From Delftia sp. PS-11 (GTDB lineage Bacteria; Pseudomonadota; Gammaproteobacteria; Burkholderiales; Burkholderiaceae_C), in assembly GCF_029870285.1 (NCBI RefSeq), contig NZ_JACSYA010000014.1:62001-126000 (forward strand): a stretch of DNA of 64,000 bases, given 5' to 3'. The notes under the pieces were generated by a model. That model was not told the DNA's origin, did not search any database, and saw only the letters and a program-made list of their open reading frames with translations. Shown here one piece after another: positions 1 through 64,000 of the stretch. A program made the translations under genes and the position numbers. Within the stretch, counting starts at the first letter, position 1; the number at the start of each line of letters is the position of its first letter.

Positions 1-53
1 CACAGGTGCAGCAGTCACAATCATCGTCATTGCCCAAGCAGATGACGACCTGA
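1..53 (+). CDS. 3' end of an upstream gene, probably uppS (partial)
   Basis: An open frame enters from the left edge and ends at TGA (51-53), 10 bp before cdsA; its last residues are polar (Gln/Ser-rich). Only 16 codons are visible, so the sequence itself cannot identify the product. In Burkholderiales the gene before cdsA is normally uppS (undecaprenyl diphosphate synthase), and a poorly conserved polar tail would fit. The identification rests on gene order only. Confidence 0.35.
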   Translation, partial: QVQQSQSSSLPKQMTT

Positions 54-63
54 AAGGGGAGCC

Positions 64-918
64 ATGCTCAAGCAGCGAGTCATCACCGCCCTGGTATTGC
101 TGGCCATTTTGCTGCCTGCGCTCTTCTACCCTTCCGGCATGGCATTTGCAGCGGTTGTGCTGGTGCTGATGGCGGCAGGCGCCTGGGAATGGGGGCGGCT
201 CAATGGCTTTGGCGCTGCAGGCTCCGTTGCCATTGGCGCCGTGTGCACCCTGATGTGTTTGGGGTCGTGGGCTGCCGGCTGGCTGGAGCGCCCTCTGGGC
301 GCCGTGTGGATCGTGGCTGGCGCGGCCTGGGTTCTGGGGGGCGCGGCGCTGCTGCGCGCCGGTGTGGCCGGCTGGCCACGCATCGCCGCGCCGCTGCGCC
401 TGGTGGGCGGCGTTCTGGCACTGTGGGTGGCCTGGATGGCCGCCGTGCAGGCGCGGCTGATCGGCATCAACTTCCTTCTTTCGGTGCTGGTGCTCGTCTG
501 GGCCGCCGACATCTTTGCCTACTTCGCAGGGCGCCGCTTCGGCCTGCGCTTCACCCGCTCCAAGCTGGCACCCTCCATCAGCCCCGGCAAAAGCTGGGAG
601 GGAGTCTGGGGCGGCATGGCCGGCGTGCTGGCCCTGGCGCTGGCCTGGACCTGGGCGGACCGCCACTACGCCGTGGCTGTGTCCAGTTTCTATTCCCTGC
701 TGCTGGCGCGCGGAGCCTGGCTCCTGCTGCTGGCGGCAGTCTTCATGGCTGTGATGAGCGTGGTCGGCGACCTGGTCGAATCCCTCATCAAGCGCAGCGT
801 AGGCGTCAAGGACAGCAGTGGCCTGCTGCCCGGCCATGGCGGGGTGCTCGATCGCATCGATGCCCTGCTGCCGACCTTGCCTCTGGCCATGATGCTTTCC
901 TCTTTTGCGCAGTCATGA
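64..918 (+). CDS. cdsA: Phosphatidate cytidylyltransferase (CDP-diglyceride synthase)
   Basis: Makes CDP-diacylglycerol from phosphatidic acid and CTP, the precursor of all phospholipids, in the inner membrane. The 284-residue protein is built of about eight hydrophobic helices; the family signature lies near residues 240-268 with the core VGVKDSSGLLPGHGG followed by VLDRID, which holds the conserved metal-binding acidic residues. Length is normal for the family. The ATG is preceded by AAAGGGGA. Its stop overlaps the dxr start (ATGA), so the two are translationally coupled within the envelope operon. Confidence 0.95.
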   Translation: MLKQRVITALVLLAILLPALFYPSGMAFAAVVLVLMAAGAWEWGRLNGFGAAGSVAIGAVCTLMCLGSWAAGWLERPLGAVWIVAGAAWVLGGAALLRAGVAGWPRIAAPLRLVGGVLALWVAWMAAVQARLIGINFLLSVLVLVWAADIFAYFAGRRFGLRFTRSKLAPSISPGKSWEGVWGGMAGVLALALAWTWADRHYAVAVSSFYSLLLARGAWLLLLAAVFMAVMSVVGDLVESLIKRSVGVKDSSGLLPGHGGVLDRIDALLPTLPLAMMLSSFAQS

Positions 919-2093
919 AGCAGAAAATCACTGTCCTGGGCTCCACGGGCTCCATCGGCACCAATACCCTGGATGTACTGGCCCGCCACCGCGACCGCTA
1001 TGAGGTGTTCGCGCTCAGCGCTGCCACGCAGGTCGATCTGATGCTGCACCAGTGTGCCGAGTTCCGCCCGGTCTATGCGGTCATGGCCAGCGCCGCCCAC
1101 GCACGCGAACTGGCGGACAAGCTGCGCGACAACGGCATCGGCACCGAAGTGCTGCAGGCGGACGATGCCCTGCAGCAGATTGCATCCCATCCCGAAGTGG
1201 ATGCCGTCATGGCGGCCATTGTCGGCGCGGCGGGTCTGGCACCCTGCATGGCTGCGGCACGCGCCGGCAAGCGTCTGCTGCTGGCCAACAAGGAGGCCCT
1301 GGTGGTGGGCGGGGCGCTGTTCATGGACACGGTCAGGCGCCATGGTGCGACGCTGCTGCCCATCGACAGCGAGCATTCAGCCATTTTCCAATGCCTTCCG
1401 GAGGACCGCACGAGCTGGCCGCAGCGCGTGGACAGCCTGCTGCTGACCGCCTCGGGCGGGCCGTTCCGCCAGCGCGATCCTTCGACCTTGTCGCAGATCA
1501 CGCCCGAGCAGGCGTGTGCCCATCCGAATTTCTCCATGGGCCGCAAGATCTCGGTGGATTCGGCGACCATGATGAACAAGGCGCTCGAAGTCATCGAGGC
1601 CCGCTGGCTGTTCGATATGGCGCCCGACAGAATCCAGGTTGTGATCCATCCACAGCAGATCGTGCACTCCATGGTGCAGTTCAAGGACTCCTCCGTGCTG
1701 GCGCAACTGGGCACGCCCGACATGCGCGTACCCATTGCCTGCGGCCTGGCCTGGCCTCAGCGCATTGCCAGCGGCGCCGCGCCACTGGATTTCGCACGGC
1801 TGGCCGCGCTGACCTTTGAGGAGGCCGATGCCGTGCGCTTTCCCGGCCTGCACCTGTCATGGCAGGCGCTGCGTGCCAGCGAGGGAACTACAGCCGTGCT
1901 CAACGCTTCCAATGAAATCGCCGTGTCTGCATTTCTGGACAGGCGCCTGGCGTTTGACCGCATACATGCCGTGAATCTGCGCACCCTGGAAGCGGTCTCT
2001 CCGCCTACACTGGGCAGCCTGGATGATCTGCTGGCGCTGGATGCACAGGCCCGGGCCGTGGCCCGGGAAGTGGCCGGGCAGTGGTCCCTGTAG
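915..2093 (+). CDS. dxr: 1-deoxy-D-xylulose-5-phosphate reductoisomerase
   Basis: Second step of the MEP isoprenoid pathway: NADPH-dependent rearrangement and reduction of DXP to MEP. The 392-residue protein starts MKQKITVL and shows the nucleotide-binding loop GSTGSIG (residues 9-15), the IDSEHSAIFQ segment with metal/substrate residues, TASGGPFR, and the flexible-loop region FSMGRKISVDSATMMNKALE. The frame is open upstream, but the ATG overlapping the cdsA stop by 4 bp begins exactly at the family N-terminus, so the upstream extension is an overlap with cdsA rather than coding. Next to uppS/cdsA this links isoprenoid and phospholipid supply. Confidence 0.95.
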   Translation: MKQKITVLGSTGSIGTNTLDVLARHRDRYEVFALSAATQVDLMLHQCAEFRPVYAVMASAAHARELADKLRDNGIGTEVLQADDALQQIASHPEVDAVMAAIVGAAGLAPCMAAARAGKRLLLANKEALVVGGALFMDTVRRHGATLLPIDSEHSAIFQCLPEDRTSWPQRVDSLLLTASGGPFRQRDPSTLSQITPEQACAHPNFSMGRKISVDSATMMNKALEVIEARWLFDMAPDRIQVVIHPQQIVHSMVQFKDSSVLAQLGTPDMRVPIACGLAWPQRIASGAAPLDFARLAALTFEEADAVRFPGLHLSWQALRASEGTTAVLNASNEIAVSAFLDRRLAFDRIHAVNLRTLEAVSPPTLGSLDDLLALDAQARAVAREVAGQWSL

Positions 2094-2128
2094 CGTCCGG
2101 CGTCCGGCGTCCGGCGTCCGGCGTGCGG
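2094..2128 (+). repeat. Tandem heptamer repeat, 5 units
   Basis: Directly after the dxr stop, CGTCCGG is repeated four times (2094-2121) and followed by one variant unit CGTGCGG (2122-2128). The 7-bp unit is not a multiple of three and lies outside coding sequence, so copy-number change would be tolerated. It separates dxr from rseP. No function can be assigned. Confidence 0.85.
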
Positions 2129-2197
2129 CCTGCCTGAGCCGTTGCCCGGCGTTCCACGCGGGATGGCGTGGACACAGTGGATTCAAAGGAGTATCAA

Positions 2198-3568
2198 TTG
2201 TTGCTGACCGTTGTCGCATTTGTGGTCGCGCTGGGAGTGCTGATCGCCGTGCACGAATGGGGCCACTACCGTGTTGCCGTTGCCTGCGGCGTCAAGGTGC
2301 TGCGCTTTTCCGTGGGCTTTGGCCGCCCCATCCTGCGCTGGAAGCGTGAGGGATCGGATACGGAGTTCGTCATTGGCGCGCTGCCGCTGGGCGGCTATGT
2401 GCGCATGCTCGACGAGCGCGAGGGCGAGGTGCCCGCCGATCAGCGCCATCTGTCCTTCAATGCCCAGCCGCTGCGTGCGCGCGCAGCCATCGTGGCAGCC
2501 GGGCCGCTGGCCAATCTTGTGCTGGCGGTGGCGCTGCTGGCCGTCGTCAACTGGGCGGGCACCCAGGAGCCTGCGGCACGCCTTGCGACGCCGCCTGCGG
2601 GTTCGCTACTGCAGTCTGCCGGTGTGCAGGGCGGCGATCAGGTGCTGCGCGCGGCCCTGGGTGATCAGGACTGGCAGCCCGTGCGCTCGCTCAATGATCT
2701 GCGCTGGATGCTGACCCGTGCCGCCCTGGATGATGAAACGGTGCGCCTGGATGTGCAGAGGGCACAGCGCAGCGGCTCTGCCGAGCTGCGGCTGGCTCTG
2801 CAAGGCCAGGTCCAGGGTGAGCCCGATGCCGCCTTCTTCGAGCGTCTGGGTCTGCTCGGGCCCTGGACAAGGCCGGTGCTGGACAAGGTCATTGCCGCAG
2901 GTGCCGCCGACAGGGCAGGGCTGCGCGAGGGCGATGTGGTGCTGCGCGTGGGCAACGAGCCTGTGCACGATGGCGTGCAGTTGCGCGGCCTGATCCGCAG
3001 GCTGGGGGCTTCCGGCCATGCCGAGCGGCTCGACTGGCTGGTGGAGCGCAATGGCCGCTCGCTGCACATTCCCGTGCAGCCCGATGTGGAGCGTTCGGGC
3101 GAGGGCGGCCAGAGCATCGCGCGCATCGGCGCCTACATCGGCAGCGAGCCGGAAATGGTCCTGGTCCAGCGCGGGCCGCTCGAAGGCCTGTGGGCCGGCG
3201 TGCAGCGCACCTGGGAGCTTTCATCGCTGACCCTGCGCATGATGGGGCGAATGGTGATCGGTGAGGCATCGCTCAAGAACATCAGCGGCCCCCTGACCAT
3301 TGCGGACTATGCCGGCAAGTCTGCCAGCATGGGGCTGGTGCAGTATCTGTCCTTTCTCGCGCTGATCAGTATCAGCCTGGGGGTGCTCAACCTGCTCCCG
3401 CTGCCTGTGCTCGATGGCGGGCACCTGATGTATTATCTTTGGGAGGGCGTGACTGGCCGCAGCGTGTCTGAAGTCTGGGCCGGACGCCTGCAGCGTGCAG
3501 GCGTGGCGGTTTTGCTGATGATGATGTCCGTCGCCTTTTTCAACGATATCAACCGGCTCTGGGGTTAA
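2198..3568 (+). CDS. rseP: RIP metalloprotease RseP (site-2 protease)
   Basis: Intramembrane zinc protease that cleaves anti-sigma-E (RseA) in the inner membrane after DegS-type cleavage and also clears signal peptides. The TTG at 2198 is preferred over the GTG at 2168: AAAGGAG (2185-2191) lies 6 bp before it, and it gives MLLTVVAFVVALG, the family N-terminus. Zinc motif HEWGH at residues 19-23, a PDZ region around residues 220-300 (GDVVLRVGNEPV), and the second metal motif LPVLDGGHL near residue 405. The predicted 456 residues match the usual length. Placement directly before bamA couples envelope stress sensing to outer membrane assembly. Confidence 0.93.
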   Translation: MLLTVVAFVVALGVLIAVHEWGHYRVAVACGVKVLRFSVGFGRPILRWKREGSDTEFVIGALPLGGYVRMLDEREGEVPADQRHLSFNAQPLRARAAIVAAGPLANLVLAVALLAVVNWAGTQEPAARLATPPAGSLLQSAGVQGGDQVLRAALGDQDWQPVRSLNDLRWMLTRAALDDETVRLDVQRAQRSGSAELRLALQGQVQGEPDAAFFERLGLLGPWTRPVLDKVIAAGAADRAGLREGDVVLRVGNEPVHDGVQLRGLIRRLGASGHAERLDWLVERNGRSLHIPVQPDVERSGEGGQSIARIGAYIGSEPEMVLVQRGPLEGLWAGVQRTWELSSLTLRMMGRMVIGEASLKNISGPLTIADYAGKSASMGLVQYLSFLALISISLGVLNLLPLPVLDGGHLMYYLWEGVTGRSVSEVWAGRLQRAGVAVLLMMMSVAFFNDINRLWG

Positions 3569-3611
3569 CTTTTCAGCCGTTTTCGCAAGCTGCACTGCGG
3601 CAATTCCATTC

Positions 3612-5909
3612 ATGACTAAACGTATCAATCGCCTGGGCATGCGCGCTGCATCGACCCTGGCTGCCATGGTTTTGGCTGCGAATGCAGCCTGGGCGCTGGA
3701 ACCCTTCAAAGTACAGGACATCCGGATCGAAGGGCTGCAGCGCGTGGAGCCGGGCACGGTCTTCGCGTCCATGCCTTTGCGCGTGGGCGACCAGTACGAC
3801 GACGACAAGGGTGCTGCAGCCATCCGCTCGCTGTTCGCCCTGGGCCTGTTCAAGGACATCCGCCTTGAGGCCAATGGCAACGTGCTCGTGGTCATCGTCG
3901 AGGAGCGCCCGACCATTGCCGAGGTGAACTTCGCCGGTACCAAGGAGTTCGACAAGGAAACGCTGCAAAAGGCCATGCGCGATGTCGGGCTGGCCGATGG
4001 CCGTCCCTTCGACAAGGCGCTGGCGGACCGCGCCGAGCAGGAGCTCAAGCGCCAGTACATCAACCGCAGCCTCTATGGCGCCGAAGTGGTGACCACGGTC
4101 ACGCCCATCGAGCGCAACCGCGTCAACCTCACCTTCACAGTGACCGAAGGCGAGCCTGCCCGCATCAATGAGATCCGCATCGTCGGCAACAAGGCCTTCA
4201 GCGAATCCACGCTCAAGGACCTGTTCGACCAGGACACCGGCAACTGGATGAGCTGGTACACCAAGTCCGACCGCTACGCGCGCAACAAGCTCAATGCCGA
4301 CCTGGAAACTCTGCGTTCGTACTATCTGCAGCGCGGCTACCTGGAGTTCCGGGTGGATTCCACCCAGGTGGCCATCTCTCCCGACAAGCAGTCCATCTCG
4401 CTGACGCTCAATATCCATGAGGGCGAACGCTTTGTCGTCTCCGGCGTCAAGCTCGAAGGCAACTACCTGGACCGTGACAACGAATTCAAGTCCCTGGTCA
4501 GGATCAAGCCCGGCGAGCCCTACAACGCCGATCAGGTGACCGAGACCATCAAGTCCTTCACCGAGCATTTTGGCAATTTCGGCTTTGCCTTTGCGCGCGT
4601 CGAGGCAGTGCCCGAGATTGATCGGACCACCAACCGCGTCACTCTGGTGCTCAATGCAGAGCCTTCGCGCCGCGCCTATGTGCGCCGCATCAACATCAAC
4701 GGCAACAACCGCACACGCGATGAGGTGATCCGCCGCGAATTCCGCCAGTATGAAGCCTCCTGGTACGACGGCGACAAGATCCGCCTGTCGCGCGACCGCG
4801 TGGACCGCCTGGGCTTCTTCACCGAGGTCAACATCGAGACCCAGGAGGTGCCTGGCTCGCCCGACCAGGTGGATCTGGTGATCTCGGTGGCGGAAAAGCC
4901 CACCGGATCGCTGCAGCTGGGCGCGGGCTTTTCCAGCGCCGAGAAGGTGTCGCTGTCCTTCGGCATCAAGCAGGAGAACGTGTTCGGCTCGGGCAACTAC
5001 CTGGGCGTGGACGTGAACACCAGCAAGTACCGCCGCACCATGGTGCTGTCCACCACGGATCCGTACTTCACGGACACCGGCATCTCCCGCACCTACGATC
5101 TGTACTACCGTACCGACCGCCCGTACTACGACGATGCGGCCTACAAGATCGTCACCTCGGGCGGCAGCGTGCGTTTCGGCGTGCCCTTCAGCGAAACCGA
5201 TACCGTGTTCTTCGGCGGCGGCGTGGAGCGCTCGGAGATCAAGCCGGGCACCTACCTGCCCCAGGCCTACAAGGATTATGCGGATCAGCACGGCTACGCC
5301 AACACCGGCATCCCGCTGACCCTGGGCTGGTCCCGTGACAGCCGCGACAGCGCGCTGGCGCCGAATTCCGGCCTCTACCAGCGCCTCAATACCGAATGGT
5401 CTGTCGGTGGCGAAGCCCGCTATGTGCGAGCCAACTACCAGGTCCAGCGCTACATCCCGCTGAACAAGAAATACACGCTGGCCCTGAACGGCGAGCTGGG
5501 CTATGGCAAGGGCCTCAATGGCCGGCCGTTCCCGCTGTTCAAGAACTTCTTCTCGGGCGGTCTGGGATCGGTTCGCGGCTTCCAGCAAGGTTCGCTGGGG
5601 CCGCGCGACACGGTTGAGAATCTGGCGCTGGGCGGCTCCAAGAAGCTGACCCTGAACGCCGAGTTCATGGTGCCGTTCCCCGGTGCGGGCAACGACCGTA
5701 CGTTGCGACTTTTTACATTCCTGGATGTGGGCAACGTCTATGGTGCGAACCAGAGCTTCGACCTCGCTGAGCTGAGGGCGTCCACCGGCATCGGCATCAG
5801 CTGGATTTCCCCGCTGGGCCCTCTGCGCCTGGCCTTTGCCAACCCGATCCGCAAGCAGTCCGGGGATAGAATCCAGAGACTGCAATTCCAAATTGGAACT
5901 TCTTTCTGA
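3612..5909 (+). CDS. bamA: Outer membrane protein assembly factor BamA
   Basis: Central component of the BAM complex that inserts beta-barrel proteins into the outer membrane. The 765-residue precursor has a signal peptide ending AANAAWA, five POTRA domains to about residue 420 and a C-terminal 16-strand barrel. The conserved loop-6 motif VRGFQQGS is near residue 653, and the protein ends in phenylalanine (QIGTSF), the usual outer membrane sorting signal. The stop codon shares one base with the skp start (TGATG). Length is typical. Confidence 0.95.
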   Translation: MTKRINRLGMRAASTLAAMVLAANAAWALEPFKVQDIRIEGLQRVEPGTVFASMPLRVGDQYDDDKGAAAIRSLFALGLFKDIRLEANGNVLVVIVEERPTIAEVNFAGTKEFDKETLQKAMRDVGLADGRPFDKALADRAEQELKRQYINRSLYGAEVVTTVTPIERNRVNLTFTVTEGEPARINEIRIVGNKAFSESTLKDLFDQDTGNWMSWYTKSDRYARNKLNADLETLRSYYLQRGYLEFRVDSTQVAISPDKQSISLTLNIHEGERFVVSGVKLEGNYLDRDNEFKSLVRIKPGEPYNADQVTETIKSFTEHFGNFGFAFARVEAVPEIDRTTNRVTLVLNAEPSRRAYVRRININGNNRTRDEVIRREFRQYEASWYDGDKIRLSRDRVDRLGFFTEVNIETQEVPGSPDQVDLVISVAEKPTGSLQLGAGFSSAEKVSLSFGIKQENVFGSGNYLGVDVNTSKYRRTMVLSTTDPYFTDTGISRTYDLYYRTDRPYYDDAAYKIVTSGGSVRFGVPFSETDTVFFGGGVERSEIKPGTYLPQAYKDYADQHGYANTGIPLTLGWSRDSRDSALAPNSGLYQRLNTEWSVGGEARYVRANYQVQRYIPLNKKYTLALNGELGYGKGLNGRPFPLFKNFFSGGLGSVRGFQQGSLGPRDTVENLALGGSKKLTLNAEFMVPFPGAGNDRTLRLFTFLDVGNVYGANQSFDLAELRASTGIGISWISPLGPLRLAFANPIRKQSGDRIQRLQFQIGTSF

Positions 5910-6415
5910 TGAAATCTCTTTCTAGCCATTTTTCTCTGGCTGTGCTGCTTGGCGCCATGGCCGTCTCCGCGCACGCACAGGAATTCAAAGCCGGCTTTGT
6001 GAACACGGATCGCATCTTCCGTGAGGCATCGACGGCCAAGGCAGCCCAGTCCAAGTTGGAGCAGGAATTTTCCAAGCGCGAGAAGGAACTGGTTGACCAG
6101 GGCAACTCGCTCAAGAACGCCTCGGAGAAGTTCGAGCGCGAAGCGCCCACCATGGCCGAAAGCCAGCGCGTGGCCCGCCAGCGCCAGCTCGTGGACCAGG
6201 ACCGTGAATTCCAGCGCAAGCGCCGCGAGTTCCAGGAAGACCTGAACGCCCGCAAGAACGAAGAGCTGGCCCAGGTGCTGGACCGTGCCAACAAGGTGGT
6301 CAAGCAAGTTGCCGAGGCCGAGAAGTTCGACGTCATCCTGCAGGAAGCCGTCTACATCAACCCCAAGTACGACATCACTGACAAGGTGATCAAGGCGCTG
6401 AACGGCGGCAAGTAA
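5909..6415 (+). CDS. skp: Periplasmic chaperone Skp (OmpH family)
   Basis: Periplasmic holdase that carries unfolded outer membrane proteins to BAM. The 168-residue protein begins with a signal peptide (cleavage likely after VSAHAQ region, about residue 24) followed by a charged helical body with heptad-like Glu/Lys/Arg-rich segments at about residues 45-130, matching the Skp tentacle coiled coils. Translationally linked to bamA by a one-base overlap; lpxD follows 23 bp later. Confidence 0.92.
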
Positions 6416-6438
6416 GTCTTCTGGAAAGGCTGCACGCC

Positions 6439-7446
6439 GTGAGCGTATTGTTGGGCCAGATCCTCGATGCACTGGGAGGTGAGCTGGTTGGAGGCGACAG
6501 GCAGACACCGATCTCCCGCATCGCCCCGCTGGATTCCGCCGGTGCTGGGGACCTCAGTTTTCTGAGCAATCCCCGTTACCGCCAGCAGCTGGCCGCCTCC
6601 GAGGCGGCCTGCGTTATTGTGGCGCCGTCCATGCGCGATGCCGCGCAGGCACGCGGCGCCTGTATCGTGGTGGCCGATCCCTATGCCTACTTTGCGCGGG
6701 CGACGCAGTGGTGGAAACGCCACTGCCATCCCGTGGCGCCGGCAGGCATACATCCCAGTGCCGTTGTGCATGAGAGCGCGCGTATTGACCCCTCTGCCAC
6801 CATCGGCCCGCTGTGCGTGGTCGAGGCAGGTGCGAGCATCGGGGCGCAGACCGTGCTCAAGTCACGTGTCACGGTAGGTGAAAACTGCCATGTGGGCGCC
6901 CGCTGTCTGCTGCATCCTGGCGTGGTGATCGGTGCCGACGGTTTTGGCTTTGCACCGGAAAACGGAGCCTGGGTCAAGATCGAGCAGCTGGGCGGCGTGC
7001 GTGTGGGCGATGATGTGGAAATCGGTGCCAACACCTGCATCGACCGTGGTGCGCTGGACGATACGGTGATCGAGGAGGGGGTCAAGCTCGACAACCTGAT
7101 CCAGATCGGTCACAACGTGCATGTGGGCAGGCACACGGCTATGGCCGGCTGCGTGGGTGTGGCCGGCAGCGCGCGCATCGGCGCGCATTGCACCGTGGGG
7201 GGCGGTGCCATCGTCCTGGGTCACCTGCATCTGGCCGACAGGGTGCATATTTCGGCAGCGACGGTGGTGACCCGTTCGCTGACACAATCGGGTGTTTACA
7301 CGGGCATGTTTCCCGTGGATGAAAACGCCAAATGGGAAAAAAATGCTGCGACGCTGAAGCAGCTGCACTCCATGCGCGAGCGTATCAAGGCATTGGAGCG
7401 GCAACTGCAGCAACCGGCGGATCGCGGCCACAACGGAACGCAATGA
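6439..7446 (+). CDS. lpxD: UDP-3-O-(3-hydroxyacyl)glucosamine N-acyltransferase
   Basis: Third step of lipid A synthesis: N-acylation of UDP-3-O-acylglucosamine from acyl-ACP. The 335-residue protein has the N-terminal uridine-binding domain (to about residue 100) and then left-handed beta-helix hexapeptide repeats. The catalytic histidine region [19 protein letters not shown] is present. It starts at GTG 6439, with TGGAAAGG (6422-6429) as ribosome binding site. A C-terminal helix with a Gln/Glu-rich tail completes the protein. Its stop overlaps fabZ (ATGA). Confidence 0.94.
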
Positions 7447-7883
7447 TGGATATTCACGCAATTCTCAAGCAACTGCCCCACCGCTACCCCTTCCTGCTGG
7501 TGGACAAGGTCACCGAGCTTGAGCGCAATACACGCATCAAGGCGATCAAGAACGTCACCTTCAACGAGCCCTATTTCATGGGGCACTTCCCTGGCCGTCC
7601 CGTGATGCCCGGCGTGCTCATCCTGGAAGCGCTGGCGCAGGCTGCAGGCCTGCTGGCCTTCGATGCCATGGGGCAGGTTCCGGACGAGAACAACATCTAC
7701 TACTTCGTGGGTATCGATGGCGCGCGCTTCAAGCGCCCCGTGGAGCCGGGTGACCAGCTGGTGCTGGAGATCACCATTGACCGCGTGCGCGGCGGCATCT
7801 GGAAGTTCAAGGGCGTTGCCCGCGTCGAGGATGAAGTGGCCTGCGAGGCCGAGCTGATGTGCACCATGCGCAACGTGGGTTGA
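7443..7883 (+). CDS. fabZ: 3-hydroxyacyl-ACP dehydratase FabZ
   Basis: Dehydrates 3-hydroxyacyl-ACP in fatty acid elongation and competes with LpxA/LpxD for the same substrate, so its place between the lpx genes balances phospholipid and lipid A synthesis. The 146-residue protein has the hot-dog fold signature with catalytic histidine in [19 protein letters not shown], the glutamate lying in the following helix, and the N-terminal [16 protein letters not shown]. The first of two adjacent ATGs overlaps the lpxD stop; either could be used. Confidence 0.94.
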
Positions 7884-7890
7884 CGGGCGG

Positions 7891-8688
7891 ATGGCTGCAA
7901 CTGAACGCATCCACCCCACGGCGCTGATTGATCCTGCGGCGCAGCTGGACCCGACCGTCTCGGTCGGGCCCTACGCCGTCATCGGGCCGCATGTCGAAAT
8001 TGGCGCTGGCACGTCGATTGGCGCGCACTGCGTGATCGAGGGCCACACCATCATCGGCCAGGACAACCGCATCTTCCAGTTCACGTCCCTGGGTGCGCAG
8101 CCTCAGGACAAGAAGTATGCGGGCGAGCCCACGCGCCTGGTCATTGGCGACCGCAACACGGTGCGCGAGTTCTGCACTTTCAACACGGGCACCGTGCAGG
8201 ATCAGGGCGTGACGTCCATTGGCAACGACAACTGGATAATGGCCTATGTGCACGTGGCCCATGACTGTGTCGTGGGCAGCCACACCATCTTGGCCAACAA
8301 TGCCACGCTGGCTGGCCATGTGCACGTGGGTGACCATGTGATCCTGGGGGGGCTCACGGGCGTGCACCAGTTCACCAAGGTGGGCGCCCATGCCATGGCA
8401 GGTTTCGCCAGCCATGTTTCCCAGGATGTGCCGCCTTTCATGATGGTCGATGGCAATCCGCTGGCGGTGCGTGGCTTCAACATCGAAGGCCTGCGCCGGC
8501 GCGGCTTTGGTGCGCAGCGCATCCAGGCCGTCAAGCAGATGCACAGGCTGCTGTACCGCCAGGGCCTGACCCTGGAGGCCGCGCGCGAGGCCATTGCCGG
8601 CCTGGCTGGCGAAACGCCTGAGGCCGCAGCGGATGTTGCGCTGATGCTGGACTTCCTGGCAACGGTGGGTCGCGGCATTGCGCGCTGA
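7891..8688 (+). CDS. lpxA: Acyl-ACP--UDP-N-acetylglucosamine O-acyltransferase
   Basis: First step of lipid A synthesis, cytoplasmic. The 265-residue trimeric beta-helix enzyme shows repeated hexapeptides from [17 protein letters not shown] onward, the substrate segment [19 protein letters not shown], and the catalytic histidine in [18 protein letters not shown]. The C-terminal helical domain follows. It begins 7 bp after fabZ and is of normal length. Confidence 0.95.
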
Positions 8689-8710
8689 GCCTGGCGCGCG
8701 AAAGGACAGC

Positions 8711-9901
8711 ATGACGGATGATGCGGTGCAGGCGGCACGCCTGGATCCAATGATTGCCATGGTCGCCGGAGAAACCTCCGGCGATCTTCTGGCATCGCTG
8801 CTCATGGATGGGCTGCATGAGCGCTGGCCTGCCGCGCGTGGCTTCGGCATCGGCGGTGTGCAGATGCAGCAGCGCGGGTTCGAGGCGCTGTGGTCCAGCG
8901 AGCGGCTGGCCGTGCATGGCTACAGCTGGGAGGTGTTCCGCCGTCTTGGCGAGATTCTCTCGATCCGCCGGCAGTTGCGCGAGCGCCTGCTGGCGCAGCC
9001 GCCTGCCGTGTTCGTCGGCATCGATGCGCCTGATTTCAATCTGGGGCTGGAGGCAGATCTGCGCGGTGCGGGCATCAAGACCGTGCATTTCGTCTGTCCG
9101 TCAATCTGGGCCTGGCGTGCCAACCGTGTCGAAAAAATCCGGCGCGCCGCTGACCATGTGCTGTGCATTTTTCCCTTCGAGCCCGAACTGCTGGCGCGCC
9201 ACGGCATTTCGGCAAGCTACGTCGGTCACCCGCTGGCCAGCGTGATTCCGCTGCAGCCCGACCGCGCGGCGGCCCGCAGGCGGCTGGGGCTGTCCGAGGA
9301 AGGCCTGGTGCTGGCTGTGCTGCCCGGCAGCCGCCGCTCCGAGATCCGCTACATTGCGCAGCGCTTCTTCCAGGCGGCCGCCTTGGTCAGGAAAGCCTTG
9401 CCGGCGATTAAAATAGTGGTTCCTGCGGTGCCGTCGCAGTTCGATGAAGTGCAGCGCATTGCCCGGGAAACCGGTGTGGCCGATATGCTGCAGATCGTGC
9501 GAGGCCAGTCCCATGACGCGCTGGCAGCCTGCGACGTGACGCTGATCGCCAGCGGGACGGCCACGCTGGAGGCTGCGCTGTACAAGCGCCCCATGGTGAT
9601 TGGCTATAACATGCACCCATGGAGCTGGCGCCTGATGCGCGGCAAGCAGTTGCAGCCCTGGGTTGGCCTGCCCAACATCCTGTGTGGCGATTTCGTTGTG
9701 CCGGAGCTGATCCAGGACGCGGCCACGCCGCAGGCGCTGAGCCAGGCCGTGCTGCAGTGGCTGCAGGCTTGCGAACATTCCCCTTCAACCGTCGAGGCGC
9801 TGGTGCAGCGCTTCACTGCGCTGCACCAGGAGTTGCGGCGCGATACAGCCAAACTGGCCGCCCATGCGATCGAGAAAATCATTGCCCCTTCTGCCGCCTG
9901 A
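8711..9901 (+). CDS. lpxB: Lipid-A-disaccharide synthase
   Basis: GT19 glycosyltransferase that joins UDP-diacylglucosamine and lipid X to give the lipid A disaccharide at the inner membrane. The ATG at 8711 is chosen because AAAGGA (8701-8706) precedes it; an upstream TTG in frame lies inside the end of lpxA. Motifs: [11 protein letters not shown] near the N-terminus, [33 protein letters not shown] and [10 protein letters not shown]. 396 residues, slightly longer than the E. coli enzyme because of a short leader. Its 3' end overlaps rnhB by 38 bp. Confidence 0.94.
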
Positions 9902-10574
9902 GCAGGCTCGGCTGCCCTGGCATGCGCCGGGGCTGGTCGCGGGGGTGGACGAGGCCGGGCGCGGCCCGCTGGCCGGGCCTGTGGTGGCCGCTGCCGTCAT
10001 TCTGGATGACCTGCATCCCATCGAGGGTCTGAACGATTCCAAGAAGCTCACGGCGGCGCGCCGAGAAGTTCTCTATGACGAAATCCGCGCCAAGGCGCTG
10101 TGCTGCAGCATTGCCGAGGCCAGCGTCGAGGAAATCGACCGCCTCAACATCCTGCAGGCGACCCTGCTGGCCATGCGCCGCGCCGTGGCCGGCCTGCGCC
10201 TCAAGCCTGTGCTGGTGCTGGTCGATGGCAACCAGCTGCCTGTGCTTGACGTGCAGGCCGAAGCCATTGTCAAAGGCGATGCGCTGGTGCAGGCCATCTC
10301 GGCGGCGTCCATTCTGGCCAAGGTCACCCGCGACCGCTGGTGCGAGCGGCTGCATGAGCAATATCCGCAGTACGGCTTCGATGGCCACAAGGGCTATGGC
10401 ACAGCGGCGCACCTGGCGGCGCTGCGCCAGCATGGGGCCTGTGTGGAGCATCGCCGCTCTTTTGCGCCGGTGGCCCATGTGCTGAACATTGCGCGCATTG
10501 CCGAGCCGCTGGCCGCCGCCCGTGCTGCCCAGGCCATGGCGCAAGGCGCCCAGGCGCCGCTGCTGCCAGCCTGA
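9864..10574 (+). CDS. rnhB: Ribonuclease HII
   Basis: Cleaves RNA in RNA-DNA hybrids and removes single ribonucleotides from DNA. Catalytic motif [20 protein letters not shown] near residues 24-43, SKKLTAARR, and [15 protein letters not shown]. 236 residues with the family's usual C-terminal [18 protein letters not shown] segment. The ATG lies 38 bp inside lpxB; a TTG 18 bp downstream is an alternative start. It closes the lipid A operon, the standard betaproteobacterial order. Confidence 0.92.
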
Positions 10575-10635
10575 GCCTGCTGCACTTCCTGCGCCCCCCG
10601 GTGGCGCGTTTTCCCCCGATTCCGAAATCCCCGCC

Positions 10636-11427
10636 ATGAGCCGACCCCCTGCCGCCACATTGATCCAGTCCCGTGACAACGCCCTGGTCAAGGATTTGCG
10701 CCGGCTGGCGCAGGACAGCGCTGCCTACCGCCGCCAGGGCCGCGTCTGGCTGGAAGGCGACCACCTTTGCCGGGCAGCGCTGGCGCGCGGGCTGCAGCCG
10801 GCCATGGCTGTGGTGGCCGAGTCCTTCTGGACCCAGGTTCCCATGGAGTGGCTGGCGGGAGCGGGCAAGGTCGTGGTGTTGGCCGATGCCCTGTTCGCCG
10901 AAGTCAGCGGGCTGGAGTCGCCCGCGCGCATCGGCTTTCTCATGGACTGGAGTGCTGGCGAGTCCATCCGCCCGGGTGTGGCCACTGTCATCCTGGACCG
11001 GGTGCAGGATGCGGGCAATGTGGGCTCCATCCTGCGCAGCGCAGCAGCCTTCGGTTTTGGCCAGATTGTGGCGCTCAAGGGAACGGCGGCGCTGTGGAGC
11101 CAGAAGGTGCTGCGCGCCGGCATGGGGGCGCACTTCGGCCTGCGCCTGATCGAGTCGGCGTCTGCCGACGACCTGGATGCGCTGGCGCTGCCGCTGATTG
11201 TGACCAGTTCCCATCAGGGGGAACTGGTGCAGCATGCCCAGCTGCCCTGGCCTTGCGCCTGGGCGATGGGCCATGAAGGGCAGGGCGTGGGCGAGGCGCT
11301 GATGCGCAAGGCCGCGCTGCATGTGCGCATTGGCCAGCCGGGAGGCGAGGAGTCGCTGAACGTGGCGGCGGCGGCGGCCATCTGCCTGCACGCCAGCAGC
11401 GTGAGTGCCTGCTTAGCCCAAGGGTAA
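10636..11427 (+). CDS. TrmH/SpoU-family RNA 2'-O-ribose methyltransferase
   Basis: SPOUT-fold methyltransferase, probably of 23S rRNA. The 263-residue protein has an N-terminal substrate-binding domain (residues 1-100, RDNALVKDLRRLAQD) and the three SPOUT motifs: ILDRVQDAGNVGSILRSAAA, AWAMGHEGQGV, and IGQPGGEESLNVAAAAAICL, which form the knotted SAM site. The exact target (RlmB-like G2251 or another site) cannot be read from the sequence. The chosen ATG matches the family N-terminus; upstream frame is open into rnhB but Pro/Ala-rich. A separate promoter for carA follows. Confidence 0.85.
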   Translation: MSRPPAATLIQSRDNALVKDLRRLAQDSAAYRRQGRVWLEGDHLCRAALARGLQPAMAVVAESFWTQVPMEWLAGAGKVVVLADALFAEVSGLESPARIGFLMDWSAGESIRPGVATVILDRVQDAGNVGSILRSAAAFGFGQIVALKGTAALWSQKVLRAGMGAHFGLRLIESASADDLDALALPLIVTSSHQGELVQHAQLPWPCAWAMGHEGQGVGEALMRKAALHVRIGQPGGEESLNVAAAAAICLHASSVSACLAQG

Positions 11428-11441
11428 TCCCGTGGTCTGTA

Positions 11442-11470
11442 AGAAGGCCCAAGTCCATGCAGCCTATAAT
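11442..11470 (+). promoter_or_regulatory. Candidate carA promoter
   Basis: A perfect -10 hexamer TATAAT lies at 11465-11470. The -35 region at 17-bp spacing (11442-11447, AGAAGG) is a poor match, so an activator or a strong -10 would be needed. Transcription would start near 11477, giving a leader of about 125 nt before the carA GTG. Distance from the preceding gene supports independent expression of carAB. Confidence 0.5.
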
Positions 11471-11477
11471 GGGCGGC

Positions 11478-11600
11478 TTTCAAGCATTCCACACTACGCC
11501 TAGCGACGCTTCCTCGCCTCCCCCTGCAGACAAGCTGTACCCGCCCGGACCCGTCCGTGCGGCACGCTGGGCGTAACCGTAATTAGAACCGGAGAACCCA
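11478..11600 (+). promoter_or_regulatory. carA 5' leader with possible three-way junction
   Basis: The untranslated region before carA holds, at about 11541-11572, an outer pairing CGCCC/GGGCG that encloses two small hairpins (GGA-CCCG-TCC and GTG-CGG-CAC). This is a compact fold, but the stems are short and no covariation can be assessed here. A leader involved in pyrimidine or arginine control would be plausible for carAB; no peptide leader or obvious attenuator terminator was found. Confidence 0.3.
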
Positions 11601-12765
11601 GTGCTTTTGTCTCTCAAGGGAGCATTCCCATCCGCCATCCTGGCGCTCGCAGACGGCACGGTCTTTGTTGGCAACTCGATTGGTGCGCAAGGCACCACGG
11701 TCGGTGAAGTCGTTTTCAATACGGCCATCACCGGCTACCAGGAAATCCTCACCGACCCCAGCTACTGCCAGCAGATCGTGACGCTCACGTATCCGCACAT
11801 CGGCAACTATGGCGTCAACGCAGAGGATGTCGAGGCCGGCAAGGTCCATGCGGCGGGCCTGATCATCAAGAATCTGCCGTTGCTGGCCAGCAACTTCCGC
11901 AACAGCGAAACCCTGTCCGACTACCTCACCCGCAGCGGCACGGTGGCGATCGCCAATATCGACACGCGCAAGCTCACCCGCCTGCTGCGCGACAAGGGCG
12001 CCCAAAACGGTGCCATCGTCGGCCTGGCTGCAGGCGAGGAAGTGACCCAGGCGCGCATCGACGAGGCGCTGGCTGCTGCCAAGGCAGCCCCCAGCATGAA
12101 GGGCATGGACCTGGCCCAGGTGGTGACCACGGCCCAGTCCTACGAATGGACCGAGACCGAATGGAAGCTGGGCGAGGGCTATGGCAAGCAGCAGGCGCCG
12201 CGCTTCCATGTGGTGGCCTATGACTTCGGCGTGAAGTTCAACATCCTGCGCATGCTGGCCGAGCGCGGCTGCAAGCTGACCGTGGTGCCCGCCAAGACGC
12301 CCGCCAAGGATGTGCTGGCGATGAATCCCGATGGCGTGTTCCTGTCCAACGGCCCTGGCGACCCGGCGCCCTGCGATTACGCGATTGCTGCAACCAAGGA
12401 AATCGTGGACTCCGGCAAGCCGGTATTCGGCATTTGCCTGGGCCATCAGATCATGGCCCTGGCGGCTGGCGCCAAGACCTTCAAGATGGCCAACAGCCAC
12501 CATGGCGCCAACCATCCGGTCAAGGACCTGGACAACGGCCGTGTGAGCATCACCAGCCAGAACCACGGCTTTGCCGTGGAGCTGGAGTCGCTGCCCGAAA
12601 CGCTGCGCCCCACGCACATCAGCCTGTTCGACGGCACGCTGCAAGGCCTTGAGCACAAGGACAAGCCTGCGTTCTGCTTCCAGGGCCACCCCGAGGCATC
12701 GCCCGGCCCGCACGATATCGCCTACCTGTTTGACCGCTTCACGGCGCTGATGGAGAAACACAAAA

Positions 12766-12773
<8 letters not shown>
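11601..12773 (+). CDS. carA: Carbamoyl phosphate synthase small subunit (glutaminase)
   Basis: Supplies ammonia from glutamine to CarB for carbamoyl phosphate, feeding pyrimidine and arginine synthesis. 390 residues: N-terminal CPSase domain ([20 protein letters not shown]) and a class I amidotransferase domain with nucleophile elbow [14 protein letters not shown] and the C-terminal His/Glu pair in [11 protein letters not shown]. Starts at GTG 11601 behind CCGGAG. Its end overlaps carB by 8 bp, ensuring equal subunit production. Confidence 0.95.
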
Positions 12774-16014
<3,241 letters not shown>

Positions 16015-16066
16015 TGGCCGCAAGGCCCGCCGCACTGTCCTACATTGCTGGCGGGTCTTCAGGCCC

Positions 16067-16092
16067 TTGCGCCGCTGCAAACGCGGCATAAT
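16067..16092 (+). promoter_or_regulatory. Candidate greA leader promoter
   Basis: CATAAT at 16087-16092 (5 of 6 to the -10 consensus) with TTGCGC at 16067-16072; the 14-bp spacing is too short for a good sigma-70 promoter, so the -35 assignment is doubtful. Transcription would start about 16099, just upstream of an intrinsic terminator. Confidence 0.35.
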
Positions 16093-16111
16093 GGGGCAAG
16101 CGATTTGATGT

Positions 16112-16146
16112 AACCGCCGCGCGGCAACGTGCGGCGGTTTGCTTTT
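16112..16146 (+). terminator. Intrinsic terminator between carB and greA
   Basis: AACCGCCGC (16112-16120) pairs with GCGGCGGTT (16131-16139) around a 10-base loop and is followed by TTGCTTTT. It could end the carAB transcript, or act as an attenuator in the greA leader, since a -10-like element sits about 20 bp upstream and the greA start is about 95 bp downstream. Confidence 0.75.
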
Positions 16147-16238
16147 GGGGTACAGGCTCCGCCCGCTGCCATGCGGGCCCGTCCTGTGCCGACGAGGCCG
16201 CGCAGCGCGCGGCGTTTGCTGAACGTGGAGACTTTCCA

Positions 16239-16715
16239 ATGGCCACCATTCCTGTCACCAAGCGCGGAGCCGAAAAGCTCAAGGACGAGCTGCACCGCCT
16301 GAAGACCATTGAGCGACCCGCCATCATCCAGGCCATCGCCGAGGCGCGTGCCCAGGGTGACCTGAGCGAAAACGCGGAGTACGAGGCCGCCAAGGACCGC
16401 CAGGGCTTCATCGAAGGCCGCATTGCCGAGGTCGAAGGCAAGCTGTCTGCTGCCCAGATCATCGATCCCGCAGAAGTGGATGCCGGTGGCCGCGTGGTCT
16501 TTGGCGCCACCGTGGAACTGGAGGACGAGGACAGCGGCGATACCGTGCGCTACCAGATCGTGGGCGAGGATGAAGCCGATCTCAAGCTGGGCCTGATCAA
16601 TGTCTCCAGCCCCATCGCGCGTGCCTTGATCGGCAAGGAAGAGGGCGACACCGCCGAGGTGCAGGCGCCGGGCGGCGTGCGCCGCTACGAAGTGGTGTCC
16701 GTGCGCTACATCTGA
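16239..16715 (+). CDS. greA: Transcription elongation factor GreA
   Basis: Binds in the RNA polymerase secondary channel and stimulates transcript cleavage in backtracked complexes. 158 residues: N-terminal coiled coil with the acidic tip in [20 protein letters not shown] (residues 41-60, the D-L-S-E-N-A-E-Y signature) and C-terminal FKBP-like domain. Normal length. Located after carAB as in many betaproteobacteria; the region upstream holds a promoter-like element and terminator that may attenuate its expression. Confidence 0.95.
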
Positions 16716-16759
16716 GCGGACTGCTGCATCCGGCCTGCTGCCAACGCCGTCTGAGCGCC

Positions 16760-17185
16760 ATGCACGATCGAGTCCCTTTGCTGGCTGCCGCGCTCTGGTG
16801 GGGCAGCCTGTCGGCCATAGGTTTCATGGCCGTTCCCATGCTGTTTGCCAACCTGCCCGCACCGGCGCTTGCCGGCTTCATGGCAGCCAAGCTGTTTGCC
16901 GCGCAGACCTGGGTGTCCATTGCCTGCGCCGCCTTGCTGCTGGCGCTGTCCCGGCGCCGCAGGGAGCAGGCCTTGCAGCCCTGGGCCCAGGCTGGCCTGG
17001 GTTTCGTGATTGCAGGCATGCTGCTGGCGCTGCTGGTGCAGTACGGTGTGTCGCCGCGCATTGTGGCGCGCGAGAATCTCAGGCTCTGGCACAGCCTGGG
17101 CACGGCGATGTACGCACTGCAGTGGCTGTGCGCGCTGGCCGTGCTGTGGCGCATTGCGGGGGCTGGCCGCAAAGACCCGGCCTGA
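16760..17185 (+). CDS. DUF4149-family membrane protein
   Basis: Small inner membrane protein of 141 residues with four predicted hydrophobic helices (about 5-25, 48-68, 81-102, 117-136). N-terminal segment LWWGSLSAIGFMAVPMLFA resembles the DUF4149/TMEM205-type family, which has no established role. It lies 44 bp after greA, an arrangement seen in related genera, and is followed by a strong bidirectional terminator. Confidence 0.7.
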   Translation: MHDRVPLLAAALWWGSLSAIGFMAVPMLFANLPAPALAGFMAAKLFAAQTWVSIACAALLLALSRRRREQALQPWAQAGLGFVIAGMLLALLVQYGVSPRIVARENLRLWHSLGTAMYALQWLCALAVLWRIAGAGRKDPA

Positions 17186-17234
17186 CCCGTGGTCTGCGTG
17201 TCCCGCCTTTTGCAGCCTGCATACAGGCGCAGGG

Positions 17235-17270
17235 CATGAAAAAAGCAGCCTCGCGGCTGCTTTTTTCATG
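17235..17270. terminator. Bidirectional terminator, perfect 16-bp arms
   Basis: CATGAAAAAAGCAGCC (17235-17250) and its exact reverse complement (17255-17270) flank the loop TCGC. Both strands show a GC stem followed by T6, so it serves the DUF4149 gene on the plus strand and the glycosyltransferase gene on the minus strand. Confidence 0.93.
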
Positions 17271-17296
17271 GGTCCGTGCGGCGCTGCTGCTGCGGC

Positions 17297-18076
17297 CTAC
17301 TCGTGCCAGTGCTCTGCCACCCAGGTGGCCGGCTGGATATGCCTGAAGCGCCTGTTGCGGCGTCCGGCCAGCGCATCGGGTGGGTTGCATTCGCCGTGAA
17401 AGATCACCACGCGCGCGCCATCGGGCACGAAAGGCGGTTTCCAGTAGTTCGTCGGCCAGGCCGGGATGCAGTGGTACTTGAAGCTGGGACACCAGGCGGC
17501 AGGCCAGTACTTGAGCTTGCCCTGCTTGTGCAGCATGTCCGACAGATAAGCCTGTTCGTTGCGGAAGCTGCTGCGGATCTGCTCGAAATGGCCGCGAAAG
17601 TAGTCCAGCACCTCGGGATGGGCGCCCAGCTCGAAGCGATAGACCGAGGAGTTGCCCGTGATGCGCCAGGGGCGTTTGTAGTCATGGATGATCAGGAACT
17701 CGCCGGGCTCGGAGAAGAAGTCGTCCAGCGCACCGGTGATCACCACGTCCACGTCGAGAAACAGCGCCGTGCCCTTGAGGCCGTGCAGATCCGCGCTGAA
17801 AGTGGCCAGCTTGTTCCAGCCCCGCTCGGGGATGCCGGGCGGCAGATTCAGCGGCGGGATCGGCAGGCACTCGACTTCGGAACGAATCCCCACGCCGTCA
17901 TCGGTCAGGCAGACAAAGCGAAAATCTCCCTTCAGATGGCGTCGCACCATGGCATAGAGCCGGTTGACGTACTCCGGGCCATACTTGCGGCCCCACTTCA
18001 TGCAGATCACGAAGCGCTGCTGCGGCGTGACGGAAGCGGGGTGGCTCGTCGTGTTGGCGGACAATTCGGCGTTCAT
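17297..18076 (-). CDS. Putative glycosyltransferase (nucleotide-diphospho-sugar type)
   Basis: 259 residues, cytoplasmic, with no signal peptide or membrane helix. The order of features is that of a GT-A glycosyltransferase: N-terminal strand FVICMKWGRKYG, RFVCLTDD around residue 55, and GTALFLDVDVVITG near residue 105, whose DVD fits the metal-binding DxD motif. The substrate is unknown; relatives occur in lipopolysaccharide or capsule contexts but here it stands alone with yhbY. It is the last gene before a terminator, 16 bp downstream of yhbY, so probably co-transcribed with it. Confidence 0.7.
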   Translation of the reverse strand: MNAELSANTTSHPASVTPQQRFVICMKWGRKYGPEYVNRLYAMVRRHLKGDFRFVCLTDDGVGIRSEVECLPIPPLNLPPGIPERGWNKLATFSADLHGLKGTALFLDVDVVITGALDDFFSEPGEFLIIHDYKRPWRITGNSSVYRFELGAHPEVLDYFRGHFEQIRSSFRNEQAYLSDMLHKQGKLKYWPAAWCPSFKYHCIPAWPTNYWKPPFVPDGARVVIFHGECNPPDALAGRRNRRFRHIQPATWVAEHWHE

Positions 18077-18092
18077 GGATCGGTTGCGGCGC

Positions 18093-18566
18093 TCAGTCTG
18101 CCTGGCGCTTTTTGACGGATTTTTGCTTGGGCTTGGCGCGCTTGACCTGGCCTCCGGCCGTCAGGCGCTGGTTGCCCAGCACGCGGATCTGCTTGACCTC
18201 GGGCTTCTGGCCTGCACGCTTGCTGAACTTGAGCACCTTGACGTCACGCGGGCCGGGCTTGCGGTCCTCGTCCAGGGCCTTTTCCTTGGCAGGCATGGGG
18301 CGCCACAGCACCAGCAGCTTGCCGATGTGCTGGATGGGGGCGGCGCCGAGCTCGTCGCACAGCTGCAGGTACATCTGCTCGCGTGCGGCGCGGTCATCGT
18401 TGAAGACACGGACCTTGATCAGGCCATGGGCGTTGAGGGCGGCGTTGACCTCCTTCTGCACGGCGGCCGTCAGGCCGTCGCCGCCGATGAGGACCACGGG
18501 GTCCAGGTGGTGTGCGTTGGCGCGGTGTTCCCGGCGCTCGGCGGGAGTCAATTGAATTTGGGGCAT
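18093..18566 (-). CDS. yhbY: YhbY-family RNA-binding protein
   Basis: CRS1/YhbY domain protein associated with the large ribosomal subunit precursor. 157 residues: the domain (about 5-100) includes [20 protein letters not shown], the GXXG-like loop IGGDGLT, and [11 protein letters not shown]; a basic Lys/Arg-rich tail of about 55 residues extends beyond the usual roughly 100-residue protein. The ATG at 18566 is 6 nt downstream of a GATAAT hexamer, which suggests a leaderless transcript. Divergent from rlmE, another 50S biogenesis factor, the usual pairing. Confidence 0.87.
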
Positions 18567-18572
18567 GCCCGT

Positions 18573-18578
18573 ATTATC
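18573..18578 (-). promoter_or_regulatory. -10 element for yhbY, apparently leaderless
   Basis: On the minus strand GATAAT is followed by six bases (ACGGGC) and then the yhbY ATG. The predicted transcription start coincides with the start codon and no Shine-Dalgarno sequence can fit. A TATTAT on the plus strand (18572-18577) overlaps it and could serve rlmE. Confidence 0.4.
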
Positions 18579-18597
18579 GAGGCTGAAAGAATCCAGC

Positions 18598-19251
18598 ATG
18601 AAAGTACAAACCAAAAGCAAGAAGGTCAACAAGGCTTGGCTCAACAGCCACGTCAACGATCCTTACGTCAAGGCCGCCCAGAAGGACGGCTACCGGGCCC
18701 GTGCGGCCTACAAGCTCAAGGAGATCGACGAGCAGCTCAAGCTGATCCGGCCCGGCGATACCGTCGTCGATCTGGGCTGTGCCCCCGGGGCCTGGAGCCA
18801 GTACGTGCGCCGGCGCCTGTCGCCCGATGGCGCAGCCGTGGGGCAGCTCAATGGCCGCATCATTTCCCTGGACCTGCTGCCCATGGAGCCTATCGAGGGC
18901 GTTCACTACATCCAGGGGGATTTCCGCGAAGAGTCGGTGCTGGCGCAGCTGACGCAGGCCCTGGAGGGCGGCAAGGCCGATGTGGTGGTGTCGGACATGG
19001 CGCCCAATCTGTCGGGCAACGGCACCACCGATGCTGCGCGCATTGCCCATCTGGTCGAGCTCGCAGTTGATTTTTCACTTCACCATATGAAACCGGGCGG
19101 GGCGCTGGTCGTCAAGCTTTTCCATGGCGGAGCCTACGATGAACTGGTGGCGCTGTTCCGGCAGACCTTCAAAGTGGTCAAGCCGTTCAAGCCAAAGTCC
19201 TCGCGCGACAAGTCTTCCGAGACATTTTTGATCGGCATGGGGCTCAAGTGA
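18598..19251 (+). CDS. rlmE: 23S rRNA (uridine-2552-2'-O)-methyltransferase
   Basis: FtsJ/RrmJ family enzyme that methylates U2552 in the A loop during 50S maturation. 217 residues: SAM motif [13 protein letters not shown] (about residues 57-69), [11 protein letters not shown] near 130, and the catalytic K-D-K-E residues from the family (KEIDE region, D in SDMAP, K in [10 protein letters not shown] in SSETFLIG). Start at [10 protein letters not shown] matches the basic RNA-binding N-terminus. ftsH follows 160 bp downstream, the common rlmE-ftsH-folP-glmM order. Confidence 0.94.
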
Positions 19252-19331
19252 GGCCCCCGGCCTGGGGCTGCCCCAGGTCAAGACCGCTTTCAAGCTATGG
19301 CTGCTATAGAGGGATATATGCGGCCTGGCGT

Positions 19332-19358
19332 CTTGAAAGACCTAAAATGACCCGCAAA
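19332..19358 (+). promoter_or_regulatory. Candidate heat-shock (sigma-32) promoter of ftsH
   Basis: CTTGAAA (19332-19338) is an exact match to the sigma-32 -35 consensus; 13 bp later comes CCGCAAAT, a weak match to the -10 CCCCATnT. A TAAAAT at 19343-19348 could instead be a sigma-70 -10. ftsH is heat-shock controlled in E. coli, which makes the first reading plausible. Confidence 0.35.
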
Positions 19359-19411
19359 TAGGCTGTGCGCCTGCCGCGAGCCGTTTGTCTGTATTCCCAT
19401 TGGAGCCCCGC

Positions 19412-21334
19412 TTGAACAATCAGTGGTTTTCAAAAATCGCCGTCTGGCTGGTCATCGCCATGGTGCTGTTTACGGTGTTCAAACAGTTTGACACCCGCGG
19501 CACTGCTGGCGCGTCCCATCTCGGCTACTCCGAATTCCTGGAGGAAGTGCGCAGCAACCGCATCAAGAGCGCCACTATCCAGGAAGGCCCTGGCGGCACC
19601 GAGATCGTGGCCACGACCAACGACGACCGCAAGGTGCGTACCACGGCGACCTACCTGGACCGCGGTCTTGTGGGCGATCTGATCAACAACAACGTCAAGT
19701 TCGATGTCAAGCCGCGTGAAGAGGGCTCCGTGCTCATGACGCTGCTCATGAGCTGGGGTCCCATGCTGCTGCTGATTGGCGTGTGGGTCTATTTCATGCG
19801 TCAGATGCAGGGCGGCGGCAAGGGTGGCGCCTTCAGCTTCGGCAAGAGCAAGGCGCGCATGCTTGACGAGAACAACAACACCGTCACTTTCGCCGATGTG
19901 GCGGGCTGCGACGAGGCCAAGGAAGAGGTCAAGGAAGTCGTGGACTTCCTCAAGGACCCCAACAAATTCCAGAAACTCGGCGGCCGCATTCCGCGTGGCC
20001 TGCTGCTGGTCGGCCCTCCGGGCACTGGCAAGACGCTGTTGGCCAAGTCGATTGCTGGTGAGGCCAAGGTGCCTTTCTTCAGTATCTCGGGTTCCGACTT
20101 CGTGGAAATGTTCGTCGGCGTGGGCGCGGCCCGTGTGCGCGACATGTTCGAGAACGCCAAGAAGAATGCCCCCTGCATCATCTTCATCGATGAAATCGAT
20201 GCCGTGGGCCGCCAGCGTGGCGCGGGCCTGGGCGGTGGCAATGACGAACGCGAGCAGACGCTCAACCAGATGCTGGTCGAGATGGACGGCTTCGAGACCA
20301 ACCTTGGCGTGATCGTCGTGGCAGCCACCAACCGCCCCGACATCCTGGATGCGGCGCTGCTGCGCCCCGGCCGCTTTGACCGCCAGGTGTATGTGACGCT
20401 GCCGGATATCCGTGGCCGCGAACAGATTCTCAACGTGCACATGCGCAAGATCCCCGTGGGCCAGGACGTGAATCCGGCGGTGATCGCCCGTGGCACGCCC
20501 GGCATGTCGGGCGCCGATCTGGCCAACCTGTGCAACGAGGCGGCGCTGATGGCTGCCCGCCGCAATGCGCGCACCGTCGAGATGCAGGACTTCGAGAAGG
20601 CCAAGGACAAGATCATCATGGGCCCCGAGCGCAAGAGCATGGTCATGCCCGAGGAGGAGCGCCGCAACACGGCCTACCATGAGGCGGGCCATGCGCTGAT
20701 CGGCAAGCTGCTGCCCAAGTGCGACCCCGTGCACAAGGTCACCATCATCCCGCGTGGCCGCGCTCTGGGTGTGACCATGAGCCTGCCCGAGAAGGACCGT
20801 TACTCCTATGACAAGGAGTACATGCTCAATCAGATCGCGATGCTGTTCGGTGGCCGCATTGCCGAAGAAGTGTTCATGAACCAGATGACCACGGGCGCGA
20901 GCAACGATTTCGAGCGTGCCACGCAGATCGCCCGCGACATGGTGACGCGCTATGGCATGACGGATGCGCTGGGGCCGATGGTCTACGCGGAGCAGGAGGG
21001 GGAGCCTTTCCTGGGCCGCTCGATGACCAAGACCAACAACGTCAGTGAGCAGACCATGCAGAAGGTGGACCAGGAGGTTCGCCGGATCATCGACGAGCAG
21101 TACGCGCTGGCGCGCAAGCTCATCGAGGACAATGCCGAGAAGATGCATGCCATGGCCAAGGCCATGCTCGACTGGGAAACCATCGATGCCGAGCAGCTCG
21201 ACGACATCATGGCCGGTCGTGCGCCGCGTCCTCCCAAGGACTTTGTTCCGCGCAACCCGCCGTCCTCCGATGGCGGCAGTTCGTCAGGTGGTACGCCGGC
21301 CGTTGACACCCAGCCTTCGCCGACCACTGCCTGA
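19412..21334 (+). CDS. ftsH: ATP-dependent zinc metalloprotease FtsH
   Basis: Membrane-anchored AAA+ protease that degrades misfolded membrane proteins and regulators such as LpxC and sigma-32. TTG 19412 is chosen: GGAG precedes it by 6 bp and it gives [12 protein letters not shown], the usual N-terminus, for 640 residues. Two transmembrane helices (about 5-25 and 100-120), Walker A GPPGTGKT at 201-208, Walker [12 protein letters not shown], and zinc motif HEAGH at 423-427. The tail is Pro/Ser/Gly-rich. A strong terminator follows. Confidence 0.95.
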
Positions 21335-21365
21335 TGCGTGACTGGCTGCCCGCTGCGGCAGTCTC

Positions 21366-21401
21366 AAGCAAAGGGGCCCCAAGGGGCCCCTTTGCTTTTG
21401 G
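21366..21401 (+). terminator. Intrinsic terminator after ftsH
   Basis: AAGCAAAGGGGCCCC (21366-21380) and its exact reverse complement (21383-21397) form a 15-bp stem with a 2-base centre, followed by TTTT overlapping 21396-21399. It separates ftsH from folP-glmM. Confidence 0.85.
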
Positions 21402-21468
21402 CCCATTTCCCCCATTTCCCTGATTCCATGCAAACGTGCCCGTGTATGGGCGCACTCCAGGAGATTCC

Positions 21469-22338
21469 ATGTCCCGACAATGGCAGACCTCGCGCTTTTT
21501 GCTGGACCTGCAGCGCCCGCTGGTGATGGGCATCGTCAACGTGACGCCCGATTCCTTCTCCGATGGCGGGCACCATGCGACGGTGCCACAGGCGCTGCGC
21601 CATGCAGAGAAATTGGTGGCCGAGGGGGCCCATATCCTGGACATTGGCGGTGAATCCACGCGGCCAGGCTCCCCTGCCGTGGCGCTGGATGAGGAGCTGC
21701 GCCGGGTATTGCCCGTGGTGCGCGAAGCCGTGAACCTGGGTGTGCCAGTTTCCGTGGATACCTACAAAAGCGATGTGATGCAGGCCGTTCTCGACCTGGG
21801 CGCCGACATCATCAATGACATCTGGGCCCTGCGTCAGCCCGGAGCCGAGCAGGTGGTGGCTGCACATCCACGCTGCGGCATCTGCATCATGCACATGCAT
21901 GGCACGCCCCAGGACATGCAGGTCAGTCCCATGCAGGGCGATGCGGTGCCGCAAGTGCAGGATTTTCTGCGCGAGCGCAGCGATGCGCTGCAGGCCCGGG
22001 GCGTGGAGCGCACGCGCATCGTCTGGGACTATGGCATCGGCTTCGGCAAGACCGTGGCACAGAATTTTGCATTGCTTGCCCGGCAGCGTGAGCTGCTGGG
22101 TCTAGACTTCCCCTTGCTGGCAGGCTGGTCGCGCAAAGGCTCGCTGGGCCATGTCAGCGGCCGTGCCCAGGGTGAGCGCATGGTGCCCAGCGTGGCAGCT
22201 GCGCTGCTGGCCGTGGAGCGGGGCGCACGCGTGGTGCGTGTGCACGATGTGGCCGACACGGTGGCTGCACTGAGCATCTGGCATGCCATGCGCGAAAACG
22301 ATGGGCATGCGGCCACAACAGAAAAAACCACGAAATAA
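21469..22338 (+). CDS. folP: Dihydropteroate synthase
   Basis: Condenses p-aminobenzoate with dihydropterin pyrophosphate in folate synthesis; target of sulfonamides. 289 residues, TIM barrel with the phosphate/pterin motifs [15 protein letters not shown] (about 18-32) and [17 protein letters not shown], the GIGFGKT loop and WSRKGSLG near 220. The ATG 21469 has CCAGGAGA 5-6 bp upstream and removes an unconserved 11-residue extension. glmM starts 11 bp downstream; one operon. Confidence 0.94.
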
Positions 22339-22349
22339 CCAGGAAGACT

Positions 22350-23684
22350 ATGGCACGCAAGTATTTCGGCACGGATGGCATCCGGGGCCTGGTGGGACGC
22401 TCTCCGATCACTCCGGATTTCGCATTGCGCCTGGCCCATGCGGTAGGCCGTGTGCTTCGTCGAGACGAAGCCCGCCCGCTTGTGCTGATAGGCAAGGACA
22501 CGCGCATCTCGGGCTACATGCTGGAGAGCGCGCTGGAGTCGGGCTTCAACTCCGCCGGGGTGGATGTGATGCTGCTGGGGCCGCTGCCGACCCCTGGCGT
22601 CGCCTATCTGACGCGGGCGCAGCGTGCGAGCCTGGGCGTGGTCATCAGTGCGAGCCACAACCCGTACTACGACAACGGGATCAAGTTCTTCAGTGCCCGG
22701 GGTACCAAGCTGTCGGACGGCTGGGAAGAAGCCGTCGAGCAGGCGCTGACCGAAGAGCCCGCATGGGTGGAATCCGCCGCACTGGGCAAGGCCCGCCGCC
22801 TGGAAGATGCGGCAGGCCGCTACATCGAGTTCTGCAAGAGCACCTTCGACCAGGCGCTCACGCTCAAGGGGGTGAAGATTGTTGTCGACGCAGCCCATGG
22901 AGCGGCCTACCAGATCGCGCCCAAGGTCTTCCATGAGCTGGGCGCCGATGTGGTGGCCATCGGCTGCACCCCCGATGGCCTGAACATCAACGAGGGCGTG
23001 GGAGCGACCCATCCCGAGGCGCTGGCCATGGCCGTTCGTGCCAACCGCGCCGACTTCGGTGTGGCGCTCGATGGCGATGCGGACCGGTTGCTGATGGTCG
23101 ATGCGGGCGGCCGTGTCTACAACGGCGACGAGCTGCTGTACCTGATGGCGGCAGACCGTCTGGCGCGCGGTGAAAGCGTACCGGGGGTTGTTGGCACGTT
23201 GATGACGAACATGGCGGTCGAGAATGCGCTCAAGGCGCGTGGCGTGGATTTCGTGCGCGCCAAGGTGGGTGACCGCTACGTCCTTGAAGAGCTGCACCGC
23301 CAGGGCTGGAAGCTGGGTGGCGAGGGATCGGGCCATCTGCTGGCGCTGGACCGGCACACCACGGGCGATGGCCTGGTCAGTGCGCTGCAGGTGCTGCAGG
23401 CCTGTGTGCGCTCGGGACAGACCTTGCCGCAGTGGCTGTCATCCGTGCAGCTGTTTCCCCAGGTGCTGCTCAATGTGCGGCTGCAGCCAGGGCAGGACTG
23501 GAAGCGCAATGCCTTGCTGGAGCAGGAGACGCGTGCCGTCGAGGCCGAGCTGGCCGGCATGGGGCGTGTGCTGATCCGTGCCAGCGGCACCGAGCCGCTG
23601 CTGCGTGTGATGGTGGAAGCACGTGAGGACGATCTGGCCAGCCGCTGTGCAGAGCGCCTGGCCAGCGCGGCACGCGCGGGGTGA
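22350..23684 (+). CDS. glmM: Phosphoglucosamine mutase
   Basis: Converts glucosamine-6-phosphate to glucosamine-1-phosphate for UDP-GlcNAc, hence for peptidoglycan and the lipid A made by the lpx genes. 444 residues; the phosphoserine motif [16 protein letters not shown] is near residue 100, the metal loop ALDGDADRL near 240, sugar-binding GEGSGH near 325 and the phosphate-binding [12 protein letters not shown] near the C-terminus. The order folP-glmM is conserved in proteobacteria. Confidence 0.95.
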
Positions 23685-23700
23685 AAGCGCTCAGGGCAAC

Positions 23701-23720
23701 CGCAGGGTGGCCGCCCTGCG
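23701..23720. terminator. Hairpin between convergent glmM and GGDEF/EAL gene
   Basis: CGCAGGG (23701-23707) and CCCTGCG (23714-23720) flank TGGCCG. No T-tract follows on either strand, so it is a weak candidate for a shared termination or 3'-end protecting structure. Confidence 0.4.
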
Positions 23721-25577
23721 TCAGTCCTGCCGGCTGCGCAGGAAGGCTTCCAGTGCCTCGGGGGTCAGTGGCCGGCTGAAATGATAGCCCTGGGCCTCAT
23801 CGCAGCCCTGCTCGCGCAGGAACTGCAGCTGCGCCTCTGTCTCCACGCCTTCTGCCGTGGTCTGCATGCCCAGTGCCTGCGCCATGCGGATGATGGCGCT
23901 GACAATCGCGCGGTCATTGCTGTCATGGTCCAGGTCCTGGATGAAGGACTGGTCTATCTTGAGCTTATAGATCTGGAAGCGCTTGAGCTGGCTCAGCGAT
24001 GAATAGCCGGTCCCGAAATCATCCATGGCCAGGCGCACGCCACGCTCGCGCAACCGGTCCATGGTAGCGGTTGCCTGGCGCGGGTCCTGGATGGCAACGC
24101 CTTCTGTCAGTTCCAGCTCCAGCGAGTCTGCCGGCAGATCGCTGTCCATCAGGATGCGCGCGATGATCTCCGGCAATTGCGGCTGGTGGAACTGGATGGC
24201 CGACAGGTTGACTGCCACCTTGAGATCGTTCAGGCCAGCGCGGCGCCATGTCTGCAGCTGCATCATGGCCGTGCGCAGCACCCATTCCCCGATCTGCAGG
24301 ATCTGGCCGCTGTCCTCCGCGACAGGGATGAACTCTGCCGGTGAGATCAGGCCGAGCTCGGGATGCTCCCAGCGCAGCAGGGCTTCGACACTGCGCACGC
24401 GGCCCGTGCTGAGCCTGATCTGCGGCTGGTAATGCAGGTAGAACTGGTTGCGCTCCAGTGCGCGGCGCAGTGCATTTTCCAATTGCAGCGCCCGCAGCGA
24501 TTGCGCCTGCATCTGGGGTGTGAAGAAGCGGTAGGTATTGCGCCCGGCCTGCTTGGCGTGGTACATGGCTGCATCGGCGGCCTGGGTCAGTGCGTCCACA
24601 TCGCTGCCGTCCGCTGGGTACAGCGCGATGCCCATGGAGGGTGCAATCGTCAACTCGTGGCGGTCGATCTGGTAGGCCTGGCGGGAGGCTTCCTGCAGCT
24701 TGCCTGCCACGCGCGCAGCGCCCTGGGCATTGGCGCCAGGCAGCAGCAGCACGAACTCATCGCCGCCAATGCGTGCGACCGTGTCCCGGTCGCGCACCAC
24801 CCCCCGCAGCCGCCGGGCGATTTCTACCAGCAGCGCATCGCCGACCCGGTGGCCCAGGGAGTCGTTGACGTGTTTGAAGTGGTCGAGGTCCAGGAACATG
24901 ACCGCCAGCGGCGTGCCGTTGGCGCGTGCCAGCTCGATGGCACGCGCGCTGCGCTCTGCCAGCAGCGTGCGGTTGGGCAGGCCGGTCAGCGCATCGTAGT
25001 GGGCCATCCAGTAGATGCGTTCCTGGTCGAGCTTGCGGTCGGCAATCTCGCGGTGCAGGTTTTCCACGGTGGCGCTGAGTTCGCGCGTGCGGTCACGCAC
25101 CTGCTGCTCCAGCAGTTCATGGGCGTGATTGAGGGCCTGCTGGGCTCTCAGCCGCTCATCGATGTCGCTGACGATCCAGATCGAGCCTTCGCGTGGGTTG
25201 GCTGGATTGATGAGCCGGCCCGTGAGCTCGCCCCAGAACAGGCTGCCATCCTGGCGGCGCAGGCGCCGCTGGGTGCGAAAGGACATGCCGGCGCTGAGCG
25301 TGGCGTAGGCTTCGCGGCCCAGGCTGCGCAATTCGTCGCGGCTGGGGTGTACATGCTCGCTGCTCATGCCCACCAGGGCATGCTCGCCCGGGTAGCCGAA
25401 GATGTCGGCATAGCACTGGTTGCAGCGGACAATGACGCGCTGCCGGATGAAAACAATGCCGACTCCGGCATTGTCCAGCAGCGCCTGCTGCTCTCGCAGG
25501 CTGCGTTGCAGCGACGTCGCCATCATCGAGGGAGGACGTTCGGACATGGGGTCGTACGCAGTCGACGGCGCGGACAT
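23721..25577 (-). CDS. PAS-GGDEF-EAL cyclic-di-GMP regulator
   Basis: 618 residues, soluble. A PAS domain (about 28-155; NAGVGIVFIRQRVIVRCN) with a PAC-like segment is followed by a short coiled linker (about 155-190), a GGDEF domain (motif at 271-275, IGGDEFVLLLPG, intact) and an EAL domain (EALLRW at about 398, later DDFGTGYSSLSQLKRF and the C-terminal GYHFSRPLTP). Both catalytic motifs look intact, so it could be a diguanylate cyclase, a phosphodiesterase, or bifunctional; EAL activity is commonest for such proteins. Signal sensed by PAS unknown. Stands alone between glmM and the polyphosphate genes, so a link to phosphate signalling is only positional. Confidence 0.9.
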   Translation of the reverse strand: MSAPSTAYDPMSERPPSMMATSLQRSLREQQALLDNAGVGIVFIRQRVIVRCNQCYADIFGYPGEHALVGMSSEHVHPSRDELRSLGREAYATLSAGMSFRTQRRLRRQDGSLFWGELTGRLINPANPREGSIWIVSDIDERLRAQQALNHAHELLEQQVRDRTRELSATVENLHREIADRKLDQERIYWMAHYDALTGLPNRTLLAERSARAIELARANGTPLAVMFLDLDHFKHVNDSLGHRVGDALLVEIARRLRGVVRDRDTVARIGGDEFVLLLPGANAQGAARVAGKLQEASRQAYQIDRHELTIAPSMGIALYPADGSDVDALTQAADAAMYHAKQAGRNTYRFFTPQMQAQSLRALQLENALRRALERNQFYLHYQPQIRLSTGRVRSVEALLRWEHPELGLISPAEFIPVAEDSGQILQIGEWVLRTAMMQLQTWRRAGLNDLKVAVNLSAIQFHQPQLPEIIARILMDSDLPADSLELELTEGVAIQDPRQATATMDRLRERGVRLAMDDFGTGYSSLSQLKRFQIYKLKIDQSFIQDLDHDSNDRAIVSAIIRMAQALGMQTTAEGVETEAQLQFLREQGCDEAQGYHFSRPLTPEALEAFLRSRQD

Positions 25578-25670
25578 GGCGAAGCGTGTGTAATGGTGAG
25601 GGCGAGAGCGCAGAAAAACTTACAAAGTGTAGCATTTATGCGTCTGCATCCCAAGCCTATCCCCGCATCG

Positions 25671-26621
25671 TCAGGCGGGGCAGCGCTCGCGTTTCCAACG
25701 GTCTGCCAGCTCATATAGTACGCCATGGCGCAAAGCCCCATGGGTGACGCGCATGCGTTCGATGCCCAGCAGGGAGAACAGCGCGCGCATGACGCTCATG
25801 CCTGCGCCAATCATGGGGCGTAATTCTTCCTTGAGTCCACCGACATTCACACGGCTGACATGTCCTGCGTGCAGCAGTTGTGCGTGCAGCCAGTCCAGGC
25901 CCTGGCGTGTGATCCAGCCCTTGGGCTGGTCCGTGGCATGGGCCAGCACCTTGACGATGGCGCCCGCAGTGCCTGACGCGCCATAGGCGTGGCGCCATTG
26001 CCCGGCGCGGAACGCCTGGGCGTGGCTGCCTACCAGATCGGCCACCGCCTGCTCTGCGCGGCCGAGGGCCAGTGCCGATAGTTCGCCGTCGGCGAAATAC
26101 TGCTGCGCCCAGGTCAGGCTGCCCACTGCAAAGGAGCGCGCCTGCAGGACCTGCAGCTTCTGTCCCAGGCACAGTTCCGTCGATCGTCCGCCAATGTCCA
26201 CGACCAGCCGTCTGTGGTGTGTGGGTGGCAGCAGCTGCGCCACGCCACGGTAGATCAGCCGTGCTTCCTCGCTGCCATCGATGACCTCGATGGGGCAGCC
26301 CAGTATGCGGCTGCCTTCGCTGAGAAAGAGGTCCCGGTTGGATGCCTCGCGCAGAGTCTGCGTGGCAACGGCGCGCACACGGTCACGCGGCAGATCCCCC
26401 AGCACCTGGGCGTAGCGCTGCAGGCATTCCCAGCCGCGCTGCATAGCTTCCTGCCCCAGGGCGCCGGATGCATCGAGGGCGCTGCCCAGGCGGATGGCTT
26501 CCTTGCGGTTGTTGAATAGATGCACCTTCCCATCCTCGAGGCGCGCCATGGCGAGCAGGCAACTGTTGGAGCCGATGTCGATGGCGGCCAGTCGGTTTTC
26601 GGTAGGGAACGGGGATGGCAT
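25671..26621 (-). CDS. Ppx/GppA-family phosphatase, short form
   Basis: Actin-fold phosphatase family that hydrolyses polyphosphate ends or (p)ppGpp. The 316-residue protein starts MPSPFPTENRL and has both N-terminal subdomains: phosphate-1 loop AIDIGSNSCLLAMARLEDG, EEARLIYRGVA with the catalytic glutamate, phosphate-2 loop VDIGGRSTELCLGQ and YGASGTAGAIVKVL. It ends where the roughly 180-residue C-terminal helical domain of full-length Ppx begins, so it is a natural short form rather than a fragment (a clear stop, no frameshift). Divergent from ppk. Whether it cleaves polyphosphate or pppGpp is open. Confidence 0.85.
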   Translation of the reverse strand: MPSPFPTENRLAAIDIGSNSCLLAMARLEDGKVHLFNNRKEAIRLGSALDASGALGQEAMQRGWECLQRYAQVLGDLPRDRVRAVATQTLREASNRDLFLSEGSRILGCPIEVIDGSEEARLIYRGVAQLLPPTHHRRLVVDIGGRSTELCLGQKLQVLQARSFAVGSLTWAQQYFADGELSALALGRAEQAVADLVGSHAQAFRAGQWRHAYGASGTAGAIVKVLAHATDQPKGWITRQGLDWLHAQLLHAGHVSRVNVGGLKEELRPMIGAGMSVMRALFSLLGIERMRVTHGALRHGVLYELADRWKRERCPA

Positions 26622-26767
26622 GCGCGGAAGTGGATGATCAAGGCGGCTGCGGCAGGCTTGCGGCAGCAAACGGCTTCCAGCACAGACCGCTGAGCTTAGC
26701 ATCCCGCCGGCGGTGCGTGCAGGTTGTCGTGCCATCCCATTTGTCTGTAGCTGCCGTTCTTTGCATT

Positions 26768-26796
26768 TGTGACAGATCAATGGCTTGTTTGTGACA
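26768..26796 (-). promoter_or_regulatory. Possible Pho box array facing the short ppx gene
   Basis: On the minus strand two exact TGTCACA heptamers (26796-26790 and 26774-26768) are spaced 22 bp, two helical turns, with a degenerate copy between (AGCCATT). A PhoB site normally has 7-bp repeats every 11 bp. A -10-like TACAGA lies at 26749-26744, farther than the usual 10 bp. Confidence 0.45.
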
Positions 26797-26840
26797 AGCG
26801 CCGGCAATATGTCGTTTCTGCTCAGGGCATTGTCTTATGA

Positions 26841-26874
26841 ATGTCATGAACATGTCACAAAAATGGCGCAGACT
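26841..26874 (+). promoter_or_regulatory. Pho box and -10 of ppk promoter
   Basis: ATGTCAT-GAAC-ATGTCAC (26841-26858) is an 18-bp PhoB site of two heptamers with 4-bp spacing, close to the consensus CTGTCATAAATCTGTCAT. Exactly 10 bp later is CAGACT (26869-26874), the -10 position of PhoB-activated promoters, where PhoB replaces the -35. Transcription would begin near 26881. Confidence 0.8.
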
Positions 26875-27155
26875 GTTTGAGCCCCTGTTTGCGGGGCAGT
26901 AGTTATCGGGCCGACCATGCCAAGGCCCCCAGTCACTGTCATTCAATGCCCCAGATCATTTCGCAGATATCCGAAGGCGCCGAGCAAGCACGGCCCGCCG
27001 AACTGGTACCAGTTTCTCGACACATGGGGATAGGGCCCGCCTCGCTGGGGCTGGCCAGGCAGGCGGTGCCAGGTGCAGATGCTGGGCTTGTGGCGCCGCC
27101 TGGAGCTTGCGCGCTGCCAGATGTGTCGCCGCAGCGTCACGCAGACAGCGCCAGG
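26875..27155 (+). other. ppk leader or N-terminal extension (ambiguous)
   Basis: The ppk frame stays open upstream of the GTG used here, to an ATG at 26946 and a TTG at 26877. The 70 residues encoded between 26946 and 27156 are Ala/Pro/Gly-rich and unlike the PPK N-terminal domain, and no good ribosome binding site precedes the ATG. I treat the stretch as a leader of about 275 nt; it could instead encode an unconserved extension. Confidence 0.4.
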
Positions 27156-29264
27156 GTGTCCGATGAAACAGCACAGTCCGCTTACACTGGTGGCAACGCA
27201 TCTCTCGAAAATCACGCATTGCTGCCGCAATTCCTCGATCGTGACCATTGCATTCTGGCCTTCAATGAGAGGGTGATGGATTGGGCCGTGCGAGAAGATG
27301 TGCCACTGCTGGAGCGGTTGCGCTATTTGTGCATTGTTTCTTCCAATCTCGACGAGTGGTTCGAGGTGCGCTGCGCGCCCCATGTGACGGCGGCCAAGGC
27401 CGGTGACGCCAAGGGGCCGTATACGCAGCAGAGCTTCCGCTCGCTGATGGACAAGGCCCATGGCCTGGTGGCGCGCCAGTACGCGCTGTACAACCAGTCG
27501 CTGAGGCCTGCATTTGCTGAAAAGGGCATCCGTGTGGTTTCGCATGGCGAGCGCAGCAGTGCCCAGCGCAAATGGGTGAGTGAATACTTCCTGCGCGAGG
27601 TGCAGCCGCTGCTGATGCCGGTGGGCCTGGATCCTTCCCATCCTTTTCCGCAGGTGGCCAACAAGGTGCTGAACTTCATTGTGCGCCTCAAGGGGGTGGA
27701 TGCGTTTGGCCGAGCCAACGAGGTGGCCATTGTCAAGGTGCCGCGCGCGCTGCCGCGGCTGGTGCGCCTGCCCGAGAAGATTGCAGGCAAGCAGCGGCTT
27801 TTCGTGAGCATCTCCAGCATCGTGCGCGCGCATCTGGCTGAGCTGTTTCCGGGGCGCGAGGTGGCAGAGTTTGCCCAGTTCCGGGTCACGCGGCATTCTG
27901 ACCTGGCGGTGGATGAGGATGATGTCAGCGACCTGCGCATGGCCTTGCGCCAGGGCCTGCACCATCGCCACTACGGACAGGCGGTGCGCCTGGAGGTCTC
28001 GTTTGCCTGCTCGCCCATGCTGTCGGATCTGCTGCTGGGCCAGTTTGGCCTGCCTGCCGAAGCCTTGTTCCGTGTCAAAGGTCCGGTGAATCTGGTGCGC
28101 CAGTCCCAGCTGGTGGATCTGGTGGATGATCCGGTCCTGCTGTTTCCGCCCTGGCGCCCCGTCTGGCCGCGCCAGCTGCAGGCAGGCACCTCGGTCATGG
28201 CGCAGATGCGCAAGCGCGATGTGCTGATCCACCAGCCCTTCGAGAGTTTCGACGGGGTGCTGCAGCTGCTGCGCGAGGCCGTCAATGACCCCGATGTGCT
28301 GGCCATCAAGCAGACCATCTACCGTACGGGCTCCGACTCGGAGATCATGCAGCTGCTGGCGGAGGCCGTGCGCCGTGGCAAGGAGGTGCTCGCGGTGCTG
28401 GAGCTCAAGGCCCGCTTTGACGAGGAGGCCAACATCAACTCCGCCGAGAAGCTGGAGGCGCTGGGTGCCCAGGTCGTCTATGGCGTGCTGGGTCTCAAGA
28501 CCCATGCCAAGATGCTGCTGATCACGCGCCGCGAAAAGCGCACCGGCCAGCTCAAGCGCTATGGCCACCTGTCCACCGGCAATTACAACGTGCGCACGGC
28601 GCGCCTGTATACCGACATCAGCCAGCTGACCTGCGATCCGCAGATCACTGCCGACATGGATGCGGTGTTCAGCCATCTGTCCAGCCACAACCGGCTGCCC
28701 CGGCTGAACCAGCTGGTGATTGCGCCTTTTCAGCTGCACGACCGCATGCTGGCGCTGATCGCCGAGGTCGGCAATGCGGCGGCCCGTGGCGAGTATGCAC
28801 GCATCGTGCTCAAGATGAATGCCCTGACCGATGAGCCGCTGATGCATGCGCTGGTGCGTGCAGGCCAGCAGGGCGCGCGCATCGATCTGATCGTGCGCAG
28901 CGCCTGCATGCTGCCTGCCCGGCGCAAGGGCTGGACCGACAATATCCGTGTGCGCTCCGTCATCGGCCGCTTTCTTGAGCATTCACGCGTCTTCTACTTT
29001 GCCTGGGGTGCGCAGGAGGAGCTGCTGCTTTCGAGCGCCGACTGGATGAATCGCAACATGATGCGCCGCGTAGAGCTGGCCTGGCCGGTGCGTGACCGTG
29101 CATTGCGCCAGCAGGTGATCGATGAGTGCCTGGTGGCTTATCTGCATGACGAGCGCGATGCCTGGACACTCGAGCCCAGCGGCATCTATCAGCGTGCGCC
29201 TCTGCCGACTTCGGGGCAGGGGGCGCAGCGTGCGCTGATGGAGCGCTACGGCCCGCAGACGTAG
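27156..29264 (+). CDS. ppk: Polyphosphate kinase 1
   Basis: Reversibly makes polyphosphate from ATP at the membrane periphery. From GTG 27156 the protein has 702 residues, the family's usual size. Domains in order: N domain (LDRDHCILAFNERVMDWA and LCIVSSNLDEWFEVR), H domain, and two phospholipase-D-like C domains with the catalytic histidines in KTHAKMLLITRR and GHLSTGNYNVRTARLY, plus ADWMNRNMMRRVE near the end. A PhoB-type promoter lies upstream, so expression should rise in phosphate limitation. An ATG at 26946 would add 70 residues. Confidence 0.92.
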   Translation: MSDETAQSAYTGGNASLENHALLPQFLDRDHCILAFNERVMDWAVREDVPLLERLRYLCIVSSNLDEWFEVRCAPHVTAAKAGDAKGPYTQQSFRSLMDKAHGLVARQYALYNQSLRPAFAEKGIRVVSHGERSSAQRKWVSEYFLREVQPLLMPVGLDPSHPFPQVANKVLNFIVRLKGVDAFGRANEVAIVKVPRALPRLVRLPEKIAGKQRLFVSISSIVRAHLAELFPGREVAEFAQFRVTRHSDLAVDEDDVSDLRMALRQGLHHRHYGQAVRLEVSFACSPMLSDLLLGQFGLPAEALFRVKGPVNLVRQSQLVDLVDDPVLLFPPWRPVWPRQLQAGTSVMAQMRKRDVLIHQPFESFDGVLQLLREAVNDPDVLAIKQTIYRTGSDSEIMQLLAEAVRRGKEVLAVLELKARFDEEANINSAEKLEALGAQVVYGVLGLKTHAKMLLITRREKRTGQLKRYGHLSTGNYNVRTARLYTDISQLTCDPQITADMDAVFSHLSSHNRLPRLNQLVIAPFQLHDRMLALIAEVGNAAARGEYARIVLKMNALTDEPLMHALVRAGQQGARIDLIVRSACMLPARRKGWTDNIRVRSVIGRFLEHSRVFYFAWGAQEELLLSSADWMNRNMMRRVELAWPVRDRALRQQVIDECLVAYLHDERDAWTLEPSGIYQRAPLPTSGQGAQRALMERYGPQT

Positions 29265-29288
29265 GCCTGCGTCCTTTTTTGCAGCAAG

Positions 29289-29312
29289 AAAGCCGGCATC
29301 GCCGGCTTTTGT
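29289..29312. terminator. Bidirectional terminator between ppk and ppx
   Basis: AAAGCCGGC (29289-29297), loop ATC, GCCGGCTTT (29301-29309) followed by a further T. On the minus strand the stem is followed by TTTCTTGC. It can end both convergent transcripts. Confidence 0.8.
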
Positions 29313-29341
29313 CGTTGTGGTGCCGCTGCCGGCGTGCTCAG

Positions 29342-30826
29342 TCAGCGCAGTTGCAGCTGCAGCGTCCAAGGGGTTTTCTGCCAGGCTGCCGCTTCGGTGC
29401 GCAGCAACTGGGCGGACTGCGGATAGCTGCTGGCCCAGCCTGGCGGGGTGATCAGTTCGAAGAGGTCGCCCGAGCGGCGCAGTTGCATGTCCTTCAGGTC
29501 AGGCTCCCGCCGTGCATGGCACAGCTGAACAGCCAGGCGCAGCGCCAGCAGCGGCCAGGCCACGCCGGGGTCTTCGATGGCGGCTTCGAGCTTGCGCAGC
29601 TTGCCCTGGTGGCCCAGCACCAGCTGGGTGATGCGCCTGCGCAGCTCCACGGACCAGGTGGCGGCGCTGCAGTGCTCGACGATATAGGCGCCGTGGCGGT
29701 GGTAGGCGCTCAGTGCGATGCGCATGCCGATCTCGTGCAGATGGGAGGCTGCATCGAGCGCGTGCGCGGACAGGCTGCTGGCAGGCAGTTGCGCATCCAG
29801 CGATTGCCACGCCCACTGGGCCACGCGGCGAACGCGCTGTGCGTGCGCCGTATCGATCCTGAAATCCTGCTGCAGTGCAGCGATTTCGGCGGCTTCGCGG
29901 TCCTCGGGGGGCTCGTGCGCGAGCAGGTCGTGCAATGCACCCTGGCGCAGGGCGCCCTGGGCGACTTCGAGTTCGCGGATGCCCAGCAGTCCCAGGGCCG
30001 CGATCAGGATGCTCAGGCCGCCGGCGATGACGGCGCGCCGGTCTTCCTTGAGGCCTGCCAGCTTGATGCGATCCACATGGCCTGCCTCCATGAGTTGGCT
30101 GTGCAGCCAGCGCAGGCTGTCCGGCGTGATCATTTTTTCCGAATGCCCGTTGGCGGCAAGAATGTCGCCCACGGCGTTGGCCGTTCCGGAGGATGCGTAG
30201 GCGCAGTCCCATGCAGTGCCGGGATAGGCCGATACGGTCTGTGCCAGAGCTTCCTGGGCGGCCTTGATGGCGGCCGAGAAGTTGGCGCGCGAGAGCACGC
30301 CATCCGGGAAGAAGCGCGTGCTCCATGCCACGCTGCCGATGGGGTAGGAGGCGACCTGGCGCGCCTGCCCGTGCTGGCCGATGATGACTTCGGTGGAACG
30401 GCCGCCGATGTCCACGACCAGCCGGCGCTGTGGCGAGGCCGGCAGCAGGCTGGAGACGCCGCGGTAGATCAGCCGGGCTTCTTCTTCACCCGAGATGACC
30501 TCGATCGGGAAGCCGAGCAGGGCGTTGGCGCGCTCGATGAAGACATCGCGGTTGCGCGCCTCGCGCAGTGTCTGTGTGGCCACGGCGCGCACCTGCTCAG
30601 GTGCAAACCCGGCCAGGCGCTCGCCAAAGCGCGCCAGGCAATCCCAGCCGCGCTGCATGGCATCCTGTGTCAGCTCTTGCTGTTCATTGAGTCCGTTGCC
30701 CTGGCGTACGGTTTCCTTGAGGTACTCCACGCGCTCGATGCGCTGATGGGTGCCGACGCGGCCTATTTCCAGGCGGAAGCTGTTGGAGCCAAGGTCAACG
30801 GCAGCGAGCAGGGATTCTGGGGCCAT
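29342..30826 (-). CDS. ppx: Exopolyphosphatase (Ppx, full-length)
   Basis: Releases phosphate from the ends of polyphosphate. The 494-residue protein has the actin-fold half (AAVDLGSNSFRLEIGRV, EEARLIYRGV, VDIGGRSTEVIIGQ, YASSGTANAVGDILA) and the C-terminal HD-like helical domain with ASHLHEIGMRIALSAYHRHG near residue 375. The start MAPESLLAAV gives the family N-terminus; 13 codons of upstream open frame are not conserved. It is divergent from pstS and has its own Pho box, so polyphosphate synthesis and breakdown are both placed under PhoB. Confidence 0.9.
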   Translation of the reverse strand: MAPESLLAAVDLGSNSFRLEIGRVGTHQRIERVEYLKETVRQGNGLNEQQELTQDAMQRGWDCLARFGERLAGFAPEQVRAVATQTLREARNRDVFIERANALLGFPIEVISGEEEARLIYRGVSSLLPASPQRRLVVDIGGRSTEVIIGQHGQARQVASYPIGSVAWSTRFFPDGVLSRANFSAAIKAAQEALAQTVSAYPGTAWDCAYASSGTANAVGDILAANGHSEKMITPDSLRWLHSQLMEAGHVDRIKLAGLKEDRRAVIAGGLSILIAALGLLGIRELEVAQGALRQGALHDLLAHEPPEDREAAEIAALQQDFRIDTAHAQRVRRVAQWAWQSLDAQLPASSLSAHALDAASHLHEIGMRIALSAYHRHGAYIVEHCSAATWSVELRRRITQLVLGHQGKLRKLEAAIEDPGVAWPLLALRLAVQLCHARREPDLKDMQLRRSGDLFELITPPGWASSYPQSAQLLRTEAAAWQKTPWTLQLQLR

Positions 30827-30916
30827 GAAGGAAAGCCAATCAAGATTTCGTTGGGCGGTAAACATGCACCAGTCAGGCGGCTTGCTGTAGCCCAGTCCTG
30901 CCTGGTGCGGCGCATC

Positions 30917-30950
30917 AGAGTAAGACGGAATTGTGACATCGCAATGACCG
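30917..30950 (-). promoter_or_regulatory. Pho box and -10 of ppx promoter
   Basis: Reading the minus strand, CGGTCAT-TGCG-ATGTCAC (30950-30933) fits the 7-4-7 PhoB site, and after exactly 10 bp TACTCT (30922-30917) fills the -10 position. Transcription would start about 85 nt before the ppx ATG. Confidence 0.72.
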
Positions 30951-30994
30951 GGGTTTTACAGTGGCGGCGTTTGCGTTTGTGACGTACTTTTGTC

Positions 30995-31028
30995 ATGTCA
31001 CAACAGTGTCACAAAGCATTCTTACAGT
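30995..31028 (+). promoter_or_regulatory. Pho box and -10 of pst operon promoter
   Basis: ATGTCAC-AACA-GTGTCAC (30995-31012) is a near-perfect pair of PhoB heptamers; TACAGT (31023-31028) follows after exactly 10 bp. An additional TTGTCAT overlaps upstream at 30990. Predicted transcription start about 31035, 30 nt before the pstS ATG. Confidence 0.85.
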
Positions 31029-31066
31029 CCAGGCATTGCATCTTTCAACCCCTAAGAGGTCTGTAC

Positions 31067-32107
31067 ATGAAGTTGTCTGTGATTCACATTCTGGTGGCTG
31101 GTGCACTGTCTGCGGGTGGCCTGGGTCAGGCCCTGGCCCAGCAGGAAGCCACTGGCGCCGGCGCGAGCTTCCCGGCACCGCTGTACTCCAAGTGGGCTGC
31201 CGACTACCACAAGGCGACGGGTGTGAAGATCAACTACCAGTCTGTGGGCTCCAGCGCCGGCATCAAGCAGATCGAAGCCAAGACCGTGGACTTCGGCGCT
31301 TCGGACGAGCCGCTCAAGGATGATGAACTGGCCAAGAAGGGCCTGGTGCAATTCCCCACCGTGATCGGCGGCATCGTGCCCGTGGTCAACATCAAGGGCA
31401 TCCAGCCCGGCCAGCTCAAGCTGACCGGCCATATCCTGGGCGATATCTACCTGGGCAAGATCACCCACTGGAACGACAACGCCATCAAGGCGATCAACCC
31501 CGGCGTGAACCTGCCTGACGCCCCCATCGCGCCCGTGCGCCGCGCCGACGGCTCGGGCACCACCTTCGGCTTCACCAACTACCTGTCCAAGGTCAATGCC
31601 GAGTGGAAGGAAAAAGTGGGCGAAGGCAAGGCCGTGAACTGGCCCACCGGCGCCGGCGGCAAGGGCAATGAGGGCGTGGCCGCCTTCGTGGGCCGCCTGC
31701 CCAACTCCATCGGCTACGTCGAGTACGCCTACGTCAAGCAAAACAAGCTGACCTACACCCAGCTGCAGACCGCCAGCGGCAGCTTCGTCTCCCCCGACGA
31801 TGAGACCTTCAAGGCCGCAGCAGCAGGCGCCGACTGGTCCAAGAGCTTCTACCAGATCCTGACCAACCAGGCAGGCAAGGATGCATGGCCCATCACCTCG
31901 GCCACCTTCATCATCATGCACAAGGCGCAGGAAAAGCCGGCCCAGGCCGCGGCTTCGCTGAAGTTCTTCGAGTGGGCCTACAAGTCCGGCGACAAGACCG
32001 CAGCAGACCTGGACTACGTGCCCATGCCTGAAGCCGTCAAGAAGGTGATCTATCAATCCTGGGGCCAGATCAAGGACAGCTCCGGCGCCGCGATCTCCCT
32101 GAAGTAA
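31067..32107 (+). CDS. pstS: Phosphate ABC transporter, substrate-binding protein
   Basis: Periplasmic high-affinity phosphate receptor for PstCAB. 346-residue precursor; signal peptide [18 protein letters not shown] ending at about QALA (residue 23), then the family motif [16 protein letters not shown] and the phosphate-binding GSSAGIKQI and [15 protein letters not shown] segments. The ATG 31067 is preceded by AAGAGGT. First gene of the Pho-controlled pstSCAB-phoU-phoBR operon; followed by a hairpin that may favour PstS production. Confidence 0.95.
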
Positions 32108-32118
32108 AAACCGAGACC

Positions 32119-32154
32119 GGTCCCCGGCATGCCCAAGGCAGGCATGCCGGGACC
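32119..32154 (+). other. Intercistronic hairpin pstS-pstC
   Basis: GGTCCCCGGCATGCC (32119-32133) pairs with GGCATGCCGGGACC (32141-32154) with a single bulged C, around CAAGGCA. No T-tract. Such structures after a binding-protein gene commonly protect its mRNA or partly terminate, raising the binding protein above the permeases. Confidence 0.6.
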
Positions 32155-32189
32155 AAGATTTCAACAACCCGCGAATAAAGGCGCTCCAC

Positions 32190-33215
32190 GTGTCCACAAC
32201 GTCGCCCCCGAATCCGCTGGCCGCCGCCTCCGCGCAGGCCACCCAGCGACGCACCCCCTCTCCGCTACGTCCCCCGATGATTTCCGGGCGCGTGGCGGAT
32301 CGTCTGTTTGGGGCCCTGGCCCGCCTGGCGGCCCTGCTGACCCTGGGGCTGCTGATGGCCATCATGGTCTCGCTGCTGGTGGGCGCCTGGCCCGCCATCC
32401 ATGCGTATGGCCTGGGCTTCCTGGGCCGCAGCGTCTGGGACCCGGTGCAAAACGAGTTCGGCGGACTGGTGATGATCTATGGCACGCTGGCCACCTCGGC
32501 CATTGCGCTGCTGATTGCCGTGCCCGTGAGCTTCGGCATTGCGCTGTTCCTGACCGAGCTGTCTCCCGCATGGCTCAAGCGTCCGCTGGGCACGGCGGTG
32601 GAGCTGCTGGCTGCCGTGCCTTCCATCGTCTATGGCATGTGGGGCCTGATGGTGTTCGGCCCCGTGCTGTCCACCTATGTGCAGCAGCCGCTGCAGTCGC
32701 TGTTCCAGGGCGTGCCCTATCTGGGCGCCTTCGTTTCCGGCCCGCCGGTGGGCATCGGCATCCTGTCGGCCGGCATCATCCTGGCCATCATGATCATCCC
32801 GTTCATCGCCTCGGTGATGCGCGATGTGTTCGAGGTGACCCCTGCGCTGCTCAAGGAGTCTGCCTACGGCCTGGGCTCCACGACCTGGGAGGTTGTCTGG
32901 AAGGTGGTTCTGCCCTACACCAAGACCGGCGTGCTCGGCGGCGTGATGCTGGGCCTGGGCCGTGCGCTGGGTGAGACCATGGCCGTGACCTTCGTGATCG
33001 GCAACATGAACCAGCTCGGCTCGCTGTCCATCTTCGAGGCGGCCAACAGCATCACCTCGGCCCTGGCCAACGAGTTTGCCGAAGCCGGCGAAGGCCTGCA
33101 TCAGGCATCGCTGATCTATCTGGGCCTGGTGCTGTTCTTCATCACCTTCGTGGTGCTGGCCTGCTCCAAGGTGCTGCTCAACCGCCTGCAAAAGAATGAA
33201 GGAGCCCGCTCGTGA
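32190..33215 (+). CDS. pstC: Phosphate ABC transporter, permease PstC
   Basis: Inner membrane channel subunit. 341 residues starting at GTG 32190, with a 30-residue Pro/Ala-rich cytoplasmic N-terminus and six transmembrane helices; the EAA-type loop [19 protein letters not shown] contacts PstB. The ribosome binding site AAAGG is weak. Its last four bases overlap the pstA GTG start (GTGA). Confidence 0.93.
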
Positions 33216-34096
33216 GCACGACCTCCGCCAAGATGATCAACGCCGCCGAACTGGCGCGTGTGCGCCAGGCCAAGTTTGCCCAGCGCAAGCGCCTGAACCA
33301 GCTGGCGCTGACCCTATCGCTGCTGGCCATGGCCTTCGGCGTGTTCTGGCTGATCTGGATTCTCTGGGAAACCATCCGCCTGGGCCTGGGGGGCATGAGC
33401 CTGGCGCTGTTCAGCGACATGACGCCTCCGCCCAACGAGGCCGGCGGCATCGCCAACGCCATCTTTGGCTCGCTGGTCATGGTCGGTCTGGCCACCTTCG
33501 TGGGCACGCCCATCGGCGTGATGGCCGGCATCTACCTGGCCGAGTATGACGCGCGCGGCTGGCTGGCCAACACCACGCGCTTCGTCAACGACATTCTGCT
33601 GTCGGCGCCTTCCATCGTGATCGGCCTGTTCGTGTACACCGTGGTCGTGGCGCGCTTCAAGAGCTTCTCCGGCTTTGCCGGCGTGGTGGCTCTGGCGCTG
33701 ATCGTGATTCCCGTGGTCATTCGCACCACCGAGAACATGCTGACCCTGGTGCCAGCCAGCCTGCGCGAAGCCGCCTATGCGCTGGGCACGCCCAAGTGGA
33801 AGGTCATCAGCCTGGTGACGCTGCGCGCCGCCCGTGCCGGTGTGATCACCGGCGTGCTGCTGGCCGTGGCCCGCATTGCCGGCGAGACCGCTCCCTTGCT
33901 GTTCACCGCGCTGAACAACCAGTTCTGGAACGCCGACCTGTCCAAGCCCATGGCCAGCCTGCCGGTGACCATCTTCAAGTTCGCGATGAGCCCCTACGAG
34001 AATTGGCAGCAGCTGGCCTGGGCCGGCGTGTTCCTGATCACCGTGGCCGTACTGGGCCTGAACATCCTGGCGCGATTCCTGACCCGCCAGAAGTAA
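33212..34096 (+). CDS. pstA: Phosphate ABC transporter, permease PstA
   Basis: Second membrane subunit of the phosphate channel. 294 residues with six hydrophobic helices; EAA loop region [19 protein letters not shown] for PstB docking, and [20 protein letters not shown] typical of PstA. GTG start overlapping pstC suggests translational coupling and 1:1 stoichiometry. Confidence 0.93.
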
Positions 34097-34139
34097 TGCA
34101 GCAAAAATGCAGCCAAAAGACCAACTCAAGGATCACGCA

Positions 34140-34922
34140 ATGACTGCGACTTCCGCTCCCGTGTCGAGCGCCGCCAAGCTGGCCGTGCGCGACCTGAATT
34201 TCTACTACGGCAAGTTCCACGCCCTCAAGGGCATCAATCTCGACATTCCCGAGAAAAAGGTCACCGCCTTCATCGGTCCGTCGGGTTGCGGCAAGTCCAC
34301 GCTGCTGCGCACCTTCAACCGCATGTTCGAGCTGTATCCCGAGCAGCGCGCCGAAGGCCAGATCCTGCTTGATGGCGAGAACCTGCTGACCTCCAAGCAG
34401 GACGTGGCCCTGATCCGCGCCAAGGTCGGCATGGTCTTCCAGAAGCCCACGCCGTTCCCCATGTCCATCTACGACAACATCGCCTTCGGCGTGAAGCTGT
34501 TCGAGAACCTCAGCGCCTCCGACATGGATGACCGTGTCGAGTGGGCGCTGCGCAAGGCTGCGCTGTGGACCGAAGTCAAGGACAAGCTGCAGCAAAGCGG
34601 CTCCGGCCTCTCGGGCGGCCAGCAGCAGCGTCTGTGCATCGCGCGCGGCATTGCCATCAAGCCCGAGGTGCTGCTGCTCGACGAGCCTTGCTCGGCGCTG
34701 GACCCGATCTCCACCGCCAAGATCGAAGAGCTGATTGCCGAGCTCAAGAGCGACTACACCGTTGTCATCGTGACGCATAACATGCAGCAGGCGGCGCGCT
34801 GCAGCGACTACACGGCCTACATGTACCTGGGCGACCTTGTGGAGTTTGGAGACACGGAGCAGATGTTCTTCAAGCCCCAGCGCAAGGAAACCGAGGACTA
34901 CATCACCGGCCGCTTCGGCTAA
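34140..34922 (+). CDS. pstB: Phosphate ABC transporter, ATP-binding protein PstB
   Basis: ATPase driving phosphate import. 260 residues: Walker [11 protein letters not shown]-loop [17 protein letters not shown], signature [16 protein letters not shown], Walker [13 protein letters not shown] and the H-loop VTHNMQQA. The ATG at 34140 is chosen for AAGGA upstream; an ATG 33 bp earlier is open but lacks such a site. phoU starts 10 bp later. Confidence 0.94.
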
Positions 34923-34932
34923 GGAGCAAGCG

Positions 34933-35634
34933 ATGACAGAAAAGCATCTTTCCAGCCAGTTCGACAGCGAACTCAACCGCGTCTCGGCGCGCGTCATGGA
35001 ACTCGGCGGCCTGGTTGAGTCCCAGATCCGCCAGGCGGTCTATGCGCTGTCGCGCTTCAGCATCGAGGCCGTGGAGCAGGTCGATGCCGCCGAAAAGCGC
35101 GTCAATGCCATGGAGGTGGAGATCGACCACGATCTTTCGTCCATCATTGCGCGGCGCCAGCCCACGGCGCGTGACCTGCGCCTGCTGATTGCGTTCTCCA
35201 AGGCCACGGCCAATCTGGAGCGCATGGGCGACGAAGCCCACAAGATGGCGCGCATGGTCAAGTCCATTATTGAAAGCGGTGCTGCACGTTCGCTACCCAC
35301 TGGCGATCTGCGTGTGGCTGCCGAGATGGCTTCGGACCTGCTGCGCAAGACGCTCGACGCCTTTGCGCGCCTGGACACCAAGGCTGCGGTCGCCATCCTC
35401 AAGGAAGATGACCTCATCGATGATGAGTTCGATGGCTTCGTGCGCAAGCTCATCACCTACATGATGGAAGATCCCCGCACCATCTCCTCCAGCCTGGATC
35501 TGCTGTTCCTGGCCAAGGCCATCGAGCGCATCGGGGACCACTCCAAGAATGTGGCCGAACTGATCATCTATCTGGTGGAAGGCAAGGATGTGCGCCACCA
35601 GACCATGGATGCCATCGAGTCGGCAGTGCTCTAA
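34933..35634 (+). CDS. phoU: Phosphate signalling regulator PhoU
   Basis: Cytoplasmic all-helical negative regulator that connects the Pst transporter to PhoR and prevents runaway phosphate uptake. 233 residues forming two three-helix bundles; the repeated metal-binding motifs are visible around EVEIDHDLSSIIARRQPTAR and EDDLIDDEFDGF, and the family segment RIGDHSKNVAELIIYLVEG near the C-terminus. AAGGAG precedes the start. Confidence 0.94.
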   Translation: MTEKHLSSQFDSELNRVSARVMELGGLVESQIRQAVYALSRFSIEAVEQVDAAEKRVNAMEVEIDHDLSSIIARRQPTARDLRLLIAFSKATANLERMGDEAHKMARMVKSIIESGAARSLPTGDLRVAAEMASDLLRKTLDAFARLDTKAAVAILKEDDLIDDEFDGFVRKLITYMMEDPRTISSSLDLLFLAKAIERIGDHSKNVAELIIYLVEGKDVRHQTMDAIESAVL

Positions 35635-35654
35635 ACAGGAGGCGTGCACCGGAT

Positions 35655-36350
35655 ATGAAGAAGATGCCCATGGTCCTCATCGTCGAGGATGAGCCCGCCA
35701 TTGCAGAGCTGATTGCCGTCAACCTGAGGCACAACGGCTTTCAGCCCGTCTGGGCCGAGGACGGCGTGACGGCGCAGCGCGAGCTCGATGCCGTGCTGCC
35801 CGATGTCATCTTGCTCGACTGGATGCTGCCGGGTTCCAGCGGCCTGTCCCTGGCGCGCAAATGGCGCGCCGACAGCCGCACCAAGGCTGTGCCCATCCTG
35901 ATGCTGACCGCGCGTGGCGATGAGCCGGACAAGGTGGCGGGGCTGGATGCCGGCGCTGATGACTACATCACCAAGCCTTTCTCGACACAGGAGCTGCTGG
36001 CGCGCATACGCGCCGTGCTGCGCCGCCGTGCGCCCGAGCAGATCCAGGACAAGGTCAACATCGGCGAACTGGTGCTTGACGCAGCGGCCCACCGCGTGAG
36101 CTGGCAGGGCGACATGCTCAAAGTCGGCCCCACGGAATTCAAGCTGCTGCACTACCTGATGAAGCACCCCGAGCGTGTGCACAGCCGCGCACAGCTGCTG
36201 GACAAGGTCTGGGGTGACCATGTCTTCATCGAGGAGCGTACGGTGGATGTGCATGTCAAGCGCCTGCGCGAAGCGCTGGGCGTGGCAGGCACGCTGATTG
36301 AAACCGTACGTGGTGCCGGCTACCGGCTCAGCGCCCAGGCGCTGGCCTGA
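35655..36350 (+). CDS. phoB: Phosphate regulon response regulator PhoB
   Basis: OmpR-type transcription activator that binds Pho boxes when phosphorylated. 231 residues: receiver domain with acidic pocket VEDEP (residues 10-14) and phospho-acceptor D55 in VILLDWMLPG, TKPFS lysine, then a winged-helix domain (about 130-228) with RAQLLDKVWGDHVFIEERTV and DVHVKRLREAL. AGGAGG lies 12-13 bp before the ATG. Its predicted sites in this window lie before ppk, ppx and pstS. Confidence 0.95.
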   Translation: MKKMPMVLIVEDEPAIAELIAVNLRHNGFQPVWAEDGVTAQRELDAVLPDVILLDWMLPGSSGLSLARKWRADSRTKAVPILMLTARGDEPDKVAGLDAGADDYITKPFSTQELLARIRAVLRRRAPEQIQDKVNIGELVLDAAAHRVSWQGDMLKVGPTEFKLLHYLMKHPERVHSRAQLLDKVWGDHVFIEERTVDVHVKRLREALGVAGTLIETVRGAGYRLSAQALA

Positions 36351-36448
36351 GCGGACACAGGACCAGACGAACCTGCGCATGGCCCTGGTGCCATGCCAGG
36401 GCGCCGCTGCGACAGGCAGCAGATACAATGCACAAAAAAGGCGCAGGT

Positions 36449-37864
36449 ATGGGGTGGCGAGGATTTCGCTTGTTGGCGTCCCAGATGGCTGGAGCGCTGT
36501 TGGGCTGGTGGCTCTGGACCTGGTTCGGCGATGCCCGCGCCAGTGCTGCCGCCCAGGGTGTCGCGGCGCTGTCCGGGGCATTCGTCGCGGGCTGGATATG
36601 GTGGCTGGCGGACAGCTGGAATGCCATGCGGCTGCTGTCCTGGCTGCGCCAGTCGGAGCTGACGAACGCCCCGGATCTCAATGGCATCTGGGGCGAGGCC
36701 AGCGTGCGCATGCGCCGCTGGCTGCGCCAGAGCGTGCAGCAGGTGCAGCAGGGCGATCAGCGCCTCAATGACATTCTTTCCGCGCTGCAGGCCAGCCCCA
36801 ACGGAGTGGTGCTGCTCGATGCCGAGGGGCGCATCGAGTGGTGCAACCAGATTGCCGAGCGCCAGTTCGGCTTCGATGCGCAGCGCGATGTGCTGCAAAG
36901 CCTCGGCAACCTGGTGCGCGACCCCGAGTTCAGCGCCTACTACGCCGCACAGGATTTTTCGCGCGACCTGGTCATGCAGGGCCGTGAGAGCACCCCGTCA
37001 CGGCCGGTCAGGCTGTCCGTGCAGCTGTACGGGTATGGCGAAGGGCGCAAGCTGCTGCTGGCGCGCGATGTCACCGCGCTGGAGCAGGCCGAGGCCATGC
37101 GCCGCGACTTCGTGGCCAATGTATCGCACGAGATCCGCACCCCGCTGACGGTGCTGGTCGGCTTTGTCGAAACCCTGCAGACGCTGCCGCTGGAGCCCGA
37201 GGAGCGCAACCGCTACCTGGGCCTGATGGCCCAGCAGGCCGAGCGCATGCAGCATCTGGTCGAGGACCTGCTGGCTCTCTCGCGGCTGGAGGGCAGCCCG
37301 CTGCCCAGCGCCAATGAATGGGTGTCCGTCTCCCACCTCATGCAGCGCTGCGAGAATGAGGCGCGTGGGCTATCGGCCATGCTGACGCGCAAGCAGGCTC
37401 AGCCGCATGCCCTGAGCTTTCCGCCCGCCGATGTCCTGGCGGAAGCAGGCGAAGTCGCGGGTGCCAGCGCCGAGCTGCAAAGCGCTTTCTCCAACCTGCT
37501 GGCCAATGCCATGCGCTACACGCCCGCTGGCGGGCGCATTGAGGTGACCTGGCAGACACAGCCGGATGGTTCTGCGCGTTTTGCCGTCAAGGACTCTGGG
37601 CCCGGCATTGATCCCAAGCATCTGGCGCGGCTGACCGAGCGTTTTTACCGGGTGGACCGCAGCCGTTCGCGCGATACCGGCGGCACCGGCCTGGGGCTGG
37701 CCATCGTCAAGCATGTGCTGCAGCGCCATGGCGCCAAGCTGGGCATTGCCAGCACGCCCGGGCAGGGCTCCGAGTTTTCCGTGACTTTCCCGGCCAGCCG
37801 CATCCGTGTCGGCACCGTGGCCGCGCAGGCGCCTGCACTGCGTGCCGAGCGCCGCGCAGCCTGA
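36449..37864 (+). CDS. phoR: Phosphate regulon sensor histidine kinase PhoR
   Basis: Membrane sensor kinase that phosphorylates PhoB in low phosphate. About 471 residues: one or two N-terminal hydrophobic helices (about 7-50, without a large periplasmic domain), PAS domain (about 105-200), HisKA with phospho-acceptor in NVSHEIRTPLTVLVG, and HATPase domain with NLLANAMRYTP and GTGLGLAIVKH. The ATG 36449 (MGWRGFRL) is preferred; an ATG at 36428 adds seven residues and overlaps a TACAAT hexamer (36424-36429) that might be a minor internal promoter. The absence of a periplasmic sensor fits signalling through PstSCAB-PhoU. Confidence 0.92.
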   Translation: MGWRGFRLLASQMAGALLGWWLWTWFGDARASAAAQGVAALSGAFVAGWIWWLADSWNAMRLLSWLRQSELTNAPDLNGIWGEASVRMRRWLRQSVQQVQQGDQRLNDILSALQASPNGVVLLDAEGRIEWCNQIAERQFGFDAQRDVLQSLGNLVRDPEFSAYYAAQDFSRDLVMQGRESTPSRPVRLSVQLYGYGEGRKLLLARDVTALEQAEAMRRDFVANVSHEIRTPLTVLVGFVETLQTLPLEPEERNRYLGLMAQQAERMQHLVEDLLALSRLEGSPLPSANEWVSVSHLMQRCENEARGLSAMLTRKQAQPHALSFPPADVLAEAGEVAGASAELQSAFSNLLANAMRYTPAGGRIEVTWQTQPDGSARFAVKDSGPGIDPKHLARLTERFYRVDRSRSRDTGGTGLGLAIVKHVLQRHGAKLGIASTPGQGSEFSVTFPASRIRVGTVAAQAPALRAERRAA

Positions 37865-37869
37865 GGCGG

Positions 37870-39255
37870 TCAGCGGTCCCGGGTTCGGGCCACCTTGCTG
37901 ACCATTGCGCCAAACACCAGTGCCGTTGCCATCAGCGCTGCGGCACTGCTGGCCCAGAACGGCGCGGGTGTGCCGGCCGGCAGCCAGGCTGGCAGGGCAG
38001 GGCCGGCCGCATAGGCCAGCCAGTAGCCGCCCGCCAGCCCGCCGCCCCACAGCAGCACGCAGTAGATCAGCAGCGGTGCCACCGTGATGCGGTAGCAGCG
38101 CAGCACGAAGATGCAAAAGGTCTGGATGGCATCCGCCACATGGTAGGCCGCAACCCAGGCCAGCAGGCTGGCTGTCAGCGCCATGACGTCTGCCGAACTG
38201 GTGTAGATGCCGGCCACGCCATGGCGCGACAGGAACAATGCACTGGCCAGTGCCAGTCCGGTCAAGGCGGCGAACCGCAGGCCCATGAGGATCAGGCGCC
38301 GTGCCATGGCTTCGTCGCCAGCACCGCGCCAGTAGCTGACGCGCGCGCTGGTGGCGATGGCCAGTGACAGCGGCACCATGTAGCACAGGGCGGCAAGGTT
38401 GGCAGCGATCTGGTGGCTGGCTGATGCCAGCGTGCCCTGGCGTGCCACGAACAGGGCCATCAGTGTGAACGATGTGACTTCGACCAGGATAGCCAGTCCT
38501 GCAGGAATGCCCAGCCGCGCGAAATGCGCGAGCAGCCGCCAGTCAGGGCGCTCCATGCGCCGCCACAGCGCCAGCGGCGCGTACAGGCCCTGGCTGCGCA
38601 GCAGCGCCAGAGCGATCACCACCATGGCGTAATTCACCGCCAGCGTGGCCCAGGCGCAGCCCACGGCCCCCAGGGCGGGCATGCCTGCGCCGCCAAAGGT
38701 CAGCCAGACCGACAGAGGGATCTTGAGCAGCAGCGACAGCAATTGCAGCACGGTGACAAGCTGGGGCCTGCCCAGTGCCTGGTTCAGCGTGCCGAAAAGG
38801 CGAAACAGCAGCGCGGCCGGCAGGCTCCAGGCCAGCACCGAAAGGTAGGACTGCACCTCGCGCTGCAGGTCGGCGGGCACATCGGTCCAGCGCAGCAGCG
38901 CATCGGGGCGCAGCAGTATGGCCATGCCCAGTGCGCAGACAGCTGTCAGCAGGTAGAGGGCCTGGCGCAGTGAGCGGCCCATGGCCTGCGGCTGGCCGGC
39001 GCCACGCTGCTCGGCCCACAAGGGCAGCAGCGCCTGGAAGATGCCCATCAGCGAGACGTAGACACTCACGAAGATGGATGTCCCGACGGACAGAGCTGCC
39101 AGCGCGGTCGGGCTGTAGCGGCCAGCGACGATGGTGTCGGTCACGCCGAACGCCATCACGGCCAGCTGGCCCGCCAGCACGGTCAGCGCATGCTGGGCGA
39201 TGGTGCTGCGCTCGCCTTTCTCCCGTGCATGGGCTGCAGCGTGCGCCCTGCTCAT
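37870..39255 (-). CDS. MATE-family multidrug/sodium antiporter
   Basis: 461 residues with about twelve transmembrane helices; internal duplication of two six-helix halves and the opening segment AFGVTDTIVAGRYSPTALAA, typical of NorM-like MATE efflux proteins that use Na+ or H+ gradients to export cationic drugs. Start MSRAHAAAHAREKG overlaps the stop of the preceding glycosyltransferase gene by 4 bp (ATGA), so the two are coupled; a long upstream open frame is part of that gene's other frame. It ends 5 bp from the convergent phoR. A role in exporting polyprenyl-linked material cannot be excluded, given its partner. Confidence 0.82.
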   Translation of the reverse strand: MSRAHAAAHAREKGERSTIAQHALTVLAGQLAVMAFGVTDTIVAGRYSPTALAALSVGTSIFVSVYVSLMGIFQALLPLWAEQRGAGQPQAMGRSLRQALYLLTAVCALGMAILLRPDALLRWTDVPADLQREVQSYLSVLAWSLPAALLFRLFGTLNQALGRPQLVTVLQLLSLLLKIPLSVWLTFGGAGMPALGAVGCAWATLAVNYAMVVIALALLRSQGLYAPLALWRRMERPDWRLLAHFARLGIPAGLAILVEVTSFTLMALFVARQGTLASASHQIAANLAALCYMVPLSLAIATSARVSYWRGAGDEAMARRLILMGLRFAALTGLALASALFLSRHGVAGIYTSSADVMALTASLLAWVAAYHVADAIQTFCIFVLRCYRITVAPLLIYCVLLWGGGLAGGYWLAYAAGPALPAWLPAGTPAPFWASSAAALMATALVFGAMVSKVARTRDR

Positions 39256-40982
39256 GGCCTGCTGTCCGGCGCGGCCGTGCGGCGCAGCACCAGCAGGAAG
39301 TCCTTGCGGTCCGTGGGGCGCACGGCGCGCGCCACCTGCTGCCATTGCGGGTGCAGGCGCACGCTGTGCGGGTCGAGCCAGGTGTCTTGCGAGGCAATCA
39401 TCCAGTCGCAGCGTGCTGCACCCGCCATGCTCAGGCGCTGGGTGTCAATGTTGCCGTAGTGGCGCAGCGCTGCGATCTGTGCGCGTGGCAGGCCGTAGGT
39501 CTGCACGCAGCGGACATCTGCGGGCAGGGCCGCCAGCGCCAGACGTGTCTGGCCTTCAAAGCTGCGTGCATGGTCCAGCAGGGGCAGCCACAGTGTCATC
39601 AGCAGCAGCCATGCCAGGGTCGTGCCGCTGGCAGGCAGCACCAGGCTTTTCCAGATGGCCGAGCGGTTGCGCGAGGTGCGCCACGCCACCAGTACGCACC
39701 AGCCCACCGTGGCCGCGACTGCGACAGCGAAGGCCGGTGCCGAAAATTGCGGCACGAACTGCGGTGCCAGCCTGGCGATGTTGGCGGCGGGCTTGGCAGG
39801 GATGCCGGTTTGCAGCGAAAGCCATATCACCCAGATGGCAATGGCCGATACGCTGAAAAACAGCAGCGTGAACCAGTCGATCAGTGCGCCGATGCTGCGG
39901 CGCAGGGTCGGCAATGCGAATGCCGCCAGCGTGGCGATGGCAGGCAGCCCCAGAAGCAGGGCCCGGTCCGCAGGCAGCGTGGTCAGGGTGGCTCCCACGG
40001 GGATGGCGGCGAACCACAGGGATATGGCCAGATGCGGGTTGCGCTGCGGCACGGCGATCTGGCGGCGCCAGACCCACAGTGTCCAGAGTGTCAGCGGCCA
40101 GGCGGGCCAGCTGAACCACAGCAGCAGCTGTGCCAGGCTTCGCCACTCCTTGGCGGTGGAACCATCCACCAGGCGCCACGCCCACTGGTCCAGCCACCAT
40201 GTCAGCAGGGCTGCCAGCAGCGTGGCAGCCAGCCAGCCAGCGCTCCAGGCGCGTGCGGCGCGTGGCTGGGCAAAGGGGTCATCCCCCCAGGTCCGGGAGA
40301 AGAAGGCAATCGCCGCAGCGCCCAATCCCAGCATGGCCGCCACGCTGGGCGCGCCGCTGAGCGCCAGGCCCGGAAGGCCCAGCAGCAGTGCCAGTGCCGC
40401 GGTCCGCTGCCTGTAGGGCATTGCTGCTGCGGCAAAGAACAGCAGTGCCGTGCAGCCCAGCTGGGTGACATAGTTGGTGGTCTCGTGGGACAGCTGGGCC
40501 AGGCCCAGGCATGCCACCAGGGCCAGCAGTCCGCCGTCGGCCATGGCGCGTGCATAGTCTGTGGGCTGGGCCTCACCGCCAAAGGCGAAGGCGACGGGGC
40601 GGGCGCCCGGCGAGCGCGCCAGGTAATAAACACCCCACCAGGTCGCCATCAGGGTCAGCGCCAGCATGGCGATGAAGGGCAGGCGCGCTGCCAGTTCGGC
40701 AGGAATCCAGGAGGGGGCCGATTGCAGCGACAGCGCGCCCAGCCAGTAGGGCAGCAGTCCCTCGGATTCGGGGGGCAGGCCCGCCATGCGCGGCGCCAGC
40801 CATGCGGTGTTGCCCAGCGCCAGCTCGCGCATGTAGCCGAAGGCTTCCATATCTGCCATGCGCCAGGGCTCGCGCCCCACATAGCCTGGCACGATGTAGG
40901 CCAGGCACAGCAACAGCAGCGGCCAGCGCGGCAAGCGGCGCACGGCGCTTTGGGCAACGATGGCGGGAGTGGGCTGATTCAC
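39252..40982 (-). CDS. GT39/ArnT-like membrane glycosyltransferase
   Basis: 576 residues with about twelve to thirteen transmembrane helices. The first periplasmic loop carries acidic residues in GREPWRMADMEAFGYMREL, resembling the catalytic loop of ArnT/PMT-type transferases that use polyprenyl-phosphate sugars. Target unknown; modification of lipid A or a surface glycan are options. The GTG at 40982 is my choice because the upstream open frame runs through the terminator of rpmE and so is unlikely to be translated. Coupled to the MATE gene. Confidence 0.72.
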   Translation of the reverse strand: MNQPTPAIVAQSAVRRLPRWPLLLLCLAYIVPGYVGREPWRMADMEAFGYMRELALGNTAWLAPRMAGLPPESEGLLPYWLGALSLQSAPSWIPAELAARLPFIAMLALTLMATWWGVYYLARSPGARPVAFAFGGEAQPTDYARAMADGGLLALVACLGLAQLSHETTNYVTQLGCTALLFFAAAAMPYRQRTAALALLLGLPGLALSGAPSVAAMLGLGAAAIAFFSRTWGDDPFAQPRAARAWSAGWLAATLLAALLTWWLDQWAWRLVDGSTAKEWRSLAQLLLWFSWPAWPLTLWTLWVWRRQIAVPQRNPHLAISLWFAAIPVGATLTTLPADRALLLGLPAIATLAAFALPTLRRSIGALIDWFTLLFFSVSAIAIWVIWLSLQTGIPAKPAANIARLAPQFVPQFSAPAFAVAVAATVGWCVLVAWRTSRNRSAIWKSLVLPASGTTLAWLLLMTLWLPLLDHARSFEGQTRLALAALPADVRCVQTYGLPRAQIAALRHYGNIDTQRLSMAGAARCDWMIASQDTWLDPHSVRLHPQWQQVARAVRPTDRKDFLLVLRRTAAPDSRP

Positions 40983-41079
40983 GCGGAAAGACTTTCTGCT
41001 ACGGAGACCGCGCAAGAATACGCCAAGCACGGCGCCGGAAAAGCGTGGGCAGTGCCCGGCCGGCATGGCGCGGGCTGCT

Positions 41080-41118
41080 AAAACACAAAGGGCAGCCCGG
41101 TTGCCCGGGCTGCCCTTT
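41080..41118 (-). terminator. Intrinsic terminator of rpmE2
   Basis: Arms AAAGGGCAGCCCGG (41087-41100) and its exact complement (41105-41118) with loop TTGC. On the minus strand the stem is followed by TGTGTTTT. It separates rpmE2 from the glycosyltransferase-MATE pair. Confidence 0.85.
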
Positions 41119-41136
41119 TGTCGGGACAAGCAGTAT

Positions 41137-41382
41137 TTACTTCTTGCCGAAACGGTTGCGGAAACGCTCCACGCGGCCGCCCATGTTGTCCACCGACTTT
41201 TGCGTGCCGGTGTAGAAGGGGTGCGATTCGGAGGAGGTGTCCAGCTTGAACAGGGGGTATTCCTTGCCTTCGAAGGTCTCGGTTTCCTTCGTGTTCACGC
41301 ACGAGCGGGTCACGAACTTGAAGCCGTTGGACAGGTCCACGAACAGAACTTCGCGGTAGTTGGGGTGGATGCCTTCTTTCAT
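41137..41382 (-). CDS. rpmE2: 50S ribosomal protein L31 type B
   Basis: 81-residue ribosomal protein; begins [20 protein letters not shown] and ends [11 protein letters not shown]. The zinc-binding Cys cluster of type A L31 is absent (only one Cys, in TRSCVNTKE), so this is the zinc-independent form that in other bacteria can replace the zinc form under zinc limitation; in many betaproteobacteria it is the main L31. GAAGGAAAG precedes the ATG. Independent gene with its own terminator. Confidence 0.92.
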
Positions 41383-41482
41383 GATCTTTCCTTCTGATGC
41401 AAGTGCGGTAGCCGTGCCTGACCCGCTGCAACCTCTGTAGCGGTTCAAATCAAGCGTACTTTCCGCAAGAAAAAGCCCTGCA

Positions 41483-42694
41483 TTATCGCATAGCGCCCGA
41501 GGCTGTGCCAAGCGCGTCTGGACGTGTGCCGGTATATGCAGCCCGAGGGCGGATGATCTGGCGTGTCTCGCGCTGCTCCAGCGCCTGGGCCAGCCAGCCG
41601 GCGCAGCGGCCCAGCGCGAACAGGCCGAAGGCGCTGCCCGGCCTCAGCCCCAGGTGGCGCCGCAGCGCTACCAGCGCAAAATCGATCGAAGGGGATTGCC
41701 CTGTCAGTGCCATGGCTTCCTGCACCAGTGCTTCCCAGGCCGGGTGCTGCGGCAGCAGTGCCTGCAGCAGCAGTGCGGCGCGCACATCTGCCTCGGGGTA
41801 GAGGTGGTGGCCGAAGCCCGGCAGGGATTCGCCGCGTGCCAGGCGCTGGCGCAGGCGGACAGGGTCCAGGCCGTCGCCGAGTTCATCCCATAGCGCCTCG
41901 ACACGGGCGGTGGTGCCGCCATGGCGCGCGCCCGTCAATGCGGCCAATCCTGCGACCACGCAGGCGCGCAGGCTGGCACCTGTGGAGGCGACGCAGCGGG
42001 CGGTGAAGCCCGAGGCATTGAGTTCATGGTCGGCACACAGTACCAGAGCCATGCGTACCAGGTCGGCGCCCTGCTCGTCGAGTTGCCAGGCCTGTGCGCA
42101 TTGCTGGTGTACGGGCATGTTGCCGGGTGCCGTGCCCAGCAGGCAGGCGGCCATCAGGCGCAGCAGCGCGCCGCAGCCCGCTGCCAGCCGCTCGGGGGAC
42201 TGCTGCCATGCGGCGGTCGGCGCGTCTTCGCTGGCTGCGGTGAACAAAGGCAGCAGGGCCTCTTCGGGCGGCAGGCTGGCCATGGCCTTTTGCAACTGCG
42301 CCAGCAGGGGGGCCGTGTTGTCTGCGTCGGGGGCAAAGGCGGCCTGGGTTGTGCATTGCCACAGCAGGGCGCAGACTTCCTCAATGGTGCGCGAGCGGGC
42401 CCACTGCACTGCATCTTGTCCGCGGTAGTAAAGGCGCCCGTTCTCTATCAGCGTGATCGATGACGCCAGCACCGGAAGTCCCCAGCTCAAGGCGGCCTGA
42501 GCGACTTCGCGCGGCTTGCGGCCCTGGCTGCGCTGGCGTGCAAGACGCTCGACTTCCTCGCGCAGGTAGCGGCTTTCGCGTGGCCTGTCGGCTGCGTGTG
42601 CGCTCAGCAGGCCGCGGCTGACATAGGCGTAGAGCGTGGCGCGGCTGACGCCGAGCAGGGCGGTGGCTTCGGTGGAGGTCAGGTAGTGCGGCAT
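41483..42694 (-). CDS. Citrate synthase homologue with N-terminal helix-turn-helix domain
   Basis: 403 residues in two parts. Residues 1-55 form a MerR/excisionase-like HTH ([20 protein letters not shown], then [15 protein letters not shown]). The rest is a citrate synthase fold: catalytic-histidine region [38 protein letters not shown], and [13 protein letters not shown] with the aspartate. Active-site residues look retained, so it could condense acyl-CoA with an oxoacid, act as an acyl-CoA or citrate-sensing regulator, or both. Divergent from a CoA-transferase across a 106-bp AT-rich gap with direct repeats. Not the housekeeping GltA, judged by its divergent sequence and HTH. Confidence 0.82.
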
Positions 42695-42727
42695 GCCTGG
42701 AATATAAATAGGTTGATTTTATTGATC

Positions 42728-42759
42728 AATATTGACAACAAATATTGACTCTCTATCCT
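42728..42759 (+). promoter_or_regulatory. CoA-transferase promoter with overlapping direct repeats
   Basis: TTGACA (42732-42737), 16 bp, TATCCT (42754-42759) is a good sigma-70 promoter. The nonamer AATATTGAC occurs twice (42728-42736 and 42741-42749, 13 bp apart), overlapping the -35 and spacer; a palindrome TTGATCAA lies just upstream at 42722-42729. The AT-richness contrasts with its surroundings. Repeats in this position suggest a repressor operator. Confidence 0.65.
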
Positions 42760-42800
42760 GCCAATCCGTGACTTGTCTTGTTTGTTGCCAGGAGTTGCCC

Positions 42801-44195
42801 ATGTCCCACCCTTTGTCTGCGACCGTATTCGAGCGCCATGCCGCTGCCATATGGCATGCCCTGCAAGGGACGCCGGACGCGCTGCCGCGCCTGTCCATGG
42901 CCGGGCAGGGGTCGCTGCCGTCCGTGTTTCCCGTCTCGGATCTGGCGGCAGCCTCCCTGGGTGCGGCGGGACTTGCGCTGTCCGAGCTGATCGGTGCATT
43001 CGGCAAGGCTGCGCCGGCCGTGTCGGTCGACCGCCGTCTGGCATCGCTGTGGTTTGGCTCCAGCCTGCGGCCTGAAGGCTGGCGGCTGCCAGGCCTGTGG
43101 GATGCCGTGGCAGGTGATTACCGCACTTGCGATGGCTGGATCCGGCTGCACACCAATGCGCCCCACCATCGCACTGCCGCCCTGGCAGTGCTTGGCGCGG
43201 CCGCAGAACGCGAGGCGGTGGCCGCCGCTGTGCTGCGCTGGCGCGCACAGGATCTGGAGTCGGCCGTGGTGGAGCGCGGCGGTTGCGCGGCGGCGATGCG
43301 CAGTGCCCAGGAATGGGCAGCGCACCCCCAGGGGGCTGCGGTGCAGCAGGAGCCGTTGCTGCACTGGCAGGCGCATCCTGTGGCTTCTGCTGCCCGGCCC
43401 GCCTGGCAGGGGACGGCGCAGCGCCCGTTGCAGGGGCTGCGTGTGCTTGATCTGACGCGCATTCTGGCCGGGCCGGCCGCCACGCGCTGGCTGGCTGCGT
43501 ATGGTGCGCAGGTGCTGCGCATCGACCCGCTGGGCTGGGAGGAGCCCGGCACGGTGCCAGAGGTCACGCTGGGCAAGCGCTGCGCGCGGCTGGATTTGAG
43601 GCAGGCTGCGGACCGCGCCGTTTTCGAGCAGCTGCTGGCGCAGGCAGATATATTCGTGCACGGCCTGCGTGATGGTGCGCTGGAGGCGCTGGGCCTGGGG
43701 CAGGCATGGCGCAGGCGGCTCAATCCGTTGCTGGTCGATGTGTCGCTCAACGCCTATGGCTGGAGCGGGCCCTGGCAGCGGCGGCGCGGCTTCGACAGTC
43801 TGGTGCAGATGAGCACAGGTATTGCCGACGCTGGCATGCGCAGCCTGGCACGCGCGCAGCCCACGCCGCTGCCGCTGCAGGCCATCGACCATGCCACTGG
43901 CTACCTGATGGCCGCTGCCGTGGCCATGGCGCTGGTGCGGCGGCTGCAGGGCGCCGGTGGCAGCACGGTGCGGGCTTCGCTGGCGCGTACGGCCCATTTG
44001 CTGGCGGGTGATGGCGCCGGCGCATTGGACATGTGTCAGCTGTCGGCACCCGTCGATGGGGATTTTGCAGCTGCGATGGAGCAGACGTCCTGGGGGCCCG
44101 CGCAGCGCTTGCGTGCGCCTGTCGATGTGGCGGGCGCTCCCATGCACTGGAGCTTGCCTGCCAGCGCGCTGGGCACGGCCATCGCAGCCTGGTGA
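42801..44195 (+). CDS. CoA-transferase, class III (CaiB/BaiF family)
   Basis: 464 residues. The family core begins about residue 213 with LQGLRVLDLTRILAGPAATR, then RIDPLGWEEPG, LDLRQAADRAVFEQLLAQAD and DVSLNAYGWSGPWQRRRGFD followed by SLVQMSTGIADAG, the region forming the CoA site. The first 200 residues are another, more divergent CaiB-like half (LWFGSSLRPEGWRLPGLWDA), so this may be a tandem-type CoA-transferase. Transfers CoA between acids; substrate unknown. CCAGGAG precedes the start. Divergent partner is an HTH-citrate synthase, suggesting they share an acyl-CoA substrate. Confidence 0.85.
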   Translation: MSHPLSATVFERHAAAIWHALQGTPDALPRLSMAGQGSLPSVFPVSDLAAASLGAAGLALSELIGAFGKAAPAVSVDRRLASLWFGSSLRPEGWRLPGLWDAVAGDYRTCDGWIRLHTNAPHHRTAALAVLGAAAEREAVAAAVLRWRAQDLESAVVERGGCAAAMRSAQEWAAHPQGAAVQQEPLLHWQAHPVASAARPAWQGTAQRPLQGLRVLDLTRILAGPAATRWLAAYGAQVLRIDPLGWEEPGTVPEVTLGKRCARLDLRQAADRAVFEQLLAQADIFVHGLRDGALEALGLGQAWRRRLNPLLVDVSLNAYGWSGPWQRRRGFDSLVQMSTGIADAGMRSLARAQPTPLPLQAIDHATGYLMAAAVAMALVRRLQGAGGSTVRASLARTAHLLAGDGAGALDMCQLSAPVDGDFAAAMEQTSWGPAQRLRAPVDVAGAPMHWSLPASALGTAIAAW

Positions 44196-44205
44196 GCCGG
44201 GCCCG

Positions 44206-44240
44206 AAAACACAACGCCCCGCTCGCAGCGGGGCGTTGTG
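44206..44240 (-). terminator. Terminator of rho
   Basis: CACAACGCCCCGCT (44210-44223), loop CGC, and the exact complement (44227-44240). On the minus strand the stem is followed by TTTTC, so it terminates rho; on the plus strand a T-tract is lacking but the stem may also protect the CoA-transferase mRNA. Confidence 0.82.
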
Positions 44241-44259
44241 CATGGTGTGCTCTCGGGGA

Positions 44260-45522
44260 TCAGCCGCCGCGGCGCATCATGTCGAAGAAGTCCACGTTGG
44301 TCTTGGTGGCCTTCATGTTCTTGATCATCAGCTCCATGGCTTCGATCTCGTCCATGTTGTACATGAACTGGCGCAGGATGCGGGTCTTTTGCAGGATCTC
44401 GGGCGCCAGCAGCAGCTCTTCGCGGCGGGTGCCGCTCTTGTTGAGTTCGATGGCGGGGAAGACGCGCTTTTCGTAGAGGCGGCGGTTCAGGTGCAGTTCG
44501 CTGTTGCCCGTGCCCTTGAATTCTTCAAAGATCACTTCGTCCATGCGGCTGCCGGTGTCGACCAGTGCCGTGGCGATGATGGTCAGCGAGCCGCCTTCCT
44601 CGACATTGCGCGCCGCGCCGAAGAAGCGCTTGGGGCGCTGCAGCGCGTTGGAGTCCACGCCGCCCGACAGCACCTTGCCCGACGAGGGCACGACGTTGTT
44701 ATAGGCACGGGCCAGGCGGGTGATCGAGTCCAGCAGGATGACCACATCCTTCTTGAGCTCGACCAGGCGCTTGGCGCGCTCGATCACCATCTCTGCCACG
44801 TGCACATGGCGCGTGGCGGGTTCGTCGAAGGTGGAGGCAATGATTTCGCCGCGCACGGAGCGCTGCATCTCGGTCACTTCCTCGGGGCGCTCGTCCACGA
44901 GCAGCACCATCAGGTGCACATCGGGGTGGTTGGCCGTGATGGCATGGGCGATGCTTTGCATCATCATGGTCTTGCCGCTCTTGGGCGGGGCCACGATCAG
45001 TGCGCGCTGGCCGCGTCCGATGGGGGCGATGATGTCGATGATGCGGCCGGTGATGTTCTCCTCGCCCTTGATGTCGCGTTCCAGGCGCAGCTGCTGGGAG
45101 GGGAACAGCGGGGTCAGATTCTCGAACAGCACCTTGTGCTTGTTCTGCTCGGGCGGGCCGCCGTTGACCTTGTCGAGCTTGGTCAGTGCAAAGTAGCGCT
45201 CGCCATCCTTGGGGGTCCGCACTTCGCCTTCGATCATGTCGCCGGTGTGCAGATTGAAGCGGCGCACCTGGCTGGGAGAGATGTAGATGTCGTCGGTGCT
45301 GGCCGTATAGCTGGTGTCCGGGCTGCGAAGGAAGCCGAATCCGTCCGGCAGAATTTCCAGCACGCCATCGGCGAACACTTGTTCGCCGGCCTTGGCGCGC
45401 TTTTTGATGATGGCGAACATCAGCTCTTGCTTGCGCATGCGGCCGACGTTTTCGATCTCAAGCGCTTCGGCCTGCTTCAGGACTTCAGACACGTGCAGTG
45501 CCTTGAGTTCATTAAGGTGCAT
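44260..45522 (-). CDS. rho: Transcription termination factor Rho
   Basis: Hexameric RNA helicase that ends transcription. 420 residues: N-terminal helical SAP-like domain ([19 protein letters not shown]), OSB RNA-binding domain (GFGFLR about residue 61, and [15 protein letters not shown]), Walker A APPKSGKT about residue 180, Walker B, Q-loop and R-loop in the C-terminal RecA domain. Typical length. A leader of about 125 nt precedes it, which in other bacteria is used for autoregulated termination. Confidence 0.96.
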
Positions 45523-45653
45523 GGAGTGACTCCAGAGCGGAGTGGAAAGAAACCAGGGGGAGGCGTTGGGCCAAGCGAAACACTGCAGAAGTGGGCTGGC
45601 TTGCCTGAGGGTCTCAGCGCGGCCTTTGATGCAGAAGACCGGTGATCGAAAGC

Positions 45654-45683
45654 ATTATGACAGGAAAAAACCGCAGCCTACAA
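45654..45683 (-). promoter_or_regulatory. Candidate rho promoter
   Basis: Minus strand: TTGTAG (45683-45678), 18 bp, CATAAT (45659-45654). The -35 falls inside the loop of the trxA terminator (45665-45700), so termination structure and promoter share bases. Leader to the rho ATG about 125 nt. Confidence 0.4.
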
Positions 45684-45700
45684 GGAATTTCGGGCTGCGG
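45665..45700 (-). terminator. Intrinsic terminator of trxA
   Basis: On the minus strand CCGCAGCC (45700-45693) pairs with GGCTGCGG (45678-45671) across a 14-base loop, followed directly by TTTTTT (45670-45665). Confidence 0.88.
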
Positions 45701-45753
45701 TCCGGCATTCTGGCCGCGCCACTGATGCATGTCAGCGGACGCGGCATGGTGGC

Positions 45754-46086
45754 TCAGGCCAGGTGCTGGTCCAGGAACGCAGACAATTGGGCCTTGTTGA
45801 GCGCGCCCACCTTGGTGGCGGCGAGCTGGCCGTCCTTGAACAGCATCAGCGTGGGAATGCCGCGGATGCCGAACTTGGCGGGAATTTCGCGGTTTTCGTC
45901 CACGTTCATCTTGGCGATGGACAGCTTGTCCTTATAAGCCTGTGCGGCCTCGTCCAGGATGGGAGCAATCATCTTGCAGGGGCCGCACCATTCGGCCCAG
46001 TAATCGACCAGCACCGTGGTGCCGGGCTGCAAGACGTCGGATTCGAAGCTCGCGTCGGAGATATGCTTGATCAGTTCGCTAGCCAT
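45754..46086 (-). CDS. trxA: Thioredoxin 1
   Basis: Cytoplasmic disulfide reductase. 110 residues with active site WCGPC (Cys34 and Cys37), the cis-proline loop [11 protein letters not shown], and normal length. The ATG at 46086 is preceded by AAGGA about 10 bp upstream; longer upstream frame is not conserved. Lies upstream of rho as in other gammaproteobacteria and betaproteobacteria. Confidence 0.95.
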
Positions 46087-46382
46087 GGGTGTAGTCCTTG
46101 AGTTTTTGAAATAAGGAAGGCGCAGGCAAATCCGCACCGCGAATTGATTGTGACAGAAACCGATCCCCAGCCGGGTGGTATGGGCGGTAGCCTGATGCTA
46201 TGACCGCCATAGCCGGATGCGCAAAAGCCGGGCAGTGGCGGCAGGCTAATCCTGCGCTGTAGTGGCCTCGGTCCGGCAGGTCTTTGATGCGCGTGCGCGC
46301 GCTGCCGCCAAGGTCACGGTATTCTGCGGCCCCGCGCCGGGGGCAGTGCCTGCTTGCGGCGCAAGCTATAGGTGAGCATGCA
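46087..46382. other. Intergenic region between trxA and flavoprotein gene
   Basis: This divergent gap must hold both promoters, but no good -35/-10 pair could be assigned. It contains a small inverted repeat GCTATG-ACCGC-CATAGC (46197-46213). The plus frame remains open from 46284 but shows no conserved protein sequence before 46383. Confidence 0.4.
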
Positions 46383-47681
46383 ATGGAAACTGATGTGATG
46401 GACTCTTTCGAATCGGGCGCAATGTGCTGCGATGTGGCGGTCATAGGCGCCGGGCCTGCGGGGCTGATGGCCGCCGAGCGCCTGGCGGGCGCCGGTCTGG
46501 GCGTGCGCCTGTTCGAGGCCAAGCCATCGGTGGGGCGCAAGTTCCTGATGGCAGGCAAGGGCGGGCTGAACCTGACCCATTCCGAGGCCATGCCAGCCTT
46601 TGCTTCCCGCTTTGGCGGGCGTGCTGCTTCCGTGTCGCGCTGGCTGGAGTCCTTCGGTCCGGATCAGTTGCGTGACTGGGCCCGCGCACTGGGCGTGGAA
46701 ACTTTTGTGGGCAGCTCCGGCCGCGTGTTCCCGGTGGACATGAAGGCCGCGCCGCTGCTGCGTGCCTGGCTGGTGCGTCTGCGCGCCCAGGGCGTGACCA
46801 TGCACATGCGCCACCGCTGGCTGGGTTGGGATGCCAGCCAGGATGGCCTGCTGCGCTTCGATACGCCCGCCGGGCCGCTGGCCGTGCGTGCCCGCGCCGT
46901 GGTGCTGGCCCTGGGGGGAGGCAGCTGGGCGCGCCTGGGTTCGGATGGCGCCTGGACGCAGGCATTGGCGGCGCGCGGCGTGGAGATCGCCCCGCTGCAG
47001 CCTGCCAATTGCGGTTTCGATGTGGGCGTGGGCCTGCCTGCGCGCGGCTGGAGCGCGCATTTTGCAGAGCGCTTCGCGGGCCAGCCCTTCAAGTCGGTGG
47101 CGCTTTCCTTCGATGATGGCCATTGCGCGCCTTTTTCGCGCAAGGGCGAGTTCGTGGCCACGGCCACGGGTATCGAGGGCAGTCTGGTCTACGCGGTATC
47201 GGCGGCGCTGCGCGAGGCCATCGCACGGGACGGGCAGGCCACGCTGATGCTGGACCTGCTGCCCCAGCTATCGCCCGAGCGCGTGCTGGCCGAGGTGCGC
47301 CATCCGCGCGGCTCACGCAGCCTCTCCAGCCACCTGAAGGGCCGGCTGGGCCTCGACGGCATCAAGGCGGCCGTGCTCTACGAGATCCTGGGCAAGGAGG
47401 GTATGGCCGATGCCGAGCGGTTGGCCCGTGCCATCAAGGCGCTGCCTGTCACCGTGGTTGCGACCCGGCCCATCGATGAAGCCATCAGCACGGCAGGCGG
47501 GGTCCGGCTGGAGGCACTCGATGAGCATGGCATGTGCCTGGTCGCTCCTGGCGTTTTTTGCGCAGGCGAGATGCTGGACTGGGAAGCGCCGACCGGCGGC
47601 TATCTGCTGACGGCCTGCATGGCCAGCGGTGTGCATGCGGCGCAGGGCGTGGCCCGCTATCTGAAAGGCGGCGTGCACTGA
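46383..47681 (+). CDS. NAD(P)/FAD-dependent oxidoreductase (HI0933/BaiN-like flavoprotein)
   Basis: 432 residues. FAD Rossmann motif VIGAGPAGLMAAERL (about 20-34), then the family-specific GRKFLMAGKGGLNLTHSE, and near the end FCAGEMLDWEAPTGGYLLTA which binds FAD. It matches the HI0933/YhiN group, whose members in gut bacteria reduce bile acids but which are mostly uncharacterised. No signal peptide. ATG 46383 has AGGTGAG upstream; an ATG 15 bp downstream is an alternative. A GC-rich hairpin follows the stop. Confidence 0.85.
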   Translation: METDVMDSFESGAMCCDVAVIGAGPAGLMAAERLAGAGLGVRLFEAKPSVGRKFLMAGKGGLNLTHSEAMPAFASRFGGRAASVSRWLESFGPDQLRDWARALGVETFVGSSGRVFPVDMKAAPLLRAWLVRLRAQGVTMHMRHRWLGWDASQDGLLRFDTPAGPLAVRARAVVLALGGGSWARLGSDGAWTQALAARGVEIAPLQPANCGFDVGVGLPARGWSAHFAERFAGQPFKSVALSFDDGHCAPFSRKGEFVATATGIEGSLVYAVSAALREAIARDGQATLMLDLLPQLSPERVLAEVRHPRGSRSLSSHLKGRLGLDGIKAAVLYEILGKEGMADAERLARAIKALPVTVVATRPIDEAISTAGGVRLEALDEHGMCLVAPGVFCAGEMLDWEAPTGGYLLTACMASGVHAAQGVARYLKGGVH

Positions 47682-47685
47682 ACGG

Positions 47686-47711
47686 CGCAGGCGTCCTGCG
47701 GGACGCCTGCG
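47686..47711 (+). terminator. GC hairpin after flavoprotein gene
   Basis: CGCAGGCGTCC (47686-47696), loop TGCG, exact complement GGACGCCTGCG (47701-47711), starting 4 bp after the stop codon. Lacks a T-tract, so it may be a Rho-assisted or pausing/stabilising 3' structure. Confidence 0.55.
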
Positions 47712-47815
47712 TGACCGGGCGCATACCGACTGCGGATGCTTGAGCCGCTACGCAACAGCGTAAAAGGGGAGTTTGAGGTGCAGCTGCCTGGCGCGCAGGG
47801 CTGTCTTGAAGACGG

Positions 47816-47913
47816 GTGACGAGCCTTACCCTCGGCACTGGTTTCACGGTTAGGGCTGCTTGGTTCCCCACCTGACCCGGTTGGCCGCTTCCCCATGCGA
47901 GGAGGCCCGTCAC
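47816..47913 (-). ncRNA. ffs: Signal recognition particle 4.5S RNA
   Basis: RNA scaffold of the signal recognition particle. On the minus strand the conserved Ffh-binding domain is plain: GGGTCAGG, then GGGGAACC forming the GGAA tetraloop, then AAGCAGCCC. The ends pair (GTGACGGGCCT with AGGCTCGTCAC), giving one long hairpin of about 98 nt, the small bacterial form. A TATAAT -10 sits 5 nt upstream of the proposed 5' end. Exact termini are estimated from pairing. Confidence 0.92.
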
Positions 47914-47918
47914 TGCTT

Positions 47919-47924
47919 ATTATA
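47919..47924 (-). promoter_or_regulatory. -10 element of ffs
   Basis: Perfect TATAAT on the minus strand, 5 nt upstream of the predicted RNA 5' end at 47913. The -35 position (about 47942-47947) falls inside a 15-bp inverted repeat and is GC-rich. Confidence 0.65.
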
Positions 47925-47932
47925 GGGGCAAA

Positions 47933-47966
47933 CAGGCCCTGCCCCGGCCGCCCGGGGCAGGGCCTG
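47933..47966. repeat. 15-bp perfect inverted repeat between ffs and dnaX
   Basis: CAGGCCCTGCCCCGG (47933-47947), centre CCGC, and exact complement (47952-47966). It covers the expected -35 of ffs and lies 49 bp upstream of dnaX. Could be an operator, a barrier between divergent transcripts, or a roadblock terminator; no T-tract. Confidence 0.8.
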
Positions 47967-48014
47967 TGCAGGGCCGAGCCAGGGCGGGGCGCGCAGGCCC
48001 CGTAGAATCGCAGC

Positions 48015-50033
48015 ATGTCTTATCTTGTGCTGGCCCGCAAATACCGTCCCCGCAATTTCTCCGAAATGGTGGGGCAGGAGCATGTCGTTCAGGCGCTCAC
48101 CAATGCGCTGACGCAGCAGCGCCTGCACCATGCCTATCTGTTCACCGGCACACGCGGTGTGGGCAAGACCACGGTGTCGCGCATTCTTGCCAAGTCCCTC
48201 AATTGCCAGGGCGCAGATGGGCTGGGTGGCATCACGGCCACGCCTTGCGGCGTCTGCGCCGCATGCACCGAAATCGACAGCGGCCGTTTTCCCGACTACA
48301 CCGAGCTGGATGCTGCCTCCAACCGGGGGGTGGACGAGGTGCAGGGCCTGCTGGAGCAGGCGGTCTACAAGCCGGTGCAGGGGCGCTTCAAGGTCTTCAT
48401 GATCGATGAAGTCCACATGCTGACGAACACGGCGTTCAATGCCATGCTCAAGACGCTGGAGGAGCCGCCCGAGTACCTGAAGTTCGTTCTGGCGACCACC
48501 GACCCGCAGAAGGTGCCGGTGACGGTGCTCAGCCGCTGCCTGCAGTTCAATCTGCGCCCCATGGCGCCGGAAACCGTACTGGAGCACCTGGGCCAGGTGC
48601 TGTCGCACGAGGGTGTGGCCTCCGAGCCCCAGGCACTGCGGCTGCTGTCGCGCGCAGCGCGCGGTTCCATGCGCGATGCGCTGTCGCTGACCGACCAGGC
48701 GATTGCCTTTGGCAGCGGCCAGCTGCGCGAGGATATGGTCCGCCAGATGCTGGGCAGCGTGGACCGCAGCCATGTATTCGCCCTCATTGATGCCCTGGCC
48801 CGTGGCGATGGCCGGGTGGTGGTGGAGACCTCGGAAACCCTGCGGCGCAACGGCCTGTCTGCGGCCTCGACGCTGGAGGAGATGTGCGCGGTGCTGCAGC
48901 GCATGGCCGTCGTGCAGGCCGTGCCGCAGATGGCAGCCGATGCCAGCGACCCCGATGCGTCCGAAATCGCCCGGCTGTCGGCCCTGATGCCGCGTGACGA
49001 AACCCAGCTGCTCTACAGCATCTGCCTGCATGGCCGTGGCGAACTGGGGCTGGCGCCCGACGAGTACGCTGCATTGACCATGGCTTTGCTGCGGTTGCTG
49101 GCCTTCAAGCCCGAGTCCATGGCCAGTGCCACGGATACGGCGGAAAAAAAAACTCCAGCGCTGACGGCCCCTCCGGCAGCGCGCATTGAGCCTGCCCCCG
49201 TTCCTGCTGCGCCTGAGCCTGCACCGGCTCCCGCTCCTTCGGTGCCCGCGCCCGTGCCGGTACCCGCGCCCGCGCCTGCAGCCCCTGCGCCCGGCCACCC
49301 TGAGCCTCAGCTGGCAGCGCCTGAGCCGGCCGCGCCCGTCCACGCCGTGCAGGATGCAGTCTGCGAATCCGTGCAGGGGCAGGACAGCATGCAGGCCGCT
49401 GCCGATGAGGCCGGTGCGACAGACATGCCGGACATGCCTGATGAGGGGGCCTGGGCCGGCATGCCCGAGGAAGCCTGGGCCGACGACGGGCGCTGGGCGG
49501 ACTCGGATGCCATGCCCGACCCGATGGCGGGGGAGCCTGCAGCGCTTGCGCCGCAGTTCCCGGTGCAAGACGGGCAGCCTCAGGAGCCCCGGCATGTGCC
49601 TGCACCGGCGCCTGCGGCGCCCACCGTGGAGCGCACGCCCGAGGGTGATATCTGGCATGGCGTGGTTCAGCAGCTGGTGCAGTCCGAGGCCGTGGCGGCC
49701 CTGGCGCGGCAGTTGGCGCTGCAGTCGCAACTGGTGGCCCGCGATGGCGATACCTGGACGCTGCGCGTGGAAAGCAGCTCGCTGAGCCAGCCCGCCACGC
49801 GCGAGCGGCTGCGTGCTGCGCTGGAGGCGGCCGGCCATGCCAGGCAGCTGCAGGTGGAGCAGGGGCCCGTGGTGGACAGTCCGGCCCGGCGCAATGCGGT
49901 GGCCAGCCACCAGCGCCAGTGCATTGCCGAGGACATCGTGATGCAGCACCCCCTGGTGCAGACGCTGATGCGCAGCCATGGCGCGAAAATCGTTGCCGGC
50001 AGCATCAAGCCCTTATCGATCCAGCCTGAGTAA
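48015..50033 (+). CDS. dnaX: DNA polymerase III subunits tau and gamma
   Basis: Clamp-loader ATPase; full-length tau (672 residues) also ties polymerase cores and helicase together. Domains I-II: Walker A GTRGVGKT (45-52), four-Cys zinc module (CQGADGL...CGVCAAC, about 64-86), SRC motif LSRCLQF; domain III to about 370; then a Pro/Ala-rich linker (about 380-450), acidic segment, and C-terminal polymerase/helicase-binding region. No Shine-Dalgarno sequence is visible; TAGAAT (48003-48008) lies 6 nt before the ATG, suggesting a leaderless message. An A9 run with hairpin at 49144 could give the shorter gamma. Confidence 0.95.
49143..49189 (+). other. Probable programmed frameshift/slippage site in dnaX
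   Basis: Nine consecutive A residues (49144-49152) are read in frame as GAA AAA AAA A. Five bases later comes a stem-loop: GCGCTG (49158-49163) with CAGCGC (49177-49182) and an inner CGG/CCG pair around CCCCT. A -1 shift adds 12 codons and stops at TGA 49187-49189, giving about 391 residues, i.e. domains I-III (gamma). A +1 shift stops after three codons (TGA 49162-49164). Confidence 0.65.
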
Positions 50034-50070
50034 GGCGTTTGTTTTTTACCCTACAGAAAAAGGAATTCAC

Positions 50071-50403
50071 ATGTTCAACAAAGGACAGCTCGCCGGCCTG
50101 ATGAAGCAGGCGCAGGCCATGCAGGACAATCTCAAGAAGGCCCAGGAGGAACTGGGCCATATCGAGGTTGAGGGCGAGTCGGGCGCAGGCCTCGTGAAGG
50201 TGGTCATGACCTGCAAGCACGATGTCAAGCGCATCACCATCGATCCCAGCCTGCTGGCCGAAGACAAGGACATGCTGGAAGACCTGGTGGCGGCGGCCTT
50301 CAATGCCGCTGTGCGCAAGGCCGAGGAAACCTCCAACGAGAAGATGGGCAAGCTCACGGCAGGCATGCCAGGCCTGCCCGGTGGCCTGAAGTTCCCCTTC
50401 TGA
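50071..50403 (+). CDS. ybaB: YbaB/EbfC nucleoid-associated protein
   Basis: Small dimeric DNA-binding protein of 110 residues; [20 protein letters not shown] start, and the conserved central strand [17 protein letters not shown]. Preceded by AAAGGA. The dnaX-ybaB-recR order is nearly universal in proteobacteria. The C-terminal Gly/Pro-rich [16 protein letters not shown] is typical. Confidence 0.94.
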
Positions 50404-50465
50404 GGCGCCTTTCTGGCGGCGGCGCCGTTTTCCCGCATGCCTGCGGGTTGTTGCGGCGCCCTCCG

Positions 50466-50495
50466 GCGATCTGCCCAGGCAGGTCGCTTTTTTTT
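50466..50495 (+). terminator. Intrinsic terminator between ybaB and recR
   Basis: GCGATCTGCC (50466-50475) pairs with GGCAGGTCGC (50478-50487), one G-T wobble, 2-base centre, followed by eight T (50488-50495). It would end dnaX-ybaB transcripts, although recR is usually in the same operon. Confidence 0.85.
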
Positions 50496-50523
50496 CGAAA
50501 ATCTTCATGCAAAGGAAGCCGCC

Positions 50524-51114
50524 ATGTCGGACGTGCAATCGCTCGATGCCCTGATCGAGGCCCTGCGCAGGCTGCCAGGCGTGGGCATCAAGTCGGCGCA
50601 GCGCATGGCTTTTCATCTGCTGCAGCGTGACCAGGACGGTGCGCGGCAACTGGCCCGGGCCCTGGCCGCCGCAGTGGATTCGGTCCGCCACTGCGAGCGC
50701 TGCCACACTTTTACCGAGGGCCGCATCTGCTCCATCTGCCAGGATGAAGGGCGCGATGCGGCGCGGCTGTGCGTCGTGGAGGCGCCTGCCGACATGGCCG
50801 CCATGGAGCGCACGGGCGCCTACCAGGGCTACTACTATGTGCTGATGGGGCGGCTGTCGCCGCTCGACGGCGTCGGACCGCGCGATCTGGGCCTGTCCAG
50901 TCTGCTGCAGCGTGCCTGCGATGGCCGGGTCCAGGAGGTGATCCTGGCCACCAGCTTCACGGCCGAGGGGGAGGCGACCGCCCATGCGATCAGCGAGGCG
51001 CTCAAGGCCCGTGGCGTGCATGTGACGCGGCTGGCGCGCGGCGTGCCCATCGGCAGCGAGCTCGAATATGTGGACCTGGGCACGATTGCCCATGCGCTGG
51101 TGGACCGGCGCTGA
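50524..51114 (+). CDS. recR: Recombination protein RecR
   Basis: Loads RecA at gaps with RecO/RecF. 196 residues: helix-hairpin-helix [18 protein letters not shown] (about 14-31), Cys4 zinc finger [16 protein letters not shown] (about 57-72), and Toprim domain with [15 protein letters not shown]. Start ATG 50524 with AAAGGAAG upstream. The 3' end of the gene is followed by the MAPEG gene after 34 bp. Confidence 0.95.
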
Positions 51115-51148
51115 TTCACTGCATTGCGATACCGAAAGGAGTCTGTGC

Positions 51149-51580
51149 ATGCCTTCTGCCGTGATCTTGCCGCAAGGCGGCTTCTCCGTTGCGCACTGGT
51201 GCCTGCTGGTGGCCGTGCTGCTGCCGCTGGTCTGCGCCTATATCGCCAAGGCCTCCGGCCTGCGGCGGGGGCTCGGGCCGGGCGGCTTTGACAACCATGA
51301 CCCGCGCGCCTGGCTGGCGCGCCAAAGCGGCTACCAGGCGCGCGCCAATGCCGCGCAGGCCAATAGCTTCGAGGCCCTGCCGTTTTTCATCGGCGCGCTC
51401 GTGGTGGCCTGGCAGCTGGATGCGCCTGCGGCATGGGTCAATGGGCTGGCCGTTGCCTTCGTGCTGCTGCGCGTGGCCTATATCGCCTGCTATGTGCTGG
51501 ACCGTGCCAGCCTGCGCAGCGCGGCATGGGTGCTGGGCTGGTGCGTCAACCTGCTGCTGTTCTTCGCCGGATATCGCTGA
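51149..51580 (+). CDS. MAPEG-family membrane protein
   Basis: 143 residues with four hydrophobic helices. The conserved MAPEG segments are visible: RANAAQANSFEALPFFIGAL near residue 68-87 with the N-x-x-E-x-x-P-x-F pattern, and the aromatic-rich C-terminal part LLRVAYIACYVLDRASLRSA. The family includes glutathione transferases and eicosanoid enzymes; the bacterial members are largely unstudied. AAAGGAG precedes the ATG. May be co-transcribed with recR. Confidence 0.82.
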   Translation: MPSAVILPQGGFSVAHWCLLVAVLLPLVCAYIAKASGLRRGLGPGGFDNHDPRAWLARQSGYQARANAAQANSFEALPFFIGALVVAWQLDAPAAWVNGLAVAFVLLRVAYIACYVLDRASLRSAAWVLGWCVNLLLFFAGYR

Positions 51581-51694
51581 ACAGCCTGCCGGCGATGTCC
51601 GGGAGACTGCGGCGCTGCACATACGGACAAGCACCTATGCGGCTTGTGGGTTGTCTGCTGGATGATATTGCTGCACTGCAGCAAAATGTTCGCC

Positions 51695-52729
51695 ATGCCT
51701 TCCGCCTTGTTCAATCGCCGTGCCGCCCTGGGTCTGCTGGGGCTGGCGCCCCTGGGGGGGCTGTCCATTGGCGGCCCTTATGCCGGGTCGGTGCGCATTG
51801 CCGTGGGCGGGCTGGGGCTGCTGTACTACCTGCCCCTGGTCATTGCGCAGCAGTTGCGCTTTTTCGAGGCCGAAGGCCTGTCTGTTCAGCTGGATGACTA
51901 TCCTGGCGGGCAGCAGTCGCTGCAGGCGCTGCAATCAGGGGCTGCGGATATCTGCGCCGGCGCCTATGAGCACACCCTGCTGGCGCAGCAGCAGGGTAGC
52001 GCGCTGTGTGCCTTTGTCGTGCAGGGCCGGGCGCCGCAGATTGCGCTGGGCGTTTCCACGCGCTGGATGCCGCGCTACCGCAGCCTGTCCGATCTGCAGG
52101 GCCGGCGTGTCGGCGTCTCGTCGCCGGGGGCTTGCACCGCGCGGGCTGTGCAACTGATGCTGCTGGCCGAAGGGCTTCCTGCCGATTCGGTGCAGCTGGT
52201 TGGCGTGGGCTCTGGCGCCGGTGCCATGGAGGCATTGCGCACGGGCCGGTTGCAGGCACTGTGCCATGCTGATCCGCTGATGAGCGTGCTGGATGACAAG
52301 GGCGCCCTGCGCATCGTGCGTGACTTGCGCGACCTGCGCAGCAGCGCCCTGCTGTATGGCGGCTCCATGCCTTCGGGCACGCTGTATGCGCCCATGGAAT
52401 TCCTGCGCAGGCATTCTGCCAAGGCCCAGGCCGTCAGCCATGCGATGGTGCGCGCCCTCAAATGGCTGCACACGGCGTCCCCCATGGATGTGCTCCAGGC
52501 CGTGCCTGCTCCCTATCTGCTGGGATCGCGGCGCGTCTATCTGTCGGCCTTCGAGCACATGCGCACCACGATCTCGCCCGACGCCATGATGCCCGACGAT
52601 GGTCCGGCAACGGCCTTGCGCGCGCTGTCGCGTCTGCAGCCTGGGCTGGCTGCGCGCGGTGCAGTGAATCTGGCGCGCACCTATACCAACGAGTTTGCCC
52701 GCCAGTCCAAGCAGCGCTTTCACGCCTGA
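51695..52729 (+). CDS. ABC-type substrate-binding protein, NMT1/SsuA-like (orphan)
   Basis: About 344 residues. The N-terminus MPSALFNRRAALGLLGLAPL resembles a Tat-type signal (RR followed by a hydrophobic core), and the mature protein shows the SsuA/THI5 fold: LGLLYYLPLVIAQQLRFFEAEGL, GGQQSLQALQSGAADICAGA and the VGVSSPGACT segment. Members bind nitrate, sulfonate or pyrimidine precursors for uptake. No ATPase or permease gene lies near, so partner and ligand are unknown. Start is uncertain: ATG 51686 is 9 bp upstream and no clear ribosome binding site is seen. Confidence 0.78.
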   Translation: MPSALFNRRAALGLLGLAPLGGLSIGGPYAGSVRIAVGGLGLLYYLPLVIAQQLRFFEAEGLSVQLDDYPGGQQSLQALQSGAADICAGAYEHTLLAQQQGSALCAFVVQGRAPQIALGVSTRWMPRYRSLSDLQGRRVGVSSPGACTARAVQLMLLAEGLPADSVQLVGVGSGAGAMEALRTGRLQALCHADPLMSVLDDKGALRIVRDLRDLRSSALLYGGSMPSGTLYAPMEFLRRHSAKAQAVSHAMVRALKWLHTASPMDVLQAVPAPYLLGSRRVYLSAFEHMRTTISPDAMMPDDGPATALRALSRLQPGLAARGAVNLARTYTNEFARQSKQRFHA

Positions 52730-52750
52730 GGCCTGCGCCCCGGGCGTTGC

Positions 52751-54289
52751 TCAGCGCTTTTTGACTTTCGATGGCTTGCCGCCACGTGCCACGGCTGCGG
52801 CAGGGGCTTTGTTGCGGCTTTCTGCCTGGACGGCGACCTTGCGCGGCGCGCCGGCCGCCTTGGCCGGGCTGGCCTTGCCACCGCCGCTGCTGCCGGTGCT
52901 GGCGCGCACGGGCAGGTAGGCAATCAGCGACTGGCCTGCCTTGAGGGAGGCGGTGGACTTGAGGTCATTCCAGTCGGCCAGGTTGGAGGCGCTGACGCCG
53001 TAGCGGTTGGCCACGCTGATCAGCGTGTCGTGCTTGCGGGCCTTGATGGTGGCGCGGCGTGTCACGACTTCGGGCGCAAAGCTGATCTGGCCGTTGTCTG
53101 CGATGTGGCCGGCCACATCGGCGCTGACGTTGGCGCCACGGGGCACCATCAGTGCCGAGCCTGCCTTGATCAGCATGCGTGGCGGAATATTGTTGATAGC
53201 GCGCAGATCGGATTCTCCCAGGCCCACGCGCTGTGCGGCCTCGGCCACGGTGATGGTGGCGGGCACGGTCCAGACGGTCCAGCTGGCGTACTGGCCTTCG
53301 TCATAGGCCTGGAGATTGCGGCGGAAGACCTGTGCGTTGTCCCAGGGCAGCAGGATTTCGGGCGTGCCTGCCGCGAAGATCACGGGCTTGCGGAAGCTCG
53401 GGTTCAGCGCCTTGAAGTCCGCGACCGAGACATCCGCGAGCTTGGCCACCAGTTCCACATCGATGTCGCGCTTGATGGTGACGGCCTGGAAGTAGGGGTG
53501 GTTGCCAATCGGGGGCAGCTCTGCCGAGAATGCCTCGGGGCGGGCGACGATGTTCTTGACGGCCTGCAGCTTGGGCACATACATGCGGGTTTCCGCCGGC
53601 ATCTGCAGGTCGGTGTATCCGGTGGGCAGCCCCAGCTTCTCGTTGCGCTTGATGGCGCGCCCGACACTGCCTTCGCCCCAGTTGTAGGCCGCCAGCGCCA
53701 GATGCCAGTCGCCGAACATGTCGTAGAGCTTTTGCAGGTAGTCGAGCGCGGCGCGCGTGGAGGCCAGCACGTCGCGGCGGTCGTCACGGAAAGCGTTTTG
53801 CTTGAGGTCGAAATACGTGCCGGTCGCCGGCATGAATTGCCACATGCCGGCCGCCTTGGCGGTGGAGACGGCCTGCGGGTTGAAGGCGCTCTCGATATAG
53901 GGCAGCAGCGCCAGCTCGGTGGGCATGTTGCGGCGCTCCAGTTCCTCGACGATATGGAAGAGGTACTTGCTGGAGCGCTCGGTCATGCGCTGTATGTAGT
54001 CGGGCCGGCTGGCGTACCACTGCTCGCGGTCCTTGACCAGGTCCTGCTCCAGATCCGGCATGGCAAAGCCCTGGCGTATGCGCACCCACAGGTCGCCTGT
54101 GGTTTGCAGCGATGCCACATCGGCACGGGCCGTTTCGGCGCGTGTCAGTGGGCTCAGAGGGCCTTTGGGGTACTGGGGAGCATGGTTGGGTGTGTCGGAG
54201 CCTGTGTTGGACAGGTCCGGGCCGCTGGTAGTGGCGCAGCCCGCGAGCGCCAGCAGGCTGCCCAGCAGCAGGGTATGTAGCAGTTTCAT
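52751..54289 (-). CDS. mltD: Membrane-bound lytic murein transglycosylase D
   Basis: Outer membrane lipoprotein that cleaves peptidoglycan glycan strands. 512 residues: lipoprotein signal ending LALAGC (lipid-bearing Cys about residue 17), SLT domain (about 100-250) with catalytic Glu in LLPYIESAFNPQAVS and AAGMWQFMPATGTYF, then two LysM-like repeats (about 320-385 and 405-455) for glycan binding and a basic Ser/Ala/Lys-rich tail. Its start shares a base with the gloB stop (TGATG), so it is translated from the same message as gloB. Confidence 0.92.
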   Translation of the reverse strand: MKLLHTLLLGSLLALAGCATTSGPDLSNTGSDTPNHAPQYPKGPLSPLTRAETARADVASLQTTGDLWVRIRQGFAMPDLEQDLVKDREQWYASRPDYIQRMTERSSKYLFHIVEELERRNMPTELALLPYIESAFNPQAVSTAKAAGMWQFMPATGTYFDLKQNAFRDDRRDVLASTRAALDYLQKLYDMFGDWHLALAAYNWGEGSVGRAIKRNEKLGLPTGYTDLQMPAETRMYVPKLQAVKNIVARPEAFSAELPPIGNHPYFQAVTIKRDIDVELVAKLADVSVADFKALNPSFRKPVIFAAGTPEILLPWDNAQVFRRNLQAYDEGQYASWTVWTVPATITVAEAAQRVGLGESDLRAINNIPPRMLIKAGSALMVPRGANVSADVAGHIADNGQISFAPEVVTRRATIKARKHDTLISVANRYGVSASNLADWNDLKSTASLKAGQSLIAYLPVRASTGSSGGGKASPAKAAGAPRKVAVQAESRNKAPAAAVARGGKPSKVKKR

Positions 54290-55062
54290 CAGAAAACGTT
54301 TTTCCATTGGCGCAGGCCCGCCAGCACGCTGGCTGGTTCCTGCGGTTGCACCTGCGCATCGAAGCGGGCGGCGGCAGCGGCCACCGCGGCGTTGCGCGTG
54401 CGAAGAAAGGGGTTGATGCGGCGTTCGGTCTCCAGACGCGACGGCAGCGTGGGCTGGCCATTGTCGCGCAGCGACTGGCAGTGCTGCGTGTAGCGGGACA
54501 GGTCCGTATTGTCCGGCTCAACGGCCCGGGCAAAGCGCAGGTTGGATAGCGTGTACTCATGGGCGCAGCACACCTGGGTATCGTCCGGCAGCGCCGCCAG
54601 GCGGTCCAGCGATGCCTGCATCTGCTGCGGCGTGCCCTCGAACAATCTGCCGCAGCCGCCGGAAAACAGCGTGTCGCCGCAGAACAGCACGGGCTGCGGC
54701 TGCGCCGATGTGCTGAAGTAGGCGATGTGGCCGGCCGTATGGCCGGGCACGTCGATGACCTGCCAGGGACCGCCTGGCGCGGCCACGGTGTCTCCACCTT
54801 GCACGCGCTCAATGCCTTGGGGCAGCTTTTCGCTGGCAGGGCCCCACGCATGGGCGCCGGTTGCCTCGCGCAAAGCTGCCACGCCACCGACATGGTCGGC
54901 ATGGTGGTGGGTGACTAAAATGCCCTGCAGCTGCAGTTGATGCAGGCGCAATGCAGCCAGCACCGGTTCGGCATCACCCGGGTCAACGACGAGGGCATGG
55001 CGTGCGTCGTGCAACATCCAGATGTAGTTGTCGGAAAAGGCGGGAATGGGCAACAGGTTCAT
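54289..55062 (-). CDS. gloB: Hydroxyacylglutathione hydrolase (glyoxalase II)
   Basis: Hydrolyses S-lactoylglutathione in methylglyoxal detoxification. 257 residues, metallo-beta-lactamase fold with THHHADHVGG (about 52-61), the PGHTAGH motif, and the GDTLFSGGCGR loop; C-terminal substrate-binding helix region (ETERRINPFLR). Start [15 protein letters not shown] is the family N-terminus. Upstream of mltD with one-base overlap; start codon lies back to back with the methyltransferase gene. Confidence 0.94.
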   Translation of the reverse strand: MNLLPIPAFSDNYIWMLHDARHALVVDPGDAEPVLAALRLHQLQLQGILVTHHHADHVGGVAALREATGAHAWGPASEKLPQGIERVQGGDTVAAPGGPWQVIDVPGHTAGHIAYFSTSAQPQPVLFCGDTLFSGGCGRLFEGTPQQMQASLDRLAALPDDTQVCCAHEYTLSNLRFARAVEPDNTDLSRYTQHCQSLRDNGQPTLPSRLETERRINPFLRTRNAAVAAAAARFDAQVQPQEPASVLAGLRQWKNVF

Positions 55063-55834
55063 GAGCAGCAAAATTATAGGGATGCAGCACTGGACGCAAT
55101 CTGCCCTGGGCCACTACCTGCTCGATTGGGAGCAGCAATGCTGCGACGAGGCGGTGGCCGACATTTTCGGCTACCACAGCCTGCAACTGGGCATGCCCAT
55201 GCTGCAGGGCCTGCGCGCCAACCGCATGCCGCACCGCTGGCTGGCCGTGGATTGTCCCCAGGCCTGCGAGCCTCTGGAGGGCATGCCGGCAGCCGGCATG
55301 CCTGTGTCCCTGGTGACCGACCCTGCCGCACTGCCTTTTGCCGAAGCCAGCCTGGACCTGGTGATGATGCCGCACACGCTGGAGACTTCGCCGGACCCGC
55401 ATGCCGTGCTGCGCGAGGCGGCACGCGTACTGGTGCCCGAAGGCCGGCTCGTCGTCTGCGGTCTCAACCCCGCCAGCCTGCTGGGCGTGCAGCGCCGTGT
55501 GGAGCGCGGCACGGCCTATCTGCCCGAGGTGGGCTGGGGGGTCGGCTACTGGCGCCTGCGCGACTGGCTGCAGCTGCTGGCCTTCGACATTGAGGCTGTC
55601 CAGTTCGGCTGCTATCGTCCGGCCACGCAAAGTGCGCAGTGGCTGCGGCGCTGGCGCTTCATGGACCGTGTCGGCCGGCTGGGATGGCCCATGCTGGGCG
55701 GGGCGTACTGCGTGGTCGCGGTCAAGCGCGTGGCGGGCATGCGCATGCTGGAGTCCGCCTGGCGCAGCCGCCCGGCCAGGGCGGGCGCTGCCATGCCCGT
55801 GGCCCATCGTCAGGGGCCGGCAGATACGGCCTGA
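55061..55834 (+). CDS. SAM-dependent methyltransferase (gloB-rnhA intergenic family)
   Basis: 257 residues from ATG 55061. Rossmann-type class I methyltransferase, although the glycine-rich motif I is weak; the later motifs [20 protein letters not shown] and [20 protein letters not shown] are clear, followed by [12 protein letters not shown]. Conserved position between gloB and rnhA in Burkholderiales; substrate unknown. The start overlaps the divergent gloB start codon (CATG); an ATG at 55082 would avoid this and is a real alternative. Confidence 0.8.
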
Positions 55835-55893
55835 GTACATACCCATTTTCTTTTCGGGGGCTTTGGCTTCCGGGCATTTCCATCGAGGTTTTT

Positions 55894-56340
55894 TTGAATC
55901 AAGTTGTTATCTATACCGACGGTGCCTGCAAGGGCAATCCCGGCCCTGGCGGCTGGGGGGTGGTGCTGCAGGCAGGAAGCGCCCGCAAGGAGCTGTTTGG
56001 CGGTGAACTGGGCACGACCAACAACCGCATGGAGCTGATGGCCGTCATCGAGGCACTGTCCGCCCTCAAGCGCCCCTGCGATGTGGTGCTCTATCTGGAC
56101 AGCCAGTATGTGCGCAAGGGCATCACGGAATGGATCCATGGCTGGAAGGCCAAGGGCTGGAAGACGGCATCCAAGGAGCCCGTCAAGAATGTGGAGCTGT
56201 GGCAACGGCTCGATGCGCTGGTGCAGGGCAGCGGCCACCGCATCGACTGGCGCTGGGTCAAGGGCCATGCGGGCGATCCCGGCAATGAACGCGCCGATGC
56301 CCTGGCCAACAAGGGCGTGGACCAGGCGCTGGGGCGCTGA
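55894..56340 (+). CDS. rnhA: Ribonuclease HI
   Basis: Degrades RNA of RNA-DNA hybrids. 148 residues from TTG 55894, preceded by GAGG (55885-55888); the frame is open further upstream, but the family starts here with [17 protein letters not shown]. Catalytic residues: Asp9 ([15 protein letters not shown]), Glu in [13 protein letters not shown], Asp in YLDSQYV and Asp in ERADALA. Second RNase H of the window (with rnhB). Confidence 0.93.
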
Positions 56341-56430
56341 CCGCCGGGCAGGCAGGCCTGTCCTGCCGGCGGCGGGCGGGCTCTAGATAAAAACCCTAGC
56401 AGCCCGTGCCCCTGAGTCCCTTTAATATTT

Positions 56431-56509
56431 CCATTAGTGGAAATTAAAGCGCCTTCTCCTCGGCATCTTCCGTGGTGTGCTGTCAAAAATTGCCACTTGT
56501 GGATATTTT
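56431..56509 (+). promoter_or_regulatory. Operator pair and promoter before the porin operon
   Basis: The 10-mer CCAYTWGTGG occurs twice, CCATTAGTGG (56431-56440) and CCACTTGTGG (56493-56502). The first is embedded in a larger quasi-palindrome, CTTTAATATTTCCA (56420-56433) against TGGAAATTAAAG (56438-56449). The second lies between a -35-like CTGTCA (56480-56485) and a -10-like TATTTT (56504-56509), where repressor sites usually are. A nearby TetR gene is a candidate regulator. Confidence 0.55.
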
Positions 56510-56538
56510 GAATCACCTCACGTTGAAAGAGCCTTGCG

Positions 56539-57624
56539 ATGAAATACGGAGCAATTGCCACATGGGCCATGCTGGGCGGCACCGGGACGGTGCTGGCCCA
56601 GAGTTCTGTGATGCTGTACGGCAGCATGGATCTGACCATGCCCTGGATCAGCGATGTGCGCGGCAGCCGGCTGGCGCGCATGGATTCGGCCATCTCCCAG
56701 CCAGATCTCTGGGGCCTGCGCGGCCGCGAGGACCTGGGCGGGGGCATGAAGGCATCGTTCCAGCTGGAAAACGGATTCCTTGCGGACATCGGCGCGCCGA
56801 TCTCACCGACCCGCTACTTCAACCGTGCTTCCTGGGTGGGCCTGTACAGCGCTTCAATGGGCTCGGTGCGGCTGGGGCGCCAGGTCGATTTCACGGCGGG
56901 CACGCTGAGCCAGTGGGGCAATGGCTACCAGCTCTACAACTTCTACCTCTACCATCCTGGCAACCTGGATGGCCTGTCCAGCCAGTTTCCCGTGGACAAC
57001 TCAGTGGTCTATCTGACGCCGAGCATGGACGGCATGCAGTTTGGCGCGCAGTATGGCTTTGGCGAGGTGCCTGGCCGCTCGCAGGCCGGCCGCACCTACA
57101 GCGCCATGGGCCGCTATTCTGGTGCGAGGCTCCATCTGGCTGTGGCCTACACCGATGCCCGTGGCCGGGCCTTCGATATTGCCGGGAGCACGGGCCTGAC
57201 CCGCGCACTGGGCCAGGATCTGGCTGCAGGCCGCCCTCTGGTGCCCGATGCCTTCCAGGTCCTGGGCATCGGTGGCGGCTACCAGCTCGACGGTCTGCCG
57301 GTGCGCATCAATGCGCTGACCACGCGCTCCGCGCTCAAACTGGGGGTTGTCACCAGTCACATGACGGCCCTTGATCTGGGCCTGTCCTGGCAGGCCGGCC
57401 AAGCCGTGACGGTCAACACAGGCTATTCCTTCAGCCGCTTCGAGCGTACGCGATGGAACCAGTTGCACCTGGGAGCGCGCTACGCATTGTCCAGACGCAC
57501 ACAGCTGCATGCCTCTGTCACGCACCAGCGCGCCTCCAACGGTGTGGCCGCGATGAACGCCGCAGGCGTTGCCAGCGGGCGTTCACAGACGGTGATCGCG
57601 GCAGGCGTGCACCACGCGTTCTGA
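56539..57624 (+). CDS. Gram-negative general porin
   Basis: Trimeric 16-strand outer membrane channel of the betaproteobacterial porin family. 361 residues: signal peptide [20 protein letters not shown], then [32 protein letters not shown] and [11 protein letters not shown], all standard porin strand motifs; ends in aromatic phenylalanine (AAGVHHAF). It opens the operon with a molybdenum hydroxylase, a dioxygenase and a Bug receptor, so it probably admits their substrate. Confidence 0.92.
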
Positions 57625-57649
57625 GCTTTGCCAGCCAGGAGGTTCCTCC

Positions 57650-58096
57650 ATGCAATTCATTCTCAACGCCACCAGCGTGGCGTTTGATGGCGACGGGCAG
57701 ACCCCGTTGCTGTGGGTGCTGCGCGAGCATTTCAAGCTCACGGGCACCAAGTTCGGCTGTGGCGCCGGGCTGTGCGGGGCCTGCACGGTCCATGTCGATG
57801 GGCAGCCCGTACGCTCGTGCGTGCTGCCTGTCTCGGCCATTGCCGGCCAGCCGGTCACGACGATCGAGGGGCTGTCCCGTGACCGCTCCCACCCCATCCA
57901 GAAAGCCTGGATGGACAAGGATGTGCCGCAGTGCGGCTACTGCCAGTCCGGCATGGTCATGGCCGCCGCCGCGCTGCTCAAGGCCCATCCCCGGCCCACC
58001 GATGCGCAGATCGACGAGGCCATGACCCATCTGTGCCGCTGCGCCACCTACCACCGCATCCGGGAGGCCATCCATGCAGCCGCTTCGCAGCAATGA
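57650..58096 (+). CDS. iorA: 2Fe-2S subunit of isoquinoline 1-oxidoreductase-type molybdenum hydroxylase
   Basis: 148-residue electron-transfer subunit. The first [2Fe-2S] cluster has the plant ferredoxin pattern [18 protein letters not shown] with its fourth Cys in RSCVLPV; the second, helical cluster has [10 protein letters not shown] and [17 protein letters not shown] precedes the ATG. Its end overlaps the large subunit by 23 bp. No FAD subunit gene is nearby, fitting the two-subunit Ior/aldehyde-dehydrogenase type, not the three-subunit xanthine dehydrogenase type. Confidence 0.9.
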
Positions 58097-60338
58097 GCCA
58101 GGCCAGGCTCCAAACACAAAAACACTTGCGCTGCAGCGCCGCCGGCTGCTCCAGGCTGCAGGGGCGCTGCTGGCGGCGCCGGCAGCGGGCAGCCTGCTGA
58201 TTCCCGTGGCCCGGGCAGCCGAGGTCCCGCAGGTGGCCCCGGCCCTTGGCGACTGGGTCTGGATCGAGCCCTCGGGCCAGGTAGTGATCGGTGTGTCTCA
58301 GTGCGAGGTGGGGCAGGGCATCCATACCGGCCTGCCCCAGGTGCTGGCCGATGAGCTCGATGCCGACTGGGCCCGCGTGGCCGTGCGCTTCGTCACAGGC
58401 CGTGATGCCTACCGCAACGATGCGGGCGAGATGCCGTTCCAGCAGTTCGTGGGCGCATCCATGTCCATGAACTATTTCTACGAGCGCATGCGTCTGGCCG
58501 GTGCCCAGGCCCGCGATGTGCTGCTGCGTGCCGGTGCGGCCCGCCTGGGCGTGCGCCCCTCCCAGTGCACGACGCGTGCCAGCCGGGTGCTGCACCCGGC
58601 AACGCAGCGCAGCGTGGGCTATGGCGAGATTGTGGCCGACGCCTCCAGGCTGCCGCTGGCCGCGCGACCGCGCATGAAGTCCGTGTCCGAGCAGGGGCTG
58701 ATCGGCCGCAACCTGCGCCGTGTGGACACGCCCGCCAAGGTGGATGGCAGTGCGGTCTTCGGCATCGATGTCGAGGTGCCGGGCATGCTGATCGGCGCCG
58801 TGCGCATGGCGCCCAGCGTGACAGGGCGCATCGTGCGCATCCGCAACGAGGAGGCGGTGCGCGCGCGCCCTGGCGTGCATGCCATTGTGCGCACCACGCA
58901 GTGGCCGGATTCCGATCCCTGCACCGTGGTGGTGGTTGCTGATTCTTACTGGATCGCCAAGCAGGCGGCCGATGCGCTGGATATCGAGTTCGATGCAGGT
59001 GCGGCCGCCGGCGTGGACAGCGATCGCATCCATGCACAGTTCGTTGCGGGTCTGTCGGACGACAAGGCCGTGGTGGCCCGCAGCATGGGCAAGCCGCGCG
59101 AGCTGCTGGCGGCCGGCAGGGTGATCACGGCCGACTACCACTCGCCCTACATCACGCATGCGACCATGGAGCCCCTGGCCGCCACCGTCCATGTGCGCGA
59201 TGGCGAGGTCGAGACCTGGGGCCCCTACCAGGGCCAGGACTTCCTGCGCACCGAACTGGGCAAGGCCTGCGGTGTGCCTGCGGACAAGGTCATCGTGCAC
59301 ACCACGCTCCTGGGCGGCAGCTTCGGGCGCAAGTACATGCCCGACTTCGCGCTGCATGCGGCGGCGGCATCCAAGGCGGTGGGCCGGCCCGTCAAGGTCA
59401 TCCGCTCGCGCGAGGACGACATTCGGCATTCGTACTACCGGCCCGGTGCCTCGGGGCGGCTGAGTGCCGTGCTGGGGCCGGACGGCATGCCCGCTGCGCT
59501 GCATGCGCGCATTGCAGGCCAGTCGCTGTACGGCGCCATCCATCCCGCGAAGATGGCCGCTGCGGGCGGCTGGGACGAGACCATGGTCGAGTCCATCTAC
59601 GACCTGATTTATGGCGTGCCGAATTTGCTGGTGGATGCCGTGGATGTGAAGCAGCCCATACCGCTGAGCTATCTGCGCAGCGTGGGCACCACGTCCAGCG
59701 TGTTCTTTCTGGAAAGCTTCATCAGCGAGCTGGCCCATGCGGCGGGCATGGATGACTGCCAGTACCGGCGCCGCCTGCTGGCCGGACAGCCGCTGGCGCT
59801 GGGCGTGCTGGATGCGGCGGCCCGGGCCGCGCGCTGGGAGCAGCCCGCGCCGGCGGGCCTGCACCGCGCCATGACCTTCAACGTCTACACGGGGCGGGGC
59901 GAGAGCTTTCAGACCTTCGTCGCTCTGGTCATGGAATTGCGCGTGCTCGATGGCCGCGTGCGGCTGGAGCGCGCCGTCTGCGCGATTGACGCAGGCCGCG
60001 TGGTCAACCCGGGCCTGGTCCGCGCCAATGTCGAAGGCGGCATCGGCTTTGCACTGACCAACACCTTCAAGAGCCGGCTGAGCTTCGACAAGGGTGCTGT
60101 GCAGCAGGGCAATTTCCACGACTACCCGCTGCTTCAGCTGTCCGAGATGCCCCGTGTGGAAGTGGTCCTGCTCGACAGCGACCGCCCGCCCCAGGGCTGC
60201 GGCGAGGTGGCCCTGGGGCCCACGGCGCCCGCCGTGGCCACGGCTATGTTCCACGCCACGGGCCGCAGATTCCGCTCCATGCCGCTGCCGCAGGACATCC
60301 CGGTCACCGGATCACCGGCCCATCCCCTGTTTTCCTGA
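58074..60338 (+). CDS. iorB: Molybdopterin-binding subunit of isoquinoline 1-oxidoreductase-type hydroxylase
   Basis: 754-residue catalytic subunit holding molybdopterin cytosine dinucleotide. A Tat-type signal [18 protein letters not shown] (about 20-37) predicts export of the folded enzyme to the periplasm, together with the IorA subunit. Family features: [20 protein letters not shown], the active-site region [25 protein letters not shown], and the catalytic Glu in [16 protein letters not shown] near the C-terminus. Substrate could be an N-heteroaromatic or an aldehyde; not decidable here. No cytochrome domain is present, so the electron acceptor is unknown. Confidence 0.88.
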
Positions 60339-60351
60339 GGAAAGGACTTTC

Positions 60352-61173
60352 ATGCGAATCGAACACCTCACCCCGTCGATTGGATCGGAGATCCATGGCA
60401 TCGACCTGTCAGACAACACGCAGGTGCAGGCGCATGCACACGTCCTGCGCAGGCTGCTGGCCGAGCGCCAGGTGATCTTTTTCCGCGACCAGACGCTCCA
60501 TCCTGCGCAGCAGGTGCGCGTAGCCCAGGTCTTCGGCAAGGTCGAGCCGGTGTCCTCCACGTTTCCTGCGCACCCGGATGATCCTCACGTCGAGCTGCTG
60601 ATCAGCCAGGGCACGCGCACGGGCACCGACATCTGGCATGCCGACCTGACCTGGCAGGCCCTGCCGCCCGCAGGCGCCTGCCTGTATGCCGTGGAGGTGC
60701 CGGACACGGGGGGCGATACCCTGTGGGCCAGCATGACGGCGGCCTTTGCCTCGCTGGCGCCCGGCCTGCAGGCCTATCTGCGCACGCTGCGCGCCACCCA
60801 CAACTGGGAGGCGCCCGCCCTGCGGCAAAGCCTGGCGCGCCGCGATCCGTCGGGCGAGGCCTACCGCTCGACACGCCTGAAGCATCCCCCGCTGGAGCAG
60901 CCTGTGGTCTTCGAGCACCCGGTCACGGGTCTGCCCGTGGCCTTTGTGAACACGCTCTACACCACGCACATCGAGGGTGTCACCAGCGATGAGAGCGCGG
61001 CGCTGATCGCCCTGCTCAGCGGCCTGGCCAAGGTGCCTGAATGGCAGGTGCGCTTTCGCTGGCGCAAAGGCTCCGTGGCCATCTGGGACAACCTGGCCAC
61101 GCAGCACTATGCCGTCAATGACTACCACCCCGCTGCGCGGCGCATGCACCGTGTCGCGATCCGCCAGGGCTGA
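60352..61173 (+). CDS. TauD/TfdA-family Fe(II)/2-oxoglutarate dioxygenase
   Basis: 273 residues. Iron ligands are His96 and Asp98 (IWHADLTW) and a distal His near 252 (ATQHYAV); the 2-oxoglutarate-binding Arg is about 267 in MHRVAIRQG. Family members hydroxylate sulfonates, aryloxyacetates or sulfate esters; the substrate is not recognisable. GAGGAAAGGA lies before ATG 60352; upstream open frame belongs to the end of iorB. Part of the porin-ior-Bug operon. Confidence 0.9.
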   Translation: MRIEHLTPSIGSEIHGIDLSDNTQVQAHAHVLRRLLAERQVIFFRDQTLHPAQQVRVAQVFGKVEPVSSTFPAHPDDPHVELLISQGTRTGTDIWHADLTWQALPPAGACLYAVEVPDTGGDTLWASMTAAFASLAPGLQAYLRTLRATHNWEAPALRQSLARRDPSGEAYRSTRLKHPPLEQPVVFEHPVTGLPVAFVNTLYTTHIEGVTSDESAALIALLSGLAKVPEWQVRFRWRKGSVAIWDNLATQHYAVNDYHPAARRMHRVAIRQG

Positions 61174-61214
61174 GTACAGGCGCCATCCAATGCTCCACGA
61201 TGAAAGAACTCCAC

Positions 61215-62192
61215 ATGAAATCCCTGCAAAAGGCATGGGCGCTCGCATGCTGTATGGCCTCCTTGCTGTGGGCGGGCATGGCCCACGCCCAGGCCTATCC
61301 CCACAAGCCCATCACCATCGTTGTTGCCTATCCCGCAGGCGGCGATACCGATGCGCTGGCGCGGCTGTTCGCCGAAAAGCTGTCGCTTCGCGTCGGCCAG
61401 CCTGTGCTGGTCGATAACCGCGCCGGTGCCAGCGGCACCATCGGCAGCGGTTTTGTCGCCAAGGCGCCAGCCGATGGCTATACGCTGCTGCTGGCCCCCA
61501 ACACCTTTTCCATGGCCCAGTGGGTGCTCAAGCTGGGCGCTGGCCAGGGCTATGACGTGCTCCACGGCTTCACGCCTGTGATCGAGCTGGGCTCCACTTC
61601 GCTGTTCCTGGTCGCAGGGCCGGGGGCCGCCGGGCGCACGCTCAAGGAGGCCATTGCGCAAAGCGCTGGCCGTCCGCTGGGCTACGCCACGCCAGGCAAT
61701 GGCTCGCCCATGCATTTCCTGGGCGAAATGGTCAGGCGCGCCACTGGTGCCCGCTTCGAGCATGTGCCCTACAAGGGCGTGGCACCCGCGGTGACCGATG
61801 TGGTGGGTGGTCACGTGGCCTTGACCTACAGCACGCTGGGTTCCATCGGCCCCTATCTGTCAGGCGGCAGGCTGGTGGCGCTGGCCGTGGCCGACAGCCG
61901 GCGCTCGCCGCTGGCGCCGGATGTGCCCACGCTGGCCGAGCTGGGCTACAGGGATGTGGAACTGACGGCCTGGTATGGCCTGTTCGGCCCCGAAGGCATG
62001 CCGCCCGACGTGGTCAGGCTGCTCAATGCGCAGATGAATGACATCCTGCGCATGCCCGATGTGGTGGCCCGCATGGCCACGCTGGGGACGCTGCCCGTGG
62101 GCGGCCCGCCGCAGCGGCTGGGCAGGACCAATGCGGCGGATTTCGAGCGTTTTGGCCGGCTGGTCAGGGAACTGGGCATTCAGGCGGACTGA
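61215..62192 (+). CDS. Bug-family tripartite tricarboxylate transporter receptor (TctC-like)
   Basis: Periplasmic solute receptor, 325 residues from ATG 61215 with signal peptide MKSLQKAWALACCMASLLWA and AHAQ at the cleavage site. Family motifs: YPHKPITIVVAYPAGGDTD, VLVDNRAGASGTIGSGFVAK, and EHVPYKGVAPAVTDVVGGHV. Such receptors are very numerous in Burkholderiales, and bind carboxylates or aromatic acids. No tctA/tctB genes are adjacent. ATG 61200 is an alternative start. Ends the catabolic operon, convergent to a TetR gene. Confidence 0.9.
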   Translation: MKSLQKAWALACCMASLLWAGMAHAQAYPHKPITIVVAYPAGGDTDALARLFAEKLSLRVGQPVLVDNRAGASGTIGSGFVAKAPADGYTLLLAPNTFSMAQWVLKLGAGQGYDVLHGFTPVIELGSTSLFLVAGPGAAGRTLKEAIAQSAGRPLGYATPGNGSPMHFLGEMVRRATGARFEHVPYKGVAPAVTDVVGGHVALTYSTLGSIGPYLSGGRLVALAVADSRRSPLAPDVPTLAELGYRDVELTAWYGLFGPEGMPPDVVRLLNAQMNDILRMPDVVARMATLGTLPVGGPPQRLGRTNAADFERFGRLVRELGIQAD

Positions 62193-62341
62193 TCTGGCTG
62201 CGCTGCCGGTTAAGGCGCGCTCAGGATCAATGCAATCAGCGCGACGTGAAGGTGCGCAACGGCCCTGCGCTGCACGGGGTGCAGGCGCGGGTGGCGTTCG
62301 CGTTCTGACCGCTGCGCCCGCCACCGGCAGGCAGGCCGCGC

Positions 62342-63046
62342 CTAGGCTTGGGGCGCTGCAGGGCATGCCTGGGCGTTTTGCTGCGCCATGTCCTGCCCGA
62401 TGCGTTCGGCCAGCGTGCAGGACATGAAGCGCAGGTACTTCTCGATCTGCGCCTCGGCGGCAGGACCCTTGCCGAACAATTCGTCCAGCAGCGGCTGCGC
62501 CGTGGGCAGAAAGGCCGAAATGCTGAGGATGGCCAGGTGGATGAATCGCGCATCCAACTGGCCGTCCGGCGGCGCTCCCATCAGCATGGTCGATGTCAGC
62601 GCCAGCCCGCGCCGGGTGATGCGCTGCAGCGGCGTGTCCGAGGGGGCGGCGCTGTCATCGGGCTCGCCGTGGTAGATTTCCGACAGTGCGAGCCGTTCGA
62701 AGTGCGGATGCTCGCGCATGAAGTCCAGCCGCAGGCGCAGGCGCTGGTAGACGCGCTCCTCCACCGTGCCATGGGCCCTGAGCTGCACGTCCATGCGGTC
62801 CTGCAGATCGCGCATCAGCGATTCCGTGACTTCGCGCAGCAGGCCTTTGAGGCTGCCGAAGTAGTAACGTACCAGCGCGCGCGTGACGCCGGCCGCACTG
62901 GCGATTTCCAGAATGCTCAACTGCTCCGGGGTGCGTGTCCGCAGCAGCCGTACCGTGGTCTGCAGGATGATGTCGCGGCCCACGGCATCGTCGGCCTGTG
63001 GGCGGCCGCTGGCGCGGCGCGGCGGCTGTGCTGGAAGGGCGTCCAT
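62342..63046 (-). CDS. TetR/AcrR-family transcription regulator
   Basis: 234 residues. The HTH is clear at residues 43-64 (LSILEIASAAGVTRALVRYY) after a polar N-terminal stretch of about 22 residues; the ligand-binding domain (about 75-225) is divergent, so the effector cannot be predicted. The ATG at 63046 is the only candidate giving the usual N-terminus. Convergent with the Bug receptor gene of the molybdenum hydroxylase operon, so it may control it; the paired 10-bp operators upstream of the porin are a candidate target. Confidence 0.85.
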   Translation of the reverse strand: MDALPAQPPRRASGRPQADDAVGRDIILQTTVRLLRTRTPEQLSILEIASAAGVTRALVRYYFGSLKGLLREVTESLMRDLQDRMDVQLRAHGTVEERVYQRLRLRLDFMREHPHFERLALSEIYHGEPDDSAAPSDTPLQRITRRGLALTSTMLMGAPPDGQLDARFIHLAILSISAFLPTAQPLLDELFGKGPAAEAQIEKYLRFMSCTLAERIGQDMAQQNAQACPAAPQA

Positions 63047-63069
63047 TGCCGGTGACTGGTGCCTGCCGC

Positions 63070-63402
63070 TCAATGCGCCGGGGCGATGCCCGCCAGCGCC
63101 TGCGCAATCTCCTGCACCTGTTCCGGGCGTACCAGGCGTGCCGTCTCCTGCCCATCGCGCAGGACGATCAGCGTGGGCCAGAGCTTGACGCGGTAGCTGC
63201 GTCCCAGCGGCCTGCCCGGACCATCCTCGATCTTGAGATGCTCCACCTGAGCCTGCGAGGCCAGGGCCTGGGCGATCAGCGGCTGGGCGCGCTGGCAATG
63301 GCCGCACCATGGCGCGCCGAATTCCAGCAGGGTGATGCCGCGCAGTGCATCGACGGCGCTGCGCTCGGGAGGGGTCTCCAGGTGTGTGGACTGGTAGGGC
63401 AT
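63070..63402 (-). CDS. Thioredoxin-family protein
   Basis: 110 residues, thioredoxin fold with active site PWCGHC (Cys33 and Cys36) and the cis-proline WPTLIVL. No signal peptide, so cytoplasmic. The GH dipeptide between the cysteines is like that of thiol-disulfide isomerases, more oxidising than trxA. Between moeA and tetR on the minus strand with gaps of 33 and 23 bp, so likely one transcript. Confidence 0.87.
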   Translation of the reverse strand: MPYQSTHLETPPERSAVDALRGITLLEFGAPWCGHCQRAQPLIAQALASQAQVEHLKIEDGPGRPLGRSYRVKLWPTLIVLRDGQETARLVRPEQVQEIAQALAGIAPAH

Positions 63403-63435
63403 GTGCTTGTTGTCTCCTTGTGCGTGCCCATCATG

Positions 63436-64000
63436 TCACAGCGGCAGATCCAGGGGCAGCACGGACACCCTCTCGCCGGGCTGCACGCTGGCGCGCCCAT
63501 GTTCCAGCACGATCAGGCAGTTGGCCTCGACCATGGAACGCAGCACGCCCGACCCCTGCGGCCCTGTGCTGCGCACGGTGGCGCGGCCATCTGCGGCCAC
63601 CGACAGAATGCCGCGCTGGTATTCGGTGCGGCCGGGCCGCTTGGCCAGTGGTTCGGCAGCGACAGCCTCGGGCAGCGCCTGCGCGGCAGGCGCACAGCCC
63701 ATGAGGTGCAGCAGTGCCGGGCGCACGAAGATCAGAAAGCTCACCATGGCGGCCACCGGGTTGCCCGGCAGGCCGATCAGCAGGGCCGGGCGGGCCGCCT
63801 GGGCACTTGTGGCCTGCAGCAGACCCACGGCCAGCGGCCTGCCGGGGCGCATGGCCAGGCGCCAGAACTGCACGAGGCCCATGCTTTGCAGCACGGCGCG
63901 CGTGTGGTCGGCCTCGCCAGTGCTGATGCCGCCGCTGGTCAGCACCACGTCCGCCAGAGCTGCTGCTTCGCGCAGCCGCTCTTCAAGCGCCTGGGGCGTG
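63436..64000 (-). CDS. moeA: Molybdopterin molybdenumtransferase MoeA, C-terminal part (runs off the window)
   Basis: Inserts molybdate into adenylated molybdopterin. Only the last 188 codons are in the window; the start is beyond 64000. Visible motifs: LTSGGISTGEADHTR (MPT-binding), RPGRPLAVGLL, and LIGLPGNPVAAMVSFLIF, then the C-terminal domain IV (KRPGRTEYQRGILSV). Its neighbourhood to a molybdenum hydroxylase operon suggests cofactor supply, though moeA is also housekeeping. Confidence 0.92.
   Translation of the reverse strand, partial: TPQALEERLREAAALADVVLTSGGISTGEADHTRAVLQSMGLVQFWRLAMRPGRPLAVGLLQATSAQAARPALLIGLPGNPVAAMVSFLIFVRPALLHLMGCAPAAQALPEAVAAEPLAKRPGRTEYQRGILSVAADGRATVRSTGPQGSGVLRSMVEANCLIVLEHGRASVQPGERVSVLPLDLPL

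Follow-up and report, generated by a model that had tools for sequence, protein, structure and literature searches.

The dnaX locus and its run of nine A's

The stretch of DNA analysed here, 64,000 nt of the Delftia sp. PS-11 genome (the window), carries dnaX on the forward strand at 48015–50033. The open reading frame encodes a full-length tau of 672 aa, identified by Pfam matches to DNA_pol3_delta2, DNAX_ATPase_lid, DNA_pol3_gamma3 and DNA_pol3_tau_5, all above their cut-offs, and by a match to TIGR02397 (dnaX_nterm) of 403 bits against a cut-off of 250. Domains I–III end at residue 366 and are separated by a Pro/Ala-rich linker from the alpha-binding domain V (residues 536–664 by Pfam). A ybaB-like gene and then a recR-like gene follow downstream, which is the E. 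coli gene order. The best named matches to the N-terminal 376 residues of DnaX come from Delftia (93–94%) and Comamonas (90%), and GTDB places both, together with the window genome, in one genus as far as the genus set shows. A small bacterial SRP RNA lies just upstream of dnaX on the minus strand (47815–47911; Rfam RF00169, 64.1 bits). A terminator-like stem with a T8 tail lies between the ybaB-like and recR-like genes at 50465–50488, where ∼1.2 such sites would be expected by chance in the region scanned.

At the start of the linker, dnaX contains nine consecutive A's (49144–49152), a candidate slippage run within the forward-strand sequence GAA AAA AAA AC(T) at 49143–49154, read in frame as GAA AAA AAA ACT (residues 377–380). 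This is the sole A9 or T9 in the window and none of 100 shuffles contained one; the run is far beyond chance. An earlier note, made from the letters of this DNA, had reported the run, a 5-nt spacer, a GC-rich stem-loop and nearby stops in both alternative frames, and had predicted a gamma subunit of ∼391 residues and ∼42 kDa truncated at the end of domain III. The run, the spacer (CTCCA) and both stops are present at the coordinates given there. The first +1-frame stop is a TGA at 49162–49164 on the forward strand, which would be reached by A8 or A11 transcripts, and the first −1-frame stop is a TGA at 49187–49189 on the same strand, at which reading of A10 or A13 transcripts would end, as would reading after a −1 ribosomal shift. 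Product lengths computed for runs of A7–A13 agree with the size proposed: A10 gives 391 aa and 42.3 kDa, with 382 aa for A8 and 383 aa for A11. With the nearer stop, the predicted reading region of gamma spans 48015–49164 on the forward strand (382–383 aa) and contains domains I–III, whereas the ending at 49189 through the −1 frame would yield 391–392 aa. The predicted truncation falls just after the Pfam end of domain III, as had been suggested. We do not claim that the run is unique genome-wide: the 5.4-Mb assembly has ten A or T runs of at least nine, that of dnaX included, and seven of the other nine overlap some open frame of at least 100 aa, while two do not.

Conservation of the run and of stops in both wrong frames

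To follow the run across relatives, we scored each locus by its longest stretch of A's in the 600 nt that follow residue 345. An A9 is found in all 29 loci fetched from the same GTDB genus, and an A9 or A10 in all 80 loci of named relatives (77 A9 and 3 A10), with A9-bearing records that include Delftia, Comamonas, Acidovorax, Extensimonas, Alicycliphilus, Rhodoferax, Diaphorobacter, Pseudacidovorax, Ramlibacter, Hydrogenophaga, Variovorax, Giesbergeria and Curvibacter. A family sample of one genome per genus provided 115 usable loci out of 116 fetched, with the fragmentary genomes G143 and G155 left out; 64 of these have A9, one A10, one A8, two A6 and 47 none. The genus, named and family sets share species. 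Conservation among relatives had been named in the earlier note as a check, and the run is indeed kept, in 65 of the 115 family loci as well as throughout the genus and named sets. All A9 runs of the main sample share one phase, leaving A_AAA_AAA in frame. The order sample (63 loci fetched of 116 same-order genomes with a match) yielded five A9, one A10, three A8, five A6 and 49 without a run, and its A9 and A10 runs lie in mixed phases and mixed places. Loci L273, L292, L300, L304, L312 and L261 of this sample, from other families, carry scattered A9 or A10 runs or A_AAA_AAG with near stops, that of L261 being ∼520 nt past residue 345 and so deeper into the gene. The scattered runs are perhaps independent recoding sites.

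A FastTree analysis of 177 N-terminal sequences placed 70 rows on one branch with a support of 98. This clade comprises 65 rows with A9 or A10, two with A_AAA_AAG and a near −1 stop, and three with neither; one A9 row, L219, lies outside it. In the 65 run-anchored rows each of the nine A's carries 2.00 bits, and most linker columns carry 0.1–0.5 bits. Of 172 A9 rows, 165 have GAA as the codon preceding the run and 7 have CAA, and the codon following the run starts with A in 65 of 65. On this alignment evidence it is nine A's that are conserved rather than seven, those outside the heptamer being fixed too. The invariance argues for selection on the nucleotides themselves: of the N-terminal Lys codons of these genes, 159 of 622 are AAA, although elsewhere in the linker the figure is 172 of 339.

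The codons flanking the run are unusual on both sides. Ala codons just before GAA are GCT in 31 of 49 cases and GCC in one of 49 in the family sample; before Glu elsewhere in the same genes, GCC accounts for 268 of 390 and GCT for 56 of 390. Thr codons after the run are ACT in 38 of 50, versus 51 of 1570 N-terminal Thr codons. In the window, the two flanking codons are GCG (49140–49142) and ACT (49152–49154).

Stops were analysed in 66 A9 or A10 genes, that is, the family sample plus the window. Past the run, the −1 frame closes at a median of codon 6 and the +1 frame at a median of codon 2; the −1 stop of the window, at the 13th codon, is farther than usual. Both wrong frames meet a stop no more than 15 codons away in 62 of 66 genes, compared with a maximum of 11 of 66 in 300 trials of a null in which the downstream codons were shuffled. 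Codon-pair bias was considered as the origin of the out-of-frame stops and rejected: since a codon shuffle can be fooled in this respect, random real sites in the same genes were also drawn (2000 draws), and they gave the same result, with both stops near in no more than 12 of 65 cases for downstream sites and 11 of 66 for upstream sites. A +1 stop within 4 codons is present in 62 of 66 genes versus at most 16 of 66 at random sites; for the −1 frame, 60 of 66 genes have a stop within 8 codons, versus at most 21 of 65. Both stops are near in 28 of 29 other genus loci as well (29 of 30 with the window) and in 78 of 80 named loci; the genus counts given here are those after removal of one duplicate (L260 is L028) that a first tally of 30 genus loci had contained. 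The strongest downstream columns of the alignment are C, T, G and A at offsets 11–14 (1.89, 1.34, 1.23 and 0.99 bits), which form the +1-frame TGA. A near stop is missing in one frame in four of the 66 rows (L151, L165, L194 and L219). The pattern of stops indicates that those in both wrong frames are under selection.

A search of 120 family genomes for the pattern GAAAAAAAAANNCTGA gave 50 occurrences, spread over 49 genomes; 49 of the 50 lie inside the dnaX stretch fetched for the genome in question. The reversed control of the pattern has no occurrence in the same 120 genomes. The window genome has no match to GAAAAAAAAANNCTGA because its +1 stop lies two codons further on.

Flanking elements and the A_AAA_AAG genera

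The earlier note had also cast the downstream hairpin as a partner of the run. The GC-rich stem-loop GCGCTGACGGCCCCTCCGGCAGCGC, with a mismatch in its middle, is present in the 37-nt fold at 49158–49182 on the forward strand (six pairs, one mismatch, three pairs and a 5-nt loop; −14.8 kcal/mol), and is probably incidental or at most a genus-level feature. Its z-score is −1.53 for 37 nt, where 15 of 200 shuffles folded as well, −1.36 at 57 nt, and −0.31 with a different fold at 78 nt. The window hairpin is not clearly beyond chance and is close to the GC-rich background. Over the 66 genes, the sequence that follows the run has a mean fold z of −0.46 at 40 nt and −0.45 at 60 nt, which is slightly below all four control windows (−0.32, −0.05, −0.04 and +0.13) without being a strong signal, although the fold z is a blunt test by which the known stem of E. 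coli scores −0.92 against simple shuffles. Within the genus, the mean is −0.36 versus −0.18 to +0.03 in controls, the 5′ arm GCGCTG is common to 18 of 30 rows, and a stem opens at the hairpin position in 13 of 30 (40-nt fold) with varying partners; in the family it does so in 12 of 66. Judged by the 66 genes, the four control windows and the genus fold, the hairpin is probably not a stimulator across the clade, and a weak, mostly genus-level residual is left. The structure described in the note thus stood, whereas its role as a partner of the run is weak or unsupported, with a partial tendency in the genus and no clade-wide presence. We conclude that the stem does not belong to the signal across the clade, and it may be minor or incidental within the genus.

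Upstream of the site, we computed pairing to the 16S tail, using the anti-Shine-Dalgarno letters, with the E. coli dnaX gene sequence as a control. The window scores −3.7 kcal/mol and E. coli −7.4. Before the A9 runs of the clade, the mean is −4.1 kcal/mol versus −3.4 in control windows, and there is no Shine-Dalgarno signal at this position.

Two family loci without a long run have A_AAA_AAG instead, and these belong to the GTDB genera g90 and g28. In g90, where 27 of 31 genomes have a match and 25 loci were counted, the heptamer is present in 25 of 25; genome L358 has no heptamer, and genome G294, whose match is split between L359 and L360, has one and was left out of the count. L338 and L364 come from the genomes already represented by L175 and L215. 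The −1 stop of g90 lies at codon 2 in one locus, codon 4 in 22 and codon 6 in two, and its +1 stops lie at codons 7–172 (median 40). In g28, A_AAA_AAG is present in five of five loci, where the −1 frame ends at codon 2 and the +1 frame at codons 3–41. On the evidence of these alignments, seven bases, not nine, are kept in the A_AAA_AAG genera: the codon that holds the first A of the heptamer is CCA, TCA, GGA, GCA, CTA, GAA, ACA or GTA, always ending in A. A +1 stop within four codons is found in just two of the 30 A_AAA_AAG genes, versus 62 of 66 A9 genes (Fisher p 1e-17, although the rows are related and the true weight is that of one or a few events), and a −1 stop within 6 codons in 30 of 30. 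A conserved element from about −20 to −4 before the heptamer pairs with the 16S tail at −9.0 kcal/mol in g90 and −7.2 in g28, compared with −3.9 and −3.2 in the respective control windows. The dnaX of g90 and g28 therefore shares gene, place and −1 stop with the A9 dnaX, but differs in a heptamer whose first codon has two free bases, in an upstream element present in nearly all rows, and in a +1 stop that is not kept.

In rows L333–L357 and L361–L365 the element, ∼20 to 4 nt before A_AAA_AAG, reads roughly GGGGG[A/G]G[T/C]GCCG[C/T]CGAGCC. Its GGGAG-like part resembles the Shine-Dalgarno element of the E. coli frameshift, and the stretch up to the heptamer is conserved too.

In the trees, g90 and g28 fall among A9 rows with modest inner supports, and they apparently lie inside the A9 clade. 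A quick tree needs three changes for A_AAA_AAG, yet holding the 12 A_AAA_AAG rows together gave a better likelihood (p-AU 0.98), and the signal of the two genera may have a single origin. One g90 row, L357 (genome G300), is 78% identical to the query and stands apart from the other g90 rows in the tree with the same A_AAA_AAG signal.

A slippage model and its alternatives

The A9 run is probably a programmed transcriptional slippage site of the Thermus type from which a predicted gamma of ∼42 kDa would be made. RNA polymerase would slip on the nine templated A's and produce a mixed pool of dnaX mRNAs, of which those with A9 and A12 would encode full-length tau (672–673 aa), those with A8 and A11 would enter the +1 frame, and those with A10 and A13 the −1 frame. 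Both wrong frames would meet a nearby stop, yielding a gamma of 382–392 aa that keeps domains I–III and is without the alpha-binding domain V. The occurrence of slippage, its rate, and the production and use of gamma are what we infer here from comparative sequence data. A −1 ribosomal shift needs a −1 stop only, whereas insertion or omission of A's by RNA polymerase calls for both, and selection on the +1 stop therefore favours slippage. Taken together, the selected +1 stop, the invariance of nine rather than seven A's and the absence of a Shine-Dalgarno signal before the run favour a transcriptional event. The earlier note had held that either mechanism could work; A9 slippage and a short gamma are supported, and the choice between mechanisms is narrowed towards transcriptional slippage.

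Comparison with known systems points the same way. As described for Thermus thermophilus dnaX (PMC1088944; PMC5009743), the gene here has at least nine A's on the sense strand, tau in one uninterrupted frame and near stops in both other frames. In these accounts, the nine A's of the Thermus gene give rise to mRNAs with other numbers of A's, and gamma comes from those whose count differs from 9+3n (PMC1088944; PMC5009743). Thermus belongs to a different phylum, the comparison is made through published descriptions, and slippage in the present case is predicted. The E. coli dnaX has its site in a similar place, just after domain III, and makes gamma plus tau, the gamma of the window being a predicted one. 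It has A_AAA_AAG, an upstream AGGGAG, a −1 stop at codon 2 and a +1 stop only at codon 12, whereas the clade has A9, both stops near and, of the E. coli-type features, the near −1 stop but not an upstream Shine-Dalgarno-like stimulator; the window heptamer is A_AAA_AAA in phase and A_AAA_AAG is absent. The GeneTack cluster, as described in PMC3711429, contains two-ORF dnaX genes that likewise have poly(A), as A10, A9, A8 or A7, at the tau/gamma junction. In those genes tau requires a shift, whereas in the A9 dnaX tau is in frame. The sole mention of Delftia in that paper is a magnesium chelatase (PMC3711429). We found no report of dnaX recoding in the Delftia/Comamonas group among the open-licence papers listed, which does not prove novelty.

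Several observations count against slippage. According to PMC6260861, A runs induce less slippage by E. coli RNA polymerase than T runs do, at least seven T's and a still higher number of A's being required; poly(A) was not testable in that study as slippage was below detection, although the Thermus dnaX is described there as slipping in E. coli with both −1 and +1 shifts (PMC6260861). The four rows without one of the near stops and the distant −1 stop of the window also weigh against it. As the shared phase of the A9 runs in the main sample keeps A_AAA_AAA in frame, −1 shifting by ribosomes may contribute as well. Among the alternatives, −1 programmed ribosomal frameshifting on the A_AAA_AAA within the run, aided by the stem as in E. 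coli dnaX, would fit the phase of the heptamer, the near −1 stop and a stem 5 nt downstream that opens at this place in 13 of 30 genus rows, and g90 and g28 do carry A_AAA_AAG with a Shine-Dalgarno-like element. We consider it unlikely, however, because it leaves the two outer A's and the selection on the +1 stop unexplained, finds no Shine-Dalgarno signal before A9 and relies on a stem that is not clade-wide. Sliding of ribosomes on poly(A) in both directions, with the mRNA unaltered, would likewise use both stops and is reported for consecutive AAA codons in E. coli systems (PMC4363877). It is distinctly improbable here, since the same source describes a robust truncated product at A11 and little of it at A9 or A10, and two consecutive AAA codons, the number in the A9 site, as being read normally (PMC4363877). 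Least probable of all is the view that there is no programmed product, and that the A9 is a chance run or a conserved Glu-Lys-Lys-Thr/Ser motif with incidental or damage-limiting stops: the E-K-K peptide is constant as well, and stops after a slippery run could be damage control, but losing the run would be simpler, synonymous escape to GAG or AAG is never seen in A9 rows, the A's stay fixed although the residues before (E/Q) and after (T/S) them vary, and at this position two related genera have another recoding signal.

The importance of gamma and the breadth of its production are an old question in replication, and most bacteria outside enterobacteria and Thermus keep no dnaX frameshift signatures according to PMC3290774. 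Family loci without an A run of at least six (47 of 115), together with the three of 70 clade rows that have neither signal, indicate that the order can do without gamma of this origin. More than 60 sampled genera keep the signal near-absolutely, which argues that gamma is selected for there. On balance, we lean towards a whole clade, within the GTDB family of Delftia and Comamonas, that makes gamma by A9 slippage and in which at least one inner lineage has swapped to A_AAA_AAG frameshifting, keeping gamma. If this is true, the disappearance of selection for the +1 stop where the mechanism changed would be a signature, readable from sequence, that separates transcriptional from ribosomal recoding and could be used elsewhere. 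Such a swap would also allow two routes to the same protein ratio to be compared in close relatives.
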